Origin: Deltaproteobacteria bacterium
GTDB lineage: Bacteria; Desulfobacterota; Desulfuromonadia; Geobacterales; DSM-12255
Direction: 5' to 3'
Assembly: GCA_021849045.1 (NCBI GenBank)
Contig: JAJZTK010000013.1
Coordinates: 1-44,983 of the forward strand
Length of the DNA: 44,983 nt
Both the position numbers and the translations under genes were made by a program. Below, one piece after another: positions 1 through 44,983 of the stretch (positions are counted from its first letter, which is position 1; each line of letters begins with the position of its first letter). The notes under the pieces are model-generated. The model had not been told where the DNA came from and did no database searches. It saw nothing but the letters and a program-made list of their open reading frames with translations.

Positions 1-831
1 CGATCTCGCCTTCCGCTCCTTCGTGTCGCCAAGCTTGTAGTAGACGCCATCTTCCAGTACGCGGAGAAATTTTGCCTGGACGGTTTCCTGTAGTTCACCG
101 ATTTCATCGAGAAACAGGGTCCCTCCGTTTGCCTTTTCAACCAGCCCTTCCTTATAGGAGACGGCCCCGGAAAAGGCCCCCTTCATATAGCCGAAGAGCT
201 CGCTCTCGATGATCTCCTTTGGCAATGCAGCGCAGTTGATCGACACCAGTTCCCCTTTGGAGCCGGAAAGTAAATGTATCCAGCGCGCCAGTTTTTCCTT
301 CCCGGTTCCCGTATCCCCTTTGATCAGTACCGGGAGATCAAGAGTGGCGATCAGTTGCGCCTTTTCGACGATCTCCTTCATGCCGCCGCTTCCGGTTGTG
401 ACGAACGGTGGGGCGATCCTGCTGATTTCCCGGTCGAGGGAGACTACCCGTCGTTGGAGGGTCCGGTTTTCCAGGTGGACAGCCAGTTCTCTCTGCAGTC
501 TCTCGATGTCGAACGGCTTGACGATGTAATCGGTGGCTCCTTCCTTGAGCGCCTTGACAGCGCTGGCAATCGTAGCAAAGGCGGTCATAACCAAAACCAG
601 CGGCATCGGCTGAAAGGCCCGCAACTCTTCTAACAGGCCGATCCCGCTGCCGTCAGGGAGGTTGACGTCGAGGAGGATGGCGTCGGGAATATTCGCGCGG
701 AGTGCCTCAACGGCACTTTTGACAGAGCCGGCTTCCTCGACGACGAACGTCCCTTCCAGTGCCAGTTTCAGCGACTCGCGAAAGTATGGTTCGTCATCCA
801 CGATGAGAAGCGTTGGTTTATCATCGATCAT
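1..831 (-). CDS. NtrC-family sigma-54-dependent response regulator (3' part outside window)
   Basis: The first 277 codons are present and the gene runs off the left edge of the window. An N-terminal receiver domain shows the acidic pocket (VDDEP near residue 11), a phospho-acceptor Asp in LLDVNLPDG near residue 54, the MTAF switch and the VKPF lysine. It is followed by a sigma-54 AAA+ domain with Walker A GDTGTGKE and Walker B TLFLDEIGE. The sigma-54 contact loop reads GAFSGA rather than the usual GAFTGA, a conservative Thr-to-Ser change. The missing end should hold the rest of the ATPase and a Fis-type DNA-binding helix-turn-helix. Its ATG lies inside the end of the upstream kinase gene (11-base overlap), so the two are almost certainly a translationally coupled two-component pair. 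The target promoters cannot be told from here. Confidence 0.93.
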   Translation of the reverse strand, partial: MIDDKPTLLIVDDEPYFRESLKLALEGTFVVEEAGSVKSAVEALRANIPDAILLDVNLPDGSGIGLLEELRAFQPMPLVLVMTAFATIASAVKALKEGATDYIVKPFDIERLQRELAVHLENRTLQRRVVSLDREISRIAPPFVTTGSGGMKEIVEKAQLIATLDLPVLIKGDTGTGKEKLARWIHLLSGSKGELVSINCAALPKEIIESELFGYMKGAFSGAVSYKEGLVEKANGGTLFLDEIGELQETVQAKFLRVLEDGVYYKLGDTKERKARS

Positions 832-1999
832 ACGGCCTCACTCTTTTCCGCGGCAGGGAGAGCCTGACCCCTGCTCCGTGTTCCAGTCTGTAGAGGGTAA
901 TAATAATGTCATGCGCTGCCGCAATCTTCGCGGCAAGATAGAGCCCAAGCCCCGCTCCGCTGGAACGGCCGCTGACAAACGGCGTGAGGAGGGTGCCGAG
1001 ATCCGCGTCCTTGGGAAATCCTTTGCCGTTATCCTCAAAAAGGATCGCGGCCCGTCCGCTTTGCTCCGCTGTCTCCGTCTGCATAGTCACCCGTAGTTCG
1101 CCTGCACCTGCCTCCCGACTGTTTCGCATGAGGTTGTCGAAAAGCAGCCCCAGATAAAACCTGTCGCCGTAGACTTCCCAAGTGATCTCCGTGCCTAGCC
1201 GTAGAGAGTTCTTTGCCGCCAGTTCTTCAACAAATGAAGGGAGAATGACCCATTCCGAGTGACTCGCATCAACATCTTTCCCGTAGGCCAGAAGATTATT
1301 GATCAGTTGCTGGGTCCGGTTCAACTCCTCTTTGATCATTACCTGGAAGCGGTCAGTGAACGCCTTGTCTCCGATTCGCGCAGGAAAGACCTGGATCAGG
1401 TTCGAGATGGTGGCAACGGGTGTTTTCAGTTCATGGGCCAGGGTGGCGGCCATGCGTCCCAGAAGCGCCAGGGCCTCGTGCTCTTCAAGCACCTTTCTGA
1501 TTTCCTCGTGTTTCACCTCCAGATGCTGCCGCAGTTCCTGGACCTTTTCCCTTTTGTCCCGGTAGATGACGGTGCCGGCAAACGCGGTAAAGGTAATGAA
1601 GAGGCCAAAAACGAGCTCCGGGAGGTCCAGGATGGCCATCTGGCCTTTCAGGAACGAATTGACAATGAAATAATCAATCCGGCCTTCTCCCTCTTTATAT
1701 GAGAAGAGGAAAGAACTGTCACGGCCGGGCTTACTGCCAGTGACCGGGTCAACGGCGATGATTTTACCGTGCAATGCCGAAGCTGAATATGACTTTAAGA
1801 AGCTGAGCACCTCGTCAGGTGTGAAGTTACTTGTAGCCCCCTTGAAAGAAGCAGATGCAAAAAGTATCTCCTGTTCCAGTTCTTTCCGGAGGCTTTTTTC
1901 AACTGCGAAGTTTTCAAAATAATCCATGACCAGGGTGGCAACAATGCCGATTAACAATGAAATCAGGAAATATAGGATGATTCGCAATGGTTTTTTCAA
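821..1999 (-). CDS. Membrane-bound sensor histidine kinase, partner of the adjacent NtrC-type regulator
   Basis: Residues 5-25 and about 126-146 are hydrophobic membrane segments flanking a periplasmic sensor region of roughly 100 residues with no domain I recognise. A coiled-coil linker (about 148-176) leads to the HisKA helix with the H-box MAATLAHELKTP, phosphorylated His near 189. The HATPase_c domain follows, with N-box (FDNLMRNSREAG), G1 (FEDNGKGFP) and G2 (GRSSGAGLGLYLA). It should autophosphorylate and pass phosphate to the regulator whose start it overlaps. The start is uncertain. A TTG at 1999 is preceded by GAGAGG at a 9-base spacing. A TTG at 2026 would add nine residues but has no ribosome-binding site. 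It lies about 90 bases below a small unknown gene on the same strand, so it may share the upstream operon or have its own promoter. Confidence 0.9.
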   Translation of the reverse strand: MKKPLRIILYFLISLLIGIVATLVMDYFENFAVEKSLRKELEQEILFASASFKGATSNFTPDEVLSFLKSYSASALHGKIIAVDPVTGSKPGRDSSFLFSYKEGEGRIDYFIVNSFLKGQMAILDLPELVFGLFITFTAFAGTVIYRDKREKVQELRQHLEVKHEEIRKVLEEHEALALLGRMAATLAHELKTPVATISNLIQVFPARIGDKAFTDRFQVMIKEELNRTQQLINNLLAYGKDVDASHSEWVILPSFVEELAAKNSLRLGTEITWEVYGDRFYLGLLFDNLMRNSREAGAGELRVTMQTETAEQSGRAAILFEDNGKGFPKDADLGTLLTPFVSGRSSGAGLGLYLAAKIAAAHDIIITLYRLEHGAGVRLSLPRKRVRPYDR

Positions 2000-2088
2000 G
2001 CGAAATGACCTCTCTCGGGACTGCAATCAACGGCCAACTATGAAGAATTGTATGCTCAAGCTGACGGCCGGTTGAGATGTTCCAATAT

Positions 2089-2496
2089 CTACAGGTCCCC
2101 GGTCAGCTGCTGCAGCTCATACAACTTTGGATTCAAATTTTTGACACGGTCGATAATCTCCCGCAACTGCTCCTCGCCCATTCCAACCTCCTCGTCGATC
2201 CCCTGGAAATAGGGATACCCCTTGGGAAGGGGAGAGAAGCTGCCGTTACGCAGGAGCGTTATGTCCACCAGGTCGTTCACCCGTCCGGTCGCCTCCCACG
2301 GGTCACGGTAGTTGAACTGGCGCGCCACCACCTGCAGTTCCAGTCCGTTCGGGAAGACGCCCCGCACCTCGAAGGAGAACTCCCGTGGCGCGCCATAGTG
2401 TTCACTCCGGCCGGAGCGGGCCATCACCGTGGCCCCGGCCGCTTCCAGAAGTTCCCGGACCGAGTCGACAGTCATCGGTGTGAAATCGCTATCCAT
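2089..2496 (-). CDS. Conserved-looking hypothetical protein linked to the MoxR/VWA pair
   Basis: A 135-residue soluble protein with no signal peptide or membrane segment. The ATG at 2496 has GAGG nine bases upstream; a longer in-frame reading back to 2550 would overlap the previous gene and has no ribosome-binding site. The N-terminal half looks alpha/beta, with a leucine-rich helix (VDSVRELLEAAGA) and strands around FSFEVRGVF and LELQVVARQF. The C-terminal half is acidic and helical. I do not recognise the family. It starts 31 bases after the VWA gene ends and shares its strand, so it probably belongs to the same transcription unit, perhaps as an adaptor or substrate of the ATPase/VWA pair. 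That role is guilt by association only. Confidence 0.75.
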   Translation of the reverse strand: MDSDFTPMTVDSVRELLEAAGATVMARSGRSEHYGAPREFSFEVRGVFPNGLELQVVARQFNYRDPWEATGRVNDLVDITLLRNGSFSPLPKGYPYFQGIDEEVGMGEEQLREIIDRVKNLNPKLYELQQLTGDL

Positions 2497-2527
2497 AGTC
2501 TCTTGCCTCGTTTCTTTGTCAGTGCTC

Positions 2528-3724
2528 CTACACGTCCAGCCGCAGCTCAACCCCCCAGGGCACCGGCCTCTCCCCCTCCTTTGTCAGCACCCAGAGGGTC
2601 GGCAACTCCATGCTCTCCGGAGCCGGGCCGATCCCGTCGGTCAGGTAGATGATCGCTGCCGGCCTCGTCTGCATCTGCCGGGCATGGTCGAACACCGGCC
2701 GCAGGTCGGTGAAGCCGCCGCCGTGATAGCTCTCCACCACTATCGGCTGGCCACGGAAGGCGTCCAGCCGCTGAATCCGGCTGTTGGCGTAGAGGACGGT
2801 CAACTGGGCATCCCGTCCCCGGACAATCTGCAGAAGTTCCCGGGCAAAGGCCTCCCGAATCTCCGGGGCGTCAGTGGAGTCGCTCACGTCCACCCCGATC
2901 AGGAGGTTCAGGCGGTGGCGCCTGCGGCTCCCCGGCGTGATGTGGGCAAAGCGGCGGTTTTCCCGCTGCCAGCTGCTTTGATGGCCGACCCGGCCGGCAG
3001 TGGCGACGAATTGGCGGAGCACCATCCGCCAGGGGATGGCAGGCGGTGCCAGGAGTCCCTGCACCAGTTGCCGCAGCTCTGCCGGTACCTGGCCGTCGGC
3101 CTGTTTCCAGGCGTCCCGCACCATCCCCCGCACCAGTTCCTCGGCCAGTTTCAGGGGGGTGCTGTCGGCCTCTTCCCAGATCCGGTGGTCGTCCAGCGAC
3201 TCGGCCTCGTCGGGCGAGTCCGTCTCCCTGGCGTGCCGTTGCTCCGGTTCCCCATAGCCAGCCTCGCCGCCGCTGTCTTGATCGGTGCCGCCCTTGCCGG
3301 CACCTCGGAGGCTGCCGGTGTCGAACGGGTCCACAAGGAGGCAGTAGTACTCTTCCGCAGCCAGCCCCGGCTTTAACAGAAAGCGCTTCGGCTGGACGGC
3401 CTCGGCCGGCAGCCCCTCGATGGTCGGATTGATGGCCAGGTCGCAGGCCAGGTCCCAGTCGTGGCGGTTTCGCTCCTTGCGCCGGGCCATGTGCAGGTGG
3501 AGCAGATGCTTGATGACATGCTCCAGGAGCGCCTCCTGCTCTTCGGCAGTGAAATCTGCAAAGAGGTCGGCATTCACGGTCAGTGTCGGCGTACCGGCGC
3601 AGATCGTCACCCCGACCGGATGGGGCGACTCCGACAGTGCCCGGTGGAGGCCGATCAGCAGGTAGCCATAGAACGGTCTTCGCTTGAGGAGCCGGATTAT
3701 GGCATTTCCCAGGCTGTCAGCCAT
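2528..3724 (-). CDS. DUF2201-type putative metallopeptidase with C-terminal VWA domain, MoxR partner
   Basis: A 398-residue protein with two modules. Residues 1-130 resemble the putative metallopeptidase domain of DUF2201 proteins, with the HxxxHxxxxH spacing at His69, His73 and His78 followed by the typical WDLACDLAIN segment near 90-99. The catalytic glutamate of HExxH is replaced by valine (HVIKH). After an acidic, low-complexity linker (about 140-185), residues 272-398 form a VWA-like domain with an apparently complete metal site: DVSDS at 279-283, Thr339 in GFTD and Asp363 in LTDG. Such proteins typically act with a MoxR-type AAA+ ATPase as a chaperone-like or remodelling pair. The MoxR gene lies immediately upstream and overlaps this one by 8 bases. 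Whether the N-terminal domain is an active peptidase is doubtful given the lost glutamate. Confidence 0.85.
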   Translation of the reverse strand: MADSLGNAIIRLLKRRPFYGYLLIGLHRALSESPHPVGVTICAGTPTLTVNADLFADFTAEEQEALLEHVIKHLLHLHMARRKERNRHDWDLACDLAINPTIEGLPAEAVQPKRFLLKPGLAAEEYYCLLVDPFDTGSLRGAGKGGTDQDSGGEAGYGEPEQRHARETDSPDEAESLDDHRIWEEADSTPLKLAEELVRGMVRDAWKQADGQVPAELRQLVQGLLAPPAIPWRMVLRQFVATAGRVGHQSSWQRENRRFAHITPGSRRRHRLNLLIGVDVSDSTDAPEIREAFARELLQIVRGRDAQLTVLYANSRIQRLDAFRGQPIVVESYHGGGFTDLRPVFDHARQMQTRPAAIIYLTDGIGPAPESMELPTLWVLTKEGERPVPWGVELRLDV

Positions 3725-4787
3725 GTCGGCCCGCCTCAGAGCTGATGTTCCTGATCGCCTCCAGTACCACCCCGTCGTGCTCGTCCTTGGAGAGGGTCAG
3801 GGCCACGGGCGGGATTTTCAGAAGTTCCTTGACCATGGCGAAGCGAAGGTCACGGGGGAGGCAGTCCAGGTAGTTCATAAGATGCTCCTCACGCTGGCCG
3901 GTCAGGTTCGGCTCCTCCCGCAGCAGGGAGACGATGCCGTTCAGAGTGACTGCCTGCAGGTCGTCGCGCTGCTGCCTGACCCGCTCGGCCACTGCCGGCC
4001 AGGAGTCCAGCACCTCTCCGGGGGAAACCGGCCGCTCCCTCCGTTCCGCCTGCCAGCGGAGGAAGGCGATGGCCGCCTCCTGGCCGACGATTCCGGCGTA
4101 GACCTCCATCTCCAGCTCTCCGGGGAAGCGGCACTGCTGGCGCAGGATGCTTACCATCTCCCAGCCGCGCTCGGTCGGCTCGGCCTGGAGTTCCATCGCC
4201 CCACCCTGGCGGGCCAGCAGCTCCTGGTTGACGGCCAGGAACTCACGTACGCCGCGGTCAAAATCCTGACGTTCGGCATGGTGGGCCCAGCAGCGGTAAT
4301 CGGTCTCCACGTAGAGCATCACCATCCGGTCGATGAGCGCCCGGTCAAGGGGGGTCACCTGGTAGCTGCCGTCCGGCGGGTTGATGGTGACTACCACCTT
4401 GTGTTTCCGGTCCAGGGTGTGGGTGTGGAGGGCCCGCTGGCCGCCGGCCATGGGGGGCTCCACGAACTGGAAGATGGCCTGGAGGGTGTCCTCCTGTTGT
4501 GCCCGGTTCAGTTCGTCGCAGTGGACGACTGTCTCCGGATCGTCGCCCGTCGGCCACCAGGAAGGGCGGGACCAGTGCATGACGGTTCCTTCCCGGTAGG
4601 GAATCCCCACCAGATCCCCCACCTCCATCTGTCCCAGCCGGAGCGGCACGTAGCGCCGGCCGAGCTCCCGGCAGACCTGGACGATGCCGGCACTCTTTCC
4701 CACCCCCCGATGCCCCACCACGCAGGGGGTAAGGCTGGTCTTGGTGACGATCTCCTTGAGAACCGTCTTCATCTGTTCTATGTTCAT
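3717..4787 (-). CDS. MoxR-type AAA+ ATPase
   Basis: A 356-residue single AAA+ module. Walker A is GHRGVGKS at residues 25-32, Walker B VVHCDELNRA has Asp91/Glu92, sensor-1 is VVVTINP with Asn136, and arginine-finger candidates lie in LDRALIDR at 148-155. The short linker after Walker A and the C-terminal helical lid fit the MoxR/AAA_5 group, which remodels or loads metal and cofactor into partner proteins together with VWA-domain proteins. The partner gene overlaps by 8 bases downstream. The start at 4787 has GAGG upstream and lies below a sigma-70-like promoter. The ATG at 4829 overlaps that promoter's -10 and lacks a ribosome-binding site, so I reject it. The substrate of the system is unknown. 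Confidence 0.9.
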   Translation of the reverse strand: MNIEQMKTVLKEIVTKTSLTPCVVGHRGVGKSAGIVQVCRELGRRYVPLRLGQMEVGDLVGIPYREGTVMHWSRPSWWPTGDDPETVVHCDELNRAQQEDTLQAIFQFVEPPMAGGQRALHTHTLDRKHKVVVTINPPDGSYQVTPLDRALIDRMVMLYVETDYRCWAHHAERQDFDRGVREFLAVNQELLARQGGAMELQAEPTERGWEMVSILRQQCRFPGELEMEVYAGIVGQEAAIAFLRWQAERRERPVSPGEVLDSWPAVAERVRQQRDDLQAVTLNGIVSLLREEPNLTGQREEHLMNYLDCLPRDLRFAMVKELLKIPPVALTLSKDEHDGVVLEAIRNISSEAGRHG

Positions 4788-4821
4788 GGCGAATCTGCCC
4801 TCACGATCGATAGTTGTAGGA

Positions 4822-4850
4822 ATTATCATGCACGGTCACGGTCCCGTCAA
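4822..4850 (-). promoter_or_regulatory. Sigma-70-like promoter of the MoxR-VWA operon
   Basis: Read on the minus strand, TTGACG (4850-4845) and GATAAT (4827-4822) are separated by exactly 17 bases, each matching the consensus at 5 of 6 positions. Transcription would start near 4815, leaving a leader of about 28 bases before the ATG at 4787. It probably drives MoxR, the VWA protein and the small unknown gene, and possibly the kinase and regulator beyond. This is a match by eye, without experimental support. Confidence 0.6.
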
Positions 4851-4952
4851 CAGTTTTGCAGCAGGGCGGCGGCTTCACATCCAAGGGAAATATGGTTTAC
4901 TGAAGATACGCTAAAGGCTCAGGGGGCGGTGCTGAAAAATAGCGGGGGAGTC

Positions 4953-5015
4953 ATGGCAAAAGGTTATCTGGCCAACAAGGAACATATGTCGGCAATACAG
5001 ATGAAGGGATTGTAG
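4953..5015 (+). CDS. 20-residue ORF with strong ribosome-binding site ahead of the AsmA-family gene
   Basis: An ATG with a purine-rich GCGGGGGAG two bases upstream opens a 20-codon ORF that ends in TAG 12 bases before the AsmA-family start. The peptide MAKGYLANKE... resembles the opening of small PhnA-like zinc-ribbon proteins from memory, but stops before any cysteine. It could be a leader peptide coupled to the next gene, a broken remnant, or chance. Confidence 0.3.
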   Translation: MAKGYLANKEHMSAIQMKGL

Positions 5016-5027
5016 GGAACGAACTCC

Positions 5028-8000
5028 ATGGACGAACCGAGGCAGCCGACAGTGCGCCGGCGCCGGCCTTTTGTCCGGTGCGTTGTTCTCTTCCTGGTCC
5101 TTCTGGGGGGAGGCTTCCTCGCACTCAAGCTCTATCTCCTGTCACCGATGGCCCCCCGTCAACTGGGCACCATCCTGACGGCGCAGATTGGCCAGCCGGT
5201 GTCGATAGCCGGATTGCGCCTTTCCCTGGACGGGGTTGTGGTGGATGGGCTGCGCATCGACAATTCTCCGGGCTTTGGCGGTCAGCCGTTGTTGGCGGTT
5301 GGGAGCATCCGGATTGTCCCGGCCTGGGCCGACCTGGCAGTGGGCCGCTACCGGCTTGCCTCGGTCCGGATTGCCGGGGTCAGGGTGGCATTGGTGAAGA
5401 ACAGGGCCGGTGTCTGGAACTTTGCCGGTCTTACCCGGCGGCCGAAAAAGCCCGGCAGAAGAGCAGAACTCCTTGTCGACCAGCTGGAGATGGCGGATGT
5501 GGCCTGTAGCGTGGCTGGTCAGCGGGCCGAGCATGTCGCCGTTACGATCACCGGACTTGCCAGCCGCGGCTCGCGACCGATGACCTTCGGGATCAGCGGC
5601 CGGGTGGCCGGGACACAGCTTGCCCTTTCCGGGGATGGCCGTCTGGGAGACCGGCCCGAGGTCCGGTTCACCGTTAGCGCACCTGATATCGTGTTGCCGG
5701 CAGCGGTCAGGGAGGGCAAGGCACTGGCGATGGACGGTGCCGCCGGCTCGCTGCTGCTGCACGGGAGATTCGGTAACGGGCTCCTGGCTCTGGACGGCAC
5801 GCTGGCGCTGCACGGCGGAACCGTTAACCTGAGGGGGACAAAGGTTCCGGTGACTGCCGACCTCTCGGTCCGTGGCGGATACCGGATAGCCGATGACACG
5901 GCAATCGTGGACAGCCTTCGCCTGAGCTTTGCCGGCCGGCCGGTCATGGAGGCCAACGGTACGGTTGCCGCTGTGCGGAGTGAGCGGCGCGGAAATGGTA
6001 CGCTGTCGTGGCGGCAGGCCTCGCTGGCAGAGCTTTCCTCCCTCCTGCCGGCCCGTCTGCGACGCGACCTGGTGGTGACCGGCACCCTGGTGCCGGGAAC
6101 TCTGCGCCTGGCCGGCAACCGTAAGGACGGGGTGACAGGCGGCGGGGGGCGGGTAGTGGTGCGGGATGTGACACTGCACAAGGGGGAACGGCTGGTGGTC
6201 AGCGGCCTCGCGGCCGACCTGGAGACACGGCGGGTCGCAGCGGGCTGGGCCGTCAGCGGGGATGTCCGGACGGTTTCCCGGGACCGGTTTGCACTGCTGG
6301 AGGAGGTGGTCCTGCCGGTCCGGGTAAGCCTCACCAGCCGTTTTGCCCTGCAGGCGGCCGATGTCGCTGCATTCAAGGGGCGGCTGGCCGGTGCGCCGGT
6401 GAGCGGCAGCGCCAGCTATCGGCCTGGCGACCAGGAGCCGCTGCGCCTGACCGTGGTTGCCCGGCCGATCCCGCTCCGGGATTTGAGCGGTCTCCTCCCC
6501 AACGGGCGCTGGAAGGTGCAGGACGGCAGCGGTGACCTGTCCCTGCAGCTGGCCGGCCGTACCCCCCGGGACTGCCGGGGTGGGTTTACGGCACGGGTGA
6601 CCGGCCTCGCAGCCAGCAACGGCGGGCGCCAGTTTGCGGCCGGCTCGGCGGTTGCCGACGGCGTCGTGACGGTTGCGGCCGGCGTGCCGTCCTTGGCCGG
6701 GAGCCTGGCCATTGACCAGGGGATGATGGCCGGCAAGCCCCTTGCCGGCTCTACCCGCTATACGGTCTCACCGGGTGGCTTTACTCTCTCGGCCCTGCTC
6801 CTGCGGATGGCGGGCAAGGAGTTGCGGGCGGCCGCGGTGGCGGGCACCGTGCCGAAGTTCCTGCACCGAGCCGGTGAAACCATTGTTCCCCTCGATCTCA
6901 GGTGGAGCGGGCTGGCTGAAGTATCCGGCCGGTACGGCTTCACCGACTGCCGAGGGGCGCTGCAGGCAGATCTGCACAGTACGGTGGATAAACGCTGGCT
7001 CGCCGGTACGGCTCAGATTGCCGGCGGACAGCTGCTGGTGGCCGGGACTCCGGTAGGGGCGGTTTCGGCCGAAGCTGAGCTGGAGGAGGGGAAGCTTCGG
7101 GCCACCCTGCGCGGCAGCTTCATAGAGGGGGGATTGGACGGCAGCATCAGCCTCGATCCGTTTGCGTTTTCCCGCGGCGTCACCTGGCGCGGTAAGGTCG
7201 GCGGCGCGTCGCTTGCCAGGGTGGCTACGCTGTTTCCGGCTGGCAAGTTTCCCCGGGCAGAGGGGGGGAAGATCGACCTGCAGTGGGACGGCAGCTATCG
7301 CCCGGGAGAGGGTGTTGGCGGAACGATCAGGCTGGCTGGCCAGGAGATCGCCCTGGCGGACGCGAAGGGGAAGGGGATCATTACTGACGGTACGGTCCGG
7401 GCCGTAGCGAATCTTAGCGGCGGCAACCTTGTCCTGCGGGAAGGGGTCGTTGGTGTCGGGCCTGATCTGCAGGTGTCTGTTTCCGGTGAGCTCAAGCGGG
7501 CCTTTGCCCCGGAGCGTAGCGGGACGTTCCGGCTGACGGCCGCCAGGACCAGAATCAACGCCCTGTTCGATGCCTTTGCCAACCGACTTCCCCGCCCGCT
7601 CCAGGAGGCGACCGTTGGTGGTGAGCTGGCGGCCGAAACGAGCATCAGGGTTGCCGGGCGCACGGCCGAGGTTGACGGAACTTTGACGCTGGCCGATGTC
7701 CAGTTGGAGATACCGGGCCAGAAGCTGGTGGTGAGCGGGGTCCGGGGGACGCTCCCCTTTTCCCTTGTCCCGTCCGGAAAGGGTCGGCTGCCGGCACGGT
7801 CGGCCACGCCGGTCAGCCGCGACAACATGGCGGCGCTCCTGGCCGATGCCCGTCATCGCCTTTCGCCGGCCCCTCCGTTCAGGATAGCCAAGGTCCGCTT
7901 CGGCCCCATGGAACTGAACGATCTGCAGCTCGTCGTCCGGGCAGGGGACGGTCTCACCGAAATCTCCTCGCTGGTGGCGATGCTCTACGGCGGCCGGCTC

Positions 8001-8540
8001 TACGGCAACGGCTTCTTCCGTCTGGGGGAGGCGCAGCGTTACGGTGGTAACCTGCTGCTTGACGATGTCAGCTTGCGCAGGCTGTGCGAGGTGTTTCCGG
8101 CCATTAAAGGGTATATCTCCGGCCGGCTTGATGGTATAGTGAGCCTCGCCGGCACGGCGCCCGGGAGCGAGGGGCTGGTGGGGTTCGTCGATCTCTGGAC
8201 CCGGCACAGTCGGGATGAGCAGATGCTGGTCAGCAAGGAGTTCCTCCAGAAGCTGGCCGGCAAGAAGCTGCGGGGTTTTTTCTTCCGCAGCGACCGCTCC
8301 TATGACCGGGGAGAGATTGCCGCTTCCCTGGAGAGTGGCATTCTGACCTTCGACCGGCTGGACCTGTCCCACACCAACTTTTTCGGTGTCAAAGACCTGA
8401 GCGTGTCGGTGGCCACGGTGCAGAACCGGATCTCCCTGGAGCACCTCCTGTCCGTGGTAAAGGAGGCGGCCTCGCGGGGAAAAGCGGTCAGCACGGGCAG
8501 CGAGGCGCCGGCGGAAACCGAGTTCAAGTGGCAGGAATAA
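5028..8540 (+). CDS. AsmA-family envelope protein
   Basis: A 1170-residue protein with a basic N-terminus, one membrane helix (about residues 17-38) and then a very long periplasmic part. The region just after the helix (LGTILTAQIGQPVSIAGLRL, then VDGLRIDNSPG) is the classic AsmA start. The rest is a long run of beta-rich repeats, and the C-terminus (MELNDLQLVVRAGDG, then YGGRLYGNGFFRL and ISGRLDGIVSLAG) matches the AsmA_2-type end. Family members form elongated grooves thought to move phospholipid between inner and outer membrane. Length exceeds E. coli AsmA (about 617) and is close to YhdP (about 1266). The ATG is preceded by AGGGA. It follows the tiny ORF at 4953 and is followed closely by a thioesterase gene, so it may head the plus-strand run. 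Confidence 0.88.
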   Translation: MDEPRQPTVRRRRPFVRCVVLFLVLLGGGFLALKLYLLSPMAPRQLGTILTAQIGQPVSIAGLRLSLDGVVVDGLRIDNSPGFGGQPLLAVGSIRIVPAWADLAVGRYRLASVRIAGVRVALVKNRAGVWNFAGLTRRPKKPGRRAELLVDQLEMADVACSVAGQRAEHVAVTITGLASRGSRPMTFGISGRVAGTQLALSGDGRLGDRPEVRFTVSAPDIVLPAAVREGKALAMDGAAGSLLLHGRFGNGLLALDGTLALHGGTVNLRGTKVPVTADLSVRGGYRIADDTAIVDSLRLSFAGRPVMEANGTVAAVRSERRGNGTLSWRQASLAELSSLLPARLRRDLVVTGTLVPGTLRLAGNRKDGVTGGGGRVVVRDVTLHKGERLVVSGLAADLETRRVAAGWAVSGDVRTVSRDRFALLEEVVLPVRVSLTSRFALQAADVAAFKGRLAGAPVSGSASYRPGDQEPLRLTVVARPIPLRDLSGLLPNGRWKVQDGSGDLSLQLAGRTPRDCRGGFTARVTGLAASNGGRQFAAGSAVADGVVTVAAGVPSLAGSLAIDQGMMAGKPLAGSTRYTVSPGGFTLSALLLRMAGKELRAAAVAGTVPKFLHRAGETIVPLDLRWSGLAEVSGRYGFTDCRGALQADLHSTVDKRWLAGTAQIAGGQLLVAGTPVGAVSAEAELEEGKLRATLRGSFIEGGLDGSISLDPFAFSRGVTWRGKVGGASLARVATLFPAGKFPRAEGGKIDLQWDGSYRPGEGVGGTIRLAGQEIALADAKGKGIITDGTVRAVANLSGGNLVLREGVVGVGPDLQVSVSGELKRAFAPERSGTFRLTAARTRINALFDAFANRLPRPLQEATVGGELAAETSIRVAGRTAEVDGTLTLADVQLEIPGQKLVVSGVRGTLPFSLVPSGKGRLPARSATPVSRDNMAALLADARHRLSPAPPFRIAKVRFGPMELNDLQLVVRAGDGLTEISSLVAMLYGGRLYGNGFFRLGEAQRYGGNLLLDDVSLRRLCEVFPAIKGYISGRLDGIVSLAGTAPGSEGLVGFVDLWTRHSRDEQMLVSKEFLQKLAGKKLRGFFFRSDRSYDRGEIAASLESGILTFDRLDLSHTNFFGVKDLSVSVATVQNRISLEHLLSVVKEAASRGKAVSTGSEAPAETEFKWQE

Positions 8541-8545
8541 AGGCG

Positions 8546-8601
8546 GTGACTGGTAACTCGTGACTGGTGACTGGAAACGAAATAAACAAGTAACGAGTTA
8601 C
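8546..8601 (+). repeat. Tandem heptamer repeat with a 9-bp inverted partner
   Basis: Four head-to-tail heptamers (GTGACTG, GTAACTC, GTGACTG, GTGACTG) fill 8546-8573 in the gap between the AsmA-family and thioesterase genes. GTAACTCGT at 8553-8561 is perfectly complementary to ACGAGTTAC at 8593-8601, so the transcript could fold. No function is apparent. It resembles the short GTGACT-type repeats scattered through some bacterial genomes, from general recollection only. Confidence 0.6.
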
Positions 8602-8610
8602 GGATTTTTT

Positions 8611-8997
8611 ATGGAATTTCGCATTTACTATGAGGACACCGATGCCGGCGGGGTGGTGTACCATGCCAACTATCTGGGGTATTTCGAGCGTGCCAGGACC
8701 GAGTTCTTCCGGGAGCGCGGAGTGTCGGTCCGGGAGCTGCACGATCAGGGGAACCTCTTCCCGGTGGTACGGCTGGAGGTCGATTACAAGGCGCCGGCAC
8801 GACTGGATGACCTGGTCAGGATCGAGACCGAGGTGCTGGAGGCGGGGCGGACCTCGTTCATCCTGGGCCAGCGGGTGGTCCGGGTGGCTGACAACGCTTT
8901 GCTGGTAAGCGGCCGGGTGACCCTGGTGTGCGTCATGCCCGGCATGAAGGCAAAACGGCTGCCGGCCGAGGTCGTCCAGCTGCTGGAACGGGGCTGA
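8611..8997 (+). CDS. YbgC-type acyl-CoA thioesterase (hotdog fold)
   Basis: A 128-residue single hotdog domain. The N-terminal signature YYEDTDAGGVVYHANYLGYF contains the presumed catalytic Asp11 and His18 of the YbgC / 4-hydroxybenzoyl-CoA thioesterase family, which hydrolyses short or medium acyl-CoA or acyl-ACP. The ATG at 8611 places the signature at the usual distance from the N-terminus. A longer in-frame reading from the GTG at 8560 would start inside the heptamer repeat and is rejected. The ribosome-binding site is weak. It ends 9 bases before the GT2 gene. In many bacteria YbgC sits beside tol-pal, which is not the case here, so the physiological substrate is open. Confidence 0.88.
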   Translation: MEFRIYYEDTDAGGVVYHANYLGYFERARTEFFRERGVSVRELHDQGNLFPVVRLEVDYKAPARLDDLVRIETEVLEAGRTSFILGQRVVRVADNALLVSGRVTLVCVMPGMKAKRLPAEVVQLLERG

Positions 8998-9006
8998 GAG
9001 GCTTTG

Positions 9007-10017
9007 ATGGGCACGCAACCGCTGGTTTCCATCCTGATGCCGGTGAGAAACGAGGAGCGCTTCCTGCCGGCGGCCCTTCGCTCCCTTGCATCCCAGACCC
9101 TGACCGACTGGGAGCTGGTTGCGGTTGACGACGGCTCGACCGATGCCACGCCGGCCATTCTTGCGGAGGCGGCCCTTCGCGACCCGCGTATCCGGGTGAT
9201 GGGCTCACCGGAGCCGGGGCTCGTGCCGGCCCTGAACGCAGGGCTGGCCGCCTGCCGGGCATCGCTGGTGGCCCGGATGGATGGGGACGACGTGTCCCAT
9301 CCCCGACGCTTGGCCGGCCAGGCGGAGTTCCTCGCCAGGGAGCCGGGAGTCGGACTGGTTGCCTCGGCCTTCCGGCACTTTCCCCGGACCGGACTGCGGG
9401 TCGGCATGCTCGCCTACGAGTCATGGCAGAATGCATTGACCTCCCACGAGACAATGGTCGCCGATCTGTTCGTGGAGTCCCCGTTCGTCCACCCCAGCGT
9501 GATGTTCCGCCGGGAAGCGGTGCTGGCGGTCGGCGGCTACCGCGATCTGGGGTGGGCCGAAGATTACGACCTCTGGCTGCGGCTGGCCGGCGCCGGTATC
9601 CGATTCGCCCGTCTGCCAGAGAAATTCTTTTTCTGGCGCGACCGCCCGGAACGGGCAACGCGCACCATGACGGCATACAGCCCGGAGGCGTTCCGCTCCT
9701 GCAAGCTCCACCATCTCTGCCAAGGATTCCTCGAGGGGGAGCGCGAAGTAGTGCTGGCCGGCGCCGGCCGGGAGGGGAGGGCCTGGTGTCGGGCCTTGGC
9801 CGGGGTAGGGATGCGGGTATCTGCCTGGGTCGATGTGGACCCGCGCAAAGTGGGGCGGACCCTGCATGGCGCACCGGTGCTCCCGGCAGATGTGGTGACG
9901 CCCGACGGCCGCAAGCTGCTGATAACCGTCGGCACCCGCGGGGCGAGGGCCGGAGTGCGAGGATGGGCGCAGCAGGCTGGTTTTGTCGAGGGAAAGGATT
10001 TCCTGTGCGTAACGTGA
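9007..10017 (+). CDS. GT2 glycosyltransferase with C-terminal Rossmann-like extension
   Basis: Residues 5-215 are a GT-A fold family 2 domain: VSILMPVRNEERFL at the start, VDDGSTD near 40-46 and the metal-binding MDGDD near 91-95, then EDYDLWLRL in the acceptor-side region near 180. It should transfer a sugar from an NDP donor to a cell-surface glycan or lipid. Residues about 245-336 add a second module beginning VVLAGAGREGRAWCRAL, followed by WVDVDPRKVG, which reads as a dinucleotide-binding-type beta-alpha-beta unit (PglD_N-like or CoA-binding-like). The ATG at 9007 has GAGG at five bases; the TTG at 9004 is too close to it. It lies between the thioesterase and ispD and is probably co-transcribed. 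Donor and acceptor are unknown. Confidence 0.85.
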   Translation: MGTQPLVSILMPVRNEERFLPAALRSLASQTLTDWELVAVDDGSTDATPAILAEAALRDPRIRVMGSPEPGLVPALNAGLAACRASLVARMDGDDVSHPRRLAGQAEFLAREPGVGLVASAFRHFPRTGLRVGMLAYESWQNALTSHETMVADLFVESPFVHPSVMFRREAVLAVGGYRDLGWAEDYDLWLRLAGAGIRFARLPEKFFFWRDRPERATRTMTAYSPEAFRSCKLHHLCQGFLEGEREVVLAGAGREGRAWCRALAGVGMRVSAWVDVDPRKVGRTLHGAPVLPADVVTPDGRKLLITVGTRGARAGVRGWAQQAGFVEGKDFLCVT

Positions 10018-10054
10018 CAGGGACGTGGGAAAATACCCCTGAGAGAGGTGTGAC

Positions 10055-10759
10055 GTGGCGGTAATCGCACTGGTCCCGGCTGCCGGGATGGGGAAGCGGA
10101 TGGGGGCGGGGATCAACAAGCAGTACCTGCTGCTCGGTGGCATGCCGATCCTGGCCAGGACCCTGCGACTCTTCGAGGATGCCGTGTTTGTCGACCGGAT
10201 CGTTCCGGTCATCCCTGCGGACGAGATCGACTTCTGTCGGGAGCAGGTGGTGGAACGCTACGGTTTTCGCAAGATCGAGGAGATTGTGGCCGGCGGCAAA
10301 GAGCGGCAGCAGTCGGTCCTGAATGGTCTTCGTGCCCTTGAGGGGTGTGCCGATGACGACATCATCGTGATCCACGACGGGGTCAGGCCGTTCGTGCCGC
10401 AGCATGTAGTGCAACGCTCGATAGAGGTGGCCCGTGAACATGACGGTGCCCTGGTGGCGGTGCCGGTGAAGGATACGGTCAAGGTGGTGGAGGCCGGCAT
10501 TGTTACGGCCACCCCTCCCCGCGAGACCCTGTGGCTGGCCCAGACCCCCCAGACATTCCGCTACGGGGTGATCCGGGCGGCCCACGAGATTGCCGACGCC
10601 GAACAGTTTCTCGGTACCGACGATGCCTCCCTGGTCGAGCGGCTGAATGACAAGGTTCAGATCGTCATCGGCGATTACCGGAACATCAAGATTACTACCC
10701 CCGAAGATCTGGTGCTGGCGGAAGCGTTCCTGGCGGCGAAAAGCGAAAGTGAAAGGTGA
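10055..10759 (+). CDS. ispD: 2-C-methyl-D-erythritol 4-phosphate cytidylyltransferase
   Basis: A 234-residue cytosolic enzyme of the non-mevalonate (MEP) isoprenoid pathway. It joins CTP and 2-C-methyl-D-erythritol 4-phosphate to give CDP-methylerythritol. The nucleotide-binding N-terminus [11 protein letters not shown] with Lys22 (NKQYL), the VIHDGVRPF segment, KDTVK and TPQTFRY are all present, and length matches the family. The start is GTG with GAGAGG six bases upstream. It is followed after 7 bases by ispF, which encodes the enzyme two steps later. This ispD-ispF pairing is common in bacteria. No unusual features. Confidence 0.97.
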
Positions 10760-10766
10760 CAATCCT

Positions 10767-11246
10767 ATGATGCGAATCGGTCATGGCTATGATGTCCACC
10801 GCTTGGTGGCGGAGCGGAAACTGATCCTCGGCGGGGTGGAGATCCCTCATGGTAAAGGGCTCCTGGGGCATTCGGACGCGGATGTGCTGCTTCACGCCAT
10901 AAGCGACGCCATCCTGGGCGCCATCGGCGAAGGGGATATCGGCAAGCATTTTCCCGACACCGATCCGGCCTACAAGGGGGCATCCAGCATCAAGCTGCTG
11001 CGTCATGTCTTTCTGCTCGCCGATGACAAAGGGTACCGGATCGGCAACGTGGATGCGACCATCGTTGCCCAGCGCCCCAAGCTGGCCCCCTATATCCAGC
11101 AGATGCGGGAGAATATCGCCGAGACCCTCGATTGTGAACCGGACCGGGTGAACGTGAAGGCGACCACCACCGAGGAGCTCGGCTTTGCCGGCCGGGGCGA
11201 AGGGATCGCCACCTATGCCGTTGCACTCCTGACGCAAAAACAGTAA
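10767..11246 (+). CDS. ispF: 2-C-methyl-D-erythritol 2,4-cyclodiphosphate synthase
   Basis: A 159-residue enzyme expected to form a trimer. It cyclises CDP-methylerythritol 2-phosphate, releasing CMP, in the MEP pathway. Metal ligands in GYDVHRL (Asp9, His11) and [12 protein letters not shown] (His near 44), the FPDTDP loop and the C-terminal [14 protein letters not shown] are intact. AAGGTGA lies seven bases before the ATG at 10767; a second ATG follows directly at 10770 and either could be used. It is coupled to ispD (7-base gap). Confidence 0.97.
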
Positions 11247-11316
11247 CCACTTTTCATTCATGGGGGTGATGTGGTAAGGTCTACCCCTTTTGTCATTCCA
11301 ATTCAGAGAGTTATCC

Positions 11317-12768
11317 ATGTCCTTGAAGCTCTATAACACCCTGACCGGCACCAAGGAAGAATTCGTTCCGCTGGAACCGGGGAAGGTGAAAATGTATGTC
11401 TGTGGGGTGACGGTGTACGATCACTGTCATATCGGCCATGCCCGGGCCAATGTCGCCTTTGACGTGGTCTACCGCTACCTGCGGGCCAGCGGCTACCAGG
11501 TCACTTATGTCCGCAACTATACCGATATCGACGACAAGATCATCAATCGGGCCAACAAGGAAGGGGTGCCGTACAACGTCATCTCCGAGCGGTACATCCA
11601 GACCTTTGACGAGGATATGGCGCGGCTCGGCCTGGCCCTGCCGACCCACCAGCCGCGGGCGACCGAGCATATCGACGACATCATCCGCCTGGTCCAGACC
11701 CTGATCGACCGGGGCCATGCCTACCAGTCGGGCGGCGACGTCTATTTCAGCGTGGAGACCTTTCCCTCGTATCTCAAGCTTTCCAAACGGACCCTGGAGG
11801 AGATGCAGGCCGGGGCCCGGGTGGAGGTGGGGGAACTCAAGCGGAACCCGATGGATTTTGCCCTCTGGAAGGAGGCGAAACCGGGCGAGCCATTCTGGGA
11901 GTGCCCTTGGGGAAAGGGGCGGCCGGGGTGGCACATCGAGTGCTCTGCCATGAGCAGTTGCCTTTTGGGGGAGACCTTTGACATCCACGGTGGCGGCCGG
12001 GACCTGATCTTCCCCCACCACGAGAACGAGATCGCCCAGTCCGAGGCGGCCACGGGAAAGCCGTTCGTACGCTATTGGCTGCACAATGGTTTTGTCAACA
12101 TCAATGCCGAGAAGATGAGCAAGTCCCTGGGGAACTTCTTCACCATCCGGGAGGTGCTGGACCGTTACGACAGCGAGGTGCTCCGCTTTTTCCTCCTTTC
12201 GGCCCACTACCGTTCTCCCATTGACTTTTCCGACCAGAACCTGGCCGAGGCGGAAGTGGGTCTGGAGCGGATCTATAAGGCGCTGGCCGGGGTCGAAGAG
12301 GCGCTGGCCAGGCCGGCAGCCACCGGTGCTGCCGGCGCGGCACACGCCGAGTTGGGCGAGCGGCTCGCCGCGTTCGAGACCCGGTTCAAAGAGGCGATGG
12401 ACGATGACTTCAACACCGCCCAGGCCCTCGGCCACATCTTTGATCTGGTGCGGAGCGTGAACCGTTTTCTGGCCGAGAATGAAAGTAACCGCGCATTGCT
12501 GGAAGCGGTGCGGGCGGCCATGGCCATGGTGGCGGAGGTGTTCGGCATCTTTACGTCGGTGCCGGCGGCATTTCTGGAGCGGATGCAGACGAGGAAAGCG
12601 GATGAACTGACGATTCCGGTGGCGGAGATCGAGCGGTTGATCGAGGAGCGGACCGCTGCCCGCAAGGCGAAAGATTTCAAGCGGAGCGACGAGATCCGCG
12701 ACTTTTTGCTGGAGCGGGGGGTCGCCTTGCTGGACGGACCGCAGGGGACCAACTGGAAAGCGAAATGA
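11317..12768 (+). CDS. cysS: Cysteinyl-tRNA synthetase
   Basis: A 483-residue class I aminoacyl-tRNA synthetase charging tRNA-Cys. The HIGH motif appears as HIGHARAN and the KMSKS motif as KMSKSLGNF. Zinc/cysteine-selecting residues are seen in [19 protein letters not shown] and [10 protein letters not shown]. The DALR-type helical domain and the C-terminal anticodon-binding tail ([20 protein letters not shown]) are complete, and the length is normal. The ATG at 11317 has AGAGAG upstream and gives the standard N-terminus ([10 protein letters not shown]). It lies 70 bases after ispF and ends just before a bidirectional terminator, so it closes the plus-strand run. Confidence 0.98.
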
Positions 12769-12794
12769 TAATGTGGCAAATAAGGGATTCAGAA

Positions 12795-12826
12795 ACGAAA
12801 ATGGCCGCGAAAGCGGCCTTTTTCGT
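12795..12826. terminator. Bidirectional rho-independent terminator
   Basis: The stem GGCCGC / GCGGCC closes a GAAA tetraloop, extended by seven further pairs (ACGAAAA with TTTTCGT) across one T-T mismatch. An A-tract on one side and a T-tract on the other let it work on both strands. It sits between cysS (plus) and the RHH gene (minus), which converge on it. Confidence 0.88.
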
Positions 12827-12847
12827 TGTCAGGATTGAAGCAGTTCG

Positions 12848-13033
12848 TCAGGCGGCCTGACGGTTCATTTCCAGGTTGGTCAGTCTGGTCTTGAACAGGG
12901 ACATGGCTTCACGCATGATGTCGGATACGCTCATGTGGGTCTGGTCCATCAATTGAGCCAGTTCCTGGCGCTCTTCGTCGCTGATCCGCATGGATACCAC
13001 GTTGTACCGGGGATTCTCTCTCATTCTGCCCAT
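12848..13033 (-). CDS. Small ribbon-helix-helix (CopG/MetJ-type) DNA-binding protein
   Basis: A 61-residue basic protein. The segment YNVVSMRISDEERQEL reads as the beta ribbon plus first helix and HMSVSDIMREAMSLFKTRL as the second helix of an RHH fold, which binds DNA as a dimer through the ribbon. The ATG has a near-perfect AGGAGG seven bases upstream, implying good translation. It stands alone, with no toxin gene next to it, so it looks like a free-standing regulator rather than a typical antitoxin. An inverted repeat (GTATTC/GAATAC) lies in its leader and might be its own operator. Function is inferred from fold only. Confidence 0.85.
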   Translation of the reverse strand: MGRMRENPRYNVVSMRISDEERQELAQLMDQTHMSVSDIMREAMSLFKTRLTNLEMNRQAA

Positions 13034-13336
13034 GGTTATTTCCTCCTATTGATAGTATTCGTTCGTTTTTGTTGAATACACAGAAGAATGCTAATTTGAT
13101 GCCAACTCCTGTGGCAAGGATGTTGTTGGTGTAACTTGCTTGAATTGTTGACTTATGTGATTTCTGGATGGTGTCGGGGGGAGGGCTGAAATGTGATGAG
13201 TTGTGCCATTTGCGGCACGCATCGGCAAAAAATATACATCAGCGCTAAAAAGATTATCCAACGGTTTGCGGGTAATGAGTGAAGCTGTTAATAAATAATA
13301 TCTTACGCTGCAACAGTAACAATATGTAATCACTAT
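13034..13336. other. Intergenic region, about 300 bp, AT-richer than surroundings
   Basis: It lies below the Fe-S sigma-54 activator and above the RHH gene, both on the minus strand. On that strand TTGTTA (13322-13317) and TATTAT (13300-13295) are 16 bases apart and could be a weak promoter giving a long leader to the RHH gene. GTGCC/GGCAC (13204-13219 region) can form a small hairpin. The 80-codon reading frame here (13333 to 13091) has no ribosome-binding site and unconvincing composition, and I do not call it a gene. Confidence 0.35.
13055..13079. promoter_or_regulatory. Inverted repeat in the RHH gene leader, candidate operator
   Basis: GTATTC at 13055-13060 and GAATAC at 13074-13079 are perfect inverted arms separated by 13 bases, 22 bases upstream of the RHH start codon. 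RHH regulators often bind short inverted repeats near their own promoter, so self-regulation is possible. Six-base arms can also arise by chance. Confidence 0.3.
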
Positions 13337-15613
13337 TTATGGTTGTTCGGTATCTCTCTTTCTGCCCTTAAGCCCGTGCTTGTCGAGGATACGGTAAAAG
13401 GTGCGGCGCGGGATATTGGCAAGTTGTGCCGCTTTTGACACATTGCCGCCCGCTTCTGACAGATAACGCAGGATCAGCTTCTTTTCCACCCGCATGACGT
13501 GGGGTTCACGTTCCTTTTTGAACGACTTGAGGTCAAGCACCTCTGGGGCCTCTTCCACGTAGTTTTCGGCGAAGATCAGCGGCAGGTTGCCGAGCCGGAT
13601 CGTGTCGTCATGGGTGAGCACCGCCGCCCGCTCAATGATGTTCTGCATCTCCCGGATATTGCCTGGCCAGGCATACCGCATCATGGCCTTCATGGCACGG
13701 TCCTCTATTCCCACAATCTGCTTGTTCAGTTTGGTTCGCGCTTTTTCCAGGAAGTGGTGGGCGAGCATGGGGATGGATTCGGTTCGCTTGCGGAGCGGCG
13801 GCATGGTGACGGTGAAGACGTTCAGGCGGTAATACAGATCCTCGCGAAACCATCCTTCTTTGACACCAGCCTCCAGATCCTTGTTGGTGGCGGCGATCAG
13901 GCGCACGTCCACATTCTTGGTGGTTGTGCCGCCGACCGGGCGGACATCGCCCGAGTCGAGGACACGCAGGAGTTCGGCCTGGAGTTTGGGGGTGATGTCA
14001 CCAATTTCGTCCAGGAAGATGGTGCCATTGTCGGCGGCTTCGAAGAGTCCTTTCTTGTCGGCGATCGCGCCGGTAAAGGCCCCTTTCTTGTGCCCGAACA
14101 GTTCGCTTTCCAGGAGCGAGTCGGTAAGAGTGGTACAGTTGAGCGTGACCAGGGGCTTGTCGTTGCGGCTGCTGTAGCGGTGAATGGCCCGGGCGGTCAG
14201 CTCCTTGCCGGTCCCGGATTCTCCCCGGATCAGAACGGTGGTGGGGGTGGGGCCGACCTGTTTGATCAGATCCAGCACCTCCGTGGTCTTCCGGTCGTTC
14301 CCCACGATGAACTGGTCGCCGTATTCCTTGTCCAGTTCCCGTTGGGCCAGTTCGTACTTTTCCAGGAGCCGGCCGCGATCCTCTTCCAGTTGCCGCAGGT
14401 TGTGCGGCAGACACATGTCGAGATCGGCCAATCCCTGGTACACGGCCACTGCATACTCGCGGCAGGTCCGGTAGCCACAGGCTCGGCAGTTCAGTTCGTC
14501 CTTTCTGGTCAGCTTGTTGGTTGTCTGAAGGATCTGCTTGATATCGGTTCCTTTGGGTTGCTGCAGCGGGGCGTATTTGTCGCTGAACGTCCGCTCAAGC
14601 GATGGGTGGGGTATCTGTTGGCGGTAGAGGGGGAGCGTCTGGTACGGCGCCCCCTTCTTGAAATGGTAGATGATCAGGTTTCGTTTGTAGAGGCTGGTGA
14701 GTTCCTTGTTCTTGCCCGGCCCCCCGATGCAGCCGTCATAGCAGAAGCGGAGATCGGCCATGCGGGGGCTGATCCGCCCCTGGGCCAGGTCCTTGATGAG
14801 TCCCATGACATTGACTTCTCCCTGGGCGGCAATGATCTCCGTGTCGAGCGGATCAGTGGCTATGGAAAAGGCCTTGAACGCTCCGTCGGCAATGGGGAAC
14901 AGCCGGCCCAGGTGTGGTTCGATGCCGTCGAACGGTTGCTCCGGGAGGGCCGAGAGCGTTATGGAGCGGTTGCGGAAGAAGTTGTCCAGTTCCCGGTAGG
15001 TCAAAATGACGTCGATGGCGTCGTAGTCTGTGTTTTGGTGGTTATCAAATTTGGCGGCAATGCAGGAACTTATATAGACAACCTTGGTCTGTGCGCCGTA
15101 CACTTCCTTGAGCCGGCGACCCATGGCCACCATAGGTGTGACGACCGGTACCAGGTAGTCGATGAGGGATGGGTAGTGGCGTTCGATGAGATCGACCACG
15201 GCAGGGCAGTGGGAGGCGATGAGGGGATGGGAAGCCTCCTCCATCACCTTTGCATACGGGCTGGCAATCAACTCCACACCAGAAGACCCTTCATGGACTT
15301 CGGAAAACCCGAGTTGCTTCAGTCCTGCCACCAGTTGCCCCGGGGTCACGTAGTGAAAAAATGCCGGGAACGAGCTGCCCAGGACTGCTATTACTGGCTC
15401 TGGCGAGGCAAGCAGATTTTCGGTTTCGACAAGCTTGTCGGACACCTGCTTTGCCTTCTGGGGACAGTTGTTGAGGCAGTTGCCGCAGCCGATGCAGCGG
15501 GAATAAATGATTTCGGTATAACTTTCTTCAACCTTTATCGCCTTGACCGGGCAGCTTCTGACACAGGAGTAACATTTACGGCACTTGTCGGGATTTGTGG
15601 TGATGGGGTGCAT
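13337..15613 (-). CDS. Sigma-54-dependent activator with ferredoxin and [FeFe]-hydrogenase-like sensor domains
   Basis: A 758-residue cytosolic regulator. Residues 11-21 and 40-50 carry two 4Fe-4S ferredoxin motifs (CxxCxxCxxxC each). Residues about 70-305 resemble the large subunit of iron-only hydrogenase and keep cysteines at H-cluster-like places: Cys136 (SHCPA), Cys184 (SSCIAAK), Cys291 and Cys295 (FCYDGCIGG). Residues 376-401 hold another Fe-S motif (Cys376, 379, 384, 401). A coiled-coil (about 405-430) leads to the sigma-54 AAA+ domain: Walker A GESGTGKE, GAFTGA at 511-516, Walker B FLDEIGD. A Fis-type helix-turn-helix lies at about 723-745. It probably senses redox state, oxygen or hydrogen and activates sigma-54 promoters. 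No receiver domain or paired kinase is present. The start has CGGAG eight bases upstream. Confidence 0.92.
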   Translation of the reverse strand: MHPITTNPDKCRKCYSCVRSCPVKAIKVEESYTEIIYSRCIGCGNCLNNCPQKAKQVSDKLVETENLLASPEPVIAVLGSSFPAFFHYVTPGQLVAGLKQLGFSEVHEGSSGVELIASPYAKVMEEASHPLIASHCPAVVDLIERHYPSLIDYLVPVVTPMVAMGRRLKEVYGAQTKVVYISSCIAAKFDNHQNTDYDAIDVILTYRELDNFFRNRSITLSALPEQPFDGIEPHLGRLFPIADGAFKAFSIATDPLDTEIIAAQGEVNVMGLIKDLAQGRISPRMADLRFCYDGCIGGPGKNKELTSLYKRNLIIYHFKKGAPYQTLPLYRQQIPHPSLERTFSDKYAPLQQPKGTDIKQILQTTNKLTRKDELNCRACGYRTCREYAVAVYQGLADLDMCLPHNLRQLEEDRGRLLEKYELAQRELDKEYGDQFIVGNDRKTTEVLDLIKQVGPTPTTVLIRGESGTGKELTARAIHRYSSRNDKPLVTLNCTTLTDSLLESELFGHKKGAFTGAIADKKGLFEAADNGTIFLDEIGDITPKLQAELLRVLDSGDVRPVGGTTTKNVDVRLIAATNKDLEAGVKEGWFREDLYYRLNVFTVTMPPLRKRTESIPMLAHHFLEKARTKLNKQIVGIEDRAMKAMMRYAWPGNIREMQNIIERAAVLTHDDTIRLGNLPLIFAENYVEEAPEVLDLKSFKKEREPHVMRVEKKLILRYLSEAGGNVSKAAQLANIPRRTFYRILDKHGLKGRKRDTEQP

Positions 15614-15639
15614 GGCATCGCTCCGGAGATATTTCTGGC

Positions 15640-15679
15640 AGAATAATGGATTTGAAAAAAATGTGCAAGAAGTGGCACA
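15640..15679 (-). promoter_or_regulatory. Candidate promoter and overlapping operator of the Fe-S sigma-54 activator
   Basis: On the minus strand TTGCAC (15668-15663) and TATTCT (15645-15640) are 17 bases apart, a moderate sigma-70 match. TGTGC (15662-15666) and GCACA (15675-15679) form an inverted repeat overlapping the -35 box, well placed for repression. The start codon is at 15613. Confidence 0.4.
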
Positions 15680-15891
15680 CTCCGGGGCGGAGGCAAAAAA
15701 ACACCCTAGTGACTAGGAGGGCAAGTCGACTAGGGCATAATGAGAGCCTTTCGGCTCTCGCAATCGTTTTCTTTGATGTAAGAATACACCCAACCCTGCC
15801 AGTCGGCAACGTGATTTTTTTGCATATCGGGAAGGAAAACCTCCCTACGAGATGCTCATTGCGTGTGGCCTGAATGATCTGCCCGGGTCAA

Positions 15892-15920
15892 TTGCGGGCT
15901 TGGCCACTTTATGCTATAAA
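15892..15920 (+). promoter_or_regulatory. Sigma-70-like promoter for the small protein / transglutaminase pair
   Basis: TTGCGG (15892-15897) and TATAAA (15915-15920) are spaced by exactly 17 bases. The -10 matches at 5 of 6, the -35 only in its TTG. A start near 15927 would give a leader of about 20 bases that still includes the GGGAGG ribosome-binding site of the gene at 15948. Confidence 0.45.
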
Positions 15921-15947
15921 GAATGTTACGTACTAATGGGAGGCATC

Positions 15948-16160
15948 ATGACACTGCACATGGACGAGCAAAAACTGTTGGCGGATTTTCGTAATCTGAC
16001 ACCGGATGCGCAAAAGGAACTGCTGGATTACGTGAACTTTTTGGCAAAGAAGCAGCGTTCCACCCACGGGGCGGAGCGTACCGGAGCCGGTTGCCAGTGT
16101 TCGCTGAAGCAGCCGGATAAGCGACCAGAGACGGCTAAAGAGCCGATCTTCACCGAATAG
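15948..16160 (+). CDS. Small helical protein of unknown function
   Basis: A 70-residue protein. GGGAGG four bases before the ATG at 15948 fixes the start. The first half (DEQKLLADFRNLTPDAQKELLDYVNFLAKKQ) reads as two amphipathic helices of the kind seen in small DUF2281-like or antitoxin-like proteins. The second half is polar and unstructured, with a Cys-x-Cys. It ends 8 bases before the transglutaminase-like gene and is probably co-transcribed with it. I cannot assign a function; no toxin gene is nearby. Confidence 0.7.
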   Translation: MTLHMDEQKLLADFRNLTPDAQKELLDYVNFLAKKQRSTHGAERTGAGCQCSLKQPDKRPETAKEPIFTE

Positions 16161-16168
16161 ATCCCCAC

Positions 16169-17641
16169 ATGTCCAACGTGCGCACGATTGCTACCGGCCG
16201 GGTTTTCCCCGGCCTTTTGCTGTTTGTTCTCATGGTCTTGACCGGTATCCCCTGTCTTGCTGGGCCTAAAGGGGTTATCCCCCTCACGACGGTGCCGGTG
16301 GGAGAGCGCTGGTTTGTCATCTCCATGGGGGGGGAACGGGTCGGCTTTGCCCGGCTACAGGTCGAGGAGCGTCCCGATGGCTACCGGATTGCAAGCGATA
16401 GCAGTGCGCGGATGGTGGTGCTCGGCTTTACCCGCGAGGCTTCGGCCCGGGAAGAGTATCTGGTGAATCGCGACCTGACGCTCCGCTCCTTCAGCGTGGA
16501 GCAGGTTATTGACAAGAGCCACATGAAACTGCGCGGCAAGGTGGAGGCAAAGGGAGTCAGGGTGACGGTCGAGACGGCCGACGGCACCAAGGAGAAACTG
16601 CTCAGGGCAAAGGCCGCTCTCTATCCGCCGCCGGTCCTGAACGTCATACCGATGATGAAGGGGGTCGTTCCCGGCAGGAAATACCGCCTGCAGATGCTGG
16701 ACGTGGAGAGCGTTAAGGTAAAGGATGTCAGCGTGGAGGCGGTAGCCCTTGAAAAGGGGGCGGACGGCGGGGAACTGATCCACCTGCGGAACGACCTCTA
16801 CTCACTGGTTGATAACGACATCTGGCTGGACCGTAGCGGCAACACGGTGCGTGAATCGGTTCGTGACGGTCTGATCCTGACCGTTGCCGAGGAGCGGGAG
16901 GGAGCCCGCCGGGCACTGCTGGACGCGGCAGTGTCGCGTCGCGACTTCGCCCTCGACTACAGCCTGATCAGGCTCTCCCGGCCGATCGAGCGTCCGGCGG
17001 AGCTGAAGCGGCTGGTTGTTCTCCTCACCGGGGTACCGGAAGGAATGATGCTGCCGGACGGGGGAGGACAGCAGTTCCGTCGGGAGGGGGGCTCGCTGGC
17101 GGTTACCGTGATCCCGTCCTCATTCCGGACTGAACCGGGCGATCCGCTTCCCGACGGGGGGCGGAGCCATCTTCAGGGGACACTACGCATCATTCCCGAT
17201 CACCAGGAGATCAGGGCCACTGCCGCCAGGATCGTTGCCGCAGCCGGGTCCCCTGCTGAGAAGATCACCCTGTTGACCCGCTGGGTGGCGGAGACCATCG
17301 GCGAGTCGGTCAACGACAGCCAGTCGCCGGTGGAAACCCTGGAAAAGCGTACGGGCAACTGTCAGGCCCACGCCCGGCTTTATGCCTCCCTTGCCCGGTC
17401 GACGGGGATCCCGACCCGCTTCGTCTCCGGCTTGGTCTACCTTCCTGGCAAGGGGTTCCTGTACCACAGCTGGGCGGAAAGTTATGCCGGACAGTGGGTG
17501 GCGGTTGATCCCACCTTCGGCCAGACTCCGGCCGATGCGACCCACATAAAGCTGGCAGAAGGTGACGGGCCGGACGATATGGCCGCGATAGCCGGCCTGG
17601 TCGGCAGGATCGGGGCTACGGTCGTGGAGGCGGTGTATTAG
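16169..17641 (+). CDS. Secreted transglutaminase-like (cysteine protease fold) protein
   Basis: A 490-residue protein with a Sec signal peptide (about residues 1-31; hydrophobic GLLLFVLMVL then a PCLAG cleavage region). Residues about 45-290 are beta-rich and unassigned. Residues about 340-465 are a transglutaminase-like core with the triad visible: Cys398 in GNCQAH, His433 in YHSWAE and Asp447 in VDPTF. Bacterial members usually act as periplasmic peptidases or amidases rather than true cross-linking enzymes. The ribosome-binding site is weak, and the gene probably depends on the small gene just upstream (8-base gap). It ends 18 bases from the convergent M16 peptidase gene; CAGCC/GGCTG in that gap can form a short hairpin. 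Confidence 0.88.
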   Translation: MSNVRTIATGRVFPGLLLFVLMVLTGIPCLAGPKGVIPLTTVPVGERWFVISMGGERVGFARLQVEERPDGYRIASDSSARMVVLGFTREASAREEYLVNRDLTLRSFSVEQVIDKSHMKLRGKVEAKGVRVTVETADGTKEKLLRAKAALYPPPVLNVIPMMKGVVPGRKYRLQMLDVESVKVKDVSVEAVALEKGADGGELIHLRNDLYSLVDNDIWLDRSGNTVRESVRDGLILTVAEEREGARRALLDAAVSRRDFALDYSLIRLSRPIERPAELKRLVVLLTGVPEGMMLPDGGGQQFRREGGSLAVTVIPSSFRTEPGDPLPDGGRSHLQGTLRIIPDHQEIRATAARIVAAAGSPAEKITLLTRWVAETIGESVNDSQSPVETLEKRTGNCQAHARLYASLARSTGIPTRFVSGLVYLPGKGFLYHSWAESYAGQWVAVDPTFGQTPADATHIKLAEGDGPDDMAAIAGLVGRIGATVVEAVY

Positions 17642-17659
17642 AATCAGCCCGGGCGGCTG

Positions 17660-18964
17660 CTAGCCGGGGTTGTAGGCGGTCAGGACCTTCTCGATGTTTC
17701 TTTTGTCCGCCTTGCGCCACGGTCCGACGGCAACCAGATGCAGGTTGTCGCGGCAGAAAAGCTCGCCGGCGGCCGTGCAAACGTCCGCAGCGGTGAGGGT
17801 AGCCGCTGCGGCAAGGTCTTCCTCGATGTCACGCCCCACCCCCATCAGTTCACCCCATCCGTAACGCACCTGCATTTCGTATCCCGAATCCCGGCTGTAC
17901 TCCAAGTCATAGAAATATCCCTTCCTGACCCGCTCAAGCTCCGCATCGTCCAGATCTCCACTGCAGAGGCGCCCGGTCTCGGCCAGGACTTCGCTCACCG
18001 CCTTGAGCAGGTTTTCCGGGGCGGTTGCCAGATCGATGGCAAAGGCACCGGTCTCCTCGTAGCCGGCAACGTAGGCATCCACCGAATAGACGATGCCGAG
18101 CCGTTCCCGGAGGTTCAGATGGAGGCGGGAACTGCCGCCTCCGCAGAGAATCCGGCGCAGCAGCCTCACTGCCACGAAGCGCCGGTCCCCACGGGCAACG
18201 CCGCGAAATGAGACCTGAAGGTGGACCTGGCTGTCCGGGTCAGCCACGAACAGACTGCCGGGACCGGCAGCGGGTAGTGCCGTGACCGGGACCAGAGGTG
18301 GTGGCGACACCCCAGGCCAGTTGCCAAAGGCGGCTTCGCCAGCGGCAAAAAAATGGTCGGTCTGCACCTTGCCCGCTGCGACGAGGACGCAATTCCCCGG
18401 CACGTAATAGGCTGCCAGATGATTGGTCAGGTCGGTGCGGGTGAACGACTGGATGCTTTCCAGTGAGCCGACCGTTGGCTGCCCGAGTGGGTGGTCGGGC
18501 CAGAGGAGGCGACTGGCAAGGGTGTGGGTGTTGATTTCGTCTCCCTTGTCGTTCAGGTCCTCCAGTGCCTCCTCGGCAATGATCCGCTTTTCGACGTCAA
18601 TCCCCTGCAGGGTGGGCCTGAGCAGCATGGCGGAAAAAAGGGCGACCCCTTCCGCGATATGGTCAGGATGGATCTTGGAGAAATAGCAGGTGCACTCCTC
18701 GTCTGTCGAAGCATTGACACTGCCGCCAATCGCCTCGAAGGCGGTCTCCAGCTCCAGGTTGGTCGGATGTTCGGCTGTGCCCCGAAAAAGCATATGCTCC
18801 AGGAAATGGGCAAGTCCGGCCTTGCCGGTCGGATCGTTGCGGCTGCCAACCTTGACGTAGAGGGCGACCTCTGTGCTGTGCAGGGTCGGCATTTCTACCG
18901 AAACCATGCGAAGGCCGTTGCTGAGGGTTTTATTCTGGCATTTGATCATGGAAGAATTGGTCAC
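17660..18964 (-). CDS. M16-family zinc peptidase (insulinase/processing-peptidase type)
   Basis: A 434-residue two-lobed M16 peptidase. The inverted zinc motif HFLEH is at residues 53-57, and the third ligand is likely Glu132 in the AEEALEDLND segment. The C-terminal lobe keeps the usual GGGSSRLHLNLRERLGIVYSV region that closes over substrate. There is no evident signal peptide, so it is likely cytosolic. Size (about 430 residues) fits the short bacterial processing-peptidase-like class. The start is GTG, overlapping the stop of the YqaA-type gene (GTGA), without its own ribosome-binding site, so translation is probably coupled. An ATG five codons further in (18949) is an alternative. Substrate unknown. 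Confidence 0.93.
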   Translation of the reverse strand: MTNSSMIKCQNKTLSNGLRMVSVEMPTLHSTEVALYVKVGSRNDPTGKAGLAHFLEHMLFRGTAEHPTNLELETAFEAIGGSVNASTDEECTCYFSKIHPDHIAEGVALFSAMLLRPTLQGIDVEKRIIAEEALEDLNDKGDEINTHTLASRLLWPDHPLGQPTVGSLESIQSFTRTDLTNHLAAYYVPGNCVLVAAGKVQTDHFFAAGEAAFGNWPGVSPPPLVPVTALPAAGPGSLFVADPDSQVHLQVSFRGVARGDRRFVAVRLLRRILCGGGSSRLHLNLRERLGIVYSVDAYVAGYEETGAFAIDLATAPENLLKAVSEVLAETGRLCSGDLDDAELERVRKGYFYDLEYSRDSGYEMQVRYGWGELMGVGRDIEEDLAAAATLTAADVCTAAGELFCRDNLHLVAVGPWRKADKRNIEKVLTAYNPG

Positions 18965-19419
18965 GGTTTAAGGAGGGTTGCACCCTGAATGGTGAGGTAG
19001 GCAACAACGGCATACCTGACGGCCTTGCCGGCCAGCACCAGGAGTGAGAATCGGGCGAAGGGAACTTTCAGGATGCCGCCTACCAGGCATAGTGGGTCGC
19101 CAACAATGGGGACCCAGGAAAGGAGGAGCGACCAGCTGCCGTATCGTTGGTAGAACCGTTCGGCCTTTTCCTGCCGGGTTGTATCGATGCGAAGGAGCTT
19201 TCTGACCAGGAATTCGCTGCCGATCAGACCGAGGAGGTAGGTGGTGAGGGCTCCCAGGTAGTTGCCGGCGGTGGCAACGGTTACGGCGGAAACCGGGCTG
19301 AAATGCTGCAGGACCATGGCAATCAGGAGCCACTCCGAACCGAGGGGAATGAGGGTTGCGGCCAGGAAGCTTACTGCGAAGAGGGCCGGGTAGCCATAGG
19401 TTCCCACCAGTTGTTCCAT
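18961..19419 (-). CDS. YqaA/DedA-type (VTT domain) inner-membrane protein
   Basis: A 152-residue protein with four or five hydrophobic segments and the typical layout of the YqaA branch of the DedA/SNARE-associated family: an N-terminal LFAVSFLAATLIPLGSEWLL, the GNYLGALTTYLLG helix, and the R-Y-G-x-W-x-L-L-L-S-W-x-P-x-x-G-D-P-L motif near residues 92-110. Relatives are lipid-scramblase-like or transporter-like, and the YqaA branch is poorly studied. AAGG lies seven bases before the ATG. It overlaps the M16 gene by 4 bases; the pairing has no obvious functional reason. Confidence 0.92.
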   Translation of the reverse strand: MEQLVGTYGYPALFAVSFLAATLIPLGSEWLLIAMVLQHFSPVSAVTVATAGNYLGALTTYLLGLIGSEFLVRKLLRIDTTRQEKAERFYQRYGSWSLLLSWVPIVGDPLCLVGGILKVPFARFSLLVLAGKAVRYAVVAYLTIQGATLLKP

Positions 19420-19716
19420 GGCGTGACCTTATAGAAATGGGGCCGCGATGTCAAAGTAATTGAAACCATGCTGGATCTTGTGCTGTTGAAGGGTGTCGAA
19501 ACACATTTGCCAGTTATGCGTGTCAAGATTATGACTTGCTTGCCGAGGGCAAAGGGAAATAGCTTGATAAGTTATAGTATTATGAGGTGTGTCTTTTTGG
19601 TGCGAAAATTGAATGTTGGTATCGGATATGATCTGGAGAGAGTCATCGTGACTCTGGACAGATCCCATGGTTTCTTTTCAGCACAAAGATTTTTTCAGGA
19701 TTTGTGGAGGTGTTAC
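19420..19716. other. Intergenic region between the YqaA gene and the glycosylation island
   Basis: About 300 bp separating the divergent YqaA (minus) and TPR (plus) genes. It contains the sigma-28-like site at 19523-19549. The longer plus-strand reading that begins at 19468 runs in frame into the TPR gene but lacks a ribosome-binding site and is not believed. No other gene seen. Confidence 0.5.
19523..19549 (+). promoter_or_regulatory. Candidate sigma-28 (FliA) promoter at the head of the island
   Basis: TCAAGATT, 11 bases, then GCCGAGGG. Compared with the FliA consensus TAAAGTTT-N11-GCCGATAA this matches 6/8 plus 5/8 with the exact spacer. A start near 19556 would leave a leader of about 160 bases before the ATG at 19717. 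It is weaker than the site before the flagellin gene. Confidence 0.4.
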
Positions 19717-20901
19717 ATGGCCCCTTCGTTTTTTGACGCGAAAACTGATCCCATTGCCGCGCTCAGCCAGGATCAGTCGGGACAGCGCGCCCAATTGGCC
19801 CAATATGCTATTATCAGGGCCGCAACGTTAATGAAGGGTGGTCGAAACGATGAGGCCATTCGCGAGTTCAAGAAGGCAGTTGCCTTCGATCCCCAGAACA
19901 CCACAGCCAAGACTTACATTGGCAAGATATACCTGTCACAGGGAAATACCCGTGAAGCGATCAAGGCGTTCAAGGATCTGGTGCGCTCACAACCCGATTC
20001 CGTAGATGCTCATGTCAACCTGGGTAATGCCTATCTCCAGGATAAGCAGTACACAGAATCGGAGAAGGAGTTCAAGGCAGCCGCCAGGCTCGACCCGCGC
20101 AATCCCCTTGCAGACTACACCCTGGGTCACCAGTACCTCCAGACCGGCCGCCTTGTCGAGGCAAAAACACAATTTATGAAAGTCCAGAAGGTCTCTCCCA
20201 AAGATGGCAACGTTTACTACAGCCTCGGTCTGCTTAACAACAAGCAGGGGAACTATGAAGAGGCCGTGGTAAATCTCGAAAAGGCGCTGAACCTGAAAAA
20301 GTCGTTCCCTGCGGCAAACTATGAACTCGGCTCAGCGTACTCCGCCCTTGGCAGGAAAGATGATGCGCAGAAGCAGCTGTCGATACTGTGGAATTCGAAT
20401 GCCGGCCTGTACCGCGACCTGAAGTTGCTGATCGACAAGCCTCGCATGGTAGCAATGGATACGAGAAACAGCGGTGGATTTGCTGAAATCCTGGGGCCGG
20501 GCACCCCGCTCTTGACGTTGGATCCTTCTCTCATAACCCCTAATTCGAGCAAGACCTTTTCCGTGTCGTTTATTTTTTCCAATGACATGGATCTGGCGTC
20601 AATCACCAACACGCAGAACTGGTCGATCTCTCGTGCCAACAGCGCCGATGCAGGATATTACAACAACACCATGCCGCTTTCATCAAAGGATGTTGCGCTT
20701 CCAAGCAGTCCCGAAGCGATTTTCTATAACCCCCTGACCCGGGAAGCGACCATCAAGTTCCGGCTTAATCAGAATGCTGCCGGTAATGCGGTACTTGACC
20801 CTTCGCACATCGTTTTCAGCTTCAAGGGGAAGGATGCCGCCGGCAGGAATATGGACCTTACGGCAGACGAAATTGACGGGTTCCGTTCCGTTCCGTTCTA
20901 A
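19717..20901 (+). CDS. TPR protein with C-terminal beta-rich (Ig-like) domain
   Basis: A 394-residue protein without a signal peptide. Residues about 25-230 hold six consecutive TPR motifs (for example the repeats around AIREFKKAVAFDP, AIKAFKDLVRSQP and AVVNLEKALNLKK), a protein-binding scaffold. Residues about 255-394 are beta-rich with the look of an SbsA/Big_5-type Ig-like domain (KTFSVSFIFSNDMD, then ATIKFRLNQNAAGNAVLDP). The ATG at 19717 has GGAGG six bases before it. As first gene of the glycosylation island, below a sigma-28-like site, it may be a chaperone or scaffold for flagellin or the glycosyltransferases. That role is inferred from context. Confidence 0.85.
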   Translation: MAPSFFDAKTDPIAALSQDQSGQRAQLAQYAIIRAATLMKGGRNDEAIREFKKAVAFDPQNTTAKTYIGKIYLSQGNTREAIKAFKDLVRSQPDSVDAHVNLGNAYLQDKQYTESEKEFKAAARLDPRNPLADYTLGHQYLQTGRLVEAKTQFMKVQKVSPKDGNVYYSLGLLNNKQGNYEEAVVNLEKALNLKKSFPAANYELGSAYSALGRKDDAQKQLSILWNSNAGLYRDLKLLIDKPRMVAMDTRNSGGFAEILGPGTPLLTLDPSLITPNSSKTFSVSFIFSNDMDLASITNTQNWSISRANSADAGYYNNTMPLSSKDVALPSSPEAIFYNPLTREATIKFRLNQNAAGNAVLDPSHIVFSFKGKDAAGRNMDLTADEIDGFRSVPF

Positions 20902-20951
20902 CGATTTATAATGATGCTGGCATTTTTCAAATTACAGAGAGAGGGAATTAT

Positions 20952-22097
20952 ATGTCGATAACCACCAACCAGAACCTGATTCTCATCGAAGGGGTAGCCA
21001 CCTATGAACGGACTCTGTTGCTTATTCGTGACGTTGAGACTGACGAGGGAATCTCCCATGTCAAGAATTTCCTGAAGGTCTATCCTGAGTTCGCCCGTGC
21101 GCACAATGACCTGGCAGTGCTGTACCATCGGGCAGGGAATCCGCTCATGGCCCTGGCGCACTACGAAAAGGCACATAAACTCGATTCCGCGAACACCACC
21201 TATCGCAAAAATTTGGCGGATTTCTATTTTGTGGAGCTCGAATGGGCCGATGACGCCATCCAGACCTATCTGGACATTCTCCACGCCAACCCGTTCGATA
21301 CCGAGGCCCTTAATGCCCTCGGCAGCATCAGTCTGCACTTGGGGCGCCGTGAGCAGGCACGGCAGTATTTCTCCCGCTCCCTCCAGCTTGATGCAGCCAA
21401 TCAGGACGCACGACAGGGGTTGCGGCAGCTTGAACCTGCTCAGCCAGCTCTGTCAGCACCGCCGGCTCAGCCAGTGCCATCAACCAAGCCAGCCCTGTCA
21501 CCCCCCGGACCGCTTCCTCCGCATGATGCCCCACTGTCATTCGCTTCGAGACCTGCTGAAGCTGTGCCGGTCACCGTTTTCTTCCCGAATGACTTCAAAG
21601 CGCCAGAGCCTGAACCAGTGAGAACGGACCAGGAACTCCATCGTGAAGCCATAGCCTGCGCCAACAAGGGGGAGAATGAGGAGGCGGTGCAGCTTCTCGA
21701 AAAAGTCGTCGAGCAGAACCCGCAGTACGCAGCGGCCTATAACGACTTGGGGGTACTCTGTCAGAAACAGGGAGAGCTTGAGCGATACCGCCGTTACCAT
21801 GAAGAGGCGGTCAGGCTGCAACCTTCCAGTACCGTGTTCCAGAAAAACCTGGCAGACCTGCTCTGTGTCGGATTCGGAGAGCTGGAGGAGGCATTGAAAA
21901 TTTATGTCCGGCTTCAGGCACGAGCACCGCAGGATGTGGAAATCCTGAAGGCAATCGCTCGCATCTGTACCGAAGTTGGAAAAGATACCGATGCCCGTTT
22001 CTTTCTCGAGCGCGTTCTTGCGCTTCAGCCGTGGGATCGTGATGCCCAGGAGACGTTAAAGGTCATGGAATCCGCCGATCAGGGCGGGGAGATGTAA
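20952..22097 (+). CDS. TPR protein with proline-rich central linker
   Basis: A 381-residue protein with two TPR blocks: about residues 40-160 (repeats around ALAHYEKAHKLD and ARQYFSRSLQLD) and about 230-375 (AVQLLEKVVEQNP, ARFFLERVLALQP). They are separated by a flexible proline-rich linker (about 160-215) rich in PAQP/PPGP. AGAGGG precedes the ATG. It overlaps the next gene by one base (TAATG), so they are translated together. No catalytic motif is visible; probably a scaffold for the glycosyltransferases. Confidence 0.85.
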   Translation: MSITTNQNLILIEGVATYERTLLLIRDVETDEGISHVKNFLKVYPEFARAHNDLAVLYHRAGNPLMALAHYEKAHKLDSANTTYRKNLADFYFVELEWADDAIQTYLDILHANPFDTEALNALGSISLHLGRREQARQYFSRSLQLDAANQDARQGLRQLEPAQPALSAPPAQPVPSTKPALSPPGPLPPHDAPLSFASRPAEAVPVTVFFPNDFKAPEPEPVRTDQELHREAIACANKGENEEAVQLLEKVVEQNPQYAAAYNDLGVLCQKQGELERYRRYHEEAVRLQPSSTVFQKNLADLLCVGFGELEEALKIYVRLQARAPQDVEILKAIARICTEVGKDTDARFFLERVLALQPWDRDAQETLKVMESADQGGEM

Positions 22098-23140
22098 TGA
22101 AAGTTTCCATGCCCAGCGGCAGAGCCCATGGCTGGGGAATCGCCGGAGAGTATCTGACGAGGGAGATCGCCAAGCTGCCGCCGGTAGAGGGTGTTACCCT
22201 GCACAGTATCAGCGGCCATGATTTGCGTCCCATGAATCCCGCCGACTGGGGCCGGACCAACATCGGGTACTGTTTCTTCGAAAACGACATCGAGGTGCTG
22301 CGCCATACCCGCCGGGCCGCCCGTGAATGGGACTTCATCGTGGCCGGTTCCAGTTGGTGCGAGTATCAGCTCCGGATCGGCGGGGTCAAGCGGACCGCCA
22401 CCATTCTGCAGGGCATCGATCCGGCCAACTTCCACCCTGCGCCTCCCCGTGCTGACGATGGGCGTTTTATCGTCTTTTCCGGTGGCAAGTTTGAACTGCG
22501 CAAGGGCCAGGATCTGGTCATAGCGGCCATGCGGGTATTCATGCGGCGTCACCGTGATGCATACCTTGTATGTTCATGGTACAACCAGTGGCCTTTTTCC
22601 CTCGCGACCATGGCCGATTCCACCCACATCTCGTTCCGGCCTGCCGATGACGATTGCCTGGCACTCCTGCAGCGAACCCTTCACGAGAACGGCATTCCCT
22701 TGGAGCGGGTTTTTCTCACCCCCCTCATCGACAACAGTCAGATGCGGCAAATCTACGTCCAGACCGATATGGGGCTGTTCCCCAACCGCTGCGAGGGTGG
22801 CAACAATATGGTGATGTGCGAGTACATGGCCTGCGGGCGTACCGTAATTGCCAGCGATGCCACCGGCCATGCGGATGTCATCACCGATAAGAATGCGTTT
22901 CCCCTGACATGTTACTCCCCGCTCCTGGTCAACGATCCACAGGGCCGGCCATCCGCTGTCTGGCATGAGCCGTCGCTCGATGAGCTTATCGAGCAATTGG
23001 AGTTTGCCTACCTCCACAGGCAGGTAGCTGCAGAAAAAGCGGCAGTGGCTGCCGAAGAGATGAAGGCCCTCGGCTGGGACAAGGCTGCGCAGCAGTTTCA
23101 TTATGTCGGGTCTAAACTGGCAAACAATAAACGAGGTTAA
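22097..23140 (+). CDS. GT4-type (GT-B fold) glycosyltransferase
   Basis: A 347-residue GT-B enzyme. The N-terminal half contains the acceptor-side segments (GRAHGWGIAGEYL, then DFIVAGSSWCE). The C-terminal donor half shows VFSGGKFELRKGQDLVIAA and the retaining GT4 acidic signature in NRCEGGNNMVMCEYMACG, followed by VIASDATGHADVI. It should add a sugar from an NDP donor with retention of configuration. It overlaps the preceding TPR gene by one base and is followed after 5 bases by a methyltransferase. Donor and acceptor unknown; flagellin glycan is the contextual guess. Confidence 0.9.
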   Translation: MKVSMPSGRAHGWGIAGEYLTREIAKLPPVEGVTLHSISGHDLRPMNPADWGRTNIGYCFFENDIEVLRHTRRAAREWDFIVAGSSWCEYQLRIGGVKRTATILQGIDPANFHPAPPRADDGRFIVFSGGKFELRKGQDLVIAAMRVFMRRHRDAYLVCSWYNQWPFSLATMADSTHISFRPADDDCLALLQRTLHENGIPLERVFLTPLIDNSQMRQIYVQTDMGLFPNRCEGGNNMVMCEYMACGRTVIASDATGHADVITDKNAFPLTCYSPLLVNDPQGRPSAVWHEPSLDELIEQLEFAYLHRQVAAEKAAVAAEEMKALGWDKAAQQFHYVGSKLANNKRG

Positions 23141-23145
23141 TATCG

Positions 23146-23769
23146 ATGGAAGCTTCCTTTAACGAGATTGCCCGCCTTGTTTCGTTCATTGACAGCATTG
23201 AACGTGAAGCGTATGCAGAAGCCCCGACTTCCCTGCACTCCGACATTACCAGGGATGTGCTCGAGAAGATACTGCCCGGCTATGCGACCGATAGAGCTGC
23301 CCGGATTCTCGATGTCGGCTGTGGTCAAGGCCCTGCACTGGATGTCTTTCGCGAGAAAGGATACGGCAACGCCGTCGGTATCACCCTGAACGAAGAGGAT
23401 GTAAGGATTTGCAGGGAGAAGGGGCACACTGTCCTGAAAATGGACCAATCCTTTCTGAAATTTCCCGATGAAGCGTTTGACTTTATCTGGGCTCGTCATG
23501 TCCTCGAGCACAGTATTTTCCCCTACTTCACCCTGCATGAATTCCACCGGATCTTGGCTGATAACGGTACGCTGTATGTGGAGGTGCCTGCCCCGGAGAC
23601 TTCCTGCCTGCATGAAACCAACTCGAATCATTACAGCGTGCTGGGGTTCAATGCCTGGGGCTCGCTGATCACCCGCTCCGGATTTTCGGTGGTTGACACC
23701 GTAAAACTCAATCTCTCAACGCAGCTTGGGCCCGACCAGTACTGGGGGTTCATCTGCAAGGGAAAGTAG
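23146..23769 (+). CDS. Class I SAM-dependent methyltransferase
   Basis: A 207-residue enzyme with SAM motif I ILDVGCGQGPALDVF (near residue 49-63), an acidic loop after VGITLNEEDV and motif IV-like FDFIWARHVLEHS. It fits the small Methyltransf_11/23 type that methylates small molecules or sugars. The ATG is preceded by GAGG at 9 bases. It follows the GT4 gene closely, which suggests methylation of the glycan or of a nucleotide-sugar intermediate. Confidence 0.9.
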   Translation: MEASFNEIARLVSFIDSIEREAYAEAPTSLHSDITRDVLEKILPGYATDRAARILDVGCGQGPALDVFREKGYGNAVGITLNEEDVRICREKGHTVLKMDQSFLKFPDEAFDFIWARHVLEHSIFPYFTLHEFHRILADNGTLYVEVPAPETSCLHETNSNHYSVLGFNAWGSLITRSGFSVVDTVKLNLSTQLGPDQYWGFICKGK

Positions 23770-23806
23770 TCGGCTTACCGTTTATTGAACCTACCTCGGG
23801 GACAGC

Positions 23807-25780
23807 ATGCAAGATATGAAAATCTGGCTCAGTTATGTCGCGTACCCTGTAACGACGGCAGCTTATTTCGAACGGGCGTTGCGCAAAATATGCCGCACTA
23901 TCACTATTGGACCTCCCCTCCCTGCGGACCTGATTGACAAATGGCAGCTGCAGAATATGAAGCTCCCGCTTAAGGTGCAGGACATATCCACCAGCTTCAC
24001 TCCCGACATGGCCGAGGTCCTGAGCAATACAGCTTCCGCCGAATATCCCGACCTCTACCTCTGGGTCGAATCGGTGGGCGGCCACTTCCCTCAGAACCTG
24101 ACCACATTGAAATGTCCGAAGGCGTGCTATTTCATCGATAGTCATCTCAACCTTCCCACGCATCTCCAGTGGGGAAAGAATTTTGACATGGTATTCATCG
24201 CCCAGCGGGAATACCTGGGGGCATTCCGGCAGCACGGAATACGGGCGTTCTGGCTGCCGCTCGGTTGCGACCCGGAGGTCCACAAGAAGACCGACTCGGG
24301 AAAAAGCTTCGAAATCGGCTTCGTCGGAGGAGTATTCCAAGGGTCCAGGCGACAACAACTCCTGACAACGCTGGGCGACCGTTTCCCGATCCATTACGAG
24401 CGCTGCTTCTGGGACGACATGGCCCGTCTCTTTTCCCAGTCAAAGATCGTCTTCAACGAGGCGGTGAGAAACGACCTGAACATGCGGGTCTTCGAGGTGA
24501 TGTCCACCGGCTCGCTGCTCCTGACCGACATGGCCCGCAACAGCGGCCAGGATGCGCTTTTTGCTGACGGCGAAGATTACGCTGTGTACAGGGACCGCAC
24601 CATCACCGATGTTGCCGGTTTTTACCTGGGAAATGATGCTCTCCGCGAGCAGATCGCAGCACGGGGGCAGCGCCTTGTTCACAATGCCCACACCTATGGC
24701 CATCGGGTGGACGATCTGCTGGCGGTTGCCCTTGGGGGCAAGCCGGATACCTGCTCGGCAGAAGAGTTGCGAGAGCGCTCCCTGGTGGATGTGACGCCAG
24801 TGGATGCCGGAATCCACGACTCGGTCTGCATCAGCAGCGCCAGACGCAGCTTTGTCATTCCGGTACTGGATATGTCACCGGCGAGCGAATACAACGTCAG
24901 CACGCTGCTGAATGATCTGAAAGAGGTGGATGGCGATGTGATCGTCATTTTCAATGGCCAGGAGGTGGCAGAGCAGCTGCGTGACCATCCGCGCATCGAT
25001 CGTTACGCCATCATGAAGCAGAACATCGGGGTTGCCCGGGCCTGGAACCTCGGGCTGGAGATAGCCGCAACCCCAACCGTTTTCATCATGAATGCCGATC
25101 TGCATGTGGAGCGGGCAGCCATTGAGTCACTCGAACAGGCACTTCACTCGCTGCCGGATGCGGCCTGTGTCGGCCCGCAGGGAAGTTTCTCAAATTTCGC
25201 CCTGACAAAGGATTACACCTATTTTGACAAAGGGAGTTTCAACCGGCCACTGGAGGTGGATGCTGTTTCAGGGTTCTTCTTTGCCGTAAAGCTGGAGCAC
25301 TTCAGTGCCAAGCTGATCCGGTTTGAAAACGGATTTACCCCCTGTTATTTCGAGGAGTGGGACCTGGGCCTGCAGATCAGGCAGGCAGGCCTCAAGTGTT
25401 ACATCGTGCCCACAACTGCCTATGATCATCACTGGAGCGGCACCATCAGGGCGCTCAGGGAAATTTCCTTCTATGAGCGGGCCGAAACGGCCGGGGAAAT
25501 TCTTGCGCGCAACCGATTAATCTTCCTGAACAAATGGCGGGCGATTGCCGGTCGCGACAACAATCCGCTGCTGTTGGAAGGAGGTTTCCTTGCATACGCT
25601 ACGGATCAGGCACAGACACTGGTCGCTGCAGGACGCCTTGATGACGCCGGGAAGTGGCTTTCGAATGTCGCGGAAAGCTGCGGAGAAGATGCAAGAATGG
25701 CGGCGTTGCGACGATTTATCGACATCCAGACATGTAAATCCGATAAGACCCCGCAACAGATGGGAAATGTAATCTCATGA
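23807..25780 (+). CDS. Two-domain glycosyltransferase: CgeB-like GT-B plus GT2
   Basis: A 657-residue fusion. Residues 1-310 resemble CgeB/DUF3880-type GT-B transferases (VESVGGHFPQN, IGFVGGVFQGSRR, the donor-site FNEAVRNDLNMRVFEVMSTGSLLLTD). Residues about 345-580 are a GT2 domain: FVIPVLD at the start, the NADLHVE metal site, DAVSGFFFAVK and FEEWDLGLQIRQAG. About 70 helical residues follow. Two active sites on one chain would allow two consecutive sugar additions. The ATG has GGGGA upstream; a second ATG three codons in (23816) is possible. It ends in a 4-base ATGA overlap with the next gene. Confidence 0.87.
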   Translation: MQDMKIWLSYVAYPVTTAAYFERALRKICRTITIGPPLPADLIDKWQLQNMKLPLKVQDISTSFTPDMAEVLSNTASAEYPDLYLWVESVGGHFPQNLTTLKCPKACYFIDSHLNLPTHLQWGKNFDMVFIAQREYLGAFRQHGIRAFWLPLGCDPEVHKKTDSGKSFEIGFVGGVFQGSRRQQLLTTLGDRFPIHYERCFWDDMARLFSQSKIVFNEAVRNDLNMRVFEVMSTGSLLLTDMARNSGQDALFADGEDYAVYRDRTITDVAGFYLGNDALREQIAARGQRLVHNAHTYGHRVDDLLAVALGGKPDTCSAEELRERSLVDVTPVDAGIHDSVCISSARRSFVIPVLDMSPASEYNVSTLLNDLKEVDGDVIVIFNGQEVAEQLRDHPRIDRYAIMKQNIGVARAWNLGLEIAATPTVFIMNADLHVERAAIESLEQALHSLPDAACVGPQGSFSNFALTKDYTYFDKGSFNRPLEVDAVSGFFFAVKLEHFSAKLIRFENGFTPCYFEEWDLGLQIRQAGLKCYIVPTTAYDHHWSGTIRALREISFYERAETAGEILARNRLIFLNKWRAIAGRDNNPLLLEGGFLAYATDQAQTLVAAGRLDDAGKWLSNVAESCGEDARMAALRRFIDIQTCKSDKTPQQMGNVIS

Positions 25781-26928
25781 TAGAGTACATGCTTGGCAAA
25801 TTGATAGCACAGGCGCGCCAGTCAGTGACTCTCCAGAAAGATGGGGATCTCTCCGCAGCACTTGGTGGATACGAACTTGTCTTCGAGGCGCTTCGATCTT
25901 ACGAAGAGCTCGGCTACGGGCAGGAGACACAAGAGATTCAGCGACTGGTGCTGGACGCGCAGCCTTCGCCGGAGATGACCCTCTATCTCCATGCCCTCAT
26001 ACTCTTTCATCGCCGGCGTTATCATGCCGCCGAAGAGGCGATAGGTGCAGCTCTCCTGCTGGCACCCGGCATGCCGCTCCTGCAGACGCTTCAGGCCCGG
26101 GTGAGAACCTCTCTGGGTGATTTATCCGGCGCACTGGCGGCCTACGAACGTGCTCAGGAGCTGGCTCCAACCTCGGGTGGGACTCGCGAGGCGCTCTTCA
26201 TGCTGGCGGCTGAGCAGGAGATGCCGGGGGAGGATTACTATTTCTGGCTGCAACGCTTCCACGAACTACTGCGTCCGGCCAGTTACGTGGAGGTCGGCCT
26301 TGGTCACGGCCGGTCGCTGGCCCTGGCCGGTCCGGAGACAAGGGCGGTCGGCATCGACCCGTTCCAAGGGGTATGGGAACGGCTGAACTACGTCTGTCCC
26401 CATGGTCAGGCCACGCTCTTTCCGTTGACCAGCGACGACTTTTTTGCGCAGCATGACCTGCGCGAAGTCATCGGTACGGAAACGTTTGACCTGGCGTTCA
26501 TCGACGGTCTTCATCTCTTCGAGCAGGCACTGAAGGACTTCATCAACCTGGAGCGGTATGCCGGAAAGAATTCAGTCATCCTGATTCACGACTGCCTGCC
26601 GATAGCGCCAATTGTGGCTGAGCGGGAACGGTGTACGGGGTTCTGGACCGGGGACGTTTGGCGCATCATCCCCTGCCTGAAAACCTTTCGGCCAGATCTG
26701 CAGATTGTTACCATCCCCACCAAGCCTTCAGGGTTGGCCGTCGTCACCGGACTGGATCCGGAGTCGGCCGCGCTGTCTGAAAACTACCAGGCCATTGTCG
26801 ATTATTACCTGGGGCTGAAGCTGCCTGAATCGGCAGCCGATCGGTTCCGGCTTCTCAATGTAAGAAGGGATGACTGGGACGGTATCATTGCGAAGTATGC
26901 ACGCCGGCAGGGAAAGGGCCACAGATGA
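25777..26928 (+). CDS. TPR-methyltransferase fusion (Methyltransf_24-type)
   Basis: A 383-residue protein. Residues about 10-145 contain TPR-like helical pairs (AEEAIGAALLLAPG, ALAAYERAQELAP). Residues about 165-330 are a class I methyltransferase-like domain with SYVEVGLGHGRSLAL as motif I, IDPFQG as the acidic loop and FDLAFIDGLHLFEQALKDF with HD (LIHDCLP), typical of the Methyltransf_24/CmcI-like group. It starts in the ATGA overlap with the preceding gene and ends in another ATGA overlap, so it is fully embedded in the operon. Confidence 0.86.
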   Translation: MIEYMLGKLIAQARQSVTLQKDGDLSAALGGYELVFEALRSYEELGYGQETQEIQRLVLDAQPSPEMTLYLHALILFHRRRYHAAEEAIGAALLLAPGMPLLQTLQARVRTSLGDLSGALAAYERAQELAPTSGGTREALFMLAAEQEMPGEDYYFWLQRFHELLRPASYVEVGLGHGRSLALAGPETRAVGIDPFQGVWERLNYVCPHGQATLFPLTSDDFFAQHDLREVIGTETFDLAFIDGLHLFEQALKDFINLERYAGKNSVILIHDCLPIAPIVAERERCTGFWTGDVWRIIPCLKTFRPDLQIVTIPTKPSGLAVVTGLDPESAALSENYQAIVDYYLGLKLPESAADRFRLLNVRRDDWDGIIAKYARRQGKGHR

Positions 26929-28034
26929 GCGACCAAATAAGCACGATCGTCAACTCCGAAAAGGATTTGAGCAGCGATGCCGAAGGTTTTTACCGGAAAT
27001 ACTGGAGTGAAACAGGCGTTGTGAAAGAGGAAACGCTTGCCAGGAACCAAGCGATTATCAAGAGGTTCTTCCCTTCCGGACTCTGCGGCAAAAGCATATT
27101 GGAAGTAGGTGTCGGCGGAGAAGGCGGGCTGTTACTGCAACTCAGGGGAAACAACGACGTATGCGGCATGGACGTGTCGGATGCGGCCATAGCAAACTGC
27201 CGTCGTTTTGGCATCGATGTGGTTAAAGCGAATCTGGACCGCGATTCAGTTCCATTTCCTGATGACCATTTCGATGTCATTTTTGCCTTCGAAGTCTTCG
27301 AGCACTTTGCCAACCCTCAGCACGCCCTGGAAGAGATCCGGAGGGTACTGAAGCCGGAAGGTATTTTTATCAGCAGCATTCCGGCAACATGTACCTACCA
27401 CTGGCCTCGGCTTTTTTATCCAGCCTTGTTCGAACGGGGAAATTACCACGAATTCCTGATGATAAACGGCTTCAGGGTCACGGGCTTGAATGACTGGTTA
27501 CAAATGAACAGTTATCGCCGGTACCAGGTTCTCCCGGATGTGAGCTCCTGGAGTTGGTACGCGTATGCGGAGAAACCGGGCAACAATGATACGAAAACCT
27601 ATCTTGAGACCGGGATGCATTTCTGGGAGAAGCGAAATGAGTACGGGATCAGAACCAGGCCCATTGAAGCAATCGATATGTTCAGAAAGTGTGCTGAAAT
27701 TTCTCCTGAGGACGAGCAGGTAAAGCTTATGCTTGTCCATGCCTTGGTCTACCGAGCCATCAATAACGATCCCGAGGAATTTTTTAAGCTAGTAGGCGAA
27801 ATTATTTCCAAAGTCATGACCCCTGGCCGGGATGACAAGGCCACATACCTGGGAAAGCTGCTGTTGATCGATGTCGAGGCAACCCGTCTGGGATTCAACA
27901 TCATGAAGCCGGACGAATTCCGAGCATTGAAGACACAACTGGCGCAGATGGGGAATTCCGGCGGGTTACTTGACATGATTAACCATGAAGAGAGCATTAA
28001 CCGAAACCTTACCTCACTTGGCAAGTCTGAATAG
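26925..28034 (+). CDS. Class I SAM-dependent methyltransferase with helical C-terminal extension
   Basis: A 369-residue protein. Motif I is SILEVGVGGEGGLLLQL (near residue 58-74), then GMDVSDAAI and the FDVIFAFEVFEHFANP signature of Methyltransf_11 enzymes. The glycine-rich loop reads EVGVGGEGG instead of the common EVGCGTG but should still bind SAM. After about residue 230 a helical, TPR-like region follows (AIDMFRKCAEISPEDEQVKLMLVHAL). Four-base ATGA overlap with the upstream gene. Probably O-methylates a glycan sugar; inference from context. Confidence 0.87.
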   Translation: MSDQISTIVNSEKDLSSDAEGFYRKYWSETGVVKEETLARNQAIIKRFFPSGLCGKSILEVGVGGEGGLLLQLRGNNDVCGMDVSDAAIANCRRFGIDVVKANLDRDSVPFPDDHFDVIFAFEVFEHFANPQHALEEIRRVLKPEGIFISSIPATCTYHWPRLFYPALFERGNYHEFLMINGFRVTGLNDWLQMNSYRRYQVLPDVSSWSWYAYAEKPGNNDTKTYLETGMHFWEKRNEYGIRTRPIEAIDMFRKCAEISPEDEQVKLMLVHALVYRAINNDPEEFFKLVGEIISKVMTPGRDDKATYLGKLLLIDVEATRLGFNIMKPDEFRALKTQLAQMGNSGGLLDMINHEESINRNLTSLGKSE

Positions 28035-28140
28035 CAACTATCCGTTGCTGAAGGATGATGTAGCCTTGCAATCGGCCGACGACATCGCCGAAGAGCTCGA
28101 ACGGAGGATTCAGGCGCTCCAAACGCAGGAACTCCCCTGA
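27985..28140 (+). CDS. Possible 51-residue ORF overlapping the methyltransferase end
   Basis: An ATG at 27985, in the +1 frame relative to the methyltransferase, opens a 51-codon ORF that extends about 100 bases past that gene's stop. The peptide is helical and acidic in its second half (ADDIAEELERRIQALQTQ). No ribosome-binding site precedes it. It could be a remnant of a longer gene, a coupled small protein, or chance. Confidence 0.25.
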   Translation: MKRALTETLPHLASLNSNYPLLKDDVALQSADDIAEELERRIQALQTQELP

Positions 28141-28421
28141 CTGAGGCAACTCGGAGTCAATTGACCCCAATGTGGCGAAGTCATAATGTTGACACAGGCG
28201 ACGACTTGCCGGAACTGACGGCACAAGTCTGCTGGGCTGCGTCCGTGCTTCAAAGGTCTTGGCGTGTCTCTTGCAAAATGCCGCACTGTGGCTTAACCCG
28301 AACGTGACGCGGTGACAAGGTGCATTGTAACACCAATGATCGGTACCTCGTTGTCCCTTACCCCATGCACAGTCTCATTCGGCAGCCAACCACTTAAATT
28401 TACAACGTGAGGATACAGATA
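28035..28421. other. Intergenic gap inside the glycosylation island (387 bp)
   Basis: The largest gap inside the island. It contains the tail of the possible 51-codon ORF, a perfect 10-bp palindrome GTCAATTGAC at 28156-28165, and a sigma-54-like promoter at 28260-28275. No intact gene is evident and no transposase remnant is recognisable to me. The gap divides the island into two transcription units. Confidence 0.5.
28260..28275 (+). promoter_or_regulatory. Candidate sigma-54 (-24/-12) promoter upstream of the radical SAM gene
   Basis: TGGCGT, five bases, then TTGCA. The invariant GG and GC are present at the required spacing; the -24 box matches TGGCAC at 4 of 6 and the -12 box TTGCA is perfect. 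A start near 28287 would leave a leader of about 135 bases to 28422. Plausible, since the window itself encodes two sigma-54 activators, but unproven. Confidence 0.45.
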
Positions 28422-29645
28422 ATGTCAGGGAACAAGCCGTCGACCGCTTCGCAACACAACCCACCTCAGGAATGGTCGCCGTCCAAGCGCTGGAACCCCT
28501 TCAACAGCTACAAGCTCCTTTCCCATGTCCACCGCTGGCGTCTGATCAAGCGGGGGAAGCAGATTCCGCCGCCGGTGCTTATCACCGTAGACCCCACCAA
28601 TGCCTGCAATTTCGGATGTGAGTGGTGCAATGCCGCCTTTGTGCGTACCCACCGCAAGGGATCGCTCTCGCCTAACGCACTGACCGCTATAGCCGACTTC
28701 CTGCCGCGCTGGAGCGAGGACTGCACCTCCTGGAAACCGGGGGTGGAGGCCATTTGCGTCGCCGGTGGCGGTGAACCGCTCGTCAATCCGGCAACGGCCC
28801 CTTTTATCGACCGGGTCATCGCCTCGGGCATTGAAGTGGGGGTAGTCACCAACGGCAGCCTCCTTTACCCGGTCATGGACACCCTTTCCCACTGTACCTG
28901 GGTCGGGGTTTCCGTGGACGCCGGGAGCGCCGAGACCCTGAACCGGCTCAAAGCGCTCCCCCCGAAGAAGAACTACTTCAACACCATCATCGACAACATC
29001 ACGACCCTGGTGGATTACGCCAAGCGCCACAACAACCGCCTTGGTGCCAGACATCCCGCCTATGGCGTGAGTTACAAATACTTGCTTTACAAGGACAATA
29101 TCGGCGAGATCTATCAGGCGGCCAAGCTGGCCAAGGAGATCGGCTGCAAGAACATTCACTTCCGGCCTGCCGGCACGACATGGGACAACGTGGGGAACAC
29201 CACCAACGCCATCAGCTTTACCGGCGACGAGATCCGCGTCTTCAACGAGCAGATAACCAAGGCCCTGGAACTGGACGACGAAACCTTCAACGTCTATGGC
29301 GTTACGCACAAGTTCAATTCGCAGTTTGACGCCGCCAACCACTTTCAGAAGTGCTATGCGGTCTTCATGACGGCAGTGCTCATGCCACCCACCGAAAAGG
29401 GTGTTCAGGAAGACTCATTCACTCTTGGCCTCTGCTGCGATCGACGCGGCGACCGGAAGCTGGAACTGGGGAGCAACCTGGACGATGTGGAGGAGATCAA
29501 CCGTCTGTGGGGGAGCGAGGAGCACTGGAAGATCCATGACCGGATCAATATCCGCGGTGAATGCCCGCGCTGTACCTACCAGCCGCACAACGAGATCTAT
29601 GAACAGGTCATCCTGAACGACAGCATGACCTACAAGTTCATCTGA
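28422..29645 (+). CDS. Radical SAM protein with C-terminal cysteine cluster
   Basis: A 407-residue protein. The radical SAM motif ACNFGCEWC gives Cys62, Cys66 and Cys69 for the 4Fe-4S cluster that cleaves SAM. The GGEP motif (CVAGGGEPLVNP) and NGS segment (VVTNGSLL) follow. The C-terminal third has several more cysteines, including CC in GLCCDRR and Cys381/Cys384 in ECPRCTYQ, suggesting a SPASM-like auxiliary cluster, so it may modify a peptide or a sugar. The ATG at 28422 has GAGG at nine bases; a GTG at 28407 would lack one. It sits upstream of the nucleotide-sugar dehydrogenase and a methyltransferase. Its substrate cannot be read from sequence. Confidence 0.9.
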   Translation: MSGNKPSTASQHNPPQEWSPSKRWNPFNSYKLLSHVHRWRLIKRGKQIPPPVLITVDPTNACNFGCEWCNAAFVRTHRKGSLSPNALTAIADFLPRWSEDCTSWKPGVEAICVAGGGEPLVNPATAPFIDRVIASGIEVGVVTNGSLLYPVMDTLSHCTWVGVSVDAGSAETLNRLKALPPKKNYFNTIIDNITTLVDYAKRHNNRLGARHPAYGVSYKYLLYKDNIGEIYQAAKLAKEIGCKNIHFRPAGTTWDNVGNTTNAISFTGDEIRVFNEQITKALELDDETFNVYGVTHKFNSQFDAANHFQKCYAVFMTAVLMPPTEKGVQEDSFTLGLCCDRRGDRKLELGSNLDDVEEINRLWGSEEHWKIHDRINIRGECPRCTYQPHNEIYEQVILNDSMTYKFI

Positions 29646-29656
29646 CAGGGGAGCGA

Positions 29657-30985
29657 ATGAACATATCCGTAATCGGCCTGGGCAAGCTCGGGCTCTGCAC
29701 CGCAGCATGCTTCGCCGCTGCCGGGCATGCCGTTATTGGCTATGACCTCAATGAAGATTTCCGGAGAGAACTAAAGTCGCGGCGCTGCCCCATCGACGAG
29801 ACCGGGCTGGTCGATCTCCTGGAAGCTGCCTGGCCAAGCCTGCAGATCGTTGACAGCTATGAAGATGCGGTCTTCAGATCCGATGTGACCCTGATAATCG
29901 TCCCCACGCCGAGCATGGCAGATGGCCGATTCAGCGACGAATACGTCATCAAGGTCCTCGAAGGTCTCGCCCCGGCTGTGTCTGGAAAGGATTCGTTTCA
30001 TCTGGTCGATGTGGTATCCACGGTGATGCCAGGCTCCTCGGACGGCGTATTCAGGCCATTGTTGGAGCGTCTCACCGGCAAGCGTTGCGGCATGGATTTC
30101 GGCTTGGCATACAACCCTGAATTCATCGCCCTTGGCTCGGTGATCCGAAATTTTCTCCACCCGGACATGGTCCTTATCGGTGCATCTGATGAACGTACCG
30201 GCGCCATGCTCACGGAACTCTACCGCAGCACCTGCAAGACCGATCCAACCATGGCGGTCATGTCCCTGGTAAATGCCGAGATCACCAAGATCAGCCTCAA
30301 CTGCTACGTTACCATGAAGATCAGCTATGCAAATGCCCTGGCTGCGATCTGCGAGGAGGTCCCCGGCGCAGATGTGGATCTGGTCACCGCGGCAATCGGC
30401 GCCGACAGCCGGGTGGGGAGCAAGTACCTGAAAGGGGGGCTCGGCTTCGGTGGTCCCTGTTTCCCCCGTGACAACATCGCCTTTCAGGCCTTTGCCGGGG
30501 AGTTCGGCGCCGAAGCGGTGCTCGGCAAGGCGGTGGTGGCGATCAACAATGCCGTGCCCAAGCGTCTCCACGAACGGATCGCGGCCCATGCTGCCCCGCC
30601 TGCCAGGGTGGCGCTGCTGGGGGGCTCCTACAAGGCCGATACCCACATTATCGAGGAGTCGCAGTCAATCATGCTGGCCAGGTCGCTGGCCGGCGCGGGG
30701 TACCGGGTTGCGCTCCACGACCCGAAGGCAATCGACGCAGCAAGGCAGGTACTGGGCGAATCGGTGGCGTACCATTTTGACCCCTATGACTGTATTGCCG
30801 GGGCCTCCGCCATAGCCCTGCTTACGGACTGGCCCGCATACCGCGAACTCGACTGGCGCCGCATCGCCGCCAGTGCCGCACCCCGGGCTGTGGTACTCGA
30901 CAGCTGGCGCGTTGCCAGGGGGGTGGAGATGTCGGCATTCACCTACATCCCGGTCGGGGTAGGCATTACCGCTAAGGGAAACTAG
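29657..30985 (+). CDS. UDP-glucose/GDP-mannose-type nucleotide-sugar dehydrogenase
   Basis: A 442-residue NAD-dependent enzyme that oxidises a UDP- or GDP-sugar C6 alcohol to a uronic acid in two steps. The Rossmann start is SVIGLGKLGLCTAACFAAAGH, NAD-site segments include IIVPTPS and STVMPG, the catalytic Cys268 lies in GFGGPCFPRDN, and the C-terminal UDPGDH_C domain (LGGSYKADTHIIEESQSIML) is complete. The last segment has a Lys-Ala-Asp in place of the common FKxxTDD(I/V)R, so the exact sugar cannot be named. It starts 11 bases after the radical SAM gene and is followed after 3 bases by a methyltransferase. It implies that the glycan contains an acidic sugar. Confidence 0.93.
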   Translation: MNISVIGLGKLGLCTAACFAAAGHAVIGYDLNEDFRRELKSRRCPIDETGLVDLLEAAWPSLQIVDSYEDAVFRSDVTLIIVPTPSMADGRFSDEYVIKVLEGLAPAVSGKDSFHLVDVVSTVMPGSSDGVFRPLLERLTGKRCGMDFGLAYNPEFIALGSVIRNFLHPDMVLIGASDERTGAMLTELYRSTCKTDPTMAVMSLVNAEITKISLNCYVTMKISYANALAAICEEVPGADVDLVTAAIGADSRVGSKYLKGGLGFGGPCFPRDNIAFQAFAGEFGAEAVLGKAVVAINNAVPKRLHERIAAHAAPPARVALLGGSYKADTHIIEESQSIMLARSLAGAGYRVALHDPKAIDAARQVLGESVAYHFDPYDCIAGASAIALLTDWPAYRELDWRRIAASAAPRAVVLDSWRVARGVEMSAFTYIPVGVGITAKGN

Positions 30986-30988
30986 ACT

Positions 30989-31822
30989 ATGGCAACCAAC
31001 CCCTTCAATACGATCGAGCTTGAAAAGGTCCAGAGCTACTGGAACGCCCGCCCCTGCAACATCAGACATTCTCCCAGCCCGGTGGGGACGCGGCAGTATT
31101 TCGACGAGGTGGAGGCGCGCAAGTACTTTGTCGAGCCGCATATCCCGCTCTTTGCCGAGTTTGAAAAATGGCGGGGGAAGAAGGTGCTGGAAATCGGCTG
31201 CGGTTTAGGTACTGACACGATCAGTTTTGCCAGGGCCGGCGCGCAGGTGACGGCCGTCGATCTGTCGACGGAGTCGCTGGCGCTGGCGAAAAAAAGGGCC
31301 GAGGTATTCGGCCTGGACAATATTACCTTCCATCAGGCCAACGCCGAGCAGCTGAGCGATTACGTCCCGGTGGAGCGTTACGACCTGGTCTACTCCTTTG
31401 GAGTGATCCATCACACGCCGCACCCGGAGCGGGTGATCGAGCAGATCCACAGGTACATGGACAGGGACAGCACCTTCAAGATCATGGTCTACCACCGCAA
31501 CTCCTGGAAGGTGTTCTGGATGCTACTGAAATATGGCCGAAAAAAGGGCGAAACCCTGGATGAGTTAATTGCCCGTTACTCGGAGGCGGAAACCGGCTGT
31601 CCCGTCACCTACTCCTACACTGCCGAGACGGTTAAAGCATTTCTCAAGGGGTTCGACATCATCGACACGCGCATTGATCACATCTTTCCCTACAGCATTC
31701 CCGAGTACAAGAATTATGAGTACAAAAAGGTCTGGTACTTCCGCTATCTGCCCCACGCGCTGTTCCGGTGGATGGAGCAGCGCTGGGGGTGGCATCTGTG
31801 CGTGACGGCGCGTTTGGCTTAG
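30989..31822 (+). CDS. Class I SAM-dependent methyltransferase
   Basis: A 277-residue enzyme. Motif I is KVLEIGCGLGTDTISFARAG, followed by VTAVDLSTESL and YDLVYSFGVIHHTPHPERVI, the classical Methyltransf_11/25 pattern. The C-terminal part (MVYHRNSWKVFWMLLKYGRK, then aromatic-rich strands) resembles methyltransferases of polysaccharide clusters. It starts 3 bases after the dehydrogenase and likely shares its transcript. A hairpin followed by six T residues just downstream suggests it ends a unit. Confidence 0.92.
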   Translation: MATNPFNTIELEKVQSYWNARPCNIRHSPSPVGTRQYFDEVEARKYFVEPHIPLFAEFEKWRGKKVLEIGCGLGTDTISFARAGAQVTAVDLSTESLALAKKRAEVFGLDNITFHQANAEQLSDYVPVERYDLVYSFGVIHHTPHPERVIEQIHRYMDRDSTFKIMVYHRNSWKVFWMLLKYGRKKGETLDELIARYSEAETGCPVTYSYTAETVKAFLKGFDIIDTRIDHIFPYSIPEYKNYEYKKVWYFRYLPHALFRWMEQRWGWHLCVTARLA

Positions 31823-31847
31823 TAATACACTAAAATTTTGTCAGGGG

Positions 31848-31879
31848 GGCTACATCTTGGGGGATTAGTGGCCTTTTTT
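31848..31879 (+). terminator. Candidate rho-independent terminator
   Basis: GGCTAC (31848-31853) can pair with GTGGCC (31868-31873), six pairs with one G-T wobble around a 14-base loop, directly followed by TTTTTT (31874-31879). The stem is short and the loop large, so termination may be partial. Confidence 0.4.
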
Positions 31880-31950
31880 GCTTATGTGGTCTTCATTTAT
31901 GCCGCTATAACCTGGCCGTTTAATTTAATTTAAAAAAAGAGCCTGATAAA

Positions 31951-33450
31951 ATGAATATAATTAGTACTAATGTCCCTAATTTCGGACAAATCGATCTGAT
32001 TTCCTATTACGATGACTTTAAAGACTATTATCCGAATTGTGAGTTGGCAACAAAGCAATGGTTTGTGGAAAATATAGAGGAAGACTGGATAATACTAGAT
32101 TGCGGTGCCAATATAGGCTACTTCAGCATTCTTTTTTCAAAACTTGCCAAGAATGGTCATGTTTATTCCTTTGAACCGACTTCAACTATTACAATGCTGC
32201 AAGACAACCTCGCTTATCATAAGGTCACCAACGTCACTCCAGTACAATGCGCACTTGGTAAAAGGAGTGGCACAACGATCGATAAAATATTTCGTATTTG
32301 GGGGAATGATCCTGAACAGCAGGCATACCCTTTCATATCAATTGATGACTTTATAAGAGGAAATAATATTTCCAAAGTCGATTGCATTAAAATAGACGTC
32401 GATTCGTTTGCCTTTGAAGTCCTGCAAGGGGCTGAGCAGACGCTTCTAGCGCACGATCCCTATGTCATGGTTGAATTGAATCATGCCCTCAACAAAAGGA
32501 ACCAAGCCAATACCCAGGCGCTTGAATGGCTTGCAAGTCTAGGGTACGCCAGTGCAATTGTACTAGATGACGACAATTTTCTGCTTAAGCGCGCCCCAAA
32601 GAATACGTCGGGTAAATATTTGGCCATTACCCTCAACTTTCCACTTGCAGATGTCTCTGCTAAACTTGAACCCATTCACAGAACTGCTGTTATCGGAGTC
32701 CAGTCAACTGTCCCGGTCCAAGAATACGGAATCGATATCCCCTTAGTGCATGTTTTTGATCTTCATTCAGTCTTAAATTTCACAACCCCTCTCGACTATC
32801 CAAAGTCTTCGCTGATCAAGAAGTTCTCTCAATGGAAGATGGAAGTAGATGACGCGCCGATTTTTCGCTACATCTACCGCAATGCCAAGCCTCGTAGGCA
32901 CCTGGAATTTGGAACCTGGCAGGGGAAGGGTACAGTTTTCTGCTTGGACGAATCCGAGGCCACAGTCTGGACCATAAATATGCCCTTTGGTGAAGGTTCA
33001 TACGGTTTTTACGAACATGAACTCCCGGATGCCCATGTCTGGGCCCGCAAGGTAGGGATAACGGCATCGGAGAGCTATTCATCCGATGCTATCGGCTTTA
33101 TCGGAAAAGATTATCTGGAACGAAATCTCGGCAAGCGTGTCTGCCAGATCTATTGCGATAGCCGTGAGTGGGACAGCTCCAATTATGGTGAAGGTTTCTT
33201 TGACACTGTCCTTGTTGACGGCGGGCATATGGCAGAAGTAGTTGCAAGCGACACACTCAAGTCACTTCCTCTGCTTCGATCGGGCGGCATCATCATGTGG
33301 CACGATTTTTGTCCTACAGATTACCAGAGGTTTGAGGCATGCAAGGGGGTGATGAACGGGGTTGCCCGCGAATGGGCCTTGATCAACGAGCAGATGGCAA
33401 AGCTGTTCTGGGTGTACCCCAGCATGATTCTTGTGGGAGTAAAGAAATGA
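31951..33450 (+). CDS. FkbM methyltransferase fused to a second methyltransferase-like domain
   Basis: A 499-residue two-domain protein. Residues about 45-215 are an FkbM-family methyltransferase: DCGANIGYFSILFS as motif I, YSFEPTS, VDCIKIDVDSFAFEVLQGAE as the hallmark. Residues about 295-490 form a second Methyltransf_24/cephalosporin-hydroxylase-like domain (RHLEFGTWQGKGTVF, DTVLVDGGHMAEVV, GGIIMWHDF). FkbM enzymes O-methylate sugars and macrolides. The first half is noticeably AT-richer than all neighbours, with TTT/AAT/ATA-type codons, whereas the second half returns to the local style. This suggests a recent acquisition or fusion. AAAAGAG precedes the ATG. Confidence 0.87.
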   Translation: MNIISTNVPNFGQIDLISYYDDFKDYYPNCELATKQWFVENIEEDWIILDCGANIGYFSILFSKLAKNGHVYSFEPTSTITMLQDNLAYHKVTNVTPVQCALGKRSGTTIDKIFRIWGNDPEQQAYPFISIDDFIRGNNISKVDCIKIDVDSFAFEVLQGAEQTLLAHDPYVMVELNHALNKRNQANTQALEWLASLGYASAIVLDDDNFLLKRAPKNTSGKYLAITLNFPLADVSAKLEPIHRTAVIGVQSTVPVQEYGIDIPLVHVFDLHSVLNFTTPLDYPKSSLIKKFSQWKMEVDDAPIFRYIYRNAKPRRHLEFGTWQGKGTVFCLDESEATVWTINMPFGEGSYGFYEHELPDAHVWARKVGITASESYSSDAIGFIGKDYLERNLGKRVCQIYCDSREWDSSNYGEGFFDTVLVDGGHMAEVVASDTLKSLPLLRSGGIIMWHDFCPTDYQRFEACKGVMNGVAREWALINEQMAKLFWVYPSMILVGVKK

Positions 33451-33475
33451 TTATGGATGATGACACGAGGCAAAA

Positions 33476-35356
33476 ATGATTTCAGTCGTTGTCTATGGGA
33501 GAAACGATTCCTACGGCTACAACCTGGCAAAACGTGCCGCGATCAGCATCAACTGCATCGCTGAAGTGCTTGATCACAAGGATGACGAGATCATCTTCGT
33601 CGACTGCAATACCCCCAACGATATCCCAACCTTCCCCGAGTCAATTGCGGATACACTGACCCCGAGAGCCAAAAACCGTCTGCGCGTCCTGCGACTACGC
33701 CCCGAACAGTATGAGCGGGGGAAAAACGGTGCCAGATTTAAGGTGTTGGAACCGCTCTGCCGCAACGTCGCCATCCGGCGGAGTAACCCTGCCAACCGCT
33801 GGATTCTCAATACCAATACCGACATGGTGTTCACGCCGCTGGAGGACGGGATATCCCTTTCGACCATTGTCTCCGAACTGCCGGATGGGTTTTATGAGTT
33901 GCCCCGCTTCGAGATGCCTGAATCGCTATGGGAATCGATCAACCGATTGGACCCGGCGGGCACCATCGATGCTTTCAAGCGCTGGGGGCTCAGATTCCAT
34001 CTGGATGCGGTCATAACCGCTTCCAAAGAACTTCTCTTCGATGGGCCTGGAGATTTTCAGCTATGCCTGCGGAGCCAACTCTTCCAGATACATGGCATGA
34101 ATGAACAGATGGTGCTGGGATGGCACGTGGACAGTAACCTCTGCAAAAGGATGTGGCTGTTAAACGGCCAAACCAGGACTGTTCTGGATCGACTGCATGC
34201 TTTCCACTGCGATCATACGCGTATTCAGACCGTTTACCACGTTGCCGGCAAGTCGACCGAAAACAGCCTGGCGGATTTTTTCGTTAACGTTAAGACCCCA
34301 TATGTGCCCGATCAGGCTTCCGGATGGGGAATGCCCGAGGAACAGGTTGAAGAGATCCGTTTGGACGAGCGTTACATGACACGTATCCGAACAACTCTTG
34401 AACGGATACTCCCCGGCATGGAGCGGCCGATTACAGGCTGTTCCACCGTTGATAGCTTTGATGCGGGGCTGTATTACGACAATTTCCACGTATTTCCATA
34501 TCTTGCCGATATTGTGGTCAACTTTGCTCCTGGCTCAACGATAGGGTATTTCGGCTGTAACGTTCAGCTGCTCAGTATGTTGGCCGACCTGCGGCAGCAG
34601 CTGGGTCATCATGGGCATATCAACTATTGCGCTGACATGCTGCACCCTTCGGAACCACTGATTCGGTGCAACCCGGCAAGCGCGAACGAAATCTATCGGG
34701 AAAGCGGTGTATTCATCATAGATGTTTCTATGAAGCATTTACCCTCAAGACTCAATGGAATGGGTCTGACGATTCCCGATAAGTGCCCGGAGGTTGTACA
34801 GTCTGCCCGTACGATGTCAGAAATTATCATTGAACTTGCACGTTGTGAAAAAGATGCTGCCGATAATAACAGGTTATTGCGGCCGGCCATGTTTGTGGGA
34901 TGCCATAGCACCATTTTTGACGATATCATCAAGAACCTTTTTTCCTGTGCAATGACTCCGGCCAATACCTATGTCAGGAATGGATTCATCTCTCCTGATG
35001 CGTTCACGTCTCCACCGCCAATATTTCCTCTGCACCTGTATGCAATTGGTGCTGCTGTCGAGGATATTGTTTCATGGATAACGACCCAATTAGAGAAACC
35101 AGTCGCTGCCGATCAGGTTCGCATGGCAATGTCTCTATACAGGATGTTCCTGGAGGCAGAAGAAAAACGGCGAGCTTTGGACGCTCTTGAGACCTTGTTG
35201 AGCTTTGATGCCGGCCGGGGGATGCTGGAGATGCAGATGGAGATTGCGAGAATAAACGGTGTGCCCGAACAGGGAGAGGCGCTGCGCAGGTTTATCGAGG
35301 AATATGAGAAAAGACCTTATAACAATACCAACTGTACTGGAAATGCCGTTCAATGA
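33476..35356 (+). CDS. GT-A-like glycosyltransferase with long C-terminal region
   Basis: A 626-residue protein. The N-terminal 250 residues read as a GT2-like GT-A domain: ISVVVYGRNDSYGYNLAKR, then DEIIFVDCNTPND, and a metal-site-like WILNTNTDMVFTP. It then departs from standard GT2. The middle (about 320-500) contains FAPGSTIGYFGCNVQLLSML, which may be a separate fold. The last 120 residues are helical and TPR-like (ALDALETLLSFDAGRGMLE). The start codon follows an AGGCAAAA stretch. I cannot name the sugar. It sits 25 bases after the FkbM gene and 7 bases before another FkbM fusion. Confidence 0.75.
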   Translation: MISVVVYGRNDSYGYNLAKRAAISINCIAEVLDHKDDEIIFVDCNTPNDIPTFPESIADTLTPRAKNRLRVLRLRPEQYERGKNGARFKVLEPLCRNVAIRRSNPANRWILNTNTDMVFTPLEDGISLSTIVSELPDGFYELPRFEMPESLWESINRLDPAGTIDAFKRWGLRFHLDAVITASKELLFDGPGDFQLCLRSQLFQIHGMNEQMVLGWHVDSNLCKRMWLLNGQTRTVLDRLHAFHCDHTRIQTVYHVAGKSTENSLADFFVNVKTPYVPDQASGWGMPEEQVEEIRLDERYMTRIRTTLERILPGMERPITGCSTVDSFDAGLYYDNFHVFPYLADIVVNFAPGSTIGYFGCNVQLLSMLADLRQQLGHHGHINYCADMLHPSEPLIRCNPASANEIYRESGVFIIDVSMKHLPSRLNGMGLTIPDKCPEVVQSARTMSEIIIELARCEKDAADNNRLLRPAMFVGCHSTIFDDIIKNLFSCAMTPANTYVRNGFISPDAFTSPPPIFPLHLYAIGAAVEDIVSWITTQLEKPVAADQVRMAMSLYRMFLEAEEKRRALDALETLLSFDAGRGMLEMQMEIARINGVPEQGEALRRFIEEYEKRPYNNTNCTGNAVQ

Positions 35357-35363
35357 CCGGTAA

Positions 35364-37721
35364 ATGGGGCACGCAGCAGTGATAGGCAGACTGCAGGGCA
35401 ATAACGTACAACTCCACCCTGAAACAATCCGCTATGCCCGCGCATGGCAGGAGGCATCACCGGGCACGGTAGCTCCCGATCCGGAAGCCTCTTCTCTCCT
35501 GCGCGTCTTTGACAATCTGTGCGGACAGTATGAGCGACCCTTTGTCATCGACGTGGGAGCGCACGTCGGGACCCTGTCGCTCGTCGGTGCGTTCAGGGAG
35601 AGTATCCGGGGATGGGCGTTCGAACCCCACCCGGCGGTTTGTGAGATCCTTAGGAGCAATCTTGCCGGTAACGGCATGGGAGAGAGGTTCACCGTCTTCC
35701 AGAAGGCGCTTTCCAACTATCCCGGCAGAAGGGTGCTGAAATCTCCGCACAACGACAGGGAATCGCGACTGTCCTGCATAGGACAGCCGAATTTCGGGAC
35801 ATACAAGGAATATTATGTCGATGTGGTGAGGCTTGACGATGTTGTCAGTTCGAGTGGCACTGATTCAGTGGACATCATCACAATCGATACCGAGGGATGC
35901 GAACTGTTCGTACTCATTGGCGCTGCTGAAACATTGCAGACCCATAAGCCGGACCTTCTGCTCAAGGTCAACTGGGCAACCCTCACCCAGTTCGGGGTCT
36001 ACGCCAACAACCTCACTGATTATCTGGAACTGCTCGGATACCATGGCCACTGGGTCGGGGCTGATGAGATGCTCTTCCGACATCCGTACAGAAAGGCTGA
36101 TGCGGGCAAGAAATATTTCGCCGGGCAGCCGGACAACGGCGGATTGAAGATTGCGCTGGTAAAGCAGCGCTACGATGTGTTTGGTCCCTGGCGCAGCCAA
36201 CACTATGATAGTGCGAACCCGATGGGTGTATTGGAGAAATGGCCTTCCAAGTATTCTTATCTTGAGATGACGCATCTGTTTCAGGCCGACTGGTATGTCG
36301 TTCCTTTTTGCCATGACTCCAAAATTGTGCGGCAAAAGATCGATTATCATCAGCAGGTGTTGGATGAGAATGTGGAGTATGTCCGGCATATCGATGAGGT
36401 GCTTCTCGATGAGTATGATGTCGTCATAACCCTAGACCCGATCCTCAGGCCTCCCAGAGACACCCGGACTCTCTTTGCCTATTTCCAGAACGAACATCAC
36501 AACAGTGAGTATGCACGTTCGCTCAGGGGGCCGTTGCCCGGCTATGATCTCTTCCTCGATCACATGATGTCCGCACCTGCCTGGATATATGATCTGCCGC
36601 AGCCGGTGGCGTTTCCCTATCCACGCGATCCTTTCATGGTCAGGAACGCCTGTCAGGGGCCTAAGAGCGAAGCCATATGGTTCGACAAGCGGTTCATCAT
36701 GATGCTGTCCCATGGCAACGAGGCCTTTGATCGTGGCGGGTTCGATGCTGCGGTGGCCTTTCTTGAAAAACGATTCAGGGCTCCAGTAGCGTTTCGGTAT
36801 CTTGATTTTGAAGACATGACCCGCTGGGGCGACCCGTATGAATATCTGCAGGCCATGGGCGCTTGCACCTATTATGTCAACCTGATCGCCTGCGGAGCTG
36901 GACAGGGGCTGTGCGATGCCGCCTCGCTCGGGCTCATCTGTTTCGGTTCTCCCAAGCTCCCCTACCACAGGATTGTCTGCCACCCCCTTTGCCTCTGTCG
37001 GGATTTGGCCGAATTTGCGGTGAAGTTTGCTCTTGTTCGCGATTCAGAAGAGTTGCGCCGCGAGATTGTTGCGTGGCAGGACATGGCATTGTCCGACAGG
37101 CTGATGAACCAACCTGTCCGGATGTTGCAGGCGGCTACAGAGAAGAAGCGGCGGGCGTATCCGGCGAAAAAGGTTCGAAGCGCTCTGCAGCCGCTATTGA
37201 CAGAGATATCTATCGATGAGTTGTTGCCGGATACTGCCAGGATAAATGACGTCAAGCTCAAAGCGCTGGCGCAAGCCGCATATCGGAACGGGTGCTACGA
37301 AGAAGCCCTCCATCGATGCAGGCAGGCGCTCTGGTTCGATCCGTCGGACCATGAGATCCACTATCTTGCCTCTCTTGCCTACTATGCCCTCAAAGACATG
37401 AAAAGCGTTGGCGACTCCCTGGAAAGCTGTTTAAAGCTCAAAAGCGACTTCAATCCCGCACTTACCATGCAACGGGTGCTGGCCCATGAACCCGGGACCG
37501 CGTCTGAAGACAGTAGATACGAGCATTGCAGGAATCGAGTCCTGTATTTGATGTACAACAGTTTTTCAGGGTTCAATCCTGAGATTGATGGGCAGAATAT
37601 GGATGTATACAACTCCATTCTCGACGAAGTCCTGTCCAAGCAGATCGAAGATGGCGATAGAGACAATCAGACGATCACATTCCATCATAAGATGAGACTC
37701 AACAGGATTGCGGGCATATGA
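35364..37721 (+). CDS. FkbM methyltransferase / glycosyltransferase-like / TPR fusion
   Basis: A 785-residue protein with three modules. Residues about 58-235 are an FkbM methyltransferase (FVIDVGAHVGTLSLVG, RGWAFEPHPAV, VDIITIDTEGCELFVLIGAAE). Residues about 265-600 resemble the CgeB/DUF3880-type GT-B region (IALVKQRYDVFGPW, then YEYLQAMGACTYYVNLIACGAGQG, then DAASLGLICFGSPKLPYH), with donor-site features less clear. Residues about 630-710 contain TPR repeats (ALHRCRQALWFDP). The start lacks a good ribosome-binding site and probably relies on coupling to the gene 7 bases upstream. The architecture suggests transfer of a sugar that is then methylated by the same polypeptide; inference. Confidence 0.78.
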   Translation: MGHAAVIGRLQGNNVQLHPETIRYARAWQEASPGTVAPDPEASSLLRVFDNLCGQYERPFVIDVGAHVGTLSLVGAFRESIRGWAFEPHPAVCEILRSNLAGNGMGERFTVFQKALSNYPGRRVLKSPHNDRESRLSCIGQPNFGTYKEYYVDVVRLDDVVSSSGTDSVDIITIDTEGCELFVLIGAAETLQTHKPDLLLKVNWATLTQFGVYANNLTDYLELLGYHGHWVGADEMLFRHPYRKADAGKKYFAGQPDNGGLKIALVKQRYDVFGPWRSQHYDSANPMGVLEKWPSKYSYLEMTHLFQADWYVVPFCHDSKIVRQKIDYHQQVLDENVEYVRHIDEVLLDEYDVVITLDPILRPPRDTRTLFAYFQNEHHNSEYARSLRGPLPGYDLFLDHMMSAPAWIYDLPQPVAFPYPRDPFMVRNACQGPKSEAIWFDKRFIMMLSHGNEAFDRGGFDAAVAFLEKRFRAPVAFRYLDFEDMTRWGDPYEYLQAMGACTYYVNLIACGAGQGLCDAASLGLICFGSPKLPYHRIVCHPLCLCRDLAEFAVKFALVRDSEELRREIVAWQDMALSDRLMNQPVRMLQAATEKKRRAYPAKKVRSALQPLLTEISIDELLPDTARINDVKLKALAQAAYRNGCYEEALHRCRQALWFDPSDHEIHYLASLAYYALKDMKSVGDSLESCLKLKSDFNPALTMQRVLAHEPGTASEDSRYEHCRNRVLYLMYNSFSGFNPEIDGQNMDVYNSILDEVLSKQIEDGDRDNQTITFHHKMRLNRIAGI

Positions 37722-37740
37722 TGCCCTTTCGGTGATCCCC

Positions 37741-40290
37741 ATGCTGCCTGGCTATGCACATGATACGCTTGCCCCTCCATCGGACAGCCCTGAAGGGTGG
37801 TTCGTGCTGGGGGTCAACTATACCCAGGCCAAGGATTTCGCTGCTGCCGAAGCATGTTTTCGTAAAACCCTGGCACTGGCGCCCGATTCCCAGCCGACCC
37901 TGCTGAACCTCGGCTACGTGCTGGGTGAACAGGGCCGGTATGAGGAATCGCTGCACTGCTACGACCGGGTTCTGGCTGCCTCCCCCGAATGCGCCGAGGC
38001 CCGCTACAACCGGGCCGCCCACCTCTTGCGCATGGGGAACCTGAAGGACGGGTTTGCCGATTACGAGGCCAGGTTTGCCGCCATGAAAGGGGCGGATAGC
38101 CGCATCTATCCCCAGCCGCGCTGGGACGGCTCTCCTCTTGAAGGTCGCAGTATCCTGGTTTACTGTGAGCAGGGGTTGGGCGATGCCCTGATGTTCTCCC
38201 GCTATGTTCCGCTGCTGGCCCGCATGGGCGGTCGCGTGATCCTTGAGGTCCAGCCGCCGCTGGTTTCCCTGATGTCGCTTCTTGAAGGGGTCTCACAGGT
38301 GGTGGCAAAGTCCGTGCTCCCCCCCTTGACCGATACCCACATACCGCTGCTCAGCCTGCCCCATCTCCTAGAAACTCGCATGGAGACTCTTCCCGCCCAT
38401 GTTCCCTACCTGAAAGCCCCGCAGGAAAAGTTTGCCGAATGGCAAGCCAGGATTGGGGCGGTATCGCGCGGTTACCGCGTCGGCATTGCCTGGGCCGGCA
38501 AGGAGCACCCGTATCCAAACCGCTCCTGTCCGCCGGAATATCTGCTCCCCTTGCTTCAATTGCCGCAGGTCGGTTTCTTTTCCCTGCAGGTGGGCGAAAA
38601 GGACCGCTTCCCGCTGCCACCGGCATCTTCCGACAGGGTAATCGACCTGACTGACAACCTCTGCGATTTTGCCGATACCGCCGCCCTGATTGCCGGTCTC
38701 GATCTGGTCATCACAATCGATACAGCTGTGGCCCATCTGGCCGGGGCAATGGGGAAACCGACCTGGGTGTTGCTCCCGCATCTGGCTGATTGGCGATGGT
38801 TGCTGCATCGGGACGATTCCCCCTGGTACTCCACCACGCGCCTCTTTCGGCAGCCGCAGGACGGAGACTGGTCCTCAGTCATCGGCAATGTAACCGCAGC
38901 GCTGCAGAGCCTTCTGGCACAATGGCAGCCGACAGCCGAAACCGCCGAGGCCATTTTTCAGGAATCTGTAAAGCGCATCGAGCAGGGAGACCCTGCGGGT
39001 GCCATTGGTGCACTTCAAACCCTATGCGGCAATGACCCGGATGACCCGGCTGTATGGTATCAACTGGGAAGGGCGTATCAGTTGGCTGAACAGCCGTCAG
39101 GAGCGGAGCACTGTTACAAGCGGGCACTTTTACTTCAGCCGCAAAGTGCGGCCATCTGGCTTGCCCTTGGTGAGTTGCAGCTGAAACGGAATGCCTTCGG
39201 CGATGCTGAGCCCTTTCTGCGCAGGGCCCACTCACTGGCGCCTGATTCCATTGACATACTTCTCAATCTTGGCGCAGCCTTTGTTGGCCAAAACAAGACG
39301 GACGAGGCATTTGATTGTTGCCGCAACATGCTGATCTTGGATCCCGAATGTGCATTGGCGCTGACCAATATGGCCTACCTTCAACTTCGGAGTGGTAACT
39401 ATGAGGCCGGATTCGCCAATTTTGAAGCACGCCTGAGGGTAGAAGAATTCGCGATCGACACACGCGACTATCGGCAGCCGCGCTGGGATGGCGCATCCCT
39501 TGAAGGCAAAAGTATCCTTGTCTATGGCGAGCAGGGGATGGGAGACGTCATCCAGTTTTCCCGCTATCTCCCACTGCTTGCAGCGCGAGCAGATAAAATC
39601 GTTTTTGAAATCGATCCGCCACTGATTCCTTTATTTAAGGATTTTTCCGGCACGGTTCAAGTTGTTCCAAAATCGTCACATCCACCTTTGACCGATGCCT
39701 ACATCCAGTTGCTGAGCCTCCCGCATCTGTTTGGCACCACTCTCGATACTGTTCCCGCGGACGTTCCGTATCTGTTCCCGGACCGGACCAAGACCCGGTA
39801 TTGGCAGGAACGCCTTATGCATGTCGAAAATGCCCGTGTGGGGTTGGCGTGGCGTGGAAGCCCTCGAAATCCGAATGATAAAGAACGTTCCTGTCCGGTT
39901 ACCGCGCTTGCGTCACTTGGCGGTTTGCCAAACGTCAGCTTTTTCAGCCTCCAGGTCGGGCCGGCGGCGGAAGGGATTGCCACTGAACTCCGACTGACGG
40001 ACCTTGCCGATGAGTTGAAGGACTGGACCGACACGGCTGCCGCGATTGCCAACCTCGACTTGGTGATAACCGTTGACACCGCTGTGGCCCATCTGGCCGG
40101 GGCATTGGGAAAGCCGGTCTGGGTCATGCTGCCGTTTGCCGGAGATTGGCGCTGGATCAGAGGAAGAAACGATACCCCTTGGTATCCTTCCATGCGGCTC
40201 TTCTGGCAGGAGCGCTGGGGTGACTGGGCCGGGGTAATTGAGCGGGTCCGGGCCGCCTTGGAAGAGCTGGTGAGAGAACGGCATGGCTGA
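37741..40290 (+). CDS. Tandem TPR-glycosyltransferase polyprotein (two complete modules)
   Basis: An 849-residue protein made of two successive TPR-plus-glycosyltransferase modules. The GT part is a GT-B fold of the heptosyltransferase-like (GT9-like) kind common in TPR-containing glycosyltransferase family proteins. Each module has an N-half motif (CEQGLGD near residue 142; GEQGMGD near 595) and a C-half motif (DTAVAHLAGA near 326 and 779) ending in a DWRW...SPWY / TPWY segment. TPRs lie at about 20-115 and 405-570. The ATG at 37741 has GGTGA close by; upstream in-frame TTG/GTG codons (37708, 37732) are alternatives. It ends in an 8-base overlap with the next, related gene. Two active sites imply two sugar additions or processive transfer, probably on flagellin. 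Confidence 0.88.
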   Translation: MLPGYAHDTLAPPSDSPEGWFVLGVNYTQAKDFAAAEACFRKTLALAPDSQPTLLNLGYVLGEQGRYEESLHCYDRVLAASPECAEARYNRAAHLLRMGNLKDGFADYEARFAAMKGADSRIYPQPRWDGSPLEGRSILVYCEQGLGDALMFSRYVPLLARMGGRVILEVQPPLVSLMSLLEGVSQVVAKSVLPPLTDTHIPLLSLPHLLETRMETLPAHVPYLKAPQEKFAEWQARIGAVSRGYRVGIAWAGKEHPYPNRSCPPEYLLPLLQLPQVGFFSLQVGEKDRFPLPPASSDRVIDLTDNLCDFADTAALIAGLDLVITIDTAVAHLAGAMGKPTWVLLPHLADWRWLLHRDDSPWYSTTRLFRQPQDGDWSSVIGNVTAALQSLLAQWQPTAETAEAIFQESVKRIEQGDPAGAIGALQTLCGNDPDDPAVWYQLGRAYQLAEQPSGAEHCYKRALLLQPQSAAIWLALGELQLKRNAFGDAEPFLRRAHSLAPDSIDILLNLGAAFVGQNKTDEAFDCCRNMLILDPECALALTNMAYLQLRSGNYEAGFANFEARLRVEEFAIDTRDYRQPRWDGASLEGKSILVYGEQGMGDVIQFSRYLPLLAARADKIVFEIDPPLIPLFKDFSGTVQVVPKSSHPPLTDAYIQLLSLPHLFGTTLDTVPADVPYLFPDRTKTRYWQERLMHVENARVGLAWRGSPRNPNDKERSCPVTALASLGGLPNVSFFSLQVGPAAEGIATELRLTDLADELKDWTDTAAAIANLDLVITVDTAVAHLAGALGKPVWVMLPFAGDWRWIRGRNDTPWYPSMRLFWQERWGDWAGVIERVRAALEELVRERHG

Positions 40291-43200
40291 AATGACATGG
40301 GATGAGATCGAAGCCTGCTACAAGCTCGGGTCCCGGCTCAAGGATGAGGGCGACCTCGCCGGTGCCGAGAGCTGTTTCAGGCGCATTCTGGATGTTGACC
40401 CGGATCTGCCCGATCTCCGGCACGCCCTGGGCGTTGTTCTGCAGCTAATGGGGAAGCTGCAGGAGGCCGTTGCCCACTACCAGGCAGCGATCGTACTTGA
40501 TCCACTGCTTGTCAAGGCCCGTTACAACCTGGCAGATACCTATTCACGCCTCGGGCTTTTCCGGGAAGCGATCGGGGCAGCAACTGCGACGCTCCAGTAC
40601 GACCCGGGCCATGCCGACGCCCATTGGCTTCTGGGGATGCTCCTGCTCCGAAACGGTGATTTCCGGAACGGCTGGCGTGAGTATGAATGGCGATGGAAGG
40701 GCCGGGGGTTTACATCCACGATGCCCGACTTTGACCGGCCGCTCTGGGATGGGTCCCCTTTGGAGGGCAGAACCCTGTTGATCCACATGGAACAGGGGCG
40801 TGGCGACATGATCCAGTTCGTCCGGTTTGTGCCGCTTGCAGCAGCGAAAGGAGGAGACGTCGTTGTCTGCGCTCTCAGGGAACTGGTGCCGCTTTTGGCC
40901 ACGGTAGAGGGGGTGGCCCGGGTGCTTGACCGGGATGGTCCACTGCCTGCGTTTGATCTCCATCTGCCGGTACAAAGCCTGCCATATATCCTCGGCATCA
41001 CCCTGGATACGATCCCCAACCGTGTCCCTTACCTCTGGCCGGACCAGGAGAAGGTTTCCATCTGGAATGGGGTGCTTGACGATCAAACCTGTCGCGTCGG
41101 CTTGGTCTGGCAGGGAACGGCTTCCCATCCGGATGATCAGAACCGTTCATGTCCTTTGTCAACATTCCGGCCGTTAGGAGAGCTGCAGGGGGTCACCCTT
41201 TACAGCCTGCAGATCGGCAACGGTTCCGAGCAACTTGCCGAGGCTTGCACTTACCTGCCGCTAGTTGACGTTACCGACAGGATCCGCGATTTTTCCGACA
41301 CGGCTGCCCTGGTCGCAAATCTCGACCTTGTGATCAGCGTCGATACTGCTGTGGCCCATCTTGCGGGCGCTCTCGGCAAGCCGGTCTGGCTCATGCTTCC
41401 GTATGTTTCGGAATGGCGCTGGCTGCAAGGTCGGGACGATTCCCCCTGGTACCCCACCATACGGCTCTTTCGGCAGAGTGCGCCCGGCGATTGGGAAGGA
41501 CTGCTGACGAGGGTAAAGGGGGAGCTGGCACAGCAGCTCTCCGCAGCTGTTCCTGACAATCAGAGCGGCATCGAATTGATGCAGCAGGGGCGCTATGCCC
41601 AGGCCGAGAATGTATTTTCCGCTGCGGCGAGGCTCAACCCCGCCTCTGCCGACGCCCATTGCAACCGGGGCGTGGCTTTGGATGCCATGGAGCGCTACGA
41701 GGAGGCGCTGGACTGCTACCGGCAGGCGTTATCGCTCAGGCCCGATTTTGTGCAGGCGCTCTTCAACATGGGGAATACCTACCGCTCCCTGCACAATCCG
41801 GAAAGTGCCTGTGCCTGCTACCAGCGGGTCGTTGAAATGGTGCCGGATTTTTTAGCGGCGTATCTTTGCCTTGGAGAGCTTGCCAAGGAACAGCGGAACT
41901 TCGACGAGGCCCGCGGCCATTTTGAGAAAGCCCTGGCGCGTGACCCGGGATGCGTTGACGCCGTGCAGGGGATTGCGGAGATTTTACAGGCAACGGAAGC
42001 TTTCCAAGGGGCAGTAGAGGCCTATCGGCAGGTTCTGGCACTCGCACCTCACCGCCCGACTGCCTGGAACATGCTGGGGACGACATATCATTGCCTGGAA
42101 AAACTGGCCGAGGCCGAGGCTTGCTACCGGCAGGCATCGGTCCTTGACCCCGACCGGCCGACCATCCTCAACAATCTGGGGGCAGTGCTGCATGCACAGG
42201 GAGCTCCGCAAGGGGCAGCAGCACTGTTTCGTTCCATCATTGAGAAGTATCCCGACAATGCCGAGGCCCATTGGAATCTTGCCCTTGCACTGCTTGCACT
42301 GGGGCAGTACCAGGAAGGCTGGCAAGAGTATGAATGGCGATTTCGGAAAGTAAATCCGGTGCTTGAGCGGGAGTATCGCCAGCCTCGCTGGGATGGATCT
42401 CCTTTGCAGGGGAGGACGGTCCTGCTCTGGTGCGAACAGGGGTTCGGCGACACGATACAATTCTCACGTTATGTGCCGTTGGTTGCACAACTGGGCGGTA
42501 GGGTCGTTCTGGAGTGTCAGGTCCCGGCACTGAAGCGACTGCTCTGTTCGCTGGAAGGGGTCACCCAGGTGGTGGTCACCGACGACCCTTTACCTCCGTT
42601 CGACTGTCACGTGCCCTTGTTGTCGCTCCCGCTCCTGTTCGGCACAACCGTGGAAAACATGCCTGCCGGAGTTCCCTATCTTCATGCGGAGCAGGCAGAT
42701 ATCGAGCTGTGGCGCCAAAGGTTGGGACCAGCCGCAGGATACCGGGTGGGGCTTGTCTGGTTCGGCCGGCAGGGGCAGGTATTGAACCGCAAGCGGTCGT
42801 GTCCTCTGGAGATGCTTTCGCCCCTTGCCACTATTCCGAACCTGGAGCTTTACAGCCTGCAAGTGGGGGAAGGTTCGGAACAGCTCGATAATAGCACTAT
42901 CCCTCTCACGATCATCGACCTGACGGGACATATTCGCGATTTTGCAGATACTGCGGCCTTCATGGGCAATCTCGATCTGGTAATCACGATAGATACGGCC
43001 GTTGCCCACCTGGCAGGAGCGCTCGGTGTGCCCACATGGGTACTTCTTCCCTACAGCGCTGATTGGCGCTGGCTTTTGCATCGTTCGGACAGCCCCTGGT
43101 ATCCGGCAATGCGTCTGTTCCGGCAATCAGCGGTGGGGGATTGGTCTTCGGTTGTGAACGCAATTACAGATCTGCTTGGCAAGGCTGTTCATGACGGTGA

Positions 43201-44485
43201 TTCCGTCAGGGAATCGAGCGTGCAACCCGGCATGATTCAGGTGGCAGATGATTGGGAGGCAAGAAGCGGTTGCAGTGCACAGAGAGATGCAAAGAATGAT
43301 ACCTCGACAGTGATGCGCGTAGGGCTGGCTTGGTCCGGTCGCCAGGATAATCCGCTCAACCGCAAGAGGACGTGCCCGTTATCCTCTTTGGCCCCCTTGC
43401 TTGAACGGTCTGATGTTGACTTCTACAGCCTGCAACTAGGTGGTGAGAACGACAGCGGGACCTGTGGTTCCAACCACCTGATCGATCTTACCGGCAGCAT
43501 ACGTGATTTTGAGGACACGGCCGCATTGATGGCAACCCTCGATCTGGTGATTACGATTGACACTGCAGTTGCCCATTTGGCCGGGGCCCTGGGACGGCCG
43601 ACCTGGGTGCTCCTCCCCCATGTCGCCGACTGGCGGTGGCTACAGTCGCGGGACGACAGCCCCTGGTATCCGGATATGCGCCTGTTTCGCCAGCCTGACC
43701 ACGGTGACTGGGGTGGTGTGATCCGCCAGGTGGTCGTCGCCCTTGCCGGCCTGACCGGCAAACGGACAGTCAGGGAGATGCCGGAGGTTTGCCCGCCTGT
43801 TTGCCCTGAACCGTCGCCGGAATGTCTGTCGGTTGAGCGGTTGCTGGAGCATCACCAGAAGAATTTGGCGGAAAATCCAGCCAGCCCCGCTGTCCATCTT
43901 GATGTGGGGGCCGCCTTGGCGCTGCTCGGGAGACACGAGGAGTCGATTCCGTACTTTCGGAAAACCCTGGTGCTGGCGCCTGAACTCGTGGCAGCACATC
44001 TCAATTTGGCGTATGCCCTGCTGACACTCGGGGAGTACCGCGAAGGATGGGAGCATTTTGAGTGGCGACTGCGCAGGGTCGCGCCCGGGCAGATTCCTCC
44101 CTGGCCAATGTTGGGACAGGAGGAATTTGGTATGCACCCACGAGGCACCTCTGTTCTTGTGCACTGCGAGCAGGGATTTGGGGACACCATTCAGTTTGTC
44201 CGGTTCCTGCCGATGCTTGCTGATGCCGGTTACAAGGTCGTTGTGAGTTGTCAGCCTCAGTTGGCAACACTCATGAATTCGGTCCGTGGCGTCAGCCAGA
44301 TTGTTCCCCACGGCCAACCGCTACCCATGTGTGATCTGCAACTGCTGTTGCTCAGTCTCCCCCGTCTATTCGCGACAACGTTGGAGACTCTGCCGGCTTC
44401 CATGCCGTATCTTGTTCCCCGTCCCCAACTGGTCGCGGAATGGAGAAAAAGGTTATTCGAGCACGATATTTTTTTCCTAAAGTAA
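40283..44485 (+). CDS. Giant TPR-glycosyltransferase polyprotein with misordered half-domains
   Basis: A 1400-residue protein related to the previous one. Order: TPR (about 5-140), GT N-half (EQGRGD near 172), GT C-half (DTAVAHLAGA near 352); a long TPR block (about 425-690), GT N-half (EQGFGD near 717), GT C-half (near 898); a polar linker (about 970-1010); a GT C-half alone (MRVGLAWSG near 1010, DTAVAHLAGA near 1088); TPR (about 1195-1275); a GT N-half alone (EQGFGD near 1293) ending at 1400. The last N-half stops just where its C-half should begin (LFEHDIFFLK). Modules 1 and 2 look complete; the last two are an unpaired C-half and an unpaired N-half. GAGAG precedes the ATG. It lies immediately upstream of the flagellin gene and likely glycosylates it. 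Confidence 0.88.
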   Translation: MAEMTWDEIEACYKLGSRLKDEGDLAGAESCFRRILDVDPDLPDLRHALGVVLQLMGKLQEAVAHYQAAIVLDPLLVKARYNLADTYSRLGLFREAIGAATATLQYDPGHADAHWLLGMLLLRNGDFRNGWREYEWRWKGRGFTSTMPDFDRPLWDGSPLEGRTLLIHMEQGRGDMIQFVRFVPLAAAKGGDVVVCALRELVPLLATVEGVARVLDRDGPLPAFDLHLPVQSLPYILGITLDTIPNRVPYLWPDQEKVSIWNGVLDDQTCRVGLVWQGTASHPDDQNRSCPLSTFRPLGELQGVTLYSLQIGNGSEQLAEACTYLPLVDVTDRIRDFSDTAALVANLDLVISVDTAVAHLAGALGKPVWLMLPYVSEWRWLQGRDDSPWYPTIRLFRQSAPGDWEGLLTRVKGELAQQLSAAVPDNQSGIELMQQGRYAQAENVFSAAARLNPASADAHCNRGVALDAMERYEEALDCYRQALSLRPDFVQALFNMGNTYRSLHNPESACACYQRVVEMVPDFLAAYLCLGELAKEQRNFDEARGHFEKALARDPGCVDAVQGIAEILQATEAFQGAVEAYRQVLALAPHRPTAWNMLGTTYHCLEKLAEAEACYRQASVLDPDRPTILNNLGAVLHAQGAPQGAAALFRSIIEKYPDNAEAHWNLALALLALGQYQEGWQEYEWRFRKVNPVLEREYRQPRWDGSPLQGRTVLLWCEQGFGDTIQFSRYVPLVAQLGGRVVLECQVPALKRLLCSLEGVTQVVVTDDPLPPFDCHVPLLSLPLLFGTTVENMPAGVPYLHAEQADIELWRQRLGPAAGYRVGLVWFGRQGQVLNRKRSCPLEMLSPLATIPNLELYSLQVGEGSEQLDNSTIPLTIIDLTGHIRDFADTAAFMGNLDLVITIDTAVAHLAGALGVPTWVLLPYSADWRWLLHRSDSPWYPAMRLFRQSAVGDWSSVVNAITDLLGKAVHDGDSVRESSVQPGMIQVADDWEARSGCSAQRDAKNDTSTVMRVGLAWSGRQDNPLNRKRTCPLSSLAPLLERSDVDFYSLQLGGENDSGTCGSNHLIDLTGSIRDFEDTAALMATLDLVITIDTAVAHLAGALGRPTWVLLPHVADWRWLQSRDDSPWYPDMRLFRQPDHGDWGGVIRQVVVALAGLTGKRTVREMPEVCPPVCPEPSPECLSVERLLEHHQKNLAENPASPAVHLDVGAALALLGRHEESIPYFRKTLVLAPELVAAHLNLAYALLTLGEYREGWEHFEWRLRRVAPGQIPPWPMLGQEEFGMHPRGTSVLVHCEQGFGDTIQFVRFLPMLADAGYKVVVSCQPQLATLMNSVRGVSQIVPHGQPLPMCDLQLLLLSLPRLFATTLETLPASMPYLVPRPQLVAEWRKRLFEHDIFFLK

Positions 44486-44504
44486 TTTCTGGCAACGACG
44501 ATAT
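44478..44504 (+). promoter_or_regulatory. Strong sigma-28 (FliA) promoter of the flagellin gene
   Basis: TAAAGTAA, 11 bases, then GACGATAT, matching TAAAGTTT-N11-GCCGATAA at 6/8 and 6/8 with the exact spacer. The -35 box overlaps the last codons and the TAA stop of the polyprotein gene. Transcription near 44511 gives a leader of about 60 bases. Sigma-28 control of late flagellar genes such as flagellin is well established in Gram-negative bacteria. Confidence 0.75.
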
Positions 44505-44514
44505 GCGAAAACAA

Positions 44515-44545
44515 GCGCAGAATGCGCACCGGCAAGAAAAGCCGG
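44515..44545 (+). promoter_or_regulatory. Two adjacent hairpins in the flagellin mRNA leader
   Basis: GCGCA/TGCGC around a 3-base loop (44515-44527) and CCGGC/GCCGG around a 7-base loop (44529-44545) sit in tandem between the sigma-28 start and the AAGGAG ribosome-binding site. They could stabilise the message or receive a regulatory protein. Not a terminator: no T-run follows. Confidence 0.5.
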
Positions 44546-44570
44546 GAAAACTCTAGAAAGGAGCACTATC

Positions 44571-44983
44571 ATGGCAATCAGCGACATCTCTCTAACCGCG
44601 GGCATGAGGAACAACCTTCTTGCACTGCAATCGACCGCGCAGAACCTGCAGCAGACCCAGGACCGCCTGAGCAGCGGCAAGCGGGTAAACTCGGCCCTCG
44701 ACAACCCGACCAACTATTTTGCGGCTCAAAACGCCCTCAACCGTGCCAGCGACTTTGACGCCCGTAAAGACGGCATGAGTGAGGCAATCCAGACCATCAA
44801 GGCGGCCAATGCCGGCATCTCGGCCATCACCTCCCTGATCCAGTCTGCCAAAGGCCTGGCCAGTGCTGCCATGTCCACCAACGACACCCTGGCACAGGCA
44901 ACCTACCAGACACAGTTCGCCCAGATCCAGACCCAGATCACCAACTTGGCTAGCGACTCCGGTTACCGCGGGAACAACCTGCT
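44571..44983 (+). CDS. fliC: Flagellin, N-terminal part (gene continues beyond window)
   Basis: 137 codons of the major flagellar filament protein are visible before the window ends. The conserved D0/D1 N-terminus is plain: SLTAGMRNNLLALQ, QDRLSSGKRVNSALDNPTNYF, then ISAITSLIQSAKGLASAA, giving the coiled helices that pack in the filament. The second residue is Ala and there is no signal peptide, as expected for type III export. AAGGAG lies eight bases before the ATG, and a sigma-28 promoter with two leader hairpins is upstream. The surface-exposed D2/D3 region, where O-glycosylation would be expected, is outside the window. Its position directly after the TPR-glycosyltransferase genes points to glycosylated flagellin. 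Confidence 0.95.
   Translation, partial: MAISDISLTAGMRNNLLALQSTAQNLQQTQDRLSSGKRVNSALDNPTNYFAAQNALNRASDFDARKDGMSEAIQTIKAANAGISAITSLIQSAKGLASAAMSTNDTLAQATYQTQFAQIQTQITNLASDSGYRGNNL

What the first reader, a model, noticed from the sequence alone, without database searches (positions are those of the whole stretch)
40283..44485. TPR-glycosyltransferase with orphan C-half followed by orphan N-half
Seen: N-half motifs (EQGxGD) occur at about residues 172, 717 and 1293, and C-half motifs (DTAVAHLAGA) at about 352, 898 and 1088. The last C-half has no N-half before it and the last N-half has no C-half after it; the protein stops at the domain boundary. Inference: either deletions have left broken modules, or the two halves pair in permuted order, making a third active site with a TPR block inserted between them. 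A permuted GT-B enzyme with an internal TPR would be new to me.
Basis: partly seen in the sequence, partly recalled or inferred. Interest (0 to 1): 0.8.

Follow-up and report, generated by a model that had tools for sequence, protein, structure and literature searches.

The report
Back-to-front flagellin sugar-transferase module
A giant bacterial enzyme encoded beside the flagellum gene ends in a sugar-transferase unit whose two halves come in reverse order, and nineteen related genomes keep the same layout, so it looks like a working, rearranged enzyme rather than a broken one.

Summary
The 1400-residue ORF (40283-44485) reads TPR-N-C, TPR-N-C, then C, TPR, N and stop. It is not a strain-specific truncation or assembly fault. 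In 20 of 141 genomes searched in the order (Geobacterales; 7 genera, 2 families; own genome included), the array ends in the same C-TPR-N. Its stop lies 1-19 residues after the N-half, and a flagellin start follows within 143 bp. Over 16 relatives both halves keep their Asp (16 of 16 each; C-half His 15 of 16) and are about as conserved as complete modules. Two orthologous arrays at the same locus lack both halves. AlphaFold2 of C-TPR-N alone gives pTM 0.85, hard to reach unless the C-half is firmly placed against TPR-N. I saw no coordinates, so GT-B geometry is inferred. Most likely this is a fifth GT-B unit of a flagellin-modifying array, built in permuted order. Trees suggest its halves came from two different ancestral modules, so it may be a mosaic rather than a simple circular permutation. 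A co-divergence test could not tell N5-C5 pairing from N5-C4. The known kind is GT9-like folds fused to TPRs, as in FlmG-type flagellin glycosyltransferases; the permuted variant appears new.

The parts
37708..40290 (+). Upstream ORF (860 aa, TTG start uncertain): two complete TPR-N-C modules (modules 1 and 2); overlaps the next ORF by 8 bp
40283..44485 (+). The ORF of the finding (1400 aa): modules 3 and 4 complete, then C5-TPR-N5 and stop
40283..41530 (+). Module 3: TPR, N3, C3 (canonical order)
41570..42322 (+). Long TPR block before N4 (approximate ends)
42332..43183 (+). Module 4: N4 and C4, canonical GT-B of the GT9 heptosyltransferase fold
43184..43306 (+). Variable, low-confidence linker between C4 and C5
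   Evidence: alignment of five; model residues 384-419 under pLDDT 50
43307..43750 (+). C5: nucleotide-sugar half with no N-half before it; starts at the N/C hinge strand
43817..44077 (+). TPR helices between C5 and N5 (ends from the model; they run slightly into the N5 profile match)
44060..44470 (+). N5: acceptor half with EQGFGD; ends in the hinge helix, after which the protein stops
44571..44983 (+). Flagellin gene (N-terminal part; cut by the contig end)

Best explanation
The last C-half (C5) and the last N-half (N5) fold against each other in one chain and form a complete GT-B glycosyltransferase unit in permuted order, C-TPR-N. The new chain ends lie at the hinge that normally joins N to C, and the module's own TPR joins the far ends. 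The unit is the fifth of an array that, by its position directly before flagellin and beside sugar-nucleotide and methyltransferase genes, probably glycosylates flagellin; the TPR blocks would hold the acceptor and each GT-B unit would add a sugar. Shown: the order, its conservation, its location, motif retention, purifying selection, a confident AlphaFold2 placement. Inferred: GT-B geometry of the C5:N5 contact, catalysis, flagellin as acceptor, the identity of the sugar.
For: Order C-TPR-N-stop in all 20 genomes (own included) matching at 522-737 bits of 141 searched in the order, tail after N5 1-19 aa, and a flagellin start 57-143 bp after the last sense codon in all 20. N and C halves are equal in number in every permuted ORF seen (window, L039-L042, L076-L090: 3+3, 4+4 or 5+5; L085 is cut at its 5' edge). 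N5 motif EQG[FY]GD 16 of 16; C5 Asp 16 of 16 and His 15 of 16; mean pairwise identity N5 59.9 and C5 65.5 against 60.4-67.7 (N1-N4) and 58.8-67.1 (C1-C4). dN/dS 0.05-0.51 for C5 and N5 where it could be computed, in the eight closest pairs. AlphaFold2: C5-TPR-N5 alone pLDDT 83.5, pTM 0.85. By my arithmetic a loosely placed C5 would give about 0.53-0.58 and a 3 A placement about 0.83. The orthologous arrays of G113 and G085 have neither half. Module 4 has the GT9 fold (3tov Z 18.7 over 252 residues at 3.1 A). C5 aligns weakly (E 0.35) to WaaC with its Asp and His on WaaC Asp261/His266. Both orphan halves have a series of strands and helices like that of N4 and C4.
Against: No coordinates or error matrix were available, so docking rests on pTM from one best model of five with a 16-row alignment (mean pLDDT of the five models 83.5 down to 68.2). 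I could not run a control on a non-cognate C-TPR-N stretch, and AlphaFold2 might dock any such pair. The structure searches could not test the permuted geometry. Co-divergence in 19 genomes does not prefer C5 over C4 as partner of N5 (0.66 against 0.65), although 14 genomes had suggested it. C5 is close kin of C4, so N4 or N5 might use either. N5 has the lowest identity of the five N-halves and, in all six pairs where both could be computed, a higher dN/dS than N4. N5 has no Pfam GT9 match. The 20 genomes were found with a query holding both halves, so arrays with only one half could be under-counted; the seven next genomes (379 to 293 bits, a contig-edge fragment of G102 set aside) have canonical arrays. 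The longer model's pTM of 0.51 does not discriminate docked from undocked C5:N5.
Confidence: 0.68

Rival explanations
1. The halves pair in trans: C5 of one chain with N5 of another, so the array forms a dimer or chain joined through a split GT-B.
For: The C4-C5 linker is long and variable and would allow it; nothing in the sequence excludes it. The GT9-like TibC (4rap, Z 16.3) is titled dodecameric, so oligomers are known in the fold group.
Against: AlphaFold2 places C5 confidently within one chain (pTM 0.85).
Confidence: 0.12
2. C5 and N5 are not an enzyme but retained structural or binding parts (a dead lectin-like or capping pair, or C5 as a second donor half for N4).
For: C5 groups with C4 in the tree (94/96), co-divergence does not separate N5-C5 from N5-C4, and module-3 C-halves in 4 of 16 relatives have lost the Asp, so not every half is kept active.
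Against: N5 and C5 keep Asp in 16 of 16 each; a pseudo-enzyme would be expected to drift at these sites.
Confidence: 0.15
3. Broken remains of a fifth module and a sixth module after deletions, or a strain-specific or assembly truncation.
For: The trees are compatible with origin from two different modules by deletion at the hinge.
Against: Same order, same stop place and same downstream gene in all 20 genomes of 7 genera, at 51-62% identity to the window over C5-TPR-N5 in the 15 named relatives; dN/dS under 1. The contig that probably follows the flagellin gap begins with a flagellin 3' end and the same next genes as in relatives.
Confidence: 0.04

Closest known systems
FlmG of Caulobacter crescentus (PMC7591256, passages seen)
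   Same: TPR domain plus GT-B domain; the TPR part binds flagellins and the protein is required for flagellin glycosylation
   Different: 596 residues with one TPR and one GT-B-like domain; here up to five GT-B units with the last in C-TPR-N order. Sequence similarity to FlmG was not tested here
GT9 heptosyltransferases (Pfam PF01075; WaaC, WaaF, Veillonella 3tov)
   Same: Fold of the canonical module (Z 16.5-18.7), PF01075 match over the Asp-containing part, Asp/His of the C-half
   Different: No TPR and no tandem modules in the solved relatives (recalled); order N then C; C5 passes the PF01075 cut-off (27 against 22 bits) but N5 has no match
TibC-type autotransporter heptosyltransferases (4rap, 4rb4)
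   Same: GT-B of GT9-like fold that modifies a protein rather than lipopolysaccharide (recalled); Z 16.2-16.3 to module 4
   Different: Single module, dodecamer with iron (entry titles); no TPR array (recalled)
OGT and SPINDLY (GT41)
   Same: TPR followed by GT-B that modifies proteins; TPR matches
   Different: One GT-B in N-C order, different GT family (recalled); structural matches over TPR and GT together have rmsd near 15 A
Circularly permuted enzymes such as GH70 glucansucrases against GH13 (one passage seen)
   Same: Same fold and catalytic residues with the chain order permuted
   Different: Barrel enzymes permuted inside one domain; here two Rossmann halves exchange places around a TPR block

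Membership tests
GT9-like GT-B glycosyltransferases (modules 1-4) | GT-B fold of GT9 kind | tested here: met
   Tested on module 4 only: 3tov Z 18.7 (252 residues, 3.1 A), 1psw 17.9, 6dfe 16.8
GT9-like GT-B glycosyltransferases (modules 1-4) | Match to PF01075 | tested here: met
   Modules 1 and 3 pass the cut-off (25.1 and 26.7 bits against 22); module 4 scores 19.9, just under; module 2 was not scanned alone; the whole proteins score 59.8 and 43.2
GT9-like GT-B glycosyltransferase (permuted unit C5-TPR-N5) | Asp in the N-half G-x-G-D and Asp...His in the C-half | tested here: met
   16 of 16 and 16 of 16 Asp, His 15 of 16; catalytic role recalled from WaaC
GT9-like GT-B glycosyltransferase (permuted unit C5-TPR-N5) | N-half before C-half in the chain | tested here: not met
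   Order C then N in all 20 genomes
GT9-like GT-B glycosyltransferase (permuted unit C5-TPR-N5) | Two Rossmann halves sharing a donor-acceptor cleft | tested here: inconclusive
   pTM 0.85 means firm placement of C5 against TPR-N5; the cleft itself not seen; the structure searches list TPR and TPR-plus-GT matches
FlmG-type flagellin glycosyltransferases | TPR domain that binds flagellin | not testable with these tools
   TPRs present; binding needs an assay
FlmG-type flagellin glycosyltransferases | Link to flagellin | tested here: met
   Gene neighbourhood only: flagellin start 57-143 bp downstream in all 20
Simple circular permutation of one module | Both halves descend from the same ancestral module | tested here: inconclusive
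   Leans against: N5 groups with N-halves of second or third modules of five canonical arrays (100/99); C5 with C4 (94/96) and, in 7 of 9 rows, with C-halves of first modules (100/97); four of five C partners of the N5-like halves form a separate clade (100/99). Bootstraps had not settled, and C-halves swap between positions, so later conversion is possible

The most novel reading that the evidence does not exclude
A natural, conserved GT-B glycosyltransferase in which the nucleotide-sugar half precedes the acceptor half, made by re-pairing halves of two different tandem modules across a TPR block: a new active site arising inside a modular array by hinge-to-hinge shuffling.
Probability: 0.5. 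Interest if true: 0.75.

Novelty: new variant of a known kind. Interest (0 to 1): 0.62.

Why it matters
I know of no natural GT-B enzyme with its two Rossmann halves in reversed order (recalled; the listings showed none, though most of those papers were seen as listings only). If C5 and N5 pair, the GT-B hinge is a usable cut point. That bears on how modular glycosyltransferases evolve and on engineering split or permuted ones. It also shows a multi-site, probably flagellin-modifying array whose module number and order vary between close relatives at one locus, which makes the rule 'one module, one sugar or site' testable in species with named strains such as Oryzomonas japonica and Pelotalea chapellei.

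Tried and rejected
Truncation or misassembly: rejected by the 20 genomes and by synteny across the contig gap. Hidden C-half after the stop in another frame: about 500-900 downstream bases were translated in three frames for five genomes and read by eye; I saw only flagellin.

Co-divergence of N and C halves: with 14 genomes each N had its highest correlation with its own C, N5-C5 included. With 19 genomes the preference of N5 for C5 over C4 vanished (0.66 against 0.65; positive in 51% of 1000 bootstraps), while N4 still preferred C4 (95%). I count it as uninformative for N5.

Structure comparison of the permuted unit with solved structures: the searches listed TPR matches and partial TPR-plus-GT matches and could not test a permuted fold; no GT9 chain is in the rows shown. 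Sequence profiles against solved structures: module 4, no match up to E 10; N5, 12 matches, best E 0.2, unrelated proteins; C5, three WaaC sequences, best E 0.35.

Search outside the order: 395 genomes drawn from the phylum gave 2 matches at E 1e-70, the window's own genome and G015. Of 27 named loci returned, the 12 outside the orthologous set (L091-L102) have a C-half as the last half of every scored ORF, some with 38-290 further residues. A permuted unit of very different sequence would have been missed.

First tree run: the printed output was cut, so N5's neighbours were taken from the second pair of trees.

Literature: PMC7591256 and PMC13317340 passages seen; PMC11046441, PMC12419801 and PMC1683948 passages, not about permuted GT-B; PMC8552709 and the other papers as search listings only. 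Searches found no paper.

Full report
Observation. The ORF at 40283-44485 is 1400 residues long. Half-domain profiles made from the window's own modules read N-C-N-C-C-N, with four residues after the last N-half. TPR repeats fill much of the rest. The upstream ORF 37708-40290 overlaps by 8 bp and holds two complete modules. The gene after the array is flagellin.

Setting. The window is the whole of contig C14 in a 271-contig assembly of 4.33 Mb, listed as 99.73% complete. Genes before the array include a UDP-sugar dehydrogenase, a protein with two GT domains, a radical SAM protein and several methyltransferases, as in a flagellin glycosylation island. Another contig, C264, begins with the 3' end of a flagellin gene (read by eye). 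It continues with an ORF of the kind found after flagellin in six of the seven relatives compared and a single-module TPR-N-C gene on the other strand, which in five of them has a like-placed counterpart. So it is probably the continuation.

Conservation. A search of the order (141 genomes held) with the C5-TPR-N5 alignment A1 gave 20 genomes with scores of 522-737 bits: the window's own and 19 others, 7 genera and 2 families in all. The next match scores 379 bits. All 20 end in C-C-N and stop 1-19 residues later (one, G138, is cut at a contig edge and shows only C-C-N). A further one, G102, is a fragment at a contig end and was left out. In all 20 a flagellin start, recognised by its N-terminal sequence, lies 57-143 bp after the last sense codon. 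A separate search of named genomes returned 27 loci. Fifteen (L076-L090) have the same end, among them contigs of the isolates Pelotalea chapellei DSM 13688 and Oryzomonas japonica Red96, order Geobacterales; the other twelve do not. The fifteen overlap with the 20, as equal contig lengths show for several. In 12 of the 16 (window and L076-L090) the array is one ORF: ten with N1C1-N2C2-N3C3-N4C4-C5-N5 and two (L076, L080) without module 1. In four (window, L081, L088, L090) it is split between modules 2 and 3. That the window belongs to Geobacterales is inferred from these relatives.

The other state. The seven next-best genomes (G083, G081, G126, G082, G036, G139, G001) have canonical N-C arrays without flagellin in the stretch held. 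Among 20 further stretches chosen around flagellin genes or arrays of the order, 13 have an array with a complete last N-C module next to flagellin (G029, G031, G033, G050, G051, G053, G067, G023, G085, G113, G099, G089, G140). Of the other seven, three have a C-terminal extension after the last C-half (G022, G026, G075), two a gap before flagellin (G018, G092) and two no array in the stretch (G032, G116). G113 has modules of types 1, 2, 3 and 4 (its third C-half scores best with type 1), and G085 modules of types 1, 3 and 4; both then go straight to flagellin. So the permuted unit is an add-on to, or was lost from, an otherwise orthologous array, and no array with only one of the two halves was seen. 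The query held both halves, which biases against seeing one.

Constraint. Over 16 relatives the N5 motif is present in 16 and the C5 Asp in 16 (His in 15). Mean pairwise identity is 59.9% for N5, the lowest of the five N-halves (next 60.4), and 65.5% for C5, second of the five C-halves. The pattern used there under-counts C2 and C3 because of a narrow residue class, as the listing shows; two of 16 N2 halves lack the N pattern, which I did not follow up. For the eight closest pairs of genomes dN/dS of C5 and N5 is 0.05-0.51 where dS could be computed, and that of N4 and C4 0.05-0.21. The highest values for C5 and nearly so for N5, 0.51 and 0.30, come from the closest pair, with few changes. So C5 and N5 are under purifying selection, N5 somewhat looser than N4.

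Structure. In the 811-residue model (TPR-N4-C4-C5-TPR-N5; pLDDT 79.7, pTM 0.51) module 4 matches GT9 enzymes: 3tov Z 18.7, rmsd 3.1 A, 252 residues. The 396-residue C5-TPR-N5 model has pLDDT 83.5 and pTM 0.85. With the usual pTM formula and my own rough error figures, a C5 uncertain by 15-30 A would give about 0.53-0.58 and one placed to 3 A about 0.83; two rigid bodies 20 A uncertain would give 0.50 for the long model, and three loose bodies 0.48. So C5 is firmly placed against TPR-N5; the long model fits a unit that moves relative to module 4 but does not by itself test the docking. Neither coordinates nor an error matrix were available, and the searches by fold did not test a permuted order, so that the contact is a GT-B cleft remains inference.

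Origin. In the N-half tree N5 forms a clade with N-halves of canonical second or third modules of five other arrays in the order (100/99). In the C-half tree C5 lies with C4 (94/96) and, for 7 of 9 rows, with C-halves of first modules of four such arrays (100/97), while four of the five C partners of the N5-like halves form a separate clade (100/99; the fifth sits on a long branch elsewhere). The bootstrap had not settled in either tree, and C-halves swap between positions. The simplest reading is a segment cut at the hinge in one module and at the hinge in a later one, C-TPR-N, joined behind module 4; later conversion of C5 by C4 is an alternative.

Partner test. Correlated divergence of halves gave a diagonal with 14 genomes, but with 19 genomes N5 fits C5 and C4 equally. 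It neither supports nor refutes.

Mechanism. Shown: order, conservation, location, retained motifs, constraint, confident placement. Inferred: C5 and N5 form a cleft like that of GT9 enzymes, the N5 Asp acts as base and the C5 Asp and His hold the donor (roles recalled from WaaC; alignment to WaaC Asp261/His266 at E 0.35), and the TPR presents flagellin, as shown for FlmG (PMC7591256, passages). I put 0.68 on a working permuted GT-B in one chain.

Known and new. The parts are of known kinds: GT9-like folds, TPR-GT fusions, flagellin glycosyltransferases. The permuted unit is new to me, and six searches of the paper library showed none; most of the papers listed were not opened, and the library lacks most subscription journals.

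Noticed in passing
L076, L078, L086, L089 (module 3 C-half); L081 (module 2 C-half): The conserved Asp of the C-half motif is Cys in module 3 of 4 of 16 relatives and Glu in module 2 of 1 of 16, so those modules may be inactive or altered; the window keeps Asp in all five C-halves.
   Followed up: no
L007:1-6000 (contig C264 of the same genome): Starts with a flagellin 3' end, then an ORF and a single-module TPR-N-C gene on the other strand as found downstream of flagellin in relatives; probably the continuation of the window beyond the contig gap.
   Followed up: partly
window 37708-40290 and 40283-44485: Two ORFs overlapping by 8 bp that are one ORF in 12 of the 16 arrays compared, window included: a split, or a fusion, of the array between modules 2 and 3.
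   Followed up: partly
L077, L079 arrays: C-halves group with those of other positions (L077 C3 with C1; L077 and L079 C1 with C2), which suggests gene conversion among modules.
   Followed up: partly
window (G000) against G001: Among the 13 genomes of family f1 listed the permuted array is found only in the window's own, not in its congener G001; the other 19 are in f4. Horizontal transfer of the flagellin island is possible.
   Followed up: no
window 35364-37721 and 31951-33450: Two FkbM-type methyltransferase proteins and further methyltransferases in the island, which suggests methylated flagellin sugars.
   Followed up: no
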